64,000 nucleotides of DNA from Polytrichum commune. Its lineage: Eukaryota > Streptophyta > Polytrichopsida > Polytrichales > Polytrichaceae. The notes beneath the pieces are model-generated. The model did not search any database, had not been told where the DNA came from, and was given only the letters and a program-made list of their open reading frames with translations. The stretch lies in the NCBI GenBank assembly GCA_950295325.1, contig OX485804.1, forward strand, positions 22,754,001-22,818,000, given 5' to 3'. Positions 1 through 64,000 of this stretch are shown one piece after another. Made by a program: the position numbers and the translations under genes. Each line of letters begins with the position of its first letter. The stretch's first letter is position 1.

Positions 1-2612
1 TATTTTTGGCTCGTAACCAGTAGGTCATTCTTCTTAATTCGGGGGATGAGTGATACATGTTGATTTAGACGCCAGCTGGATGATGTTTGGGTGGGTCAGT
101 CACCTTCGCATAAATCAAAGTACACTCATCATCCTCTATAGTTAGGAGTGCTACCCACTGTGCCCTAACATGGTTGATTTAATTTGTGGGCAAGCTGGAC
201 AAATGAGGGGGCGACATGTGGCTGTGAAGTGTTGGCCAACTTGTGCCGTGGGTATTCTATAATGAACATCTAGTTCGGCAACATTTCATCTTACCCGTGA
301 CCACTTTAGAGACATGACACAGTCAATATTGGAATTAAACTTGGGTTTCGTTAAGAATGAGTCATGTAGAATCTGCTAGTGATGTTGTCCACTTACACAA
401 CATCTACTTCCCAATCTGGTGTTATAGTTTGGTTTTAAAATTAAAACTAGACCAAAGTCCAATCATAAAATATTACATCCTTGAACTCTATAGTAAGATC
501 TCCCAATAAGAAATGCAAAGACTCATGATTATGATAATATCAAAACACTTGTTATATTAGATCAATATGAATGTTTACAAAATGATTATATATATATATA
601 TGTATATATATGACATTAAAAAGTAGTCTATTGATTTTCCTCTTCTTAATTTAGCATCATAGCATTCAATTAACCACTAAGAGTTCAACTATCTCCCATA
701 AAATTTAGATATGTTAAAAGTCTACCGATGAATTCACTCATAGAGAAACTGGTTAAGTTACTAGACATAAACTCTATATTTATGTCCATCCTTACGACTC
801 CCAACTAGTCCAATTCCTAAAGACATGGGCTTACCGACAAGAGTAAGTTAAAGAACGCGAAATGGCCATCAATTATTTTGGACAAAACTTTCATCCCCTA
901 GAAGACTCGCCAAACTTGTAAGAAAAGAGTAGGCACATCTCTTAGAGTCTTGTGAACATGTGGACCAGTTCCAACCTAGAAGAGCTTACCTATCAAATCT
1001 AAAGGTTGAGTAAGTGATCAAGACTTGCGATTTTCATTCTTCTCCAAGTGCATTCCTGTACTTCTCCAAAGGAATTAGGTGTTTCTCACCATTTAAATTT
1101 AGGTGCCTAATATTTTGGTTTTGAGACTTTGGAGTTAATGGTGCGTGGTCCGAGATGTAGCCGCTGCCTCTTGACTATGATGCGATTACCAACGTGACCG
1201 ACCACTGAAGAATGTCGATGAACCCCTCTAGTATTTCCATTGAGAATTAAAATTAAAAATACTTTGATTTAATATGCGTCAAATGCATGCCGTTTTTGAT
1301 ACATTCTCTTGCGACATTCCAAGGATTGAATGTTTCAAGGTTCGTCACACAAGGAGTCTAGGTTTGGTGCAGTAACTTTGCAGAATGAACATGGGTAGTC
1401 AAATTTCAGAAATGATTTGGCTGAGCATAGAAAAACCATGAGTATAATTACGTATGTGATTTGTAGATTGATTTGAATGACTGAAAGTTTCTTCGCCAGA
1501 GTGAGTATATTGTCCTCATGTCATGTGGTTATGAGTCACTTGACATGTTTGCAATGTTTTAAGGCCACTAACTTAGAGTGGCTTCAAGGGTTAGGGACTC
1601 TGTCGTCGTGAGCCTCATGGGACAAGTGGCCACCTCCCTCTTCTTTAGATTGTATTTTATTCATGTTGGGACTAAGTTGTTAACACTGAGAGTGCCACTA
1701 AATAATTTCCTTTCAGGGCGTCTTTGTTAATCTAATCTAAATCCCCAGTTGCAATCACCTTGCATTCAATAAATGCCATCTTGGCCGCTCTTAAAGCCTT
1801 GCACATGCCTCTACAAGCTGAACTTAGAAGGAAAAAATAAAAATAATGAGACAGATGAAACGTTTGATTTCATTGTCAACAAACATACAAGGCCATTGGA
1901 ATCTCAAAAGACAGATAGAGGGGCGGGTTCTCTTAGGTGCACATGGTGGAATCAAACAATTCCAAGAAGGGTAAAGCAAAATTTCAACAAGCATATCTCA
2001 TCAATTTTTTTTGAGGTGCATGGATGATCCAATAAATTTTGGAGTTAGAGTGTGAGAAAGACTGTTGTTGGAACTTGGCACCCCACAACATGTCAAAGTT
2101 GTTCATCATGTCTTCGTAGAGGTGGGCTTTCTCCACCAGCTTTACCATTTTAGTCCATGCAAACTTTGTGAAGATAATCAAGAAGTTAGGCTTGCAAAAA
2201 TGTTTTTTGGATTTTCTTCTCATTTTCACAAGTTGATGTTGTTGAAGGTGCAACCATTCCTCTCAATCCAAATTGCTAAGAGAATATGCCTCTAAGGAGT
2301 AACCGAAATCTAGAAAATTTCTCTAGAAATGTTGGGATTCCCCTCTTCCCCCCTGCCCCCAAAGATCGAGTAGTGCCAATCAAGTGGAAGCCAATGTCCT
2401 TTCTGATTTGGGTGAGCCTTGATCTTTAGGTGAATTCTAGGTGCCTATTACAACCAACCGATGGCAAAACGACACATGTCCAATATCGGACATAGCGGTT
2501 ACTAAGCCAAGGCATGGTCATCAATTACAGATGATAATGGGCTGAGCCCTCATATCCAATCAAGAATAGATGTGTTGACAAAATGGTTTAGCATGTCAAC
2601 CATTGTGTAATC
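1..2612. other. AT-rich intergenic DNA without a supported gene
   Basis: No open frame here exceeds about 90 codons on either strand, and none resembles a known protein. There is a short TA dinucleotide run near 587-612. I see no transposon termini or RNA gene. Confidence 0.6.
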
Positions 2613-3345
2613 AACGTCTGGGAACCGGTTGGTGGTTGCAATGTGGAACCAATTTCCCACCTTCATGCTACAATTCCACATCACAACTGACGAACCGGTT
2701 CTAGGCACCGATACCATACGTAATCGGTGTCTTGGAATTGGTTGCCAGTTGTAATGTGGGACCAATTTCCCACCTTGATGATACAGTCCCACATCACAAC
2801 CAACGAACCGGTTCTAGACATTGATACCATACGTAAGCGGTGTTTGGTAAACCGGTTGCCGGTTGTAATGTGGGACAATTTCCCACCTCAATGCTACAAT
2901 CCCACATCATAATCGACAAACCAGTTCTAGACATTGATACCATATGTAATCAATGTCTGGGAACCGGTTGCCGGTTGTAATGTGGGACCAATTTCCCACC
3001 TCGATGCTATAGTCCACATCACAATCGGCAAAACTAGACACATATACCCTACTCTGGGAACCGGTTGCTGGTTGTGATGTGGGACCGATTTCTCACCTCC
3101 ATGTTATAATTCCACATCATAACCGACAAACCGGTTCTGACACCAATTTCCCACCTCATTGCTACAGTTCCATATCATGACCAATAGACCGATTCTGAAC
3201 ACCGATACCATATGTAATCGGTGTCTGGGATCTGGTTGCCAATTGTAATGTGGGACCAATTTCCCACCTCGTTGCTACAGTTCCATATCACAACCGACAC
3301 ACCATTTCCAGCACCGATTACCACACGTAATCGATCTCTGGAGCA
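2613..3345. repeat. Tandem repeat, about 113-bp unit, roughly six degenerate copies
   Basis: Copies begin near 2616, 2727, 2839, 2952, 3051 and 3219, plus a partial copy near 3136. Each contains the palindrome ACCGGT or a variant, then TGTGGGACCAATTTCCCACC, which can fold as a hairpin (TGTGGGA with TCCCACC), then a CCACATCACAAC block, a second CCGGTT and GATACCATACGTAATCGGTG. The short open frames across it (2550-2912) simply follow the repeat. It looks like a local minisatellite or satellite fragment, not coding DNA. Confidence 0.85.
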
Positions 3346-3890
3346 TCGGTAGGTGGGTAGCTTAGGAGGGGTATGATAGGAAAAGGCAGTGGGTAGGTAG
3401 GAAGGAGGGTGATTAAATATGGCTTGTAATGTTTGTCCAGATGGACCACTAGGAAGCCGACACGTCAGGAGGCAAGGCTCCAGAAACCGAACTCCGGACA
3501 TTATATATATGTGCACAAGTTTATTATTACTGCCGAAGGAGGAGAATGCAAGTGCAGTGGCGGCATCATCGTGTTGTCGGATACGCAACAACGACAAGGA
3601 AGAAGAATCCCTAACCCATCGTCAGTGAAGGCCCGGCGCATGGCATTGTGTGATGAAACCAAATTACAGATGGCATCGAAATGTGGCAACTTCAAAGCCT
3701 TGGGATAGTTGCAATCCAGCTCGATCAGCGTCGGTAGCTGGGTATAGAGATGCACAGGGTTAATTACTGGTGCACATGGAGCTGAAGATTTCCCTCTAAT
3801 TCGCTACAACCGAGATCAAAGCTACAACCTGTAGGAGGCTAGCTAGGGTATCAGCTCGGAGGAGGATGGATGATCGAACGAAAGCAGCAC

Positions 3891-3897
3891 TATATAG
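3891..3897 (+). promoter_or_regulatory. TATA-like box of promoter module 1 (unit 1)
   Basis: TATATAG lies about 50 nt before the landmark AAGTTAGAGTT-GCGAGGGCAGGCAGG, which recurs after the other TATA-like boxes. The same arrangement is at 11963 in unit 2. Promoter function is inferred from position and conservation between paralogues only. Confidence 0.4.
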
Positions 3898-4387
3898 TGC
3901 TGATTTGGTGCACAAAGATCATCACTTTTGGGACTAAGTTAGAGTTGCGAGGGCAGGCAGGAGCAGGTCCTGGAAGTTGGAGGTCAATGTTGTAACTCGT
4001 TTCTTTTTGTTTTGTTTTGTTTTGTTTTGTTTTGAGAACAAAGGGGTTTCGGTGCAGCGTGTGTAGGCACATTCTTCATATGGTGTGCACCAACTTGTGA
4101 TTACATTGTCATCTTTGAATTGCGGATGCGATGAGTACCCCGTTTTCCACAAAGCGGTTATGATGAACTTGTTGCTTCACGTGGACGACTATCTTCGGCG
4201 TACTCTTTGACGATTGACACAACGTCGAACACTGCACTTAAAGTGTGACTCTACGTCGTTCGGGATACATAGGTGAGCGATTGAAGGTGTTAGTGTTTAC
4301 CCTCTTCTCCGGCTTTTGTTATCATACTATTGAGTAATCTGGTGGTCATGGTACAAAAAGCGTAATTAGTGAATGCAGGACGTGCAT

Positions 4388-4395
4388 TATATAAA
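4388..4395 (+). promoter_or_regulatory. TATA box of promoter module 2 (unit 1)
   Basis: TATATAAA is a canonical plant TATA box. It is followed within about 30 nt by the GAGAGCAGGCAGGTTCTGGAAG landmark, written here only to mark the module, and by a ~400-nt segment ending in an AG/GTGAGC splice donor near 4684. Confidence 0.45.
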
Positions 4396-4809
4396 GATCA
4401 TTTGATGAGAGCAGGCAGGTTCTGGAAGGTGCAGGAGATCGCTTCTTGATTGTTTTGTTTTCAAACAATGGGTTTAGGTGTACTGTGTACGAACTTCATA
4501 TGGTGTGGGCCTTGTAAATACATTCTCATCTTTTATTTGCGGATGCGACGAGTGGGCCTTTCTCCACAAAACAGTTGTGATGAACTTGCTGCTTCACGTG
4601 GACCACTGGCTTCGGCGTACTCTTTGACGAAAGATACACGTCGAACACTGCAAAGTTGGAGTCTACTTCGTTCGGGATACAGAGGTGAGCAATGGAATGT
4701 GTTGTATCTCTTCTTCTTTCTCTTTTTTTTCATACCATTCCATAATTTGGTGTTCTTGGTACAAAAATAGTCTAATTAGTGAAAAGCAGTAACTGCACCA
4801 TGTGGAGAT

Positions 4810-4817
4810 TATATAGA
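4810..4817 (+). promoter_or_regulatory. TATA-like box of promoter module 3 (unit 1)
   Basis: TATATAGA is followed by CTAAGTTAGAGTT and GAGGGCAGGCAGG, the same order as in modules 1 and 2. The donor-like GTGAGC at the end of this module is changed to ATGAGA near 5156, but another AG/GTGAGC occurs at 5300-5306. Confidence 0.4.
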
Positions 4818-5496
4818 GATCATTTTGTGCAGAGGGCTCTAAGTTAGAGTTCGTGAGGGCAGGCAGGTCCTGGAAGTTGGAGGTGATTTCTTCTCGTTTT
4901 GTTTTGTTTTAAATAAAAATGGTATTTGGTGCATGGAGTACCAACTTCGAATCGTGTGCACCAACTTGTAATTAAATTCTCATCTTTTAATTGCGGATGC
5001 GACTAGTATGCCTTTCCCCACAAATAATTGTGATGACCTTGTTGCTTGCAGCTTCACGAGGACCACTAGCTTCGGCGTAAATATATACTTTGGCGACCCA
5101 CGTAGAAAGAACACTGCAAAGTTCGACTCTTTTTCGAATTCGTTCGGACACAAAGATGAGAGATTGAGGTGTTCACGTTCTTCTTAGTGTTCTTAATGTC
5201 TTTTTTGTTTCCATTTCATTCACTGTTCTGGTCTTGGCACATAAAGGTTAGCGAAAAGCAGTACCTGCATCATGTATTCGATGCACACACTGCACAGAGA
5301 GGTGAGCGATTGAAGTAGTCGTTGTTGTACTTGTCGAATTTCTGTAATCTGCTGTTGGAATATGAATGTTTCTGTGTAGCAGTACCATCATGTGTGGGTC
5401 GGTGTTTTTAATGAGACTGCAAGAGTTGGGAGGTGATGGAAAAGACTGACTCATCATCTGATCACTTTTCCTATAGCTACGCAGGAGAAACGCACC

Positions 5497-8400
5497 ATGG
5501 AGGCTGATGATCCGGAGAAAGTCACTTCGGAGAAGGAAAACATCATGAGCATTGAACTTCCTGATCTAGAGGAACCCGTGTCGTCCAAAAAGTACACTCT
5601 TATGCACGAGTACAAAGAAACTGGTAGACATGGTGCGTGGATCAGGTGAGTAGTCGAAGATTTCAGACGTTTCTTCACCATTTGATGCACATATCTCCAA
5701 AGAAGAAATTATGGTCTGAAACTTATTGCAATGTATTTGAAGTTGTGATGCATGTCTGATTCACATAAGTCGCTGCTTTCGTTGAATTTACACCATCCAC
5801 CTCCTCATTGGAAGGGCTTGACACATTGCCGTGGTTGCAGGGGCAATGTTGGGGAAAGACTGTTTCTTGGTAACGTTGATTCTCTTACTTTCAACGACAG
5901 CAAAAATTTGTGGTTCCTATTTACTTTGACCACTTGCAGCAATTAGACTTGATCAGTATAGCAATTAGTCTTTTTCTGAGCGTCCTGCGGGGTAATGCCA
6001 CTATTAACTAAGCATTAATTACCTTCTCTGACCTCTAGTGTTAGTGAGGTATTAACGATAGTGTCTTCAATTTTTTTTCTAAATGGCAGGAACCCATACA
6101 TCCAAATATTTGGCAGCCAGGTATGAGTTTGTCCTCACATTCACAATTGTCAGATAGGCAGAAGGAATTACTCAATTATCGAAGATTGATAAATGTAAAT
6201 ATAGATAACTGATTCAGTGCTTTTCTTAGCCTTTTTCTTTTCTTGAATTATATGCATCATTTGTGTGAGAGTCCACATGGCAGTTAACGTTTCGTGGAAA
6301 ACGTAAATTACCTGTCTACAGGTGCCAGGACCGGGCGACTTTAAAGCTGAAGGAATCTGCAGGAGGAGACGCTAAGACTGTCCAGCTGAATTTTTTTGAA
6401 AATGATTATATCGAAGATGAAGCTCTGGTACACCATATATATGATCAGAGTTGGAAGATTCTATGTGATTGGCATTTGATTAAGGTTTGACGTGTCTTGC
6501 TCATGAAGTTAGTAGTTTATTAAATCTTCGTGTAAAACTGGTTCATCCAATTAGTTGCAAAAGCGAACACAAGAACAAGTAGGTCTGTCGATCATCACGG
6601 CATGCATCATTTGATAGGTGGATCTCATCTCAATGAAACACATGAGTAAATATTCTAAGAGGTTGTTTGACAAGTTACATGACTAATCATCGAGGTCCTC
6701 TTGCGAGCAATGCAGAGGAGAAATCACTCTGATGCAGAGTTCATTAATCTACTACGATCTGAAAGTAGAGGCGCTTATAGGAAGGCTGAAGCGTCTCAAT
6801 GTAAGATAATTTCTACTTCATTCACTTGATTATATTGCACCTCTTACTGCTTGAATACTAGTCAAGAAATTTTATTGAAGTTTTAAACATTGTGTAGTTG
6901 TCATATTCAGTAACAATTCCAGTCTCAATTAGATACACACAGAACATCATAGAGGTACAAACTAGGATGACTAATCTCTGCTTGTTCATCATGTCAGGTT
7001 TGGAGAAGTTTATGCAACATGAAGCAGAAGGCTTAGTTACAGAGATTGAACTACAAGCCTCTAAGAGAGATCATCAACATAAGAAGATTGACAAGTAAGT
7101 GCATCATGTCACTGGAAGTTAATCTTTTGCATTCAAATGGGACTGAGATCATTTTATGCAATTTGAAATGATGGGTACTGAGAAGAATCAATCGGCAGGT
7201 CCCCAGCGGATGAAGAAAATTCAAGGCACAGATTACTGCAACCGCAATATTGACTCAGTTGCTTGTGCAATTTGAATTGGATTCAGATTCGTCCTCAGTG
7301 TTACTGTCACTATTCGAAGCATTTTTTTGAAGTTATGTCACTCTTTGTTCATAAATCTGGGTGCGTAAAAGTTTAGGCATTGTGGACTATCAAATGACAT
7401 GAGAGTAGATTGGAGAGGAAGGATCTAGGAGAGAAAAATGAAGGGGATCCGGGAGAGGTCGCAGGTGGCTCTGGAGATTTAAGAAAATCCATCCATGTAT
7501 AACCTGACTACCCCACAGTTAGTATGAGTCGTAAGGATATTGCAGAACTTCTGTACAGTTTTAGATGAACAATTCAGCAAAAAATGTGAACCATTCCATC
7601 GTTTTGGATGCTCTCTACTGGCATGGCACATGTTTTGGATCAGGTTGCAATCTGCACGCACAAAGAAAGCGGAAGAGTTAGAGGGGTCATCAAACTTGGA
7701 AGTAGGATGACATGTAAGTTAACAAAGGCCATGTGGCATGCCTGGAAATGATTTGATCTGCATTTGTCACTAGATTGACACTTGAGAAAATTGGATGATT
7801 ATATCTAAAGTAGAATCTTTGGTGAGTCAATGTACGTCTCCTATATTTTTGGGCATGTGCAGAAAGGAGGAAATCTCCGAGGCAGCAAAAGAGAACTTGC
7901 TGAAATCCCTAGGAGAGATGCCAGCAATTGTAAAGAATCCACCGAAAAGGCCAAGGCAAGTACCTTAATTACTACCTCGCAGTTGCAAGTCTTATAAGGA
8001 ATTTGTAAAAGAAATAATACACTTTTAGAATTCGATCAATAATTGAGCAATTGCATCTAATTTTGTTTTCTCTACTGAGGCACAGGACCTCGTCCGACTT
8101 GTTGAAGGATGCACGACAGAAGAGGGAAAACGAGTCGCTCAAATCACTTGACAAGTAAGTTCGAAACGATCATGTAGCATTCCTGTAAAGAATCTGACAT
8201 ACACTAATATTCATTGGATTAACACATGAAATAAAATTATGTAACAATCTTTGAAGCTCCTGTATGTCAGGTTTCTCATGTTCAGTTTCATAGTGAAACT
8301 GCTCAATTCCTTCATCGTAGTGATTTGACCTTGATTGCATTCTCCATCGTATTGATTTAACCTTCGATACAGTAGTAATAAAGCTCATGCTGGTTTCAGA

Positions 8401-8647
8401 CAGAATGGGTTTGGGGTCTGAATTCAGAGAATTAATTCAAGTACTGACGCTCTTGTCACCCTGTTTTGAGATCAGAAGGCCCGCGGAGCAGATGATCCAT
8501 GTAACTTCTACTTCGACTGTCACGCCAAGTGGCATCTGTGAATACGAGTTGCAGAGCCTCCCGAATCTGGCTACCTCCAGTGACAATGACCTGTACAATC
8601 TCCGCTTACTTGCTAGTGTTTGTGAGGAAGCCAGTAATTGCGCCTGA
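5497..8647 (+). CDS. Unrecognised eight-exon plant gene, 264 aa, lysine/glutamate-rich protein
   Basis: I do not recognise the family. CDS exons are 5497-5645, 6090-6120, 6329-6427, 6716-6800, 6998-7094, 7863-7955, 8086-8154 and 8476-8647. All phases match and the sum is 795 nt, ending in TGA. The third exon uses the acceptor after GTGCCAG (6328); the acceptor seven bases earlier would create a stop. The sixth intron has a GC donor (AAG/GCAAGT at 7956), also present in both paralogues. The protein is hydrophilic, with an acidic N-terminus, a charged helical middle (about residues 95-190), a basic KNPPKRPR patch that could be a nuclear localisation signal, and a C-terminal ELQSLPN and DLYNLRLLASV segment. 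No signal peptide or membrane segment is seen. The start is the first ATG after the 5484 acceptor; upstream modules probably supply untranslated first exons. Exact splicing needs transcripts. Confidence 0.6.
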
Positions 8648-8942
8648 CAGACTACAATTTGGAAATGTTGAGGACATCTTGAATCCAACTGCAGCAACTT
8701 CCTATGGATGCAGAATGAGGGCGGATGATGAGGAACTCCTACTCCGCCACGCCAAATTAAATTTCATTTTGAATTACTATTGGCCTTCAGTCGATCATGA
8801 AGATTGCTTGATTTCGTGTCCACCTCAGGACAAGTGGTGTCCGATCTGTAATAGAGGCCGGCATTTAATTTGTGAAACATTTTGTAGACCAGGAAGACAT
8901 CAATTGGCAAGCAGGGTGGCAGCTGGAAGTCTTTGTCACTGA
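8628..8942 (+). other. Conserved open frame overlapping and following the last exon (possible alternative C-terminus)
   Basis: A second frame, offset from that of the last annotated exon, reads KPVIAPDRL through DHEDCLISCPP and a Cys-rich tail with CPIC, to a stop at 8940-8942. The corresponding part of unit 2 (13858-14069) keeps this frame although it has lost 21 bp and 3 bp, both multiples of three, and many differences are synonymous in this frame. That is what coding constraint would give. How it joins to upstream exons is not clear: a small internal intron with an acceptor near 8616 (GCTAG) is one possibility. Confidence 0.4.
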
Positions 8943-9290
8943 TTGTGCACCATCGTTAAATACATGAAATTCTTGTCTGGTTAATTTGTAGAAATTCTAT
9001 TGAAAGATAACCATTCCTCAGTTTTCACAAGGTGCACAATTACAGAAAGTCCACCAAGTTCTCTAAGTTGTGCATTAAGATGCAACCGGTAGAGAACTTA
9101 CTGCCGATCCTTTCTTTCGAGCATTATAAAACTGTTCTGTCCACACAGATTCTACTTTTGTAGCAGTAAGTCGAGAGATCTTCGTTTGATGGAATATTTG
9201 ATCAAGATCAAGTTCTCTTTCTCCAACACTCCCAACGCCAAACGACATCGCCTCTCGACCACAATCCCCGATCTTTCGTCTACGCATCAA

Positions 9291-11210
9291 AGTTGAGTTG
9301 TGTGTATGTGTCTTTTAAACTATTGTGATGTTATGAGATAAATGAACAAGTTTTATTTTACTGTCAAAAAAATACAAGGCCGCCAGCACCTAAAATAGAG
9401 AGCGAGGGAACCCTCTCAGATGCATGAAATGAGGAAATTAACACAAAATCCAAAGAAGTGTGAAGATCTTAAGCATGATCAGCGAAGCCAACATTTCGTG
9501 TCCTATTGTTCCACATAGTCTTGTATATCATTCATGACAACCTATGATAGAGAAGTTCACTTGCCTCCTTAGGTAAATTTGCCAATGATTGCATGAACAT
9601 CTTTGTTGATAGCCTCCCTCTTTAAATCTTTAAGAGCTTCCCCCCACACGATTCTTGCATAATCAAGCAAGCATCAAAAAACTTTAAGTTAGATAACATA
9701 GTAACACTTTCATTTGAAGTTGAATTTCATGGATGTGAGCTTAAGATAGATATCACCAAGTTTATTTCAAAAGATTTTTCCTTCTAGCCTAGCAGTAATT
9801 CCCTTGGGGTCCCCTCATATTATAGAACATGATTAAGAATGTGTGTCACTATGTGCTAAAGGTTTGGACCTTAGGAAATATCCTTACTCTAGATTTCCCC
9901 CCCCCCTCTCAAATTATCCTCTTATACCACCCTTAGATTAAGGCCCAAGTCAGGGTTTAGTGAGCACCCATTGAACATTTGAGGCATATCCCCAAAAATT
10001 TCTCTCTACCTTTCACTTAAATTTAAATTTCACTTCCCTTTTTTTTTTAAAAATGTACTAAAAAATATTTCATTAAAATTGTTCAAAATTGAAGTGGCTT
10101 GCCTTGGGATCCTTGCATTGATAAACATATATGACATATGTTATATGACCAAATTGCATTGACCAATATTATTTTGTTCATAATATTTTATGATTCATAC
10201 ATTTGTTACTAAAGATTGGAATTCTAGGCAATAATTTGAAACCAATTATTTGACTATGAAACATTTCAATGTAATGCATAAGTAGCCATTGAAATCCTAT
10301 ATTTTGGTAAATGAGAATTGCCACCCCGGGTGTACTACATACACCATCAAACCTTTAGAAAGAGCACATCCACGTTGAGGAACTATAATATGACAACTTC
10401 ATAGTTTCATAAACACATGTTATTCATACTCTCTACATATGATCCCATATGATTATTTTTGGCTACTTAACAAGGGAAGAGAGTGAGTACCAATGGAACG
10501 GTACTAGCCAAGATAGTAGTGAACAATCACTAATTTAAGTAGTCAAGTCACATATATGTATATAGCAAGTGAAGACCTAGCCTCTTCAATATAGAAGAGG
10601 CTTATATATATTCTAAGGGGTTGAAGGTGCGCAACAATGGCTGTTAGGGTGTTGGCTTAGTTAATCATGTTGAGGATGTTCACCCTTAATGATGTTGTGC
10701 TAGTGTGGTTCCAAAAAGGTGCAAGTCCTAGTAAGAGAGTTTCCCACTTTCTTTTTTGGGTCCCTATGGTCATGTATGGTTTTTGGCAATGAAACTTAAA
10801 GCTTGTTTTATTTTTCTTGAAAAGAACAAAAAAACTAGAGACCCTTTTCTCATCATCATTTTTGGAGGTCATACAAACTATCAAAGTGCAAATTCTCATG
10901 CTTGATAAATGATCATATTGCCCCCTCCCCGCCCCCCCCAAAAAAAAACCATTATGTTGACTTTTGAACCTAGAGAGGTTATCATGATATTTTAAATCTT
11001 GATTTGATCAAGATTTAAGTAATTTTGGACATTATATTTCATGTAATATGCAATCTCTTTGAACACTTATCTTTTTGGTTTTTGTGCTTGGACCCACATC
11101 TAACCACAAACCACTCATATTTTAGGTGTCCAATCAAGATATTAAATAATTGAATTGGGCATGTCCACCTTATGTGTGATTTTTGATGGTGGAGAGGAGA
11201 GCTCACATTC

Positions 11211-11241
<31 letters not shown>

Positions 11242-11629
11242 CATATATATTTAAAATGTTCTATGCAATAAGAGACCGACTCCTCGGGATGCATTCATTA
11301 AAGGAGCATTTTAATACGATCTTAAGATTTAGACCTGTGAAACCAAGAGATCAACTCCAACATAGCCAACAATTTAAAAACTACGAGAACTTTATATATT
11401 ATAGATGACTATTGTTGCATGTTATTTTTTAGGTAAACTGAAGTTTCTCAATTACAAGGTCCAAACAAACTTCAATGTACTGCATCAATTACAGGTGATA
11501 AAATGCATCCTCATAAAATCCAATCAAGAATAGGACTTGACCTGACTCACCACCATGACATTCTCCGAATTTAGGATGATGTGCAAGTCTTGAAAGTAAA
11601 AAATGTAAAATGAAAATAAAAACCAAAAT
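9291..11629. other. AT-rich intergenic stretch between duplication units 1 and 2
   Basis: No long open frame is present. It holds homopolymer runs (C near 9898-9906, C and A near 10927-10948), a CTAA tetranucleotide microsatellite near 11211-11235 and a TA-rich tail. No element ends were recognised. Confidence 0.6.
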
Positions 11630-11962
11630 TGAGGATTATGTTCACAACCATGCTGCTGATGAAGCTGTTGGTGCTGCTGAAGAAGGAGAACGCAATTGCA
11701 CTCATGGCGGTATTGTTGTTGTCTGATGATGCAACAACAAGATCCAGGAAGAACTGTCACGTGACCGATCGATCGTCGGTGAAGGCACGGAGAGTTGCAT
11801 CGTCTGATAAAGCCAGATGCACATAAGGGTTGCTTGTCCACATCATTGGAGCTTTTCTTCTCGGACCCTCTAATTCGCTACTACCGAGATGGATGCTATA
11901 ACCTGTAGGAACCTAGCTACAGTAGGGTATTTCGCGGGAGGAGGATGATCGAACGAAGGCAG

Positions 11963-11970
11963 TATATAGA
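11963..11970 (+). promoter_or_regulatory. TATA-like box of promoter module 1 (unit 2)
   Basis: TATATAGA is followed by the same GGGACTAAGTTAGAGTT landmark as at 3930-3946 in unit 1. A weaker TATATTA at 12456-12462 occupies the equivalent place in the second module, 493 nt downstream; the corresponding spacing in unit 1 is 497 nt. Confidence 0.4.
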
Positions 11971-12148
11971 GATGACTTCGTGCACAAGGATCTTCACTCT
12001 TGGGACTAAGTTAGAGTTTGCGAGGGCAGGCAGGCAGGCAGGCAGGCAGGCAGCAAGAGGTGATCCTGGAAGTTGGAGGTCAATGTTGTAACTCGTTTCG
12101 TTTCATTTCGTTTTGTTTTGAGAACAGGAGGGTTTAGTGCACCTTCTT

Positions 12149-12945
12149 CATATGGTGTGCACCAACTTGTGATTACATTCTCATCTTTGAATTGCGGGTG
12201 CGACGAGTACGCGCGCCTTTCTCCACAAAACAGTTGTGATGACCTTGTTGCTTCACGTGGCCCAGCAACTTCGGCGTACGCTTTGATGAAAGATACACGT
12301 CGAACACTACAAAGTTGGAGTCTACGTCGCTTGGATACACAGGTGAGCAATCGAAGGTGTTGTTTATATCTCCTTCGTCGTTGTTTTCATACCATTCAGC
12401 AGTCTGGTGCTCTTGATACAGAAATAACTTAATTAGTGAAAAGCAGGACGTGAATTATATTACGATCGTTTGGTGAGAGGAGACAGGTCCTGGAAGTTGG
12501 AGGTGATCGCTTGTTGTTTTGTTTTGTTTTGTAAACAAATGGATTTTGGTGTTTTGTGTACGATTTTCATATGGTGTCCACCAACTTGTAGTTACATTGT
12601 CATCTTTCAATCGCGGATGCGACGAGTGGGCCTTTCTCCACAAACAGTTGTGATGACTTTGTTGCTTGCAGCTTCACGAGGACCACTAGCTTCTGCGTAG
12701 CTATCCACTTTGGCGACCCACGTAGGAAACCTACTGCAAAGATTGAGGATTCTTCGAATTCGCTTGGACACAAAAGTGAGCGATTGAAGGTGTTCATATT
12801 GATCATCTTCTTCGCAACTCTTGTTTTCATTTCATTCAGTGTCATGGACTGGGCACATAAAGGTTAACGATGAGCAGTGTCTGCCTCATGTGTTCGACAT
12901 AGATTTACACTGCCGTACACACACACAGGTGATCGATTGTCGAAG
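12149..12945 (+). repeat. Tandem ~420-bp promoter/first-exon modules, two copies (unit 2)
   Basis: Copies start near 12149 and 12568 with the CATATGGTGT and CCAACTTGT landmarks and contain the same GATGCGACGAGT and GAACACT blocks as unit 1. The first ends in a good donor (CACAG/GTGAGC, 12340-12348). A third, diverged donor-like end (CACAG/GTGATC) lies near 12929. Confidence 0.7.
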
Positions 12946-13106
12946 TAGTTGATGTTCTACTTGTGTATGTTTTTTTAATCTGTTGGAATTTGGGGGTTTT
13001 TGTAAAGCAGTGCCATCATGTTTGTGTCGATGTTCCTATTGAGACTGTAAGAGTTGGGAAGTGATGGAAAAGACCGATTCACCATCTGATCACTTGTTCT
13101 ATGCAG

Positions 13107-13902
13107 ATGGAGCGCAGCATGAAGGCTGATCATCCGGAATGTAGAGTAACTCCACGTAAACGGCCAAGGCATGTACCTGAATTACTACCCCGCAGTTGAA
13201 ATTCTTATGAGAATATTGTAAGACTTTTCTACAATTTAAGAACTCAACAAACCAATTAAACAATTGCATCTAATTGTATGTTCTCTACTGGCATGGCACA
13301 GGACCTCGTCCAACAGGTTGACAAAGATACGGGAGAAGAGGCCAGACAAATTGCTCAAATCACTTGACAAGTAAGTTCAAACGACCAAGTGGCATTTCTG
13401 TAAATAATCCGACAAAATAAGAGTAATTGACACATAAGCTAGAAAAATTTGATAAAAATCTTTAATCTAAGCTCCTGTACGTCAGTTTCTCACGTTCAGG
13501 TCGTGATGGCGATTGCGTACTATTACCTCAATTCCTTCATCGAAGTGATTTGACCTTGATTGCATTTTTTTTCATCATATTGATCGATTTGACCTGGACG
13601 TCGTGACAAATATCAAGTTGGTTACAGTCGACAGGTTGGGTTTCAGGCATGACTGCAGTGAATTTATGCAAGCACTGACGCTCTTGTCACCTTGACTTGA
13701 GATCAGAAGGCCCGCGGAGCAGATCATGAATATAGATTCTACCTCAGGTGCCACGGCAAGTCGCATCTGTCACAACGAGTTGCAGAGCCTCCCGAATCCG
13801 TCTACCCCCACTGATGAGGAGCTGTACAATCTCCGCTTACTTGCTAGTGTTTGTGAGGAAGCCAATAATTGTGCCCGACAGACTACAATGTGGAAAAGTT
13901 GA
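13107..13902 (+). CDS. Shortened paralogue of the 5497-8647 gene, three exons, 108 aa
   Basis: Exons 13107-13168, 13302-13370 and 13707-13902 are in phase and total 327 nt. The first exon starts with ATG directly at the acceptor and already contains the RKRPR basic patch, so the five exons equivalent to unit 1 exons 2-5 and most of exon 1 are missing. The first intron again has a GC donor (CCAAG/GCATGT). The C-terminal exon matches unit 1 (ELQSLPN, ELYNLRLLASVCEEAN), but the stop is displaced by a few codons. Function is unknown; it may be a truncated paralogue or a pseudogene on its way out. The copia insertion lies 168 bp after the stop. Confidence 0.5.
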
Positions 13903-14064
13903 GGACATCTTGAACCCAACAGCAGCAACATCCTGTGGATACAGAATGAGGGCGGACGATGAGGAATTAAATTTCATGATGAATCATTACTGGCCTTCAG
14001 TCGATCACGAAGATTGCTTAATTTCGTGTCCACCTGACAAGTGGGGTCTGATCTGTATGCAGAG

Positions 14065-14069
14065 GCCAG
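14065..14069. repeat. Target-site duplication, left copy (GCCAG)
   Basis: GCCAG directly precedes the 5' LTR and is repeated at 20860-20864 directly after the 3' LTR. Five base pairs is the usual length for Ty1/copia integrases. Confidence 0.95.
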
Positions 14070-14535
14070 TGTTAGAGAATTAGTATTAGAACTAATTAGA
14101 AACAATCTGATGTATAACCAGATTAGCCATTTGAGGCTTAAGGTGTGAACCATATGAGGACTTAGGGTGGATACCCGGCAGTCCAGGGTATTACCTAATT
14201 AACTACACCCTGAACACTTAGTAGGGTATAAGCAATTAACTCAGTATTAGTTAAGGGAACCCAGCAGGGTATCCCGAGGGTATCAGTCCCTCTTAGATAG
14301 TGTAGATAGATGGTTAACCTCGGATATCACGAGGGTATAGACCAAGACATCAGCCTGGTTAGTATGGCCAGCCACCTACGTGCAATCAGATGGTGCCAAG
14401 TGTCATGAACCATTATTTTATTAATTTCATACAATATACATACCCTGCTCTACTGTATGCAGGTAGTACTGAATTTGCACCTACATACTGTCCAAAATAC
14501 CTTGTCTACACCATCTGTATTTTTCAGTCTCAACA
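14070..14535 (+). repeat. 5' LTR of the copia element (466 bp)
   Basis: Starts TGTTAGAGAATTAGTATTAG and ends CAGTCTCAACA. It lacks the 23-bp duplication seen in the 3' LTR, and carries CCCGGC where the 3' LTR has CCTAGC. Confidence 0.96.
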
Positions 14536-14556
14536 CGTTATCAGCACTCGCTCCTG
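14536..14556 (+). other. Probable primer-binding site
   Basis: The sequence after the 5' LTR reads CGTTATCAGCACTCGCTCC. TTATCAGCAC directly after an LTR ending in AACA is common in plant copia elements and is usually read as pairing with an internal part of initiator-Met tRNA. The assignment rests on position and resemblance. Confidence 0.55.
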
Positions 14557-15865
14557 GCTACATACTTTCTACTTCTAAGTTCTACACCTACTCTCCGTAT
14601 ATACGTATACTCTGATAGATACTCTTGTGAGGACCTGAACGATCACTTGAGTGAATTCTTGTAGACTTCTTATACACATGTATATATAGCACATTTTGAT
14701 CCACCTGACACCACATAGACACAGGATCCACATTCTGATACATTTTCACTAGATCAGAATCCCTTTTTCATTTTTCCTGGATCACCTCTCTACAATCTGA
14801 AACGTTATAATGTCAAAATTTCTTTAGACTAGATTTTACTCTCCTCTTTTTCCTGTCTACAGAAGTGTTATGCTGCCCAAATTTCCAGTTCACAATCTCA
14901 TCTCCTGCCTATAGCAACGTTATACTGCCGAAATTTTCCAGATTTACAGCCTAAAAATCAAACATAGGACTGTTATGCTGCTCAAAATGCTGACCAATCC
15001 TACTACCTGGTTTTATTCTCCCATCTTTCATTTTTATATATATACCGCTGTTTTTTTTCTGCCAGTAATACTAACTTCTGTTTATTTATTTTTGCTTTCT
15101 GACTTGGCATATATATATACATATATATATACAGTACAAACTTGCTGTTAAACTTTGTTTTAAACTGTATTTACTAACCTGTTGTGATATATATATTATA
15201 CATATATATATATATCCATACTAACTTCTATATATATATATATATATATTCTATTTTGTACTAATCACTTATATATATACATATACATATACATATATAT
15301 ATATCTTTCTGTTTTAATTTACTGAAATATTTTATTTCAAAAACTAACCTTTCTTTTATCTTATATATATATTTTGCCTATATATATATATATATATATA
15401 TCTGTTGAATATACATATAATCTGTATATTTTCTGTTTATACTAACCTGTTTCGGATACTCGTTTATGTACCGAAACTCTGCCAAAATTCTGTAAGAATT
15501 TTCTACACCCACTAACCTTCTCATAAACCCTACTTTTACCTAACTTTATTTTCTCTGTCTATACATATATCTTGTTTATCTAAAAACTATCTGTCTGACT
15601 CAAATACTGTTTATATAGTTTCTGTCCACCTAGATAATATCTGTGTATACCCTGTTCTACCTATATACTGTCTAAATATACCCTGTTTAGTTACATAACA
15701 CCTGTATCATTTATATCCATCTCTGTATACACCCTGTTAACATTCTGCCCTTAGAAATAACCCCATCTATATTTCCAGTAAATACAAGACTATATTTCTA
15801 TTCTGTTTGTACCAATCATAACTACCTAAATACTGTCCAATTAGCTGAACAAACTGTTATAAAAT
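14557..15865 (+). other. Untranslated leader of the copia element, TA-microsatellite rich
   Basis: About 1.3 kb without long frames, biased to C and T on the plus strand with many CTGTTTATA-like words and several (TA)n tracts (15109-15420). No gene is visible. The 5' leader is long for a copia element. Confidence 0.7.
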
Positions 15866-18800
15866 ATGGCCGAGTCTAGACTTCAGAATCTCTTATTTTC
15901 ACCCTTAAAGGCAGACAGATCTAACTTTCTGGAATGGATCAATGACGCCAAAACAGTATTATGTGCCGAAGACTTAGCTAAAACTCTCACACATAATGTA
16001 CCAGAATCCTTACCCTCTACCCCAGATGATGAAGCTAATGTTGTTCCTCCTGTTATTCCCGAGGTACCTGCCGTATCCAAATGGCAAGCACTTGCACTAC
16101 TTCGTCACCACATGGACCAATCCCTTCGACTGCAGTATCTGGAGGTAGATGATCCAGCGGACCTGTGGACCAAATTACAAGCCCGCTTTGACCATCAGCA
16201 AGTCATTTTTCTCCCACAAGCTCGCACGGATTGGACGAATCTACGCGTTTTGGACTTCCCCGACTTCGCCACATTCAACTTTGAACTTCACCGCATCGTG
16301 GCGCAGCTCCGACTGTGCGGCCAACGCGTAACTGAGGCTGAGATGGTGGAGAAGACCTTGTCAACATTCCCTCCAGCCACGGCGATATTATCTCAACAAT
16401 ATCGGAACATGAAGTTCAAGAAACATTCGAACTTGATGTCACACCTGCTGCTGGCGGAGAAACACCAACAACTGTTGCTGAGGAATGCCGAATCCCGCCC
16501 CGCACGCGAAGTACATAACACAGCAGTTGCCCCGGATCATTCTACCACCATGGTAGAAGCGCACGCTGCCGAAGCCTCTAGAAGACCTCCTAAAGGTTCT
16601 TATCGAAAATCCTACCCATCTCACCCCGCAAGAGAGACGCGAGCCTATGGCAAGAGTGATGCGCATAAGGGGTATAACAAAAGAGATGAACACGTAAGAA
16701 GAGAACCCCCTAGGCCCCGAACCAACCAGTTTAAACCTAGGACCTTTACCCCTAGGCAATTCCAAGGCAACTGTCATAAATGCGGGCGTAAGGGTCATTT
16801 TGCTAAAGATTGTAGGGCCCCGTCTTATATCACCAACATGTATAGAGAACTCCAACAACTCCGAACCCAGAATAGACAGGCCTACAACTTTGAAAACCCC
16901 CATTCCAACCCCGCCCCGGATACCGACAACATTGAAAACTACATGACTATCTATGAGAAGCACTCATCCAACCCCAATGAGGCTCTCCTAGATAGTGCAT
17001 CAACCCATACTATCCTTACGAACCCCAAATTTTTCCATTTCAGAGGAAATGATGAACCCTGGCAACATTGTACGATAGTTACAATGGCCGGAAGCCGAAA
17101 TATCAGATTTCGGGAGGGCCGGGCAACGGTGATATTGCCCGGGGGATTCCCCCTCAATTGCGAAAGAGCAATGTACGCCCCAGACGCCCCGAGGAGCCTG
17201 ATCAGCTATCGGGATCTGAGGGCCAGGAATATCCACGTTTCTACTGCAGTGGAAAATGATGAAGAGGTTCTGGAGCTCAGGCAAGGGCTGATGATCCTTG
17301 CCACCGCGAAAGCGGGAGACGACGGCCTATATAAGATTGTCATAAATTCCCTTGACAATGAAAGCCCCGTCTCACTGATAGATGAGGAAGAGGTGTGCAT
17401 GGCTGCTTGGGCTGGAGACCCTGAAGTAATACGCCGCAACCTGGCGCAGGGAGTGTCTGTTGACACTAAAGCCAAGCCTGATTTATGGTATGAGAGGTTA
17501 GGACATCCGGGCACAACCATTTTTCGCCGGATGATTCCTTTGTTGAAAGGTCATAACCTAGTAACAGCAGATTCAGGAAAAACACATGAATGTGTTGCAT
17601 GTATTAAGGGGAAATACATCAAAAAGCCTTCAAAATGGAAATTGCCAACTGAATTACCTCCACCCCTTTATAGGCTTCATGGGAATATATGCGGACCTAT
17701 TAACCCACCATCAGGAACCTTCCGATACTACCTTGTGCTAGTAGATGCATCCGGAAGTCATTTTGAGGTCGCGCTACTCCCCACCCGTAATATGGCATTC
17801 CCAAGGCTTTTAGCGATCATCCTTCGCTATAGAAACCATTTCCCTGAACATCCAATTAAATATCTACGCATGGACAATGCCCAGGAATTTAAATCCCATG
17901 CTTTTGAGGACTATTGTACAGCAACAGGGATTGCATTAACTTACTCGGTGCCTTATGAGCATGAACAAAACGGGCTAGCTGAGGCATTCGTAAAGAAAAT
18001 CCAACTAATTGCTAGACCCCTGCTATTACATGCCAAATTACCTTCTAACATGTGGGGCCATGCCATGTTACATGCAACATCATTACTAAAACTGCGACCA
18101 ACCTTATTAAATATCCAAACCCCGCAAGAGCTGCTATCTGGGAGACCACCTGATATTTCCCATCTCCGAGTTTTCGGCTGCCAAGTCTGGGTACCCACAC
18201 CAGATCCACATCGACATACCATTGGCGCACACCGCCAAGAGGGTGTTTATGTCGGGTTTGACTCACCTTCGATTATTCGATACCTAAACCCTTTAACTAC
18301 CACCCTTTACAAAACCAGATTCGCAAACTCTCGCTTTATTGAAACCAAATTCCCAACCATAAACCTACCTACAATCCCAACCACCCTAAACTTTGGTGCA
18401 CCAGAGTCCTTAACTATGAACCCTGACCCCCCAACCTCATTACCCAACAAAGAAGTTATTAAACTTCTACAACTACGTCAACTGGCCGAATCCACCCCCG
18501 ACGGATTTTCATCCCAACCTAGGATAATACGCAACCCATTACCCGGGACAGGCCATATCCTACCTAGAAAACGACCTGAACCACATTTATTCGAATCCCA
18601 GCCATATAAACATCCTAAAATACATTATACAACCGAGTCTATTGACTCGATACCTGAACCTGACCCAAAAACCTTAGATCAGGCTATGACTAGGACTGAC
18701 TGGCCTAACTGGAAGGCAACAATTGAGACAGAATATGAATCTTTGAGAAAACATGGCGTTTTTGCAGAATTAGCCACAGATTTACCACATCAGCCCATAG

Positions 18801-20278
18801 GCCATAAGCTAATTTTCACCAGAAAGTTAGATTCTCAAGGAAATACCCTTAGATACAAAGTCAGACTTGTGGCCCAGGGCTTCACCCAAAGACCAGGTAT
18901 AGACTATGAGGAGACCTATTCACCTGTAATGGACACAGTATCATTTAGATACCTTTTAGCTCTTTCTGTCCAACTGTCCTTAAAAATATATTTAATGGAC
19001 GTAGTAACAGCCTATTTACATGGAAATTTAGACACAAAATTATACTTAAAACCTCCCCCTGGATTTCTGAAATCTACCCCTAACCCAAAACCTGGTAGAT
19101 TTTCTGGACTTAGAATCTGTAAAGCATTATATGGTCTGAAATAATCCGGGAGGGCCTGGTATCATCATCTGTGTCATTTCCTGATTGCCCAAGGCTTTGT
19201 TCATAATAATATATTACCTTGTATATTTACATATACTACACCTGCTGGCTTTGTCATTTTAGCTGTTTATGTTGATGATCTAAATATATTGGGAACACCA
19301 GAATTATGTACATATGCCCAACATATCCTCACCCAACACTTTGATATGAAGTACCTAGGCCAGACTTCTTATTGCCTAGGATTACAGATCCAATACATAC
19401 CTAATGGTGGCATCTTGTTGCACCAACAAACCTATACCCAGAAAATCCTCAAATCATTCAACATGGATCAGGCAAATCCGTTAGCAGCCCCGATGATAGG
19501 GCCTAGTAAGACTAACGATGATCCTTACCAACCTCGTGAGGAGGAGGAGGAGGTAGTTGATAAAACTGGGTACCTCACAGCGGTTGGTGCGTTAACTTAC
19601 CTTACAACCCATACTAGACCGGATATTGCATTTGCAACCAGGATCTTAGCTAGACATAGCCAAGCCCCAACTCAAAGACATTGGAATGGAATTAAACATT
19701 TGATGAGGTACTTACGCGGGACATTTGACCTTGGCTTATATTATCACAAATATGACCAACCAGAAATCAAGGGTTTTGCATATTCTGGGTTTAAGACTGA
19801 TGTGAATGCAGGAAAGTCCCAGACAGGCTACATTTTTCTAAAATGCGGTGCTCCTATTTCGTGGAAATCCACGAAACAAATTGTCACGGCCACATCAACG
19901 AATCATGCTGAACTTTTGGCGTTTCATGAAGCTGCCCGCGAGACTGTATGGCTAAGGACGATGGAAGGAGTTATGGACCAGCAATGCAAACTCCGAATTT
20001 TGAATCAGCCTACAGTAGTGTACGAAGACAACTCAGCATGTGTACGACAGATGGCAGCTGGGTTCATAAAAGCTGATAGAACTAAACATGTTAGCCCACA
20101 TATTTTTGGTTTCACTCAAGATCTGATTGAACAAAAACAATTAAGTATTGTAAAGATCAAGTCAGAAAACAATGTTGCTGACATGTTGACAAAAGCTTTA
20201 CCTACTTATAAATATAGGAAGCTAGTACATGCAGCTGGACTTAGAATGCTCCATGAATTAACCTCATCTGGTAATTAG
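15866..20278 (+). pseudogene. Copia Gag-Pol polyprotein with a nonsense codon and lost catalytic residues
   Basis: The frame runs from ATG 15866 to TAG 20276-20278, interrupted once by TAA at 19142-19144 directly after LYGLK in RT, where the family usually has Gln. Visible parts: Gag; CCHC zinc knuckle at residues 303-316; aspartic protease DSAS at about 376; GAG-pre-integrase HPG and CVAC; integrase core with the second Asp (RMDN) and Glu (QNGLAE) present, but HGN (residue 607) where HGD is expected for the first catalytic Asp; RT with YVDD at 19268-19279, after the stop; RNase H with FAY at 19781-19783, where the first catalytic Asp is expected. The protein would normally be cleaved into capsid, protease, integrase and RT. 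This copy cannot make them all, so it is a pseudogene that could at most be mobilised in trans. Confidence 0.93.
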
Positions 20279-20360
20279 CACTCTTTTCTCTAGTTAAGGT
20301 TTTTTCCCAAAATCTGGGTTTTACTTAACAAGAGTTTTTAACGAGGCTAATCCATCAGAT

Positions 20361-20370
20361 TGAGGAGGAG
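20361..20370 (+). other. Polypurine tract
   Basis: TGAGGAGGAG lies immediately before the 3' LTR, the standard position for plus-strand priming. Confidence 0.85.
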
Positions 20371-20859
20371 TGTTAGAGAATTAGTATTAGAACTAATTAG
20401 AAACAATCTGATGTATAACCAGATTAGCCATTTGAGGCTTAAGGTGTGAACCATATGAGGACTTAGGGTGTAAGCCATTTGAGGCTTAGGGTGGATACCT
20501 AGCAGTCCAGGGTATTACCTAATTACCTACACCCTGAACACTTAGTAGGGTATAAGCAATTAACTCAGTATTAGTTAAGGGAACCCAGCAGGGTATCCCG
20601 AGGGTATCAGTCCCTCTTAGATAGTGTAGATAGATGGTTAACCTCGGATATCACGAGGGTATAGACCAGGACATCAGCCTGGTTAGTATGGCCAGCCACC
20701 TACGTGCAATCAGATGGTGCCAAGTGTCATGAACCATTATTTTATTAATTTCATACAATATACATACCCTGCTCTACTGTATGCAGGTAGTACTGAATTT
20801 GCACCTACATACTGTCCAAAATACCTTGTCTACACCATCTGTATTTTTCAGTCTCAACA
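20371..20859 (+). repeat. 3' LTR of the copia element (489 bp)
   Basis: Identical to the 5' LTR apart from four substitutions and a 23-bp extra segment near 20470 that repeats the neighbouring AGCCATTTGAGGCTTAGGGT motif. It ends CTCAACA and is followed by GCCAG. Confidence 0.96.
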
Positions 20860-20864
20860 GCCAG
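20860..20864. repeat. Target-site duplication, right copy (GCCAG)
   Basis: Matches 14065-14069. The following CATTTGATTTGTGGAACATT continues the unit 2 sequence homologous to 8862-8883 of unit 1. Confidence 0.95.
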
Positions 20865-21560
20865 CATTTGATTTGTGGAACATTTTGTAGACCAGGAAGA
20901 CATCAATTGGCAAGCAGGGTGGCAGCTGGAAGTCATTGTCACTGAATCTCATCTTTATCTGGATTTTCAGATCACAATATTTTTCGTTTCAATAAGCAGT
21001 TTTCCATCACAATACCCTGCATGGTGAATTGTCCAGATGCATGAGCTGCAAAATATCATGGCTGCCAACTCTCATGGCTTCTTGTAACTTGGACATTAAG
21101 TTAGAAATGGTGAGTTGTAACGATATCTGTTAATTTGTCGCGAAGTTCATGCTGTTTACATGCTTCAATGACAAGATAACCATTCCTTAGTTTTCACAAG
21201 GTGCACATATATGTCAAGTTTTCTAAATACTGTAGAGAGTTGCAACCAGTAGCATAACTTTATTATAATAATGTTATGCTACTATCGACCGTTCCATTCT
21301 AATAATATTCAATGATAGTGCTTCACCCGAGTTTATAAGGTTGAATGAATCTGTTTGTAAGAGAATAACCATGGTATAGTACCCGCGTTTAATTATTATC
21401 TGATAGATTCCCGGGCTCATCCACCTTCCATACTCAGCTGAATAATGTTATCAGAGTACTGCTTCCTGCCAATCCTTTCTTTGGAGCATTATGAAATTGT
21501 TTGTCTACACAAATCCTACTTCTGGAGCAGTAAATCAGGCGATCTTCATTTATGTAGAGC

Positions 21561-23439
21561 ATTAGCCCCCAGGTGGCAACTGTTCTTGTTAGAACAGTTA
21601 CTTCTAAATCATTTCTAGTACTTCAAGAATGGATTGATGGTTTGTTCTCTCACAAAAAGGAAAAACATGCATGGAAAGTGGGCATTGGGAGGAATCCACT
21701 CATATGCTTTGTGTTTGAATAAGAGAAGGTTTGCATTCTCAAATGGCAGCTCTAAATAGAAACAACAGTTTTGAATTTCTAATCTAGGCATGACCATCTG
21801 GACCCCCTAGGTGAACTTGAACTTCGCTTCTAAGAAATTGCATAAAATGTCTTAGAATTATTATTGAACTTGAAAGTGCTTGCAATGCAAAAGTTGTAGC
21901 TCCAGAAAAGTGCTTCTTGAAAATGGTTTAGCAACTCCATACCAAGTTCTAAAGATGCTGACACTTGCGAGTGTTGTAGAGTATATTACGACCTCATTGT
22001 AGGTATTGATCTACTCACATGCGCTCATGCTAAATATCTTTTAAATTGATCTTTAGGTAAAATTAGACCAAGGTCTAGTCCAGTTTTACATCATGTTTCT
22101 ATGATAGGATCCTCCTATAGAACTATATGCATAGATGATAATGATGATATCGAAACCTTGGGTTGGCAACTCCCACATGAATTGCAAGGTCTTCCACATT
22201 AACACATGGGATATAGTGGTTTATTGATGGTTTATAAATCTATAAGCCACCCTAATCTCCAACCCATACATGAAAATCCAGTGGACTAGTCAAGGTATTT
22301 TTAACATAGTGCACATTAACTTTCTAGCCACAATGTTAGGTGCAATTGTTGTGGGTTATGGAATTTGTGAGAGCCCTCCCACATACTCTAATAATAGTTT
22401 CTCAATGCGCTAATTGACATATGTTGCTAGAGGTGAGGTACTAGATATTAGGTGCCTACTACACTAACTAGTGCTTGGGGTGAAAATTCCCGCATTATTT
22501 ACACATAGGACTGGGTAGGATGAGTGGAAATCTTTTGGATCTTGAATATAAGATAAAGTATAATACAAGTATCATAAGATACTGATAAGTATTTTAACAT
22601 AAATTCATAATTAATATGTATTAAGTTGACAAAAATGATTGGGTTGGGGTAGGCAACCATTGCCCCTCTCCTATGCGTATCCTAACTTTTTGTATTCTAG
22701 ACTTATGAGATATTATAAAACACATTAGAATGTACTTTTTCCTTCTTCCAAGTATGTATCTCTACAGTGCACTCTAAACTCCATAATGTCAACCTCCTTA
22801 ATGTCACTCCTTTCTTTTATATCCCAAACCCTAAGAAACAAATGTTCTTAGTATAAAATTCCCTTTATGTTGTCACGATTCCTCCCATATATCACAGGTT
22901 TTGACATTTGAAATAAATCACCAAAGAATTCAAACCCCATGCTCGCATGCACCACATTATCCTCATTGTAAGTATTATCATTATTGCAATGTTGACTTTG
23001 TTTTATTCCATAATATCAAATGCTACACTAATTCTCTTTCATCACGCATCCTTGTTAACACTATAGAATTACTCCTTAATATCACATGCACTTTGGTTGC
23101 CACAAGTGTGATATTACTGAGTTCATAATGTACTTATATGTGCTACTTAAGGTTCTACACCAATGCTTTTACTATTGTACTAGCGTGTATAGACACCTTA
23201 TTGTTTAGATTAGATGATTAGCATTGTAGAAGAACTTAGAAGCTAGTTAATAGAATAGAACTATCTGGAAGGTTCGTCACAAGGATGAATGTTCACTTAA
23301 TGGATGAACATACTCAAGGAGTCGTCTCTCCCGAAGATACAAACCCTTGTGGAAGATTTATGTCTTCACTTCTGTCTGTAGAGTTTCTATGCATGTCAGT
23401 TGCTGATTACTTGATAATAAAGCGTGTGAGTAGAGTTTA
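21561..23439. other. Intergenic DNA between duplication units 2 and 3
   Basis: No credible coding frame. It contains one copy of a dispersed repeat (22755-23010), listed separately. Confidence 0.55.
22755..23010. repeat. Dispersed repeat, copy A
   Basis: Shares an ordered set of words with 33415-33665: TCAACCTCCTTAATGTCACT, TCCTCCCATATATCACA or a variant, CAAATTCAAACC-like, GCATGCA and CATTGTAA. The family is unknown and I could not find termini. Confidence 0.65.
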
Positions 23440-24067
23440 AGGATCATGGCGTGTACCAATGTGTAAATGTATTTGAGCTTGCTTGTCTGGTTCTATGAAA
23501 CAACACACCTCCTTCATATTGTGTGCACCAACTTGTAATTACGGTCTCATCTTCGAATTGCGGATGCGACGAGTATGCGCGCCTTTCTCCACAAAACACT
23601 TGTGCTGACCTTGTTGCTCGCTGCTTCACGAAGACCACTAGCTTCGGCGTCGTTATACGCTTTGGCGACACACGTAGCAAAATACGTGTGAGATTTCTTC
23701 CACTTCTTTGGGACACAATGGTAAGCGATTGAAGGTGCTCATGTTGATCTTCTTAGTCTTCTTCATGTCTCTTTTGTTTTCATTTCATTCAGCGTTGTGG
23801 TCTTGGCACATAAAAGGTGAACGAAAAGCAGTGTCTGCATTATGTGTTCGACGTAAAATAAATTACACTACAGTTCACACACAGAGGTGAGCGATTTGAA
23901 GTAGTTGTTGTTGTATTTTTTTTAGTGCTTTTGTCATCTGCTGTGAAATATGATTGTTTCTGTAAAGAAGTACCATCATGTGCGAGTCGATGCTCCTAAT
24001 GAGACTGTAAGAGTTAGGAGGTGATGGAAAAAGACTGACTCATCATCTGATCACTTTACCTACGCAG

Positions 24068-24300
24068 AAGACACGCAGCACGGAGGCAGATCATCTGGTT
24101 AAAGGAGATTCACCTGAAAGGCCAAGGCACGTACCTTAGTTTTATTACCCCGCAGTTGTAAGATTTCTGTATGCTTGTAGAATTCCAGAAGAAAATTACT
24201 ATTGCATCTAAGTGTATGTTCGCAACTGGCATAGCATAGGACCTCGTCCAACAGGTTAAAATAGGCATGGGAGAAGAAGGCAAACAAGTTGCAAAGGTCG
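24068..24300 (+). pseudogene. Decayed first gene fragment of unit 3
   Basis: The exon 24068-24126 (after the CTACGCAG acceptor, ending AGGCCAAG/GCACGT) matches the first exon of the unit 2 gene, but both candidate ATG codons are changed to AAG and ACG. The next exon (from 24240, GACCTCGTCCAACAGG) hits a TAA within a few codons. The GC splice donor is retained. It is a relic of the 13107-13902 type. Confidence 0.65.
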
Positions 24301-24671
24301 AGTCTTCTTCGACTTCGTCAGACCACAATGGTAAGATATCGAAGGTGTTCATTTTGATCTTCTTCTTCATTTCTCTTTGTTTTCAATTCGTTCACCGTTC
24401 TGGTCTTGGCACATAAAGGTCAATGAAAAGCAGTGTCTGCATCATGTGTTCGACATAGATCTACACTGCAGAATACACAGAGGTGAGCGATTGAAGTAGT
24501 TGTTGAGCTACTTGTTCATGTTCTGTAAGCTGCTGTTGGAATATGAGGGTTTTTGGAAAACAGTGCTATCATGTGTGAATCGATGCTCCTAATGGGACTG
24601 TAAGAGTTGGGTGGTGATGGAAACGACTGACTCATCATCTGATCACTTTTCCTACGCAGAAGAAACGCAGG

Positions 24672-25382
24672 ATGAAGGTCGATCCGGAGGCACCCGTGCC
24701 CTCCAAAACGTACAAAAACGTGCACAAATACAAGAATACTGGGAGATATGGGGCCTTGGATGAGTCAGTAGTCGAAGATTTCAGACGTTTCTTCATCGCT
24801 TGATGATCTTATTTCTAGAGAAGTTAACGGTCGTCTCTGCTCTTGATGAAGTTACACCATCACTTTGATAACCTGCAGCGACTCAATCAGTATAGCAAAT
24901 AGACTTCTTCTAAGCGTCCTCCGGGTAATGCCACTATTAAGTAAGCACTGATTTCCTGCTCTGACCTCGAATATTTGTGAGGTATTAATGACAACGACTT
25001 TAAATTATACTTTGATTGGCAGGAGGACACGATTCCATATGTTTTGGCAGCAAGGTATGAGTTCGCCCTCACATCCACAACTGTTAGGGCGGGCAAAAGG
25101 AATTCCTCCATCATCGAAGATTGATGAGTATCAATATAGTACTAAACTCATTCACCGTTTTTCTTACCCTTTTGTTTTAGAAGGTTATTGAATTTTAAGC
25201 ACCATTTGTGTGAGAAAGTAATCACATGGCAGGTTATGTTTGCTCGAGAACGTAATTCCTGTCTACAGGTGCCATGCCAGGACCACGCGCGTTGAATTCA
25301 AGCTGAAGGAGACTGCAGGAAGAGACGCTGAGCCTCTGGAGCTGTACTTTAATGAGGATGACATTATTGAAGATTAAAAGCT
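24672..25382 (+). pseudogene. Decayed second gene fragment of unit 3
   Basis: ATG 24672 opens a frame matching unit 1 exon 1 (PVPSKTYKNVHKYKNTGRYG compared with VSSKKYTLMHEYKETGRHG). The exon 1 donor (AG/GTGAGT in unit 1) is altered to GAGTCAGT, so translation runs to TGA at 24801-24803 after 43 codons. Exon 2 (25023-25054) and exon 3 (to 25382) equivalents are present, but exon 3 has indels and an in-frame TAA before its donor. Later exons are missing. Confidence 0.65.
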
Positions 25383-25439
25383 GGTACAACCACATGATAT
25401 GAATAAGAAGATTCTGTGTGATTAGCAGCTGAAGTAAAA

Positions 25440-28084
25440 TTTGAAGTGTCTTTCTCATGAAGTCAATAATTTATTGTCTACTATTAAGCTGTTTTGTTCT
25501 ATCCAATTAGTCGCAAATTATCTCAAGACTGGAAAAGTAGAATTCTGTTGACTTACAATGTAATAAATAATTTTACAATCCGATGAAAACATGAGCATCA
25601 TCCTACATTGTTTGAAGCTCTACCATGCGACAAGTGATTGCCTCATGTAAGGTCAATACTACCGGTCTAATTTATTTAGACACAGGGTCATCAATAGGAC
25701 AATGAATGATGGATTCACAAGGTTCATTTTTTTATATTTTATGGTTTTGAGAATATAATTTCATAGAACAAGTTATTTACAACTTGCACATTCAAATGTT
25801 TATGCACTATGCTCTTAAAACACCATTTCAAACTTAAAAAAATAATATAAAAATATTGCACTACAAGTGTTAGAACCTTGTGACACATTACAATTGGCAT
25901 ATTGCATTAAGCCGAATATATGGAAGCACCCACAATGCAATTCGTCACTCCAATCTAAAACAGTACATTGAAGTTTCACTCTCAACTATTTATTTTCATT
26001 ATTTGGTTTTCACAATTGATATTTGTTGCCAAATTTGTTCTAAGTGTGTGTTAGTTAAATAGATTGAATTAGAATGCTTTCATTTTATAACCATGATATT
26101 GTTCAAAAGCAAGTACAATATTATTTTCAATGTAGGTCATCTAAATTTTGAATAAAAAACTCTTTTTGAAATGAAGTAGTAAATCTCATATATGGATGGT
26201 ATGAAAATTGATATGTAAGACATACATGTGTTAAAATATTATAAGACAGAGAAGCTAGAAGATTAATTGTAATAGAACATATGGAGGCATCCATAGTGCA
26301 ACCTTAGACACCATACTTGAATTCTAAGACCAACTAAAAATATTATTTAAGTATTTTTTTATTTTTTATTTTAAAAATTAATTAAAGATTAAAATTAAAG
26401 ATTTTTTATCTAAAAAAATCTTTTAGAAAAAAACCTATGACAAAATAAGTTATCCGATCAAAGTTGTTAACCTTAATCATATTATAAAATAAATTATTCA
26501 TGTGAGCAATGAATAGAAAATGTACATTTATGAATCATAAGATATAGGCTATTACATGAACTCATAGCCTTGTCAAATCTAATAAAATGGTGTGAGGCAT
26601 TTTGAAGTACGTAGCATAATATATGAAATACTTATCTTACTTTAGTATGAAAGATGTTTTAATAGTTTAGTATTCGGAAAAGGTGTTGATGAATGGGAAG
26701 AGGTTTGAAATTGGTCTAGTAAAAAAACTAAGAAAATTGTGTCCATCAATTCTCTATCAACGAGGCCAAAACTTGTGAAGGTCGCAGAAAGAACTTAAGA
26801 TCATTTTCTTAAGGATGTACTTAAGAGTAGCCTCGGTGCAACATTTCAGGTTATTAATTAATATTGGTGTTTAATATCTTGAATAATAAATTCATTTGTG
26901 GGTTTGACATTGATTTGTACATCTAAAACATGAAACATGACGTGTCCTTAAATTTGTCAATATGCATGCAATCCACGTGAAAAAACTGACAGAGAAATCC
27001 AAGAAGGCCATTGTCATGATGGTCATGGGGCTGAATAATTTACATGGTGTGCTTGCCAATGTGTCCATATATATAGCCAATCTATTTTCATAGCTTTACA
27101 TTCAGTTGAAAAAATGGGAGGTTGAAGCAAAGAGGTAGCGTAAACATTTGGATTTGGTGGTACTTTGGGCACTTAGGAAATTCAAGATTGGCATCCTTAA
27201 CTCCCTCTTCCCAATGATGGCGTTTAACAATTGTTTTTGGATAACATCAAGGAGTTGTAACTCAATAGGTCTTTGGGTTTCCATTAGATATACTTTGTGC
27301 ATTTGATTTTGAGTACTAGTCTTATAGCATTGTTCACAATTTACATATGATCCAATCATTTGGATTTTGTAGAAAAACTTTGATAATCTTACATTAATCT
27401 ATATTGAATCATAATTTCCTAATTAAAAACATAAAGCATTAACTTTATATTTACTTTGTGAAAGCCAATTTTTTCATGTGGCATTTGTCCATGTATTCCA
27501 TCATTAAAAGTGAAATAAAAGATTGAAACATGTCATGTTTCATACTCGCAATAATAGTTGTGTTTGCCATGATTGGATACCTTGAAGTTTCTCACATTCA
27601 AAAGTGTTGGTCATTACCATGTGGTTGGTTTTAAGGTGGCAAGGGAAATCCATCAAGGAGTGTCCTATACTAATGGTCATCATCATCTTATACCAAGGTC
27701 TAAAGTTGCTACTTAATGGTACTAAATTCATGACTATAGTAAATTCTACGCTCAATTATCATAGATTGCAAGAAAATTAATCCGTGCTTGTGATTAGTGC
27801 ATGCAACATGCTTGGCAATGAATTGTGCCAAGTGCCGATACTTTTAATGATTAGTGCCAAGTGTTGGTACTTTAATGAATAGTGCCAAGTGCCGGTACCT
27901 TAAGTGGATAATGCCAAGTGCCGATACCTTAAGTGGATAATGCCAAGTGTTGAAATGAACAATGCTTCCTAGTCTTAGATCTAAGATCTTTTGGTGGCGC
28001 TAATTCACAGTATAAAGGAATTTAGTATCACCTTCAATAATTTCCCACCGTCACTAATTGGTGTATTTCATGTAACTTCCATCA
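25440..28084. other. AT-rich intergenic/inserted DNA within unit 3
   Basis: No supported gene. Its very high A+T with poly-A and poly-T runs (26330-26420) differs from the flanking unit. Apart from the minisatellite at 27829-27960, I found no diagnostic motif. Confidence 0.5.
27829..27960. repeat. Minisatellite, ~30-33-bp unit, five copies
   Basis: The unit is roughly AGTGCCAAGTGCCGATACCTT plus a variable AAGTGGATA or AATGAAT spacer. Copies have GTGCCAAGTG or ATGCCAAGTG. The two central copies near 27905-27945 are almost identical, suggesting recent slippage. Confidence 0.8.
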
Positions 28085-28510
28085 AAAGATAATTGTTCCT
28101 TAGTTTTCATAAGGTGCACATCTATAGAAAAGGCCACCCAAGTTTTCCAAGTAACCAGTAGAGTGCTCACTGCCATTCCTATCTTCCTATTTATAAAACT
28201 GTATGCCCACGCAGATCCTACTTTTGCACCAGTAAATTAAGAGATCTTCATTTTATGGAATATTTAATCAAGACCAAGTTCTCTTTCTCACTCTCAACAA
28301 CAAACAACATCGTCACTCAAACCCCTCAAACTCCAAACTAAATTTCGTCTGGGCGTCAAACTTGACAGTGACATATTACACATGCATGTCACAGTGATTT
28401 TTTTATAGCGAGTCAGTGACAATTACAAAGTTGTCACTCCTTCAAGAACTACTAGATCTGAATGTCATGTACTTTCAACCTCAGAAGAGCCTAGTAGTTA
28501 GGGTTGTCAG

Positions 28511-31500
28511 CTATCCTTCATCTTCGTCTTCATCCTCGCATAAAACTATTTCATCTGGGTCTGTTACTGAGGATTTCAAACTAGACTCCAACTCATCCAC
28601 ATCATCAGGCAAACCTCCGTTCTCTTGGGCTTCTGAGTCGTCATCATCGAGAGGTATTTCATTCGGGTCTGCCTCTGCTACCCCTAAAAGTCAACAGCAC
28701 CTGGTGTCAAAAAAGAGTTTGTCCACTCCAAAATCATCCAAAGTTGGAGACAAAACTTCATATATGACAAGTATAGCACTTCAAAATTGCAGATTCCAAA
28801 TTCACCATTGGTCCGAGAAGTCTAACCTGTAGCTGGTAAAGCAACTGGAGGTTGCCCTGGAGTTGAATCTAAGGCATGGTCTAGGAGGTATGGTAGTTCC
28901 AACAGCTCTAAAAATGCCTCAGTTTGTGGGTTTCGCACATGACCTGTGTTAAGAACAGGCAAACAATTTGGCTTCAAGTTGACAAACGGACTCAAAATTA
29001 TAGATCCACTATAAATGACTGCTCTACTCTTAACCCTTAATTTTTGATGTTGATAATTGCATTTCTAGTCATTACTTATAAAAGTAACCCTTATTGAAAT
29101 ATTTTTATTCTCCCATAACAAAGTAAGTTGATATAGGATGAAAATATGGTCAGGTGACAGAATACAACAAACAATACTTTACACAATCAAGTATTTGTAG
29201 CCACCATTCCTACATATGATTATAGTCTTTCTTTCAAACCAATTTGACAGTCGTAGGTAAGTTGGTATTGAGCCTTGGGGCACAATCTCTCAAAGAAATG
29301 CCTTGCTATAAATTGCTTATGACTTATGTAACCAAATTCTTACACATGGGTTTCTATCATGTCAAGATGCTCAATTTAACTTCCAACTATATGGATGTAA
29401 TATATGTGATGTGTAACAAATTTTGTTTCAATATTAACAACATTGGAGCATTGAAAATCTTTAATTTTCAAAATCCACCTTTTGACCTTTTAAGGGCTAG
29501 ATTGGGGAACTTCCACTAGACATAGCTGTGGTATTGGTACTGTGTTGTTGAGAACCAACATCTCTTCATGACACACAATCCATTTATGGGTAATGACATA
29601 CCTGGAGACTGGTTTCCACCTCGTCCCCTAGGTTGGTTTGCCTGATAAGGTGGCACTGTCATCGTGAATTGTGTTGAAATGGCCGATCCTCTCTCAGCCA
29701 GTTGCTTTGTCACCCACTGACGATGTGCCTCCAAATTCAATGAATCTCTCCTACTATGAAGGATGTCAAGACAAAATGGAAACAACATTGATCATAGTGC
29801 AAAGATAAGGAAGAGGAACTCATGAAGTAAGCGTACCTGGTTCACACCTAAAAATGGTAAAACAAGTATCAAAATTTTAAAACTACTAATCAGGGTCACG
29901 AAAGCAAAGACTTCAATAATGTTGATCCAAGAGGTACACCATTTATGGTATTTAGTGTCACTGACTATTTGAAATTACACAAAGCTATAAAAAATTACAT
30001 AGAATATAAGCTTTTACCAGGAATAATGTTTATGTTCTACAATGTCCAACCATTCTCTTTGACCCTTGTTGGTAAAATGAAAACTACTGCAAGGATTTAT
30101 AGAATGGTGTGACTCTGAACAGTAAGTGACAATAAATACCATAAATGGTGTAGTATTTGGTGTACATGATTGTGTCATTAATATAGTTGATAAAGATATC
30201 TGAGAAATGCAATATCAAGGATGGAATAATACAGTTGCATTGGTCGCCGAGTCAAGGGAAGAAATGGGTGATATGCACGAGTAATGGTGAGCCAATCTTC
30301 ATCATGCATGAATTGCATTGGTCCAGCAGCTCCTGGTATGTCAATCACCTACACTAGTCCACAAAAACAATAAGAACAAGAGCTATCAATTTAAGATACT
30401 GCCAGTTCAGTACTTGAGATGTGGGAACATTCTAATTTTTTTGTAAAGGATTGCAATCAATTAGGAACCTTTTTATGAGTGGATGAATGCACCACTGGAG
30501 ACCCACAAAAAAACAAATAGTTGACATTGCCACTAGCAGAATATCACTAAAGGACAAAAGCAGAAAAATAAGTGGTACAGCAATATCTGTTAAAAGGAAG
30601 TTTGCAGGGGTAACCCACAAGCACCTGTAAAAACCTGCGATGAGGGAGGCATTTGTCAAGTGCCAAAAACTTTGTTGTCTTGTTGCTGTTAGGATGGTTT
30701 ACAAGAGCAGCAAATTTTGTGTGAAGATGCGCTGAAAACCAATAATCAGGCTTCAACTTATGCAGCAGCTCCTCGCCAGCATTGCTTCCCAGCCTATTTT
30801 CCATAATCTGTCAACATTGGAATAGAAGGTGAATTAGACCATCAACAACATGAGTTGTATGCTTTTTACATCTCTTTATTTCTGACACCAACTTAGGTCT
30901 TACTTCCACATCCAGAAAACAATGAGGTTTTTTCTTTTCTTTATCCAAGAATGTGGCTTGATTCAAGTTGGATACACAACAGATTACAAGTTCACTATAA
31001 TTTGAGTGTAAACAATGATAAATTTTCTGTGAGATCCTCTCAGACGTCCATGTGAATTAGAGTTTGTTTCCATGACATAAAAAGACAATCACAAATCAAT
31101 TTCCATATTCTGACCTCTTGTTGAAAGTACTGCTTATGACGAAGCAATTGTTGTACATCTCCATATTGTGTAATTCCGCGAGGCCAGTCATGTGAAACAA
31201 AAACATCAATTGCTCCTTCCAGTTGCATAAGTTTCTGCACTTCGTACTCCCTCACATGATAAATTGATCGTATGTCAGAATCATTGTACGGAACTCGTTC
31301 AAAGTGGCCTGTTCACCCAACAAGACAAGCAAGTAATCTCAACTTGCATTACTTGCAAAGGAGACTGCATCTCAACTTAAATGCCATATGTACCAACTCC
31401 TCATGGCTTACTTAAAGAGGAGAAAAAAAGAAAATTTGAGAAAGAGAAAGCTAGTATTGTAACAAGGAATTGCATTCAAGATGACTGATCCTGAACATAA

Positions 31501-33029
31501 GCAGTAGATAGTGCTTTGACTTGCCTTTGCAGTAGTCACCCTGCTTAAAGATTCCAGAAAGCCCACCAATGCGAACACCCCCAAAATTCACTACTCCAGC
31601 AAATCCCATGAAATAGATGTTCGGTGCCACAAATCCACCATAGTACCTGACCTAGCCCATGCACCCATACAAACTGCTCAAAATCCTCCAAATAGATGAG
31701 ATCCCAAAAACTGGAATGAACTTCCCTTTCCTATAAACATCGTGGCCACACGTTCAACATGTAAAATTTGCAAAACAAATACACCACACGTCTGCAAGTG
31801 ATGTTTCATTCCCTCTCTGATAAAATTACATTATAGACAGCATGAAGTTACAGAGATGGTACTCACAGCTCCCAAAGATAATTAGATGCTTCATGGTTCC
31901 CACCCACAAAGAGAGTGGGGTAGGGTGCCTTCTCAACACCCGAATAATACTTCCAGAAGCTATTCATAGCACGAAATTTTGCTGGGCAGTTCAAAGACAG
32001 GAGATCTTCTTCATTCCGCACAGCCTGAAATAAAACATCAACAGTATGTTACAAAATGAATTTGTACACAAAAACCAGAAATGATTGCATGTGAGGTTCT
32101 TAAACCCTAAACCCTGAACCCTGAACTCCAACTTGCTAAACCCACAGTTATTTCAAGGAGTTCTGGTGGAATCGGTTGCCCATGACAATGGGTGAAGATT
32201 GCACTACAAAATATGTATAGCATTCTTAAGCATGTGTGACGACACTCTTTCTATTCTAGGTTCAAGAATCAAGGTCCTTAATCACATCCATGGATGCCAA
32301 ACATAGTCTAGTGGCATTAAGCTCTCATTAGTCGACATAACCTCATTGTTGATGCATATGATCTTCAGACACAAATCAATCTTCCATCTACCATCAAGGT
32401 TCAAGTGAAGAGGTGCATGAGTCCCCAATGGAATCATTCTTAGGTTATCCTGTGGATTACCTAAGAATTCTTCCATCCGCATTGAGACTTAAATAGGTTA
32501 CTTAAGAATGTCATGTGCAACAAAATGATACTCTCCTTAATTACTCTTCTGTGTATGTGTAAGGACGCTCTCTTTCTATTCTAGCTTCAAGAATCTAATT
32601 CCTTGATCACATGCATGAATGCAATCGAGCATAATCAAGTGGCGATAAGACCTCACTAGTCAACGTAACCTCATTGTTGATGCCTATGATCTTCGAACAC
32701 AAAGCCTTCTTCCATCTACCATTAAAATTGAGCGTGTCCCCGATGAAATCCTTCTTAGGCTATCCAAATTACCTACGAAGTATTCCATCTGCAATGAAAC
32801 TTAAATAGGCTGGCTACTTGAGAATGTCACGTGCACCATAATGATGCTCTCCTTGATTATTATTTTGTGGCGATTGGAACTCATAAAGGTTTAGGGTTAC
32901 AGCAACCTGGAAGTCGCCACAGCAGATGAGCAGATCAATTTTAACATTCTCCACAACCTCCAAATGTTGCAAAGTGGCATAAATGTTGTCCAGGTCGCCA
33001 TGTGCACATCCCTCCACAGCAATCTGCAT
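28511..33029 (-). CDS. DBR1: RNA lariat debranching enzyme (metallophosphoesterase), nine exons, 445 aa
   Basis: It hydrolyses the 2'-5' branch of excised intron lariats in the nucleus. CDS exons in transcript order: 33029-32907, 32024-31867, 31646-31525, 31308-31115, 30807-30625, 30348-30233, 29753-29602, 28943-28827 and 28683-28511. All phases agree and the total is 1,338 nt. The N-terminus is [14 protein letters not shown], then [62 protein letters not shown] and [14 protein letters not shown], i.e. the metal-binding motifs of the family. C-terminal parts include [19 protein letters not shown] and an acidic tail ending EDEDEDEG. The start is the ATG at the family position; an upstream in-frame ATG would add MLVSTA-type residues. 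The third intron has a GC donor (AAAG/GCAAGT). Identity is very secure; a few splice sites are inferred. Confidence 0.95.
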
Positions 33030-33414
33030 CGCAGTAGAAACGAGCATAGATGAAGAAACTATCAAAATTTACAAAAAATGATAAGGAAGTTGCATTTGCA
33101 TTTCTTAATTGCAGGAGCAGAAACAGAGATGAAACTAACCCTCATTGCGCCTCGACGATGATTCTGAGCGTGTTCGTATGCGATTCTCCAAAACCCACAA
33201 CCACTTTCGCTTTCAAATGAAGTTTTACGAAATCTCTGCGACTTGCGGGGCAATTCTGGCGCCAAATCAAGCTGGTTCCCCAAAAAAATTCCTCCCAAGG
33301 TGTAGGCGCCGTGAGCTGATACTCCAGTCCCCGACATCATTTTTTCATCCGCTGTCATCAACGTTTATCGTTCAGTATTCATCCACTATATTAAGTAATT
33401 ATAGTTCATCATGT

Positions 33415-33665
33415 AATAATACACTCTTAGCTCCGTAATATCAACCTCCTTAATGTCACTCCTTCTCTTATATCCCCAAAACCCTAGGGTATGGATATTC
33501 TAACTCCTTATCGTCATGTGTCCCTCCCATATATCACATATTCTAACATTATAACAAACCACTGGCAAATTCAAACCACACACTTGCATGCATCACGTTG
33601 TCATCATTGTAATTCTTTTCATTATTTTAATGTTGAATTTTTATTTAATACAATTGGTTTTAATG
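33415..33665. repeat. Dispersed repeat, copy B
   Basis: Related in the same orientation to 22755-23010; see that entry. It starts shortly upstream of the presumed DBR1 promoter. Confidence 0.65.
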
Positions 33666-33999
33666 CCCACGAAACCAAAAGGCTTATGGGATTAAATGGT
33701 TCATACCCAACTTCAATTTTGCATTGGAATCAATATATAACCCTAATAAAGATGAAGTAGAGGAGCATCTCCTGTATACTCATAGTTGAGATTTTTATTT
33801 TCATATCACATAAACTTTATCGAGGTTCCAACCAACAAATGTGTTGACACATTTCAATCCAATCATGTCATTGTTTTTTATGTTCCAACTTAGAAGAGAA
33901 TATGGTAGAACTTGGATTGTAAGGTGGAAGGGATGGACACACAATACAAAATTTTAAATGCTCTTCAATGAATAAGGATTTTTTTTTAAAAGACATGTG

Positions 34000-34230
34000 T
34001 TTAAAAGAGATTGGGATGTATGCTCAAAATTTGATAACCGTTTTAAATTCAATGATCAACATAATTGGGGGGGGGGGGGGGGGGGAGGGGGGGACCTATA
34101 TGATCCATCAATGACAATGAGAATGTTCACTTTGATAATGAATAAGATATTCATATGAGCTTTGAAAAATTATGAAGAACGTGGCTACAACCTCGACTTG
34201 GACTTGCTAACCATCTTGTACTAAGTTTAG
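34000..34230. repeat. Dispersed repeat pair member 1, with a poly-G tract
   Basis: Shares TCAATG(A/G)TCAACAT, a G run, ACCT(A/G)TATGA, TTCACTTTG(A/T)TAATGAATAAG and TTGCTAA(C/T)CATCT with 35945-36170. The G run at 34067-34093 is 26 G interrupted by one A, against seven G in the other copy. A reverse-complement relative may lie near 46790-46860. Confidence 0.65.
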
Positions 34231-35944
34231 TGGGCTGGTTGGAAAAACTAACCATTTAAGACCTATCTACCTTGAAGAAGTCGAAGCATACCAAGCTAGT
34301 ATGTAAAGCCAAATGTTTCTAAATTGTATGTGGTTCTCAAACCTATCAAGTGGCCCATCAATTTTCCCAAGTCACCACACAAGCCAATCATAGAATGCAA
34401 GAATGTCCATAAGTTATCAATTGTTTAACCACAAATTTATGAAGCTTTCCTTCTTGTGGTTACTTGGGGGCCATGTGAGAGGACCACTCCACTTTGTTGA
34501 TCAACCCATAACTATGGCTTCAAATTTGTGTCCAAAGCATTTTAGACATCACCCTTAAATCAATTCCAATTAACATTCACAATAAAGTGTATGGGCATCC
34601 CTGTAGTCCAGTGTCGGGGGAGATTTTTGGGTACAATTTCACAAAATCCTAGTTACATGTTGTAATCTTTCAGTTTTTTCGTTACTAATTTGAGTTATAT
34701 TCCATAGATTCCTCTAAAATGATCAACAATTTGGTTCATCTATAACTAACGGTTTGTTCTCCCGGTTCATTGCTATAGTTGGTGTCCCACAGTATACATC
34801 CTGATGTTATAAAATCATGTGGAACCCTACTTACATTTGCCACACCCTGTAATATATCCACCTACACTTATTTTGAAACCAATAGAATTATTATCACCTA
34901 TAACACAGACCTCTTACGTTGAATAATATACATCAGTAAATAGTGTGCAACCACATCGGTATCCCAATGTCTTTTCAGTTGGGAAATGAATCTTAATAGT
35001 GTGCCTCAAGTAATTTACCATTACCGTGCTTAGTGTAGTGAGACAAGCATTGTCGTAATTTTGAACACCAACAGTTTTCGTTGGTGGGAGTAGCACACAG
35101 CTGGGAGACATTCAAATGGATCCATGAATTTTGATCAGCTTCAGTACTCGTCTAGGTTTGCAAGTTAAGTCATCATCCATGATGTGTACAAACATTTACA
35201 GTGAAGAAAGAAAGGATGTGGCAGGGCAAAATTCATGCGCAAACCAAGACACATGTAAATTTTTTGGGGGAGCACTCGGTCATGGCTAATTCAGTCTGCA
35301 TCTCAATCGGGATTTGATTTTGTAATATCCGCCGTTTCTTCTTTTCGCCGCCTTTTCAGCTGCGCATTCGAAAAAGTTGCTTCGCATTGTTGTTAGTATA
35401 GGTGAATTTGACTACAAAAAACCTCCTTTCTTGTGATGGAAATTTCGGCATTACAGTACTATAATCTCTCCCCCTACGGAGCTGCTATTGAGAAACAAGA
35501 AGTTGGGTTGCAATATACGGAGATGACTTCGCTTTGAAAAGGAGATAACCTCCTCAAATTTAGATGTACATTCACACACTCAATTTGGAGGGAGGGAATT
35601 ATTATTATCGCATACGAGCGCACCTCTCATTCATCTAACATAAAAGCCCTGCAATAGTATGCATCCTGGATGTTACTCTTTTTACTTGGTTTGACACTGG
35701 ACCTAGCTTTAAAGATCCCACATTAGTCTTGTTCAAGTCATTTGAAATGAATCAGCCATAGGGGGTTAAGTTCTGATGACGAATGGATGAGAGGTACGCT
35801 CGTATGCAAAATAATCCCCTCTCCCTCTCTCCATGTAGAGGCCATTTCGTTCAGTAGATGTGCCTAATTCCAACACAACAATAAATTTAAACACCTATAT
35901 TTGAGTGGTATGTGATTAGGTGTGGATCTAAGTTTGGATACCAA

Positions 35945-36170
35945 AAAGACATGTCTTTGAAAGCAACTGAACTACATGTTCAAAATATGCTAACCATTCA
36001 TGGTTCAATGGTCAACATGATTGGGGGGGACCTGTATGACCAGTTAATAAGCACATGAGATTTTCACTTTGTTAATGAATAAGGTCTATATCATATGAGA
36101 CCCAAAATTGTGAGGCTAAAATGGCTATGGGCACAATTTGGATTTGCTAATCATCTCGCACTAACTGCAA
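35945..36170. repeat. Dispersed repeat pair member 2
   Basis: Same orientation as 34000-34230 and diverged at many positions. It ends shortly after the last recognisable exon of the ADD-domain gene (minus strand). Confidence 0.6.
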
Positions 36171-36245
36171 TGTGTTTCACATTCTTGATGACAAGTGGGT
36201 GCACAGAGAAATGCATCCGAATAACACACGTCGACCTTAAGTATA

Positions 36246-38575
36246 TCAAGAGCAAGTTTTTGAGCAAGTGAAACTTACCATGTGGGGCCGTAAGTAACTC
36301 CTAACAGATTTCTGATGGCTCTTGTTTTCTGGCTGACATGGAGTTGTGATTGGATAATTTGCAATGTCGTCGTCTGTCCCAAATTCTTCGTCAGCCTGAC
36401 TCAATTTTTGGTGAAGCTTGGTCTTCTCCTTAACTTTTGGATGCTCTTTCTGCTGCGATCAACCTCCCAGTGACACATTAGTATGTCCATATTTTAAATG
36501 AGGTTCAACAGTAGTATAAGACATGAGACATGAGCAAATTTGAAACTCAATTTGTGTTTTTCTAGTGTGACATAATTGTTATGTCAACTTGATCAACTAA
36601 CCTTCAAATCACGCATGAGAATTTGTTCAATTGACAAGCCTACTTGTTCAACATCCCCCTTCCATTCTGTCCGCACTTTTTCCCTGCATCCAGTAAATCA
36701 ACATCAAATATACATTTGAAAATTCACAAATTCTAATTGTAGGAAAGTCTGAAATTTAGTGTCTGATGTTTTGAGTGTGAAGGGGACAAAAAGAGGAATA
36801 CCTTCTTCCTGGAGTTTTGTTGTAATCGTGCAAGGTCTGATCAGAGTCACTCGAGGTGCTCTTCAACTTTGAATTCGCAGTCTTTTCCAATTTCTCATAT
36901 GTAAGAACCAGTTCTTTGAGAGGCTCTGGATCACAAAAAAAACATTTCCACTCTTGCTTGTTGAGAATGCAAGCATGCATCTTGGCACCAAAGTTGCGGA
37001 CAATGCAAAGTTTACAAAATGCCTTATTGCATTTGTCGCACAAAACAAGCTCCCCACCTTCACCACACCATCGGCATTGCTCCTCACATCCATCCACATC
37101 CTGCAAATATTGCAACTTATCATAAATTTTTAATACAAGCCAACCTACCAATGGCTGCATTAGTGAAAAATCAACATTTCTCCAATGATCATAAGATTTT
37201 CAGCCAACATCTCATAACTAACCTTTTAGATTTTTCAAATTTAACCCCAAAAAATCAAAACACCAATCCTATGTTTGGTAGGCATCATTGCCATTGTCTG
37301 TTGGTTTCATGTGCATGATTGAATCGATGTGAAACCAGTGTTGATGCATGAAAAATGTTTCTCAGAGCACTTCTGGGAGTTCTGGGAGTATTCTTTATTT
37401 ATTCATTTTGCCACATGGCAGTCTCACATTGCTTGAGATACGTCCAAATCCCACATGGAAATTATACTTCGGCATCGAAAAAAGATGAACCAGGAAACAC
37501 CTTGGTACAAAAAGTTAGCCATATTCAAAATACTCAAATGAATTGAATGGATGAAAAACACCTTTGTGAATGGACCGCTGTAGAGGAAAATTTTGCACTT
37601 TTTGCAAATCCCCACTCCCAGTTGCGGGTGTTTCTGAATTTTGCAGACATGGATGTTATACCCGCACGTGGTGCATTTAAATATCTCCTCAACTTCTGAA
37701 ATGTTCCCATCCGAAGACAATTCCAAAGTTGGTTCAAGCGTCCCTGTACATCTCAAAATATTAAGTAATCAGCCTGGTTTTATGTTGAACCAGTGTTTGA
37801 TACATACTGTACCCTACTTTACAATTCAATAACTTTTTTGTGTGAAACCATCAACATTTATCTACAAGGTGATTTATAAAATTTCAGCCTTACAACATCT
37901 CAACACTCAACCTTTTAGGTCTTTCAGTTTCAGCCATAAAATAGAACACGAAAAGATTAAAATAGCAACCCTATGATTGATAGGCATTGATTCAATGTTT
38001 CTTGGTTTGATGTACATGACTGAATCAATGTGAAATCAGTGTTGATGATGTATATGAATTCAATGTCCGTGGTCTAAATTACCAGTATTCGCATTAGCAT
38101 CGAAATCCAAGACTTCAGCAGCATCCGAGTTTGACATTTTCTGGTCTCCAAACACGAAATCTCCAAGACTGTCGAAATCTTCGAAGTCGACATCACCACC
38201 AACATCTGATATTTTTACGGTGACATTATCCCTTGTAGGGGACTCGGATTTCTCCTCACACAACTCTTCCAGCCAGTTCTTTGGTTTCTCAAATGAATTT
38301 AGGTCATGTGCAATTTCTTCTTTTTCAGGCCTGGAATCGATGTAGGCTGTGGAGTCTGAGCTCGGAGTACTACTATCCAGTCCTGTCCCTACCCTTTTCG
38401 GAGGCATTGGCAATCGCTGCTTGGGTCTCTGCAACTTACATCCAACCAGAATGTGAGACGTGTAATATAAGATCCTCTTAAAATTAGTTTTCACTTGTTT
38501 TCAGAACTTGGTGTTTGTCAACGAGTTTTAGATTGAAGAAAGAGAAAATTTATGTGTTGAGAAACTTACAGCCAT
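36246..38575 (-). CDS. ADD-domain (ATRX/DNMT3-type zinc finger) protein, six exons seen, helicase absent
   Basis: CDS exons: 38575-38570 (ATG GCT), 38428-38083, 37743-37562, 37100-36802, 36683-36602 and 36449-36279, all in phase. If the last donor (ATG/GTAAGT at 36278) is not used, translation ends at TGA 36248-36246, giving about 373 aa. The ADD module is split over exons 3 and 4: a GATA-like finger CTTC...CKKC, then a PHD-like CRWC, LCDKC, FCKLC and CFFC series. The module binds the histone H3 tail in ATRX and DNMT3 relatives. Upstream is an acidic, Ser-rich segment; downstream is a charged, helical segment. An ATRX orthologue would continue into a SNF2 helicase, but no such exon is visible before DBR1 (33029). 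It may be a truncated ATRX-like gene or a stand-alone ADD reader. The 2-codon first exon is inferred. Confidence 0.75.
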
Positions 38576-38812
38576 GAAGGGAAGCTATGGTGTTCTGACT
38601 TTGGTCTTGAAATATACAAACCCTTATTCTCCCCAGTCAGCGACCTGCAACCCCGCAGGAGATAGGTGTTTATTTGAATTGTTTGCGTAAGCACACCGTA
38701 TCTGGCATAAGAAAAATTTAGGGAAGTCTTGTCATTAAATTGGTGAAAGAGAGCTCAAGACAGCCACAAAAGTTGCAGTAGTACTCTGAAGTGGAAATCT
38801 TCTTCTATGTAG

Positions 38813-39556
38813 TCAACTTTTTGGTGTCACAAAAGATGAAATTACTGAAAGTCTACTGAGAGCATTCCCCTTTACAACAGCTGTTTCGAAAGAAAAAAAA
38901 TTTGCTGCTTGTAATGGATTGAGGAATTGCTTTTTCCCACAAAGAGGAGCAACATCCTTGGAAAGAAAGTAGACAAGCGCATTGAGAGGACTCCGAAATC
39001 CCTTGATAATTAGATTTGTACCACTTGTATCTGAATTAGAAAAAAGATTCACACTTTCCACTGCCGATGCAGATACATGTTTGCACAAGAACAGAAGCAT
39101 TTTCCACTCTCTAAAGCAGGGGATCACCATCCAGACCCCTTTCACTCCTTAATGCTAACATTTCTTAGCATTTTTCATCTGGAAAAAATGCTTCCAACAC
39201 GAAAGCAGTGACTCCCAAACAACGCTTCAGAAGTTACAACATCGAAGTGCGCAGATTCATAGTTACCGAGACACCTGAATAAGAGCAATTAATTCCATTC
39301 GGCACTCGACTCGCGTAAAAAAAATATCCTGCAGAACTGTTGCATGCATCGAGTGGTAAGTCGAAGCTGGAGAGCCGGTCTCAACCATCACTTCAGATGA
39401 ACCTCTGCACGCACTGTTTATAGACTCTTGTAAAAATTCTATATCGAAGCTCTCGCTACTAACATATATCCCAGCGATGTCAAACAAATCGTCTCGTCTA
39501 ACATTATTACATTCTGCATGCGCAGGCAGCCAAAAGCAGACAGTTCGTGGAGGCAT
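38813..39556 (-). other. Two unrecognised open frames upstream of the ADD-domain gene
   Basis: 39556-39263 (97 codons from ATG, MPPRTVCFW...) and 39145-38813 (105 codons with the first ATG near 39130, ending VTPKS) are on the same strand. The sequence between them, in a shifted frame, reads LGNYESAHFDVVTSEALFG, so a frameshift or small intron could join them. Composition is protein-like, but no family is recognised. They could be a decayed gene or an upstream exon set. Confidence 0.25.
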
Positions 39557-41269
39557 GCATAACCTTGAAGTTGGTGATATCTTTATAAGAATGTAGTTGC
39601 ATTTCGAGTCTTACCTTACAAAGCAGGTTGCAGCAGGAAGTAATGCAAGAATCATATATTATCCTCCTCAATTTGGAAACGGATGAGCTGCTTCCTGTGT
39701 CCAGCTCTCCGAGTCTATGGCTAACTTGAGTCGAGTCTAAACCTCATGACGACTTGTCCAATGTGACACTCTTGAGCGTGCTTACCCTACCAAAACATGC
39801 ACCAGCATCTCTGGAGAAGAGTTCGACTGTGATCAACCCTACTTGTAACCAACAAACGAACGTACTTAGACTCTCTGTGCAAGTCGATCATTTGCGGCAA
39901 GCGGAATGACTTATTACTCGGTTGCGGCACGAATTCAACTCTACTTCAGGTGCATGATCCTACTACGGATGGTGTCTACATCTCGAACGTAACGAACTTA
40001 TAATGACGACAATCCTTGTGGTGCATCCAGCAACAGATATAGAATATCAATTAACACCTGCAAAAAGGTAGCAGTGAAATCCGTGAGTCCGAGTCAGATC
40101 CGCGGGATGCATGAGCAGCAGCGATTGGATTACATACAAATGGTTTTATATAGAAACGGACGACGATTGGAGGTGTAAATTTGCGAGAGATTCTTGTGGC
40201 CCAGCGGAGACACAAATGAAATGAAATGAAATGACTTTGGGAGATGAATTTAGAGAGGCTGTCGACCCGCCGTCGAACAAGGGCAGCTACATATGCAGCC
40301 GCCGACGCGAGCGTTGCCGTGAGATGCCGCAGAAGGCCGCGCTCTCTGCCGCTTTCACACGTGGCAGCGGGCTATCAGACGTCAATGAAGTCATTGCCTC
40401 CATCCACCGACAATATAAGCGCTGGGCATAATTTATAATATTAATTTTTTTTGGATTTACATATATGTTTTCTTTTTTTGTAAGATCAAGACGATTCCGA
40501 TGCACCCAAAAATGTGTTGTTTGAATATTGTATGCAGAAGTTATAAGGGTTCTAAGGTTCAGTTGTCGGAAACCTAAAACCAACACCTATGTTGGATTTT
40601 TACACAAGTTTACATTTTCATATCAATGTGTATATATTGTATGAGATTTCTAAGTGTCAGGTTTTAGGTCTGGTGTTGGTTTTGGGTAAACATATCTTAT
40701 CGTGTGCACTATGTGAAGCAGGACACATTTGAGATGAATTAAGCACAAATTGAAATAAGGGGCATCACATTCTTTAGCCACCGCGGGGGGGGGTCAATTC
40801 AATGGGGTCAACTCCCAATCATAACATTTCAAGTAACAAGTAGGAGAAGCCTTATCTCTATATTTATTTTCTCAATTATTTATTTATTTTCATTTATTTG
40901 TACTGTACATGCTTGCAAACTCCTTGCAAATAGGTAGAGGACACATATGGCCCACCAATAGGGTTTGACTGAGCAAGGTTTGTTGGGGGTAACCCTAGAA
41001 CTCTAGTTTGTGGTAATATTTTCTTACATATATTTGTAAACCAAATGGACAAGTGGAGCTAAAGAATGTTATGGGTCCCCAATATGAAATGGGGTTTTTT
41101 AAAATAACGGCACTTGAATATAAAGAAAAACTAATCTCTTATTGGTCCTCGGTTTAGCTTATCATTTGATAGGAGGTATTACTTGTTGGTGAAACTTAAA
41201 TTGACATGTGGCTAGGGCATATTGCCCACTTGTCAAAACACAATCCAATGTTTTTCTCTTACTTCTACA

Positions 41270-41281
41270 TTCTCTCTCTCT

Positions 41282-41317
<36 letters not shown>
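41270..41317. repeat. CT/GA microsatellite with a palindromic switch
   Basis: A TCTCTC run switches through TATA into a GAGA run, so the tract is nearly self-complementary. Confidence 0.95.
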
Positions 41318-41323
<6 letters not shown>

Positions 41324-41493
41324 TGGGATGAGAGAGGGGTATTAATGCTAATGCATCAAATTACTCTAAGAGACCATTGAATTTTGCCTCACAACACCAA
41401 CATGGATGGGGGGATATGTGTGTGTTAAACACATGCACTAGACTAATATCGTACGTCAACTTTCTTATTATGAATTTTGTTGTGTAAATCTAA

Positions 41494-41860
41494 TTGGTAC
41501 AAATTGAAGAACACAAAAAACAAATCAAATAACACCCACATACCTTACTAGAGGACCAATTGTACCCCAAGATATCATAAGCACACATGATAGCATGTTG
41601 ATTATACCCACATGGTGGTGGGCATTATTACACACCTGTCATGACACAAAAAAATAAAGTGGGATCGTCTTTTAATGGGTACAAATTGAAGAACATGAAA
41701 AACAAACCAAATAACACCCACATACCTTTATAGAGGACCAATTGTGCCCCAAAATATCATAAGCGCACATGATAGCATGTTGAGTATACACACATGGTGG
41801 TGGGCATCTTTGCACACCCGTCATGACACAAGAAAATCAAGTGAGATCGTTTTTTAAGCG
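41494..41860. repeat. Direct tandem duplication, ~183-bp unit, two copies
   Basis: Copy 1 starts near 41496 and copy 2 near 41679, each with GGTACAAATTGAAGAACA, CACCCACATACCTT, AGAGGACCAATTGT and ATGATAGCATGTTGA. Divergence is low (roughly one difference per 12-15 bases by eye). Confidence 0.85.
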
Positions 41861-42777
41861 AGTAAGATACTTGAAACATGCAAGCATTTATGTCATTTAA
41901 TTATCACGTTAATCGATGCGATATTACACATGTATTTGGGAGTTCGTTCGTGATGATGCTCCTAGGGCACCAAGCCGACTCTTATCAAGTAATAAGATAG
42001 AGTACACCGGTAGAAGATTGGTGGTTCTCATCATTGGTTAAGTTAATTTGACCATGGTCCGGGACTAAATATGGGGTTAGTAATAAGTGATGTTGATTAA
42101 GTAATTGCTTCGTAAGCTTCGTTACTTATAAGAGTGTTATGCGGGACCGAGAATCGATGGCACTTAAAACTGTGTAAGAGAATATTGTGTAATTTTAAGC
42201 CTTACTCTGAGAATCGTATTGAAGGCTTTTACTCCTTAATAAGACATGCTCATAAATTCATGATGGGGTGAGGACTAACATGAGCTTGTCACTTGAATGT
42301 GTTCGGTTTTCAATCCTAGAAATGCGGTCCCCTATTCTTGAAGATTTATTCATTTTAGAATTGGAATAGGGAATAACATTATTACGCCATGGACTATGAA
42401 GTTGTCCCAAGGCCTTGTAAAATCTATGATTGGTTGTTGAATTCGTTCTGGGACCACTTCGGTTTACACCAAGAAAAAAAGGTGAGAGTGATCATGGAGC
42501 TCGAGGTCCCTAAAGGACATATTTTAAGGCCTACATTATTCACTGACATGGTCCAATAGATATTGAGTTGGGATAGGCAAAAAAGGGGCTCTGGTAAAAA
42601 AAAGTAGGGACCCATGGCAAAGAAATGTTTTTATAGTAGATTTTTATGAACATCTTTTTGGGAAAAGATGATGAAGACAAGAGAAGACAGGGGAATGGTC
42701 AAACTTAATTTTTTTTTTCTTCTTCTCAAAACTGCCCTTTTTGGGCATATATTATAAAAAATCAGCACATTCACTTT

Positions 42778-42962
42778 TTGGTGCGTGGTCATTCCTCTTG
42801 GTCCACATTCCGTTTACACCTAGTGAGGGGCCCATAGGCTTTGTAAATTGATTTTTTAAGAAATCGGGCCATGGAAGTTGGACCATCAAATCGGACCATG
42901 GAAAAAGTCCATCTGCCATGGTCCAACTTCATGGTCCATGGTGTAAACCAACCCTTAGCGTG
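42778..42962. repeat. Foldback segment, possible MITE relic
   Basis: CCATGGAAGTTGGACCAT near 42868 is complementary to ATGGTCCAACTTCATGG near 42918. The right edge reads GGTGTAAACCAACCCTTAG and a GTTTACACC occurs near 42812. No target duplication was found. Confidence 0.4.
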
Positions 42963-44219
42963 GGTTTCCATTTAGAGTTACACATGCTACAACATATTAC
43001 TAAGAGTATCAATTTTCATTTAAATAATATAAGTGCTTAGTATCCACACTGAAGAATATGATAAAACTTCGTTGGTAAAAAATGATCATTTTTGGTATAA
43101 AGTCATAGCAACACAAAACTCCGAATGGCAACCCACACAAGTTAGACAAAATAGTGGAGTTCATAAGGCTTAAGCTCAATATTGTTATGTGTCACTCATA
43201 CTAACCCTTAACTTCCTGAGAGGCCATTTTTGGGCTTATGAATGACTCTTGAAGGAAATTTCATCCAGAAAGAAGGTGCTAGGAAGGTCACAATAGGTAT
43301 CATTGTGTTCCTCATGAAATTCTCCTGTCGATGGTGATGATCCCATTTCAATATGACAAGATGGATGCTCACAAGAGATTTTGAAAGCCAAGAATGAACT
43401 CATTTTTCCTTGTGTTGATACATTATTACTATATAAAGTATGTTTATGTTATTTCAATAGAAATTTGTCAATTTTCTGTGGACTCTTTTTCTTATCTCAA
43501 TGTGTCTATCTATCCTGAACATAATCTTGAAAGTTTACACTATACTTTTGATGTGTATATTTATCAAAATTTCTTGAAGTTCAGTGATTCTAAATCAATC
43601 ACAAACATATCATGAAAATTACTAAACATTGCTACCTCATTGATGTGATCTTAAAATCATTGGTGACAACTTTTCTTCTACGTACAATAAAAATTGAGCT
43701 ATAGAAAGCTTACTTTTTAGATGATCTAACGAAACCACAACACGCTCCAAGAAGTTGAGGGTTAAGTTATTACAAAGCCATATAGTGGTCGACATATGAT
43801 TTTGAACACACTTTTCCATCATATGGAAGCTTCGTGCAAGATCACTTATATCATTGGGTTCATAAGAAAATTTGCTTTCGAATGCCATATGTCTCGTGAT
43901 CAAGTGGCACATACATATTTTTTCAAGAAAGAAGAATGTGGTTTATGTCCAGAAAAATCCATTATTGGAAAACTTACTATGTAACAAAGTTTTAAAGGTT
44001 TTGAATATCTTTGGTGATACACACTTTAATGTTCTAAACTGATGTTGTTGCACACACAGGTTTATGTACATTAAAAGCTTCAATCTCAATCAAATTACCT
44101 TTTTAAGCTCTTAGTATAGTACTCAAAATCCCATCGGTCAAGAATGCAAACTGACAATTTATGCATTATTTATGCATATATAAATCTTTGGACTCAAAGT
44201 TAATGTCTAGTAGTATTAA

Positions 44220-44724
44220 TGGCCACTTCACACACGAGCCAAGAGCCGTGACCATGAAATTGTGAGAGCCCAAAAGAAAGTGTGCAAAGGCCGTCCCAAC
44301 ACACCTCCAACATCATGTAGCATGGTCACGGACCCTCAAGTGTAGTGTGAAGTCATATGTCACCCGGCCTTGAACTAAATGCTATTTCAATGAATTTTTA
44401 TTCATGCGGGTCTTCACACATGATAAAATAGAGTAAATCAACGGTTGTGAACATTTGGAGTGCCATGGTCTCCTGGTCTTATGTTAGGCCTACCTCCAAG
44501 AGGTGGGTTTTGAAAATAATCCAAGTGACCATGAAGCATGATCCATTTGATGCCATGTAGGAATCCATGTAGACTTTTACATCCATCTTGCATTGCGTTC
44601 ACTTACTCCATTGGTCCCGCAAGTGTAGTGTGAAGTGAACTTGGACCGGTCCCACCTTTTCCACCAATGAGAGTGCTTGAAGTGTAATGAAAATGGGCTC
44701 GCAGTCTCACGTGTGAAGTGGCCC
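44220..44724. mobile_element. Tourist/Harbinger-like MITE 1 (505 bp)
   Basis: The inverted ends are (T)GGCCACTTCACACACGAG at the left and CTCACGTGTGAAGTGGCCC at the right. TAA precedes it (44217-44219) and TAA follows (44725-44727), the 3-bp duplication typical of PIF/Harbinger. No transposase is encoded. Its inner sequence matches MITE 2 over most of its length. Confidence 0.85.
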
Positions 44725-44727
44725 TAA

Positions 44728-45149
44728 GGGCCACTTCACACATGAGCCGAGAGCCGTGACCATGAAATTGTGAGAGCCCAAAAGAAAGCGTCCAAAAGCC
44801 ATCCCAACATACCTCCAACATCATGTAGTGTGGTCATGGACCCTCGACCATGATAAAAATAGAATAAATCAACGGTTGTGAGCGTTTGGAGTGCCATGGT
44901 CTCATGGTTTTGTGTTAGGCCTACCTCAAAGAGGTGGTTTTTGAAAACAGTCCAAGTGACCATGAAACGTGTTCCATTTTCTGCCATGTAGGAATCCATG
45001 TAAACTTTACATTGATCTTGCATTCACATACTCCGTTGGTCCCTCAAGCGTAGTGTGAAGTGAACTTGGACCAGCTCCGCCTTTTCCACCAATGAGAGTG
45101 CTTGAAGTGTAATGGTCACAGGCTCTCAGTCTCGTGTGTGAAGTGGCCC
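44728..45149. mobile_element. Tourist/Harbinger-like MITE 2 (422 bp)
   Basis: Starts GGGCCACTTCACACATGAG and ends CTCGTGTGTGAAGTGGCCC, followed by TAA at 45150-45152. It shares only the TAA 44725-44727 with MITE 1 on the left. Compared with MITE 1 it lacks about 80 bp after GGTCATGGACCCTC. Confidence 0.85.
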
Positions 45150-45579
45150 TAAGACACCTGCACTCAGATGCCAAGTGGATGCCACAAACTTTAAGGGATT
45201 TCTACCATTCATGTTAAGAAAGTTCAATAAAAAAAAACCTACCCTATGTAGATTCATTCCAGCTTAATTCTCTGAACTAAATTAAAGTCTCTGATGTTAA
45301 TTTCAGGGTCAAAGCTCCTTAAATGGGAAATTCTACAAATAACAAGGGGGTCTCAACATTTTCACCCTCAACTTACATGAATAGGTTGCATCTTTGGCCA
45401 ATACATAGTGTTGAGTACATGTAGCTGACACATTTTAGAGTATTTTCTCCATAAATACCCAAAAAAATCTCAATGTTAGGCAAGCTTGTTATATAGTTTT
45501 ATGGAGGAATAATCCATATAAGTATTCCTCCATTCTGGCAAAGGTAAACATGGAAATAGAGAGAAGGTAAGCAAGTCTT

Positions 45580-45587
45580 AAATGGAC
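45580..45587. repeat. hAT target-site duplication, left copy
   Basis: AAATGGAC, identical to 46720-46727. Eight base pairs is the standard length for hAT transposases. Confidence 0.95.
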
Positions 45588-46719
45588 CAGGCCATAAACT
45601 TGACACCCTAGCCAAATTTCCAGGGGACACCCTGTCCCAAATTTTGGGTGTCCCAAGGACACCCTGCTCCAATTTTTGGGTGTCCTCATAAATTTCTCTT
45701 AAATTTTTTTTTAGTCAAAATAGGTACAATTTTGAAAATATATAATATCATTTCAAAATTTCAATTAAAAATAAAAAAAATCACTACATATCATAACTTG
45801 CAATGCAAATCAAACCTACAAGCGGCGGCCTTTCATAGCACACCACTTTACCCATACTTGTTCAAAGACAATGGCCTCTATGGGGATTTTTGCCATTGCA
45901 ACTCTCATTTGTGCTTCCAAAGTCTCTAATACCAAACTACACCGTAAAGTAGATTTAATATGATTTTGAGTAGAAAATCCTCTCTCACAAGAAGCTGTAC
46001 TAGCAGGAATTACAAGAACAGCTTGCCACAACTTTGTCATATGAGGATATCTTCCAACATAGTCCAAATTGGAAGAATAAACCATCCAAGCTTGGTGCAT
46101 TTTAAGACCACCACATGAAATATGAAGTGTATCCAAAAAACCTCGAAGCTCTGATTTTAAACCACGCTCATCAAAAAGATTCCCTCCATTAGTGCAGAAG
46201 TGGTCAATGAAACTCTGAAGCCATAAACGAGCATTTTGATGAAGAAGTGTCAAGTCTATTGAGAAACAGACATGGCTAAATAGCTTAGCTGCATTGAAGA
46301 GCTTCAAATCAGGAAATCGTTGCTGCAATGATTCTATCACCTTAACCACATAGGCCTGTGCAATCACCTTGCACCCATGGAGGGTACCATCACCACCAAA
46401 CTCACCAAACGTGTGATTTTTTTCTTCACAAGTCACAATATGTGTCAATTTCTAGAATGTGCGTGTCAATTGACGTGCATTTTTTTTTTTTGTGCAAGTT
46501 TTTGTGTGTCAAAAAAGAAAAACTTGCAAAAACTTTGTCAAACATATACGCTGATAGGCCCTACAAGTACAGGGGACACCCTGAATTTTTTTTGGGTGTA
46601 AAAAGGACACCCTTGTAGGATTTTTGGGTGTCCTTGGGGACACCCTGTTTGAGATTTGGGTGTCCTAGGACACTCTAGGAAGCAAAATACACCCCCCAGG
46701 GTGTCAATTTTATGCCCTG
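45588..46719 (-). mobile_element. hAT DNA transposon, 1,132-bp internally deleted copy
   Basis: The left end CAGGCCATAAACTTGACACC and the right end (read inward on the minus strand) CAGGGCATAAAATTGACACC are inverted repeats matching at about 20 of 22 positions; CAGGG is a usual hAT terminus. Exact 8-bp target duplications flank it. Subterminal GGACACCC and GGGTGTCC words recur on both sides (45624-45683 and 46573-46670), as expected for transposase-binding sites. Inside is only the C-terminal part of a transposase. Confidence 0.95.
45816..46448 (-). pseudogene. hAT transposase C-terminal fragment (dimerisation domain)
   Basis: An open frame of 210 codons contains IPASTASCERGFSTQNHIKS and LEAQMRVAM, the hallmark of the hAT C-terminal dimerisation domain. 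The N-terminal BED zinc finger and most of the RNase H-like catalytic core are absent; the element is too short to hold them. It is a deletion derivative and could be moved only by a related active transposase. Confidence 0.85.
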
Positions 46720-46727
46720 AAATGGAC
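46720..46727. repeat. hAT target-site duplication, right copy
   Basis: AAATGGAC, identical to 45580-45587. Confidence 0.95.
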
Positions 46728-47640
46728 ACTTCTCGCTCTACACCCGCTTCATGTAGGGTATGGAAAATGCAATTAGTGCAAAATGATTAGTATGTCCAAA
46801 TCGCGTCTTCGTAATTTTCTTGTATGAATATCTTATTCATCATCAAAGTGAAAATAAAATTCTCTTTCTCATTAAATTCTCATGTAGGTCTTCCCAATTG
46901 TATTGACTAATGATTCATAATTACTACTTACTGCATCTCAAATCATAGAGTTGCCATTGACATTGGACAATGGTGGACCATTCCTATCTTTGAAGACAAT
47001 AGATTATGATGCCATGTTTGCTCTAGGCACACTTTGTGCTAGACTGCCCCCCTATATAACTCCATAAGGGATAAGTTCCAACCACTTTTTGAAAATGTAG
47101 TATTAGGCAGTCTCAAGTCTTTCCTTCTCTTCCTTTCAATTGGACCATTAAGCCGAAACCAACTTCTATCTCACAAAGACTATCGCACTGTGCCAATCTA
47201 GGGAATTAACCGGTTTGACACCAGGTTGATTGACTTCTCGTCCCATAAGCCTTTTGGCTTCCCAAACCCTAAAAATTAATTTCATTTCATTTCATTGAGT
47301 CTAGAATGGTTAACACATTTTGCACGTGTCATCCAAACTCCTTTAAACACATGTTTTTTTGGTGCCCATTCTTGGATCCATACCTAAGCACATCGAAATA
47401 TAAGCGCCCCGTTTAAGATGAGGAACCGAATTGGACCTAAAAACCAAGCATCCTCAAACCACAAAGTGCAATAAATTCTCATTACACCAAGGCTCCTTAA
47501 GTGTCTAATTTCCACCTCTAATTCAATGTCTTCATTCACAAGAAGCGCCAATAGGCATACTAATTTTTACACTTGCCTTGAAGACAAAAATATGCCGAAT
47601 TCGATGCCGCCTTTCGACTCAACCTAAAGCCTCCTCGTAC
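46728..47640. other. Intergenic DNA, no gene seen
   Basis: AT-rich, no long frames. A possible reverse-complement relative of the 34000/35945 repeat lies near 46790-46860. Confidence 0.5.
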
Positions 47641-48145
47641 TCTGCAAAGTGTTAATGCTAGAAGAATCTCTACGTGAAAGATCTCCGGTGTTTTCCATGG
47701 CCAAAAACATATACTGCTTGGACAATGCTCCAAAACATCAAGTGTAGCCTTCGAACATCTTCAATAAAAGCTTCGATGATTGATGTGTTCAAACACATTT
47801 GAACACTTTTCGTATTCCGAACTCGCACGAAGCATCATCCACCGTAGCAATTGTTGGAGTTGACTTTTGAGGAAGCGCGCGACCCTTGCAACGCCAAAGC
47901 GCAAATTGGGTTTTCCGCGAAGTGCTCGCACTAGAAGAATCTCTAGATAATAGATCGTCCCGTGTTTTCCACGGCCAGATATAAGTACAGCTCACAAATG
48001 CTCCAAGACATGTAGCCTCGAACACCTTTAATCAACGCTTCGATGAAAGAATGCGTTCCGAACATTTGAACACTTGTCAAAGTCCGAATTCGCACGAAGC
48101 ATCATCCACCGTACCAGTTGTTGTTGGAGTGGTTCTCTTTCGAGT
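47641..48145. repeat. Tandem duplication, ~275-bp unit, in the 3' flank of the transporter gene
   Basis: Copies 47641-47870 and 47915-48145 share AGAAGAATCTCTA, GTGTTTTCCA(T/C)GGCCA, a long block around GCACGAAGCATCATCCACCG, and TGTTGGAGT. They lie within about 600 bp downstream of the stop codon at 48255, so they may fall in the 3' untranslated region. Confidence 0.8.
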
Positions 48146-48254
48146 GGACTTCTGTTGATACTTATGATCATGTCGAGAATTAAATGGAAGTCGAACGCCG
48201 AATGCAGTTTTTTTTTTCTTTTGGGAACATTTGTGTCGGACGAAGTGCTGTAAC

Positions 48255-51200
48255 TCAAATGTCGGCAAATAGGTGATATGTTGTTGCGTTTTTGACGATG
48301 CTTCGCACGGAAGCTATGCAGCCCATAACCCCGACGATGGAGAATACGATGATAATCAACCAGTTCAACCAGAAGATTGCCGTCCTTCGGGAAGGCTTGA
48401 ACACGATCTGGTAGAAGAGCATGGGCAGCACAAAGTCGAGGGGCGTGTACCCAAAAGCCCCGATGAGCGAAATGATGTCGCCGAAAAATGGAAGCATCGC
48501 TGCAAAGAACGTCGCGATCGCTATGTACAAGGACCGAAATATGAGCCGCGGCAGTACGTTCCTCAAACTAAACTTCCCTTGTCTTACATCTGCCATTTTA
48601 GTCTCAAGCACTTCAAATACCGGTTGCACGTACACCTGCAACATGAGACAATTAAGAGCTCAGTAAGTTTTTTCTTCCTTCCTACGAAGATTGCGCAACT
48701 TTTTTGGTGGCACGTATATTGGTATCAAAAATGTCATCACAAACTTCTAGATCCATGTACCTCAACACTGAACCTTAAACCCCATGATAGGGTTTAAGGT
48801 TGCAATCAAATTGCAATCAAACGAAGAGTTGCGAGTTTCCTCTTTTGTTTCCGGGGAGTTCTTTTAAGTATGATCAGTCAAAATCCTAGTGTTTCCAAGT
48901 CCAACCGGTTACATGTTGTGAGATCTTTCGGTATTTCTTTACTAATTTGACGTATGTTCCATAGACTCCTCCAAAACGATGGCTAATTTTCCTGAAGCCT
49001 TGACCTTCGACAGGTTATTTCTCAAACTCAACCGGTTCATCTGTAACTAGCGACCAGTTTTCCCCATTCATTGCTTAGAAGCGTACAAAATTAGATGTGG
49101 AGGCGAAACGTACCAAGCCAATGGGAAGGAGCTGTAGAACAATTGCAATGCTGGCAATGCCCACGAGCCATTGCGGAAGGAGTTGTGGAGCACCACTTGG
49201 GGCAAGGTTGTCAAAAATGTTGCCTTGAGCTTGGTTGCCAAATGCCCAGTAGCCAGAAATAGCCACAGGGTAGAAGGTGATGACTACTATACTGTAGCAC
49301 AAGCCTATGCCCTTGATCATCTTCCCTGTCACTGGAGGTGCCAAGGTTGCCTGCAGTGAGAATTTGAAAAATATCAATCTCTCAGCACAACAATTCCTTG
49401 ACCCTTACAGGCCCCGAATTGTGTTTATACAGGATACATGACAATTTGTGCAGACCCCAACAAGTGTTGAAACAATATTTTTATTTGGTTCACGACATTG
49501 ATTCCATACTTGGGACAACTTGATACATCGAGGAATTCAAAAGTGAGTCATATGTGCTCAAATCTCCCTGTGACTCGTTTTACAGGTATGTTGGCTTTGA
49601 TTAGAATAATGTTTTATGATAAATGGGATGTTTTTGATGAAGGTCACTTTTGACATTTTTAGCTTAAAATGACAAAGAAGCAAGCTTAAACCCCTCCGTA
49701 TGACACCTCGGGACCCAGAGTGGGCCTCTCAAGACTTGGACAGTGTATTTTCAGACATGGAGCCCGACTTTAGAGCAAGTAAGTGACGATTTGGAGCCAG
49801 TGACTCAATTACCACTAAATACCTTGGCATTTATTAACTCAAACTCTGCAGACTAATAATAGATATATACAAGTACACATGGCATTGCTCATAGCTTGGA
49901 GAATTTAGACAACATTTTGAGTTTCAATATGAAAAGGTCAAACCTGAATTTCAGGGATGATAGCAACTCCATAAACTCCAGCCATGACGGAAAGCGCAGT
50001 GAACACTCCAAATAGTTTCTGCACAGCATCACCTTCTACATTGTAGTGCTTTGGTGGTACGTTCGGGTTATGGCCTGCACAAAAGATGAATCGCAAGTCG
50101 GCATCAGCAGTTGTGATGTCGCATCAAATTTCTCAACAGACACTTTGTTTTTCCTCTCTTTACCTTAGCTCCGTTCGACTACACTTCACAAATGGGTTGA
50201 AGTAGGAAATGGAATAAGAATCTACAATATTCATACAAACCAAAGTAAGAGAGCTGTGAAAATGTTATCAACAGCATTAGTTAAACATTAGTTATAAGTT
50301 GACCCATTACCTGCAATTATGGAGCCAGCCATGGCACAAAGGCTGTATGTCAAGCAAAGAATGAGAGACACAAGACTGATGTAGCGGAGTGAATGGAACG
50401 ATGGAAGCTGGGCCAAGCAGATCATCACAAAACCAAAAATGGCCACAAATGACCACAGGTGAATCCCACCACCTGGAATAAGGCCCAGGTATATGAGCTG
50501 CAAACAAATAACAACAGTGTGGCGTCAGACCTATGAAATCGTCACCTTTTACACCATAAGACGGTTATATAAAACTGAACTTCTCACCAAACTCCTGAGA
50601 GCATCTTTTTGAGGTGCTTCAAAAGGTTGCCATGAACTTCACTTTTATATAGCTGTCCTTTGCCCAAAGTCAAACCCCTCCCCTTCATTTTTTAACCAAA
50701 ATTGGGCATTCTGACACCACTTGAACACTCCTTAAACAAAATAAAAAAGTCAAAAGTGGGCCAAAACCCCCTACCAAAACCATGAGTCATTGAGAGACTT
50801 TTAAGAAAAAGCCTGATGTTCTACAATGAAACTGGAAATTTGGGGTTTGATATTGCTGCACCATGGTGTGCAAGGTTGTGTTCAACAGAAGCACCAAACG
50901 CGGTGCTCCATACAGCAAGTCTGAATCTGCACACTCTTACATTAATTTCCAACAATTGAATCCAATGAACATGTGGTGTGGCGACACATGAATTTAAGTT
51001 GAGGAACATAGTTGGACTTAAAAACTACCTCACCTTGCATCCGTAACCGCCCGTTAACACAGCACCTACAACTGTCACGAAGCAAACTCCAAACTGAACT
51101 GGAGTTACAAACCATTTTGTCCATCTCGTTCCTGCCGCCAATACAGATACAACATTGATTTACTGCACTGCTAAATTTAAGGCTAAATTAGCATAATTGA

Positions 51201-54087
51201 ACTCAAGGTCTCTGATATCATAAAAAATAGTAGAGAGGTATGTCCACAGAAAATATATAGTGCGAGGTTTACCATTTCCAATTGACGTAGAGGTTCTTTT
51301 TAACCAACAAATAAGATTCCATCCTGCAAATTTTCAATACCCATTGTGATGCATGACACTCACAAGTTGCCAGCCTTTCCTAAGGACTACTCTTGTGCAA
51401 ACATGTGCTTAGGGTTTAAGGTCTAGGGTTTAGGTTGCACTGCAAAAATAGCATGGAGAAGACAGCCATATAGTTGAGGATAAGAGCAACTATTGACTCA
51501 AAGTCTTTTAGAGAAATACATGAGAGTGTTTGTTGTGTACTCACCAATAACGTGATCAGAAAGCTCTCGAAACCGGTAGTATCGATTGCCCTCCGCAGCG
51601 CAGTGCTCCAAAACAGTGGACAACAAGTAATAGGCGTAGCTTGAAACTGAGCCACCGATTGTGAGTGTGATCAAACCAGGTAACCAGCCCAAGAATGTGA
51701 AAGCATACGGCAATGTGAGCAGTGATGGCCCGGCTATGGCGGTCGTCAGATGGTACCCCGCATGTACCCAAGTCCCTGCAAATTTTAGTCATAAATTGTA
51801 CAATCAAATTTCTTGAATCCTGAGTAACATTCATTCTCTTTCAATCGATGTAGCTTGCATTTACTCGTGTGGAGATGTAATGGGTAGCTACTGGAAAAGG
51901 CCAAGAATAGTGCATGGACTGATGCATTGACCAACCGCCAGGTCCACATGGGTGGCTGAAGGAACGTATAGCAAGAACTAGAAAGAACTAGCAAGAACAT
52001 GACTTCTTATGCCAAATTCTACTATATGTTTGATATCTTCTGGCAAAATAATATAGATAGACAGATAGACAGATAGATAGATATTCCTGTAAGTATCAAT
52101 GTTCAAACGACACTTATACTCCCAGTTTCAATTAAGATGGGGATTGTTTTTGGATGGGAGCACTCGTACAGGTTAATAAAACAATTCCCTATTGGTTGTC
52201 TATTAGTTGTAGGATGTGAACCACATGGAGGAAGCACCACTTGGAGGTGAACTTGAACTACCATATGAATAATTAAGCGTGCAATGAGTAAGGGAAAATG
52301 AGTCCCAAGTGAATCAGTCATCACAACACCTACATAGTTCAGAATGGAAGGTGGACAGCAAGTAGATTAGGCACCACAACAGTTTGATGCGTGAAAAATC
52401 ATAGGTGATGTTTAAATTAGGGTTTAGTACGTTAGTCACCGCAATTTTCTTCAAGAACACTTCTTCTCACCAGTGCAATCACAAGTTTGCACTTGAGCCA
52501 TGTCACCTGAACATACTTCATTTTTGTCATGACATGGATCCGTTGTTGTTGTTGTTATTTTCCTTTCGCTAAATCTTTTGGGCATGGAAGAAGGATGCTA
52601 GGGGTAATGAATCAAGTTTCCATAGGTAGAGACCCAACAAGCGAAGAATGTCCTATTCATCATCAGTCAATCAGGAAAATGACTCCCAAGTACATTAGTC
52701 ACTGCAATTACATACATGAGATACATGAGAAGTGAAGGCGGTGGTGTGCACACATAATTAAAAAATGCCTCCTTCAAAAGGACTTCTACTCTGCAGTACT
52801 TAATGCAAGCACAAGTTTGCATTTGGCCAGGAATTGCTTGTTTTGTTTTCCTTTTGCTAGATATTTTGGTGTGGGAGAGGGGTACCAGTGATAATGAATT
52901 AGGTATTGATTCTACACAAGGACCAACAAACAAGTAAACTATAGCACTACATTTCCAGCCAGAACATAAAGAGCACTTAATGGAATGCACAGAATGCATC
53001 AAAAGCCCTGGAATGGAGCTTAACAAACTCCATTCTTCCATCCTATGAAGAATGGGAAGAGTGGTACATAATCATTCTTCAAGAGGACAGGCTTCTCCTT
53101 TTTGCATTTATGCAATCATCACAAGTTTGCACTGGAGCCATGTGGCCAGGGAATACTTCTCTGTTGTCATGCCATGGAACACTCTGTTTTTTTGGTTTCT
53201 TTTTTTTCCTGTTGTGCTGAATATTTGTGTCATGGAAGTGGGGTAGTACTGGTGCTAATGCATCAAGTTTGGGTGCGTAGGGCACTTATAATCCACAACA
53301 ACATATAATGCTACATTTCCAGTAAGATTAGAAAGGGCACTTAGTTAACTGGAGTGCACAGAAACGCAACAAAAGTTCCAGAACCGTGACACTTTTCTTC
53401 ACATGGAAGGGTGGAAGAATGGGAACAAAGTGCAATAACAAGTCTGCTCTTGAGCCATGTGGCTGGGGAATAATACTGTAATTTTTGTCATGACATGAAT
53501 CCCTTATTGTTCTTTATTTTTCTTTTTGTCTTTTTTCTTTTTTCCTTTCCTTCTGCTGAATCTTGTTGGCATGATAAAGAGAGGAGTATTTCTAGTAGAT
53601 TAATGAATCATTTTTCATGTGATATGACCCACAACCCGTAACAACATATTCGGCTACAATTCCAGTCAAAATACAAAGGGCACCTAGACAATGGAGGCAC
53701 AGAAATGCATCAAAAGTCCGTGAACAGCAACACTTTTCTTCACATTCAAGGAGGTACATCTAATCCATAACAATATATATTGCCACATTTCCAATGAGAG
53801 TACAAAGGGCACTTGGGCGATGGATTCCACAGAAATGCACCAAAAGTCCTGGAACGCCAAGAAGGATGGGAAGAATAGCAAGAGTGCTGAATGAATGAAA
53901 AGTACACACCTTTGGATTCGAGGACGAAGAGGGCACCTGCATCTTGGGGTTCATTTTCCAGATCGCAAGAGAGAGCCATGGGATTTACATTAAGAGCATT
54001 GTATCCCGAAGGACAACAGCCCATATTCATCGCCATTGTCTTCTGCAGATCCTCATCCGACCCCTCCTTCTCCCCCGCCGCCATCAT
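48255..54087 (-). CDS. GAT1: GABA/amino-acid transporter (AAAP family, GAT1-like), seven exons, 480 aa
   Basis: Plasma-membrane proton-coupled import of GABA and related amino acids is the role of the best plant match, GAT1. CDS exons: 54087-53910, 51775-51545, 51131-51034, 50497-50311, 50074-49944, 49350-49114 and 48635-48255. All phases agree and the sum is 1,443 nt. Family landmarks are GTWVHAGYHLTTAIAGPSLL, LPYAFTFLGW, YYLLSTVLEH, AQLPSFHSLRYI, VAIIPEIQ, SGYWAFGNQAQGNIF and LPFFGDIISLIGAFGYTPLDF, near the end KNATTYHLFADI. About ten to eleven hydrophobic segments are seen. The cytosolic N-tail is acidic. Start: the first in-frame ATG after a TGA in the leader; the upstream GTG is not a plausible start. 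Intron 1 is long (2.1 kb) and repeat-filled. The gene symbol is by similarity; substrate specificity is inferred. Confidence 0.94.
52050..52083. repeat. Tetranucleotide microsatellite (ATAG/ACAG)
   Basis: ATAGATAGACAGATAGACAG followed by ATAGATAGATA, within intron 1 of the transporter gene. Confidence 0.95.
52440..53860. repeat. Intronic tandem repeat, ~320-bp unit, four diverged copies plus a partial one
   Basis: The landmark (A)TCACAAGTTTGCACT(T/G)GAGCCATGT recurs near 52470, 52797, 53115 and 53432. It is followed each time by a pyrimidine-rich tract, a GCTGAAT or GCTAAAT word, a GGCATGGAAG-like word and TAATGAATCAAG-like words. All lie inside intron 1 of the transporter gene. Short frames across it are shadows of the repeat. 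Confidence 0.75.
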
Positions 54088-55415
54088 TTCTGCGGAGTCT
54101 TTTGGTTCACCAGATTCTTCCGCCACAAGTTCACCCCTCTGCTCTCAAATATCCCAATATTATAAGTGAGAATCCATACGTATTCACCTCCATGATTGCA
54201 ACCAAGATTAACTAACTTACTCCAACAAGCTGGCCACAACCCCTGAGCCTTAAGTTTCAACTACCACAATCTAGTAGATTGTAAATCTTTACTTTTCACA
54301 GACTCCTTGCCAGAGCCCTAATTGACACACAAAGATTTTTCCTAATATCCCTATGTTCATTACTAAACCCAGGGACGAATCACCAGAGCCACGCCACTTG
54401 CAAGTTGCGCCTGCCAACCCGTGGGAAACGTTCAATTGAGGCAGCACCCCGGACGCTCCGACTACTAATTTTAGCTCCAGGGTGGCGTTCGAGGTACGTA
54501 TCTCGATTCCAAATTCTCTCAGAGGTAGATTACTATTATGAGAGCTAAGGTTGACGACACAGCTTGCCTGCCCTCCTCAACTGACTTCAACTTTGAGGAA
54601 AGCTTACAAAAACTCTCAACTTTCAAATCGTTCGCAACACACTGAACTTCTGTTGTGTCAAGATTGCAAAAGCCGAAGTTGAGAGCTTTGCGTACCTAAT
54701 TTGATACCGCAACACGGCCAGATTGCTCGCATGGTAAGTCTTCACAAAGGGCTAGTAGGCACACAATTCGGCAAACTGCCAACATCGGATCGAATGAAGT
54801 TGCAGGCCGGCACGGCGGATTGCTTTGGAGGGAGCTGGGAGGGAAGGGAAATCTGGAGTTTTGAGATTGACCCATTGACCAGCAGCGATCGGAGTCCATG
54901 TCGAGAAGTTTGTTTCTGTTGCGACAAATGCACCCTATGTTGCTAATAAATCTCACAAAAGGTTTTATCATCTCAAAGTCAAACCTTCGGCCTTCTTCGA
55001 GGTAAAGTTACGTGCTAATAACTCAACTTAACTTGTTAGCCCTTACTTTTTGGAAGGCCTGCGTGAATGGGCGGTGTGTATTTTTGACAAAGTTTTTGCA
55101 AGTTTTCGACATTTGACACACAAAAACTTGCACCTATAAGAATTGCACATCAATTGACACGCATAATTTAGAATTTGACATGTAGTGTGACTTGTGAAGA
55201 AAAAAACCTGACGTGACTTGACACAGTAGAAATTGAAATGACATGTGCTACTAGGCATGTGACATTTAGGTGATATTTCAAAAGAAAATGTAGATGTTTA
55301 TTGACGCTCGGTATTTGTTTTTGAAAATGTCACGTGACACTTTGGATTTGAAGTTGAATGCCAGATCAACTTTTGTCAAACATACACATTGAAGAGGTAG
55401 GTAGTGGGTACAACG
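54088..55415. other. Upstream region of the transporter gene and intergenic DNA
   Basis: No supported gene. Frames at 54696-54971 are open on both strands over a moderately G+C-rich promoter-like stretch, with no recognisable product. Confidence 0.5.
55070..55215 (-). repeat. Dispersed copy related to the interior of the hAT element
   Basis: On the minus strand it reads TTCTTCACAAGTCACA, TGTCAATTGATGTGCAA-like, GCAAGTTTTTGTGTGTCAAA and AACTTGCAAAAACTTTGTCA-like words in the same order as 46425-46545 on the plus strand. No hAT termini surround it, so it may be a fragment or another family member. Confidence 0.65.
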
Positions 55416-55877
55416 TGTCACGTGAGGTGACATCGGGGGCTAAGTCACGTCAATTTAGGAGTAAATGGACTCCACTAGGAGTCCATGTGTGTTGGGATGA
55501 GTAACGGACTCCATTGGGAGTCCTAGTTAGTTGTGCATCCACTCCATGGATGAACTCCACATTGGATTGGGGTTGTATGGAGAGGAAGGCCTCTTGACTT
55601 GCCATTGTTGTCAAGTCAAGTCTTGTGAGTGTGTTTTGAGAGAGAGAGAGAGCTTGTTGTTGCTTTCTCATGGCTATGGTGTAGTAGATTATGAGTAAAG
55701 CCTTTGCATTCTTTCTCCACCACTTGCACTCTTGGATTCTCCCTTCGTGGAGTGAGAGATAGCTTGACTCTTGTGTGTGAATTTTAGAGTTTCTTAAGCT
55801 TTGTAAGGAGACATTTTAGTTTCTTAAGCTTGGAGAGAGAAACCCTCATACTTGACAACAATTGTTCAAATTTTTCA
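55416..55877 (+). repeat. Candidate 5' LTR of the gypsy element
   Basis: Begins TGTCACGTGAGGTGACATC and ends AAATTTTTCA, which would be TG...CA bounds and 462 bp. It has LTR-like content (GA run, GAGTAAAGCCTTTGCATTC). The following TTTTTGGTTGTATTTCTGAGCCA only loosely resembles a Met-tRNA primer-binding site. Without the 3' LTR this cannot be confirmed. Confidence 0.3.
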
Positions 55878-56204
55878 TTTTTGGTTGTATTTCTGAGCCA
55901 GAATGGCCCAGTAATGAGAGCAAATGAGTGATACAAGTGTTTGAAAGCTTAGTTTGTCATTTCTTGCAACCTTCAAGAAGATTTTGAGAGAAATCTTCCC
56001 ATTTTTCTTTTGTTGTCTCTTTGTGTTTTCTTCAAGTGTTGATGGTTGAATCTTGAGATTCCATTTGGTCTCAAGATTCTCAAGTCACATCATTCTTGCT
56101 TGCAATTTGTAAAAGCAAAAGTTTAATTCTTTTAAAAATCTACAAACAAATACAAACCAAACTTCAAATCCGATTTTTTTTTTTTTTATAATATTTTTTT
56201 GAGC

Positions 56205-56425
56205 TCCGGAACTCCACGGACACTCTTGGAGCTCCTGGAGATCCTGGAGCTCCAATTCTGCAGCCGGGGCCGGAAAAATCCCGGGCCGGGGGCGGGCGGG
56301 CGGCGGCAGCCGGGCCCCGCGGCGACGTGGCAGCGGGCCGGGGGCGGGCGGGCGACAGCCTGGCCGGATGGCGGGCGGCGCCAGCCTGGCCCCCCTCCCC
56401 TTTTCAAGGTACCCTTGCCCCCCCT
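56205..56425. other. G+C-rich block in the gypsy leader
   Basis: Some 150 bp (56255-56405) is almost entirely G and C and rich in CpG, with CGGGCCGGGGGCGGGCGGGC occurring twice, 52 bp apart. It is preceded by a GGAGCTCC foldback-like stretch and followed directly by AT-only DNA. Open frames on both strands here reflect composition. Confidence 0.85.
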
Positions 56426-56431
56426 TTGAGT

Positions 56432-56640
56432 TACTTAATTAATTAGTTTAGTTAAGATTAGTTAACTTAATTAGTTAATTAGGTTGGTTCATTAAGTTAG
56501 TTAATTAAATTAATTAGCTTAATTAATTAGGTTCTTAGTTTAAGTTAATTAAGTTAATACATTTAGGCTAATTAAGTTACTTAGCTTAAGTTCATTAAGT
56601 TAATTAATTAAGTTAATTAATTAAGTTAATTTTTTTGTTT
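56432..56640. repeat. TTAATTAAG-type simple repeat in the gypsy leader
   Basis: Long run of TTAATTAAG, TTAGTTAA and AATTAATTAA words with almost no G+C. Much of it is self-complementary. Confidence 0.9.
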
Positions 56641-56756
56641 TGTTTTTTTGTTTTTTTATAAATTTTAAATAAACCGGATTTTTTTTTTAAATTTTTTAAA
56701 TTTTTTTTATAACTTTCACTTTCAAATTTGGCATTTCATTGTCACAAACTTTGAGG

Positions 56757-57055
56757 CTCAAATTTGGGGGCATACTAGCTCCGATTGAAGTGAAATTTGA
56801 GCCTATTTTGTGTGAAATTTGCCAAGGAATCCAATGGTGTAATTGGATTTTTGATTGGAAGTCAAAATCATTGCTGAAATTGTTAATTTCAACGCTGATT
56901 TTTGTTTTTGGGAGCAAATTAACTCCGATTGGAGTGAAATTTGAGCCTAATTTGTGTGAAATCTTCCTAGGAGTCCATTGGTGCACTTAGTTTGTTGATT
57001 GGAGTTCATAATCACCTTGGAAATGAGCCTTTTCAACGCTGATTTTTCATTTTAA
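56757..57055. repeat. Two tandem ~150-bp copies in the gypsy leader
   Basis: GCTCCGATTGAAGTGAAATT (near 56778) and ACTCCGATTGGAGTGAAATT (near 56925) each lead to GAGCCTA(T/A)TTTGTGTGAAAT, an AGGA(A/G)TCCA(A/T)TGGTG word and TTTCAACGCTGATTTTT. This fits a duplicated leader module. Confidence 0.85.
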
Positions 57056-57202
57056 TTACCAATCTCAAACCTTTGCACAATTTTGGAATTCTGGGGGCAT
57101 AAACACTTGGCATTTGGCAAGGGATTGCCATTTAGATAGCCCGCAACAGGTGCAGGTTGCCGTTACCTTGTAGATATTTGCAGGTACTCAAGTGATTATT
57201 TT

Positions 57203-60200
57203 ATGGTGCAAACTAGGAGCCGATATTATCGATCTCCATCACCAGATTATTTGGAAAACGTGCATACCACAAATCTTGAGCCAGAGGTAGATACCAACGA
57301 GGCTTTTGAGCCTATTTCGGCGTTGGACACTACTAATAGGCTTCGGATTTGGAGTGTCGGCACGTTCGACGACATGGAGGACGATCGCCACAATTCAGTG
57401 CGTGATCGGTTTTCAGGTCGAGCTGGGGGCATTTCCTTGCCCGATTGGAAACTCCGGTTTCGTACCTGGATTAAGGAGAAACGCCAAAGGTCTTCCAATT
57501 TCAATGATTGGTATGCCTTTGAACTTCTGCCTCAACATTTGGAGTATGAGGCACTCCAAACTTACGAACGATGGACAGAGGGTCATCAGCGACAACTTCG
57601 GGAGGTGGAGCAATATTGGGAGGCCCGGGTTGAACTTATTTCAGCCCTTAAAGATGGGGCGATTGCCACCTTAGCTCCATCTACCTTAAAGGAGGAGGAT
57701 CCACTGGAGGAGTCTGAGGACCAAGAACTGGCATTTGGGCCAATGGTGGCTGGCAGTAGCACGGCTACCCTTTCACGGATGGCACGTGCTACACAGGCAG
57801 CATTGACGGCTGTTGGTCCACCACCTCCATTTAATCCCCTTACAGAATTTGTCGCACATTTGGAAGTGGAGTATGGTGGGTTTCGGCGAGACCAGATGCA
57901 GCGCATCCAGGATTTCCGCCGAGAGAAGGATGATACTCCACGGACCATGTATACGCGACTCGCGCGATTTGCTGTGGAGTCGGGAGGTGTTTTTGCTGAG
58001 AGTCAGCTTGTTAAAATATTTTTGTCTAAGATTGACAAGCGGCTACTTGAGTTGGCATCACCTCGGATTATCCTCGACTACGAGGGCCGAGCTACGCTCG
58101 CACAAGCGTTTGCCGTGGTTGAGAAATGTGATCGGGCTCTTTGCCAACATGATGCCACGGATATGGTATCTTGGATGACAGAGAGTCCGAAACCAAGAAG
58201 AATTGTCACAGCTACTAGCAGTTTAGCTGAGACTCAACCCGTCAAGGAGCAAAAGATTTTGCATTGTTGGGGTTGTGGAGAAGCTGGTCATTCGAAGAAT
58301 GATCCCAATTGTCCTAAGAAGAAGAAAACTCAGCCTTTGGGAAAATTCAAACAAAAGATGGAACCAGTAAGGGCAGGGGACAATTCTAAGAAGAGACAAT
58401 TGAAATGTAGCCATTGTGGTGGCACTAATCACGATGTGGATCATTGTTTCCTACTTCATCCTGAGATGCGGCCTGCCAGTTATGTCACTGGAAAGTCTCT
58501 AAGGGAGCAGAGTCTTGAGGCTAAGGTGGCAGAGCTTGAGCAAAAGCTCAAATCTTCTGCATCTTTTGCTCAAATTTCTGAGCCGCATGTGGGTGGTGGC
58601 ACCTCGGGTTCGGACATGTATATGTTTGGAGCAGCTGGAGAGGTGGTGGCGGCGGCTTCTACTCGCTCACAAACATTGGCAGATGCGGTGGCTTCCACGA
58701 GTGGTGGTAGCAACGAGGTGCTACATCCTCGCCATGCCGGACCAGCTGATCAAATTGGTCAAGCACGTTTACCTCTTTCATTTGGATTGGTAGACACCAC
58801 TGTTGTTGGGGCTAAAAACCCTGTACCTTTGAGAGATGGGGATTCCATCTCGAAGGATGTTACGCAGGCATTGGCATATAAAATTCTCCATATGCCAATT
58901 TTCTCGGGTTCGGAGTTTATGGCTTCGGATTTCAAGCCTGCTGCAGTTTTTCATTTAGCTGGGAGAATGTTAGAAGGTAAGGCGGATTTGCCATCCCTTC
59001 AAGTATCCCAAGCTGTGGTTGACGTACCTGTGGCTGAGGAGGTGGAGGACTTAGCCAATTTGCGAGCGAGTCTTGCGGATGCGGCGATCATTGCTTTTGG
59101 TAAGCAAACTGATATTCCTCCAGCATCAATTTCAGCAGTGGATACGTCATTTTCGAATTATGCGTCAGGAGCGGCATATCTTGCAGACATTTCTGCAAGG
59201 CCTGCTCGCGAACGGCATAATTTGCAACCTGGAGTTGTACGGCTGATGAACGACAAATCTTTGTTTGTCGTTTCACGCACGGATATGCCCACTATCCGTG
59301 CTACACCACTGAAAGTTATGATGGATTCCGGTGCTCAACCGGTTATGATTGGCAAAGGACTCGCTGACAGTCTTGGATTGACGCCAGCAAGCTTGGATCC
59401 TTGTCCATTCACTATTGTGACTTCAGTAGGGGGCACTGAACGTGCAACAGGTTACACCAAGGCACCTCTACGTTTGATTTTTCATGTGGGGGCAGGGCCT
59501 ACTTACACTCATTTGTCAATGAAGTGTGTTGTTACTAATGCTACCAACTATGATATACTTGTTGGTCAGCAAGCTCTTTACCCACTTGGCTTTGGTTTGG
59601 ATAATTGGACGGAAGAGGCATGGATTAGACCAGGATGGTCCACTGGAGATGGCAGGAAGGTATTTATTCCCGTCACATTTGCAGCCACTGCTATGACTAT
59701 GGTTGCGGAGGCAATGTTTGGTTGCAGCGGTTTAGTTGCAGATTTGCCTTGTGCTCCAGTTTTATTGGAGGAAACAATGGACTACACTTGTAATGCGGCA
59801 GAACAACAATTTTTACTATCTTTTCAAATTCCTGCTCGACATTTCAAGGATCCAACTCCACCATGGCGAACTCCTAAGGAGTTATCCGACCATTGTCGAC
59901 ACATTGTAGCGGATTTGGAGCTTGGAGAGGCACCCCCAACTTCATCCTCATTTTCTTTTGCTCAACCCATTCGTTGGCAACCATCACCTGAAGGTATTGT
60001 CCTTGTGGAGATCTTTGGAGGCATTGGCACAGGTTTGGCGGCAGTGTTGGAAGCTGGAATTACAGTTCGGCGATATATTCATGTGGACAATGGGTATGCA
60101 GCCAACAGAGCCGTCCGACATCACATCCAACAATTGTTGTTGAGATACCCCGCACAATTGTCAGCCTCTGCCATTCATGGATGTTGTGGTCAACTTCCTC

Positions 60201-61300
60201 AAGATGTCACTATGATTAGTGATGAGGATTTGAGAAGGTTGGGCCACGTGGATTTGATTATTGCAGGATGGCCTTGTCAAGGCCATTCGCGGGCAGGAAC
60301 TGGCCAAGGATTGGATGATCCTAGGTCTAGTTTGTTTGCGGATTTGATGCGCTTGACGCAATGGTGGTTTACCCACCAATCAACTCCGCCAGGGTACATT
60401 TTCGAAAATGTACCATTATTGGGTGATACCCGGCACAAAGTGGTGAAGGATAGTGAGTACATTAACCACAATCTGGGTACTCCAACATTTCTGGATGCTG
60501 CATCTTTGGGATCCTTTGCTCATCGGCCTCGTTGGTTTTGGACCAACTTGGTATCACCTCGGGTGCTTTCAGTGGCGATTGCCCTCATTCCCCGCCTTAT
60601 GGATCGCAAGGTGGATGACATTTTAGATGATCATCGTGTTTCCTTGGCAGTTACCAAGGATGACACCTTGCCATTTGCATTAATTAACAAGGTGGGAATT
60701 CCGAGAGGTGCACTACCTACTTTTGTGACATATCCACAGTCTTTTGCATTTCGATCTCGTGGACCTGGCATGGTTTGGGATTCAAAATCCCAAACTTATG
60801 AGGAGCCTACGGCAGATGAGCGGGAACGCGCCATGGGTTTTCTTACAGGTACCACAGCTGCTCACGGGCTTCAGGAAGGTCAGAGACGTTTCCTATTGGG
60901 GCAAGCTATGGATCTTAATAGCATTGTGTGGATAATTGGAATTTGTCTTGCTGCTCAACAACGTATGGATGACCAATTGCTTACTCTGAGGGCAGAGAAC
61001 AATGGTCAGGGGGCAATGGAGCCGCAATCCAAGGATCACATTGAGGTCAATGATACCGAGGGATTATTTCCTTTGAAACTTCATGTTGCGGAAGAGCTTC
61101 GAGCCCAACGTGTTTTTTCAGCTTTGGCCCAAGAGTTTGGGAAGTTGGAGGCCCATAAAATGTTTCCACTTCTATTTCTTGGTGATACTTTATATGTGGG
61201 TAGCTATTTAGCTACACAAACTGATTGTAGTGGAGAGGATACGCATTTGGATTCAAGTGCAGATGATGGGGGCAAAGGTGTTGCCCTCTCCACGGACTAG
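57203..61300 (+). CDS. Gypsy Gag-protease polyprotein fused to a C5 DNA methyltransferase, 1,365 aa
   Basis: From the N-terminus: capsid-type Gag (about 1-330); a CCHC-like knuckle CWGCGEAGH...C (about 355-370, long last spacing) and a second, CSHCGGTNHDVDHC (about 402-415); a short coiled coil (about 435-460); retropepsin MMDSGAQ with Asp 708; then a methyltransferase from about 930 to 1255. Its motifs are I VEIFGGIGTG (about 934), IV AGWPCQGHS with catalytic Cys 1025, VI FENV with Glu 1068, VIII AHRPRWFWTNL, IX ADERERAMGF and X LLGQAMDLN. The enzyme should transfer a methyl group from S-adenosylmethionine to cytosine C5 in DNA. AHRPRWFW recalls DNMT3 (AHRARYFW), whereas PCQ is the DNMT1/bacterial form. 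Host Gag-Pol proteins lack such a domain, so it is an acquired cargo. Start: ATG after a stop-free leader end; first ATG of the frame. Activity is inferred. Confidence 0.93.
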   Translation: MVQTRSRYYRSPSPDYLENVHTTNLEPEVDTNEAFEPISALDTTNRLRIWSVGTFDDMEDDRHNSVRDRFSGRAGGISLPDWKLRFRTWIKEKRQRSSNFNDWYAFELLPQHLEYEALQTYERWTEGHQRQLREVEQYWEARVELISALKDGAIATLAPSTLKEEDPLEESEDQELAFGPMVAGSSTATLSRMARATQAALTAVGPPPPFNPLTEFVAHLEVEYGGFRRDQMQRIQDFRREKDDTPRTMYTRLARFAVESGGVFAESQLVKIFLSKIDKRLLELASPRIILDYEGRATLAQAFAVVEKCDRALCQHDATDMVSWMTESPKPRRIVTATSSLAETQPVKEQKILHCWGCGEAGHSKNDPNCPKKKKTQPLGKFKQKMEPVRAGDNSKKRQLKCSHCGGTNHDVDHCFLLHPEMRPASYVTGKSLREQSLEAKVAELEQKLKSSASFAQISEPHVGGGTSGSDMYMFGAAGEVVAAASTRSQTLADAVASTSGGSNEVLHPRHAGPADQIGQARLPLSFGLVDTTVVGAKNPVPLRDGDSISKDVTQALAYKILHMPIFSGSEFMASDFKPAAVFHLAGRMLEGKADLPSLQVSQAVVDVPVAEEVEDLANLRASLADAAIIAFGKQTDIPPASISAVDTSFSNYASGAAYLADISARPARERHNLQPGVVRLMNDKSLFVVSRTDMPTIRATPLKVMMDSGAQPVMIGKGLADSLGLTPASLDPCPFTIVTSVGGTERATGYTKAPLRLIFHVGAGPTYTHLSMKCVVTNATNYDILVGQQALYPLGFGLDNWTEEAWIRPGWSTGDGRKVFIPVTFAATAMTMVAEAMFGCSGLVADLPCAPVLLEETMDYTCNAAEQQFLLSFQIPARHFKDPTPPWRTPKELSDHCRHIVADLELGEAPPTSSSFSFAQPIRWQPSPEGIVLVEIFGGIGTGLAAVLEAGITVRRYIHVDNGYAANRAVRHHIQQLLLRYPAQLSASAIHGCCGQLPQDVTMISDEDLRRLGHVDLIIAGWPCQGHSRAGTGQGLDDPRSSLFADLMRLTQWWFTHQSTPPGYIFENVPLLGDTRHKVVKDSEYINHNLGTPTFLDAASLGSFAHRPRWFWTNLVSPRVLSVAIALIPRLMDRKVDDILDDHRVSLAVTKDDTLPFALINKVGIPRGALPTFVTYPQSFAFRSRGPGMVWDSKSQTYEEPTADERERAMGFLTGTTAAHGLQEGQRRFLLGQAMDLNSIVWIIGICLAAQQRMDDQLLTLRAENNGQGAMEPQSKDHIEVNDTEGLFPLKLHVAEELRAQRVFSALAQEFGKLEAHKMFPLLFLGDTLYVGSYLATQTDCSGEDTHLDSSADDGGKGVALSTD

Positions 61301-61306
61301 CAATCA
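61298..61306 (+). promoter_or_regulatory. Possible leaky stop codon: UAG CAA UCA
   Basis: The stop ending the Gag-Pro-MT frame is UAG followed by CAA UCA, fitting the CARYYA context that makes tobamovirus UAG leaky. Pol continues in the same frame (zero shift). No ATG-led alternative for Pol is obvious. A UGA 111 nt downstream (61412-61414) argues against simple function in this copy. Confidence 0.5.
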
Positions 61307-61414
61307 CAGGTTGTGCTGGCACCAAGTGGCAATCCTTCTATGAAGAAGGAAACCACGGAGTTTGACGATTGGCCAATTGAAGTGGGGCCAAAGCTTACTG
61401 GTACCGAAGCATGA

Positions 61415-64000
61415 AAGGTACGGGCATTTATTCGCTCTTACCGTAATTGTTTTGCCTTTAGTCTTCATGATCTTGAAGGATATAAAGGTAAACCTGTTCG
61501 TATTCAACTCGAGGACGACCACCCTATTTTCAGACGGCCGTACAGACTTAGTACCTCTGAAAGGTTGGGTGTTCAAACTCGATGTCAAGAGTTATTGGCA
61601 GCGGAATTGATTGAACTCTCCAATGGAGAGTATGCTTGTGCCACGGTTATGCCGTCAAAGAAGGATATCTTTGGCAACTGGACGGAAAAACGGATGTGTG
61701 GTGATTATCGTCCAGTCAACCGCAAGACCAAGTCGGATCGATATCCAATGCCGATGCCGGAGGAGTTGTTTGATGCACTGGGATTTTCTAGAATCTTCAG
61801 CACTCTGGATTTGAGGTCTGGTTATCATCAATTACCTTTGTTGTTGGGTGATCGGGTGAAGACCGCATTTTGGGGAATTGATAAAGATGGCAAGGATCAA
61901 CTTTATCATTGGAAATTTCTGCCATTTGGTCTCAAGAATGCACCAGCTGAATTCCAGCGGGTGATGGACCAATTATTGGCTGGTTTGCCGTTTGCTAGAT
62001 GTTACATTGATGATGTTATCATCTTTAGTAATAGTCCACAGGATCATGTGAGACATTTGCAAGCGGTATTTGAACGACTTCAACGGTGGGGACTCCGTTT
62101 ACATCACGGTAAATGTAAGTTTTTCCATGATCAATTGCCCTATTTGGGCCACATGATTGTTCCTGGCGGTCTTGGTGTGCAACAGGCGAAGGTGGATGCT
62201 TTGCACAAAATTCCCGCACCTAGTGATGTACCACGGCTTCGTGCATTTCTAGGATTGGCAAATTATTATAGGAGGTTTGTCAAAAACTTTAGTTTGATTG
62301 CCAAACCTCTTACCATTCTCACGGGGAAAGACCAACCATGGATTTGGAGTCGGGAACAACAACAGGCATTTGATACATTGAAGCAGAGGCTCGGTTCAGC
62401 GCCAGTACTTCGACGCCCGGATGTGTCTAGAGCTTTTCAATTGCACACGGATTGGAGTGCAGTGGGATTGGGAGCGGTATTGACACAGAAAGATGAAGAG
62501 GGAAAGGAATATGTGGTGGCTTATGCATCTAGAAGCAATAATAGTGCTGAATCTAATTATTCTTCTTATGAAGGCGAGGCCTTGGCGGCCGTTTGGGCCA
62601 TTGCACATTTTCGACCTTATTTGTATGGGCAAAAGTTTACTTTGGTGACTGATCATCAGCCTTTAAAATGGCTTATGGAATCAGATAAGCTCACCGGGAA
62701 ACTTGCTAGGTGGGCATTGTTACTTCAGGAATATGATTTTGAAGTTGTTCACCGAGCAGGAATTGCCAACTTGGATGCAGACGGATTGTCTCGCAATCCA
62801 AGTCCTTCAGATGAGGATTTAACTGGAGCTAGGTGGCATGGAGATTGTGATCGTGAGGCAGTGCCGGGTTGGCATGCTGCCACATATCTCACAATGATGT
62901 CGGGATTGGCTGCTGAGATCCTTGTAGAAGAACAGGATGAGGAGGTTAATAAATCTCTCGTTGTTAGTGATGTGTGGGAAGACCAGGCGGTCTTGCACAA
63001 ACTTCAACAAGGGATATTTCCTCTTGGACTATCTGCTATGGAGCGAGATAGAGTTAGTCACAGGATAACAAGGTTTCGTTGGGCAAACAGCTTGTTATTT
63101 CGTGTGTGGCCGAACGGAACGAGGCGCATCGTTCCAAGGCCAGATCAAAGAGCTTCTTTGGTGCGGCAAGTGCACGAGGAGCTTGGACATTTTGGAGTGC
63201 GAAGGACACACTCTATGTTGCGCAACCAATATTGGTGGACTGGTATGTATCAACAGGTTTCCGCTTATGTTTCTAGGTGTGAAGTATGTGACCGGGTCAG
63301 GTCAAGTTTTAATACTTTATCACCTCAACTTCAACCTTTACCTATTATGGGCTTGGGATATCGTTGGTCTTTGGATTTTGCCGGACCGCTTACTATCACT
63401 CCACGTGGCTCCAAGTATGTGCTTGTGATGGTGGAGCATTTTAGTAAGTGGATTGAACTCGTGGCTCTTCCCCAAAATTCCTCAGAATTGGCGGCTATGG
63501 CATTTCTTGATCGAGTTTTGGCACGGTTTGGAGCACCTGCAGAGGTGTTGACGGATCAAGGGAGAGAATTTCTTGGATCTTTCGAGGCTTTGTGCACCAA
63601 GGCTTTGATTGATCATCGGACAACTTCCAGAGATCACCCTGAGGCAGATGGCTTAGCTGAACGAGTTGTTCAGACGGTTAAGCGCGGTTTGCGGAAGTAT
63701 GGATTGCTTCATGGCAACCATCGCGATTGGGACTTGATGTTACCATGGATAGCAATGGGTTATCGTTTCAGCAGGCAAGCATCTTTGGCATCCTATAGTC
63801 CTTACCAACTCTTGTATGGACGGGAACCAATTTTACCTAGCTCAGTGCGAGAGATATTGGCTCCCGTGGTAAACTTGGACGATCCAGATGTTTGGGCTCA
63901 ATGTCTTCATGACCGAGCAGCGTTCTTCCAAAAGGCCATGCCTATGGCTATGGAGAACTTGAATATTGCTCAACATCGTGATACATTACGGTATGCCCGG
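61415..64000 (+). CDS. Gypsy Pol: reverse transcriptase, RNase H and integrase (partial, open to the window end)
   Basis: Same frame as 57203-61300, open from the codon after TGA 61412-61414 to 64000 with no stop. RT includes LDLRSGYHQL and YIDD at 62003-62014. RNase H has HTDWSAVGLGAVL (near 62446), the EGEALAAVWA Glu and TDHQPLKWL. Integrase has the HHCC finger (ELGHFGVRRTHS ... CEVCDR, 63170-63295) and core residues in WSLDFAGPL, LTDQGREF and HPEADGLAER (63365-63665). All catalytic acids are present. It converts the RNA genome to DNA and inserts it. Expression would need passage through two stops (TAG and TGA) or a separate start. The C-terminus, any chromodomain and the 3' LTR lie beyond the window. 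Confidence 0.9.

What the first reader, a model, noticed from the sequence alone, without database searches (positions are those of the whole stretch)
59990..60970. A Ty3/gypsy retrotransposon that carries its own cytosine-5 DNA methyltransferase
Seen directly: in one 1,365-codon frame with Gag zinc knuckles and a retropepsin DSG lies a full set of C5-methyltransferase motifs, including PCQ (Cys 1025), ENV (Glu 1068), an RPR-containing motif VIII and motifs IX-X, with gypsy Pol following in the same frame. Established: retrotransposons carrying DNMTs have been reported from dinoflagellates and charophyte algae (de Mendoza and colleagues, 2018), where self-methylation was suggested as a way to limit harm or avoid other silencing. 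Inference: this copy, next to land-plant-like genes, may extend the phenomenon or be a related lineage. A selfish element depositing the host's own silencing mark would be a striking strategy.
Basis: partly seen in the sequence, partly recalled or inferred. Interest (0 to 1): 0.95.

Follow-up and report, generated by a model that had tools for sequence, protein, structure and literature searches.

The report
Moss retrotransposon carrying a DNA methyltransferase
A high-copy jumping element in a moss genome carries its own DNMT3-like DNA-methylating enzyme, placed before a probably leaky stop signal on the structural-protein side; elements of this kind were known from an alga, and this one makes the question of why they carry such an enzyme testable in a land plant.

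Summary
Confirmed. ORF 57203-61300 encodes Gag, a retropepsin and a C5-methyltransferase (PF00145, E 8.8e-12) that models confidently as a DNMT3 fold. Ty3/gypsy RT-RNaseH-integrase follows in frame after a stop and ends, beyond the window, in a PHD finger. It is no chance join: the genome (408 Mb; a moss, judged by a neighbouring gene) holds at least 121 copies of the domain, 87-100% identical. In seven full copies, chosen for open frames, the paired repeats differ by at most 0.6% substitutions; 4-bp target duplications flank eight of eight copies examined. Between two subfamilies the domain is under purifying selection. Repeats run A-coding-B-A-B, as published for KnitGypsy-Dnmt3 of Klebsormidium (de Mendoza 2018), the closest known kind. 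Relatives occur in liverworts, Sphagnum and Closterium. New here: the stop before Pol reads UAG-CARYYA, a plant-virus readthrough motif, in 37 of 40 sampled copies (3 unreadable), so the methyltransferase lies on the Gag side. Best reading: leaky termination yields much Gag-PR-DNMT and little Pol; the enzyme is packaged and methylates cDNA. Activity, readthrough and packaging are untested, and copies show no CG-specific mutation footprint. The window copy is defective: an extra stop in Pol, no right-hand A-B.

The parts
55412..55415 (.). left copy of the 4-bp target-site duplication (AACG); its right copy follows the B repeat beyond the window
   Evidence: flanks read by eye; a matching 4-bp duplication in 8 of 8 copies examined
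55416..55855 (+). terminal repeat A (440 bp), left end of the element
   Evidence: repeated at the right side of 6 of 6 close sibling copies; not repeated in this copy
57203..61300 (+). ORF1: Gag, retropepsin, DNMT3-like methyltransferase, ending in TAG
   Evidence: 17 of 121 rows have an open frame of 1356-1386 aa with no stop in the match
58265..58447 (+). two Gag zinc knuckles, the second of canonical CX2CX4HX4C spacing
   Evidence: read directly; no zinc-knuckle family at E<=1
59168..59602 (+). retropepsin region with the DSG stretch at 59318-59341
   Evidence: (weak, E 1e-3)
59963..60952 (+). DNMT3-like C5-methyltransferase domain, motifs in canonical order; Cys1025, Glu1068, Arg1108, Arg1110
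61298..61306 (+). stop codon with type I readthrough context TAG CAA TCA
   Evidence: TAG-CAR-YYA in this copy, in 7 of 7 full copies and in 37 of 40 sampled copies, the other 3 unreadable; motif described in PMC5382211 (passages)
61301..64000 (+). pol in the same frame: RT, RNase H, integrase (H2C2 + rve); one extra in-frame stop near its start in this copy; continues to window-scale 64442 with a C-terminal PHD finger, then repeat B (window-scale 64769-64875)

Best explanation
A Ty3/gypsy retrotransposon family, recently active in this moss, encodes a DNMT3-like cytosine-5 methyltransferase between its protease and a leaky UAG stop. Shown: domain, DNMT3 fold by modelling, catalytic residues kept, purifying selection between subfamilies, many copies, near-identical repeats and target-site duplications in the copies examined, conserved UAG-CARYYA context, integrase with a PHD tail, split repeats A-coding-B-A-B. 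Inferred: most ribosomes stop and make Gag-PR-DNMT, a few read through and make Pol, so the methyltransferase is made at Gag level and enters the particle, where it methylates the element's double-stranded cDNA before integration; the PHD finger probably steers integrase towards a chromatin state.
For: PF00145 E 8.8e-12. DNMT3A is the best PDB sequence match (3e-8; 1.1e-23 with a 9-sequence profile, against 1e-13 for DRM, 6e-9 for DNMT2, 1e-8 for HhaI). AlphaFold model pLDDT 86.8; the 50 Foldseek rows shown are all DNMT3-family entries. dN/dS 0.11 for DNMT between subfamilies, protease 0.13, RT 0.04 (dS saturated). In 40 sampled copies the catalytic Cys is kept in 40 (the sample was drawn by that motif), Glu in 39, the two motif VIII Arg in 39 and 36. 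Repeat A differs by 0-0.006 K2P in 7 full copies, 3 with no substitution; TSD in 8 of 8. TAG-CAR-YYA in 37 of 40 sampled copies, 3 unreadable, four hexamer variants, and in 7 of 7 full copies with a fifth variant. 9 of 12 checked RT copies without a listed DNMT partner proved to have the domain. DNMT and RT trees agree on the best-supported groups.
Against: No activity, expression, particle or methylation data. C/T differences between copies are only slightly higher at CG (0.073) and CHG (0.084) than at CHH (0.058), and CpG observed/expected of the element (0.62-0.77) is near that of a copia ORF (0.67) and other window DNA (0.58-0.60): no CG-specific footprint, and CHH, the context of moss DNMT3 according to PMC8566409 and PMC10952607 (passages), is lowest. 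De Mendoza 2018 found no activity of KnitGypsy DNMT in yeast, called inconclusive there (PMC5890265 passages). Readthrough is unmeasured, and one relative (P0026, 2358 aa) has no stop there. Three of 12 checked RT copies lack most or all of the domain at the expected place (L066, L071, L072), one of them (L066) beside an open Pol frame. The two trees disagree on the place of P0030 and P0037 at moderate support.
Confidence: 0.6

Rival explanations
1. The domain is kept for RNA or cDNA handling (structural binding, or RNA methylation), not to write 5mC on DNA.
For: The enzyme lies on the Gag side with the zinc knuckles; no context-specific footprint in copies; PMC5890265 raised RNA methylation for the LINE type (Discussion read).
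Against: Catalytic residues are kept in most sampled copies and in distant relatives; the best matches are DNA de novo methyltransferases of the DNMT3 type, far above the tRNA methyltransferase DNMT2.
Confidence: 0.2
2. The methyltransferase acts as a brake: it attracts host silencing to new copies and lowers transposition, sparing the host.
For: Proposed in PMC5890265 (Discussion). C/T differences are raised at CG and CHG relative to CHH in both subfamilies, as expected if copies are silenced by plant-type methylation.
Against: High copy number and near-zero repeat divergence in the seven chosen copies do not look like strong self-restraint; the C/T pattern is equally expected from host methylation alone.
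Confidence: 0.2
3. A chance host-gene capture or assembly join in one copy, with no function.
For: None found.
Against: At least 121 places in the genome, two main subfamilies and a third, purifying selection, relatives in liverworts, Sphagnum and Closterium.
Confidence: 0.01

Closest known systems
KnitGypsy-Dnmt3 of Klebsormidium nitens (de Mendoza et al. 2018, PMC5890265)
   Same: Gypsy domain set, intronless DNMT3-type domain with unrearranged motifs, purifying selection, repeats arranged as in DIRS elements but with gypsy coding domains (passages and legend of Fig. 4)
   Different: There the domain is described as part of the Pol polyprotein ORF, with fewer copies than in Symbiodinium; here it lies in the Gag-protease ORF before a UAG-CARYYA stop, copies exceed one hundred, and integrase carries a PHD finger (PHD not mentioned in that paper's main text; its figures were not seen). 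No K. nitens sequence was identified for a direct comparison.
SymbioDIRS-Dnmt3 and SymbioLINE-Dnmt of Symbiodinium (same paper)
   Same: Retrotransposons with their own C5-methyltransferase; the SymbioDIRS type is DNMT3-like and methylates CG in yeast (passages)
   Different: Tyrosine-recombinase or LINE machinery; independent capture according to the paper
Chromoviruses (Ty3/gypsy with a chromodomain on integrase; recalled)
   Same: Gypsy RT-RNaseH-integrase with a chromatin-reader module at the integrase C-terminus
   Different: A PHD finger instead of a chromodomain, plus the methyltransferase and split repeats
Animal DNMT3A/3B
   Same: Fold and motif order; DNMT3 pairs its catalytic domain with a PHD-like (ADD) histone reader (recalled)
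   Different: About 20-23% identity in structure alignment; the PHD here is on another polyprotein segment, behind the stop

Membership tests
Ty3/gypsy retrotransposons | Order PR, RT, RNase H, DDE integrase with gypsy-type RT/RNase H | tested here: met
Ty3/gypsy retrotransposons | Short target-site duplications and TG..CA ends made by a DDE integrase | tested here: met
   4-bp duplication in 8 of 8 copies, ends TGT...ACA
Ty3/gypsy retrotransposons | Two identical full long terminal repeats | tested here: not met
   A-coding-B-A-B in 7 of 7 full copies; the left repeat lacks the B part. Coding domains and target duplications still place it with gypsy, as was done for KnitGypsy
KnitGypsy-Dnmt3-type elements | DNMT3-type domain inside a gypsy polyprotein with DIRS-like repeat order | tested here: met
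KnitGypsy-Dnmt3-type elements | Domain located in the Pol ORF | tested here: not met
   it precedes the stop, on the Gag-protease ORF
KnitGypsy-Dnmt3-type elements | Common descent with the K. nitens element | not tested
   no record named Klebsormidium among the hits listed
DNMT3 methyltransferases | Catalytic PCQ/ENV, motif VIII AHRxR, motifs in canonical order | tested here: met
DNMT3 methyltransferases | Closer to DNMT3 than to other families by sequence and fold | tested here: met
   (50 of 201 Foldseek matches with E<=0.001 were shown); no tree with host DNMT3, CMT and MET1 could be made
DNMT3 methyltransferases | De novo methylation of DNA | not testable with these tools
   needs an assay
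DRM (plant DNMT3 derivative) | Rearranged motif order (motifs VI-X before I-V; recalled) | tested here: not met
   order I, IV, VI, VIII, IX, X
DIRS elements | Tyrosine recombinase instead of integrase | tested here: not met
   rve integrase
Chromoviruses | Chromodomain at the integrase C-terminus | tested here: not met
   PHD finger instead
Type I stop-codon readthrough | UAG followed by CARYYA | tested here: met
Type I stop-codon readthrough | Measured readthrough product | not testable with these tools
   needs a translation assay

The most novel reading that the evidence does not exclude
An old streptophyte lineage of gypsy elements builds its particles from a Gag-protease-methyltransferase precursor, so that many DNMT3-like enzymes sit around the nascent cDNA and write the methylation state of each new copy before it integrates, while an integrase PHD finger chooses the chromatin: an element that sets its own epigenetic state at birth, with dosage fixed by a leaky stop codon.
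Probability: 0.35. Interest if true: 0.85.

Novelty: new variant of a known kind. Interest (0 to 1): 0.62.

Why it matters
Why retrotransposons should carry the enzyme that writes their host's silencing mark was left open in the 2018 paper (Discussion). A high-copy family with near-identical copies in a moss, plus named relatives in Marchantia, Sphagnum, Calypogeia and Closterium, makes it testable with methylomes and genetics in land plants. If the enzyme is made at Gag level, the expected site of action is the particle and its cDNA, which narrows the hypotheses.

Tried and rejected
Chance or assembly join: rejected by the sibling copies. Bacterial restriction-type methyltransferase: HhaI and HaeIII score far below DNMT3. 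DRM: motif order wrong. Viral contigs: six peptide patterns gave 4 stretches in IMG/VR, none confirmed. CG-specific footprint: not found. A DNMT-free amplifying sibling: of the 150 scored RT rows (1501 candidates) about 26 had, by eye, no DNMT partner; 12 of these were fetched, six of them picked mostly for open Pol frames; 9 carry the domain, several with stops or frameshifts, L066 keeps only its last 80 residues, and none was found in the 1.2 kb taken for L071 and L072; the others were not checked. No tRNA gene (ARAGORN) and no Rfam family at the gathering score was found in the window, which did not help to name the host.

Prior reports: searches covered open-licence PMC papers only. Of the papers they listed, passages were read of PMC12344493, PMC10538959, PMC10952607, PMC8566409, PMC11540031, PMC8616336 and PMC9861306, and of PMC6453930, the moss DNMT3 paper. 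None of those passages reports such elements in bryophytes. Other listed papers were not opened. The term CARYYA and three variants were not found in the held part of PMC5009743.

Sampling: the seven full copies were chosen for long open frames, so their youth is a biased sample. The 40 loci L025-L064 were about every third row plus three chosen intact ones. Of the 40, 36 gave a stop context by alignment, L050 was read by eye, and L037, L043 and L056 could not be read.
Full report
What is there. ORF1 (57203-61300, +) encodes 1,365 aa: Gag with CCHC knuckles, a retropepsin DSG and a C5-methyltransferase domain. The domain covers residues 921-1250, 59963-60952. PF00145 scores 45.5 bits, E 8.8e-12, against a cut-off of 22. 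After a TAG stop the same frame continues into RT, RNase H and integrase. In L009, the continuation past the window, the frame ends at window-scale 64442 with a PHD finger (PF00628, E 1.6e-10) whose best PDB matches are CHD4, PHF12 and PHF21A, with UHRF1 and ATXR5 lower in the list. Several of these read unmodified H3 (recalled).

What the enzyme is. Single-sequence and profile searches of the PDB put DNMT3A first (3e-8, 1.1e-23), then in the profile search DRM (1e-13), DNMT2 (6e-9) and HhaI (1e-8). The AlphaFold model (26 rows, pLDDT 86.8, pTM 0.87) retrieves DNMT3-family entries in all 50 rows shown, target TM-score about 0.75-0.81 for chains of catalytic-domain length. Cys1025, Glu1068, Arg1108 and Arg1110 are in place. 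The motif order is canonical, which excludes the DRM arrangement. In 40 sampled copies, drawn by matches around the PCQ motif, Cys is kept in 40, Glu in 39, the first motif VIII Arg in 39 and the second in 36.

Host. Exons of a GABA-transporter-like gene on the minus strand (48.2-51.8 kb), run together, match Ceratodon purpureus at 80% identity, the highest of the named hits; Sphagnum 53-61%, named vascular plants 48-56% (best 120 of 1217 hits listed; the row with the lowest E-value is a longer Salix protein at 52%). So the host is a moss. The assembly is 407.8 Mb; seven contigs (C1-C7, lengths) make up about 406 Mb of it. Seven chromosomes would fit Polytrichaceae, but that is recalled and not tested.

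Copies. The domain finds 121 scored of 585 candidates, all 87-100% identical; 17 of those 121 show an open frame of 1356-1386 aa with no stop in the match. PF00145 finds 123 scored of 353 candidates. Among 40 sampled loci, 13 are at 90% or more and 21 at 62-67% identity to the window domain, two (L050, L056) at 46-48%, and four fall between. Seven full copies, chosen for open frames, have repeat A twice, differing by 0-0.006 K2P, three with no substitution (L014 also has 23 gap columns); with the window copy a 4-bp duplication is seen in 8 of 8. No substitution rate for mosses was applied, so no age in years is given.

Repeat order. In 7 of 7 full copies the order is A-coding-B-A-B, with A about 440 bp in most (longer by an internal duplication in L012, 334 bp in L022) and B about 107 bp. 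De Mendoza 2018 states the same order for the Klebsormidium element (figure legend read in passages). The window copy has A-coding-B only, still flanked by AACG. Recombination between the two B units would give this, but insertion in that form is not excluded.

Leaky stop. The stop and next six bases are TAG CAATCA (14), CAATTA (15) and CAGTTA (7) in the 36 alignable of 40 sampled copies and TAG CAGCCA in L050. The window copy and 5 of 7 full copies have CAATCA, L022 CAATTA and L020 CAACCA. All are UAG-CARYYA, the type I readthrough motif of plant viruses (PMC5382211, passages). The variation falls only on the R and Y positions, also in L050, whose domain is 46% identical to the window's. Copies of one family are not independent, so the count is not a probability. 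This is the strongest new point: the methyltransferase lies before the stop.

Selection and co-inheritance. L022 subfamily against the window: DNMT dN 0.255, dS 2.28, ratio 0.11; protease 0.13; RT 0.04; PHD 0.05; dS could not be computed for Gag, RNase H and integrase because it is saturated. DNMT thus evolves about like the protease, faster than RT. DNMT and RT trees of the same 15 elements agree on the best-supported groups: a clade with the domain between RNase H and integrase (P0030, P0033, P0036, P0037; P0031 has the same order but was not in the tree) and the five rows of the window's subfamilies. Within the first clade they disagree on whether P0030 or P0037 is outermost (support 92/89 against 91/87), and several deep forks are weak. 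One old capture with a later move, or two captures, both remain possible. Of 8 database proteins that reach the integrase, 6 carry the PHD finger; the other two end within the integrase.

Distribution. Named relatives: Marchantia polymorpha and Sphagnum fallax, Calypogeia fissa, Sphagnum troendelagicum and several Closterium strains. Most hits are unnamed contigs, up to 99% identical (P0108). No Klebsormidium record was named in either listing.

Against the reading. C/T differences per C between copies: CG 0.073, CHG 0.084, CHH 0.058 in subfamily 1; 0.124, 0.130, 0.091 in subfamily 2. CpG observed/expected is 0.62-0.77 in the element, 0.67 in the copia ORF and 0.58-0.60 in two other stretches. 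This fits ordinary plant methylation and gives no sign of CG-specific self-methylation; CHH, where the moss Physcomitrium's own DNMT3 acts (PMC10952607, PMC8566409, passages), is lowest. De Mendoza 2018 saw no activity of the Klebsormidium domain in yeast and called this inconclusive.

Mechanism. Shown: anatomy, copy number, recent insertion of chosen copies, selection, conserved stop context. Inferred: readthrough, Gag-level dosage, packaging, cDNA methylation, PHD steering. I hold the combined reading at 0.6, of which the identity is near certain and the cDNA-methylation step is the weakest.

Novelty. DNMT-carrying gypsy elements are known from one charophyte. In the searched library only PMC5890265 uses any of the six names tried, and PMC12344493 (passages) repeats that DNMT3 members in retrotransposons, which it calls LTR Copia and DIRS, were reported from streptophytes and dinoflagellates. 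No report for mosses or liverworts was found in the listings or in the passages; most subscription papers and preprints are not in that library. Not found in print there: the land-plant range, the high copy number, the Gag-side position behind a readthrough-type stop and the PHD tail.

Noticed in passing
15866-20278 (+): A Ty1/copia element, gag to RT, in two frames (Pfam RVT_2, gag_pre-integrs, Retrotran_gag_2).
   Followed up: no
45816-46448 (-): Remnant of a hAT transposase dimerisation region (PF05699, E 2.8e-8).
   Followed up: no
36759-37199 (-): Exon with an ADD/PHD-like cysteine pattern (CRWCGEGGELVLCDKCNKAFC), like ATRX; by eye, not searched.
   Followed up: no
31043-31312 (-): Exon resembling the RNA lariat debranching enzyme DBR1; by eye, not searched.
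   Followed up: no
P0039: A protein 73% identical to the domain is filed under a bacterial MAG (Candidatus Obscuribacterales); probably a plant contig binned into it.
   Followed up: no
P0026, P0030, P0033, P0036: Relatives with Glu in place of the Pro before the catalytic Cys (WEC or PEC); whether they are active is unknown.
   Followed up: no
window 55412-55415 and L009:1876-1879: The window copy has only A-coding-B yet keeps a perfect 4-bp target duplication; B-by-B recombination or insertion of a short form.
   Followed up: partly
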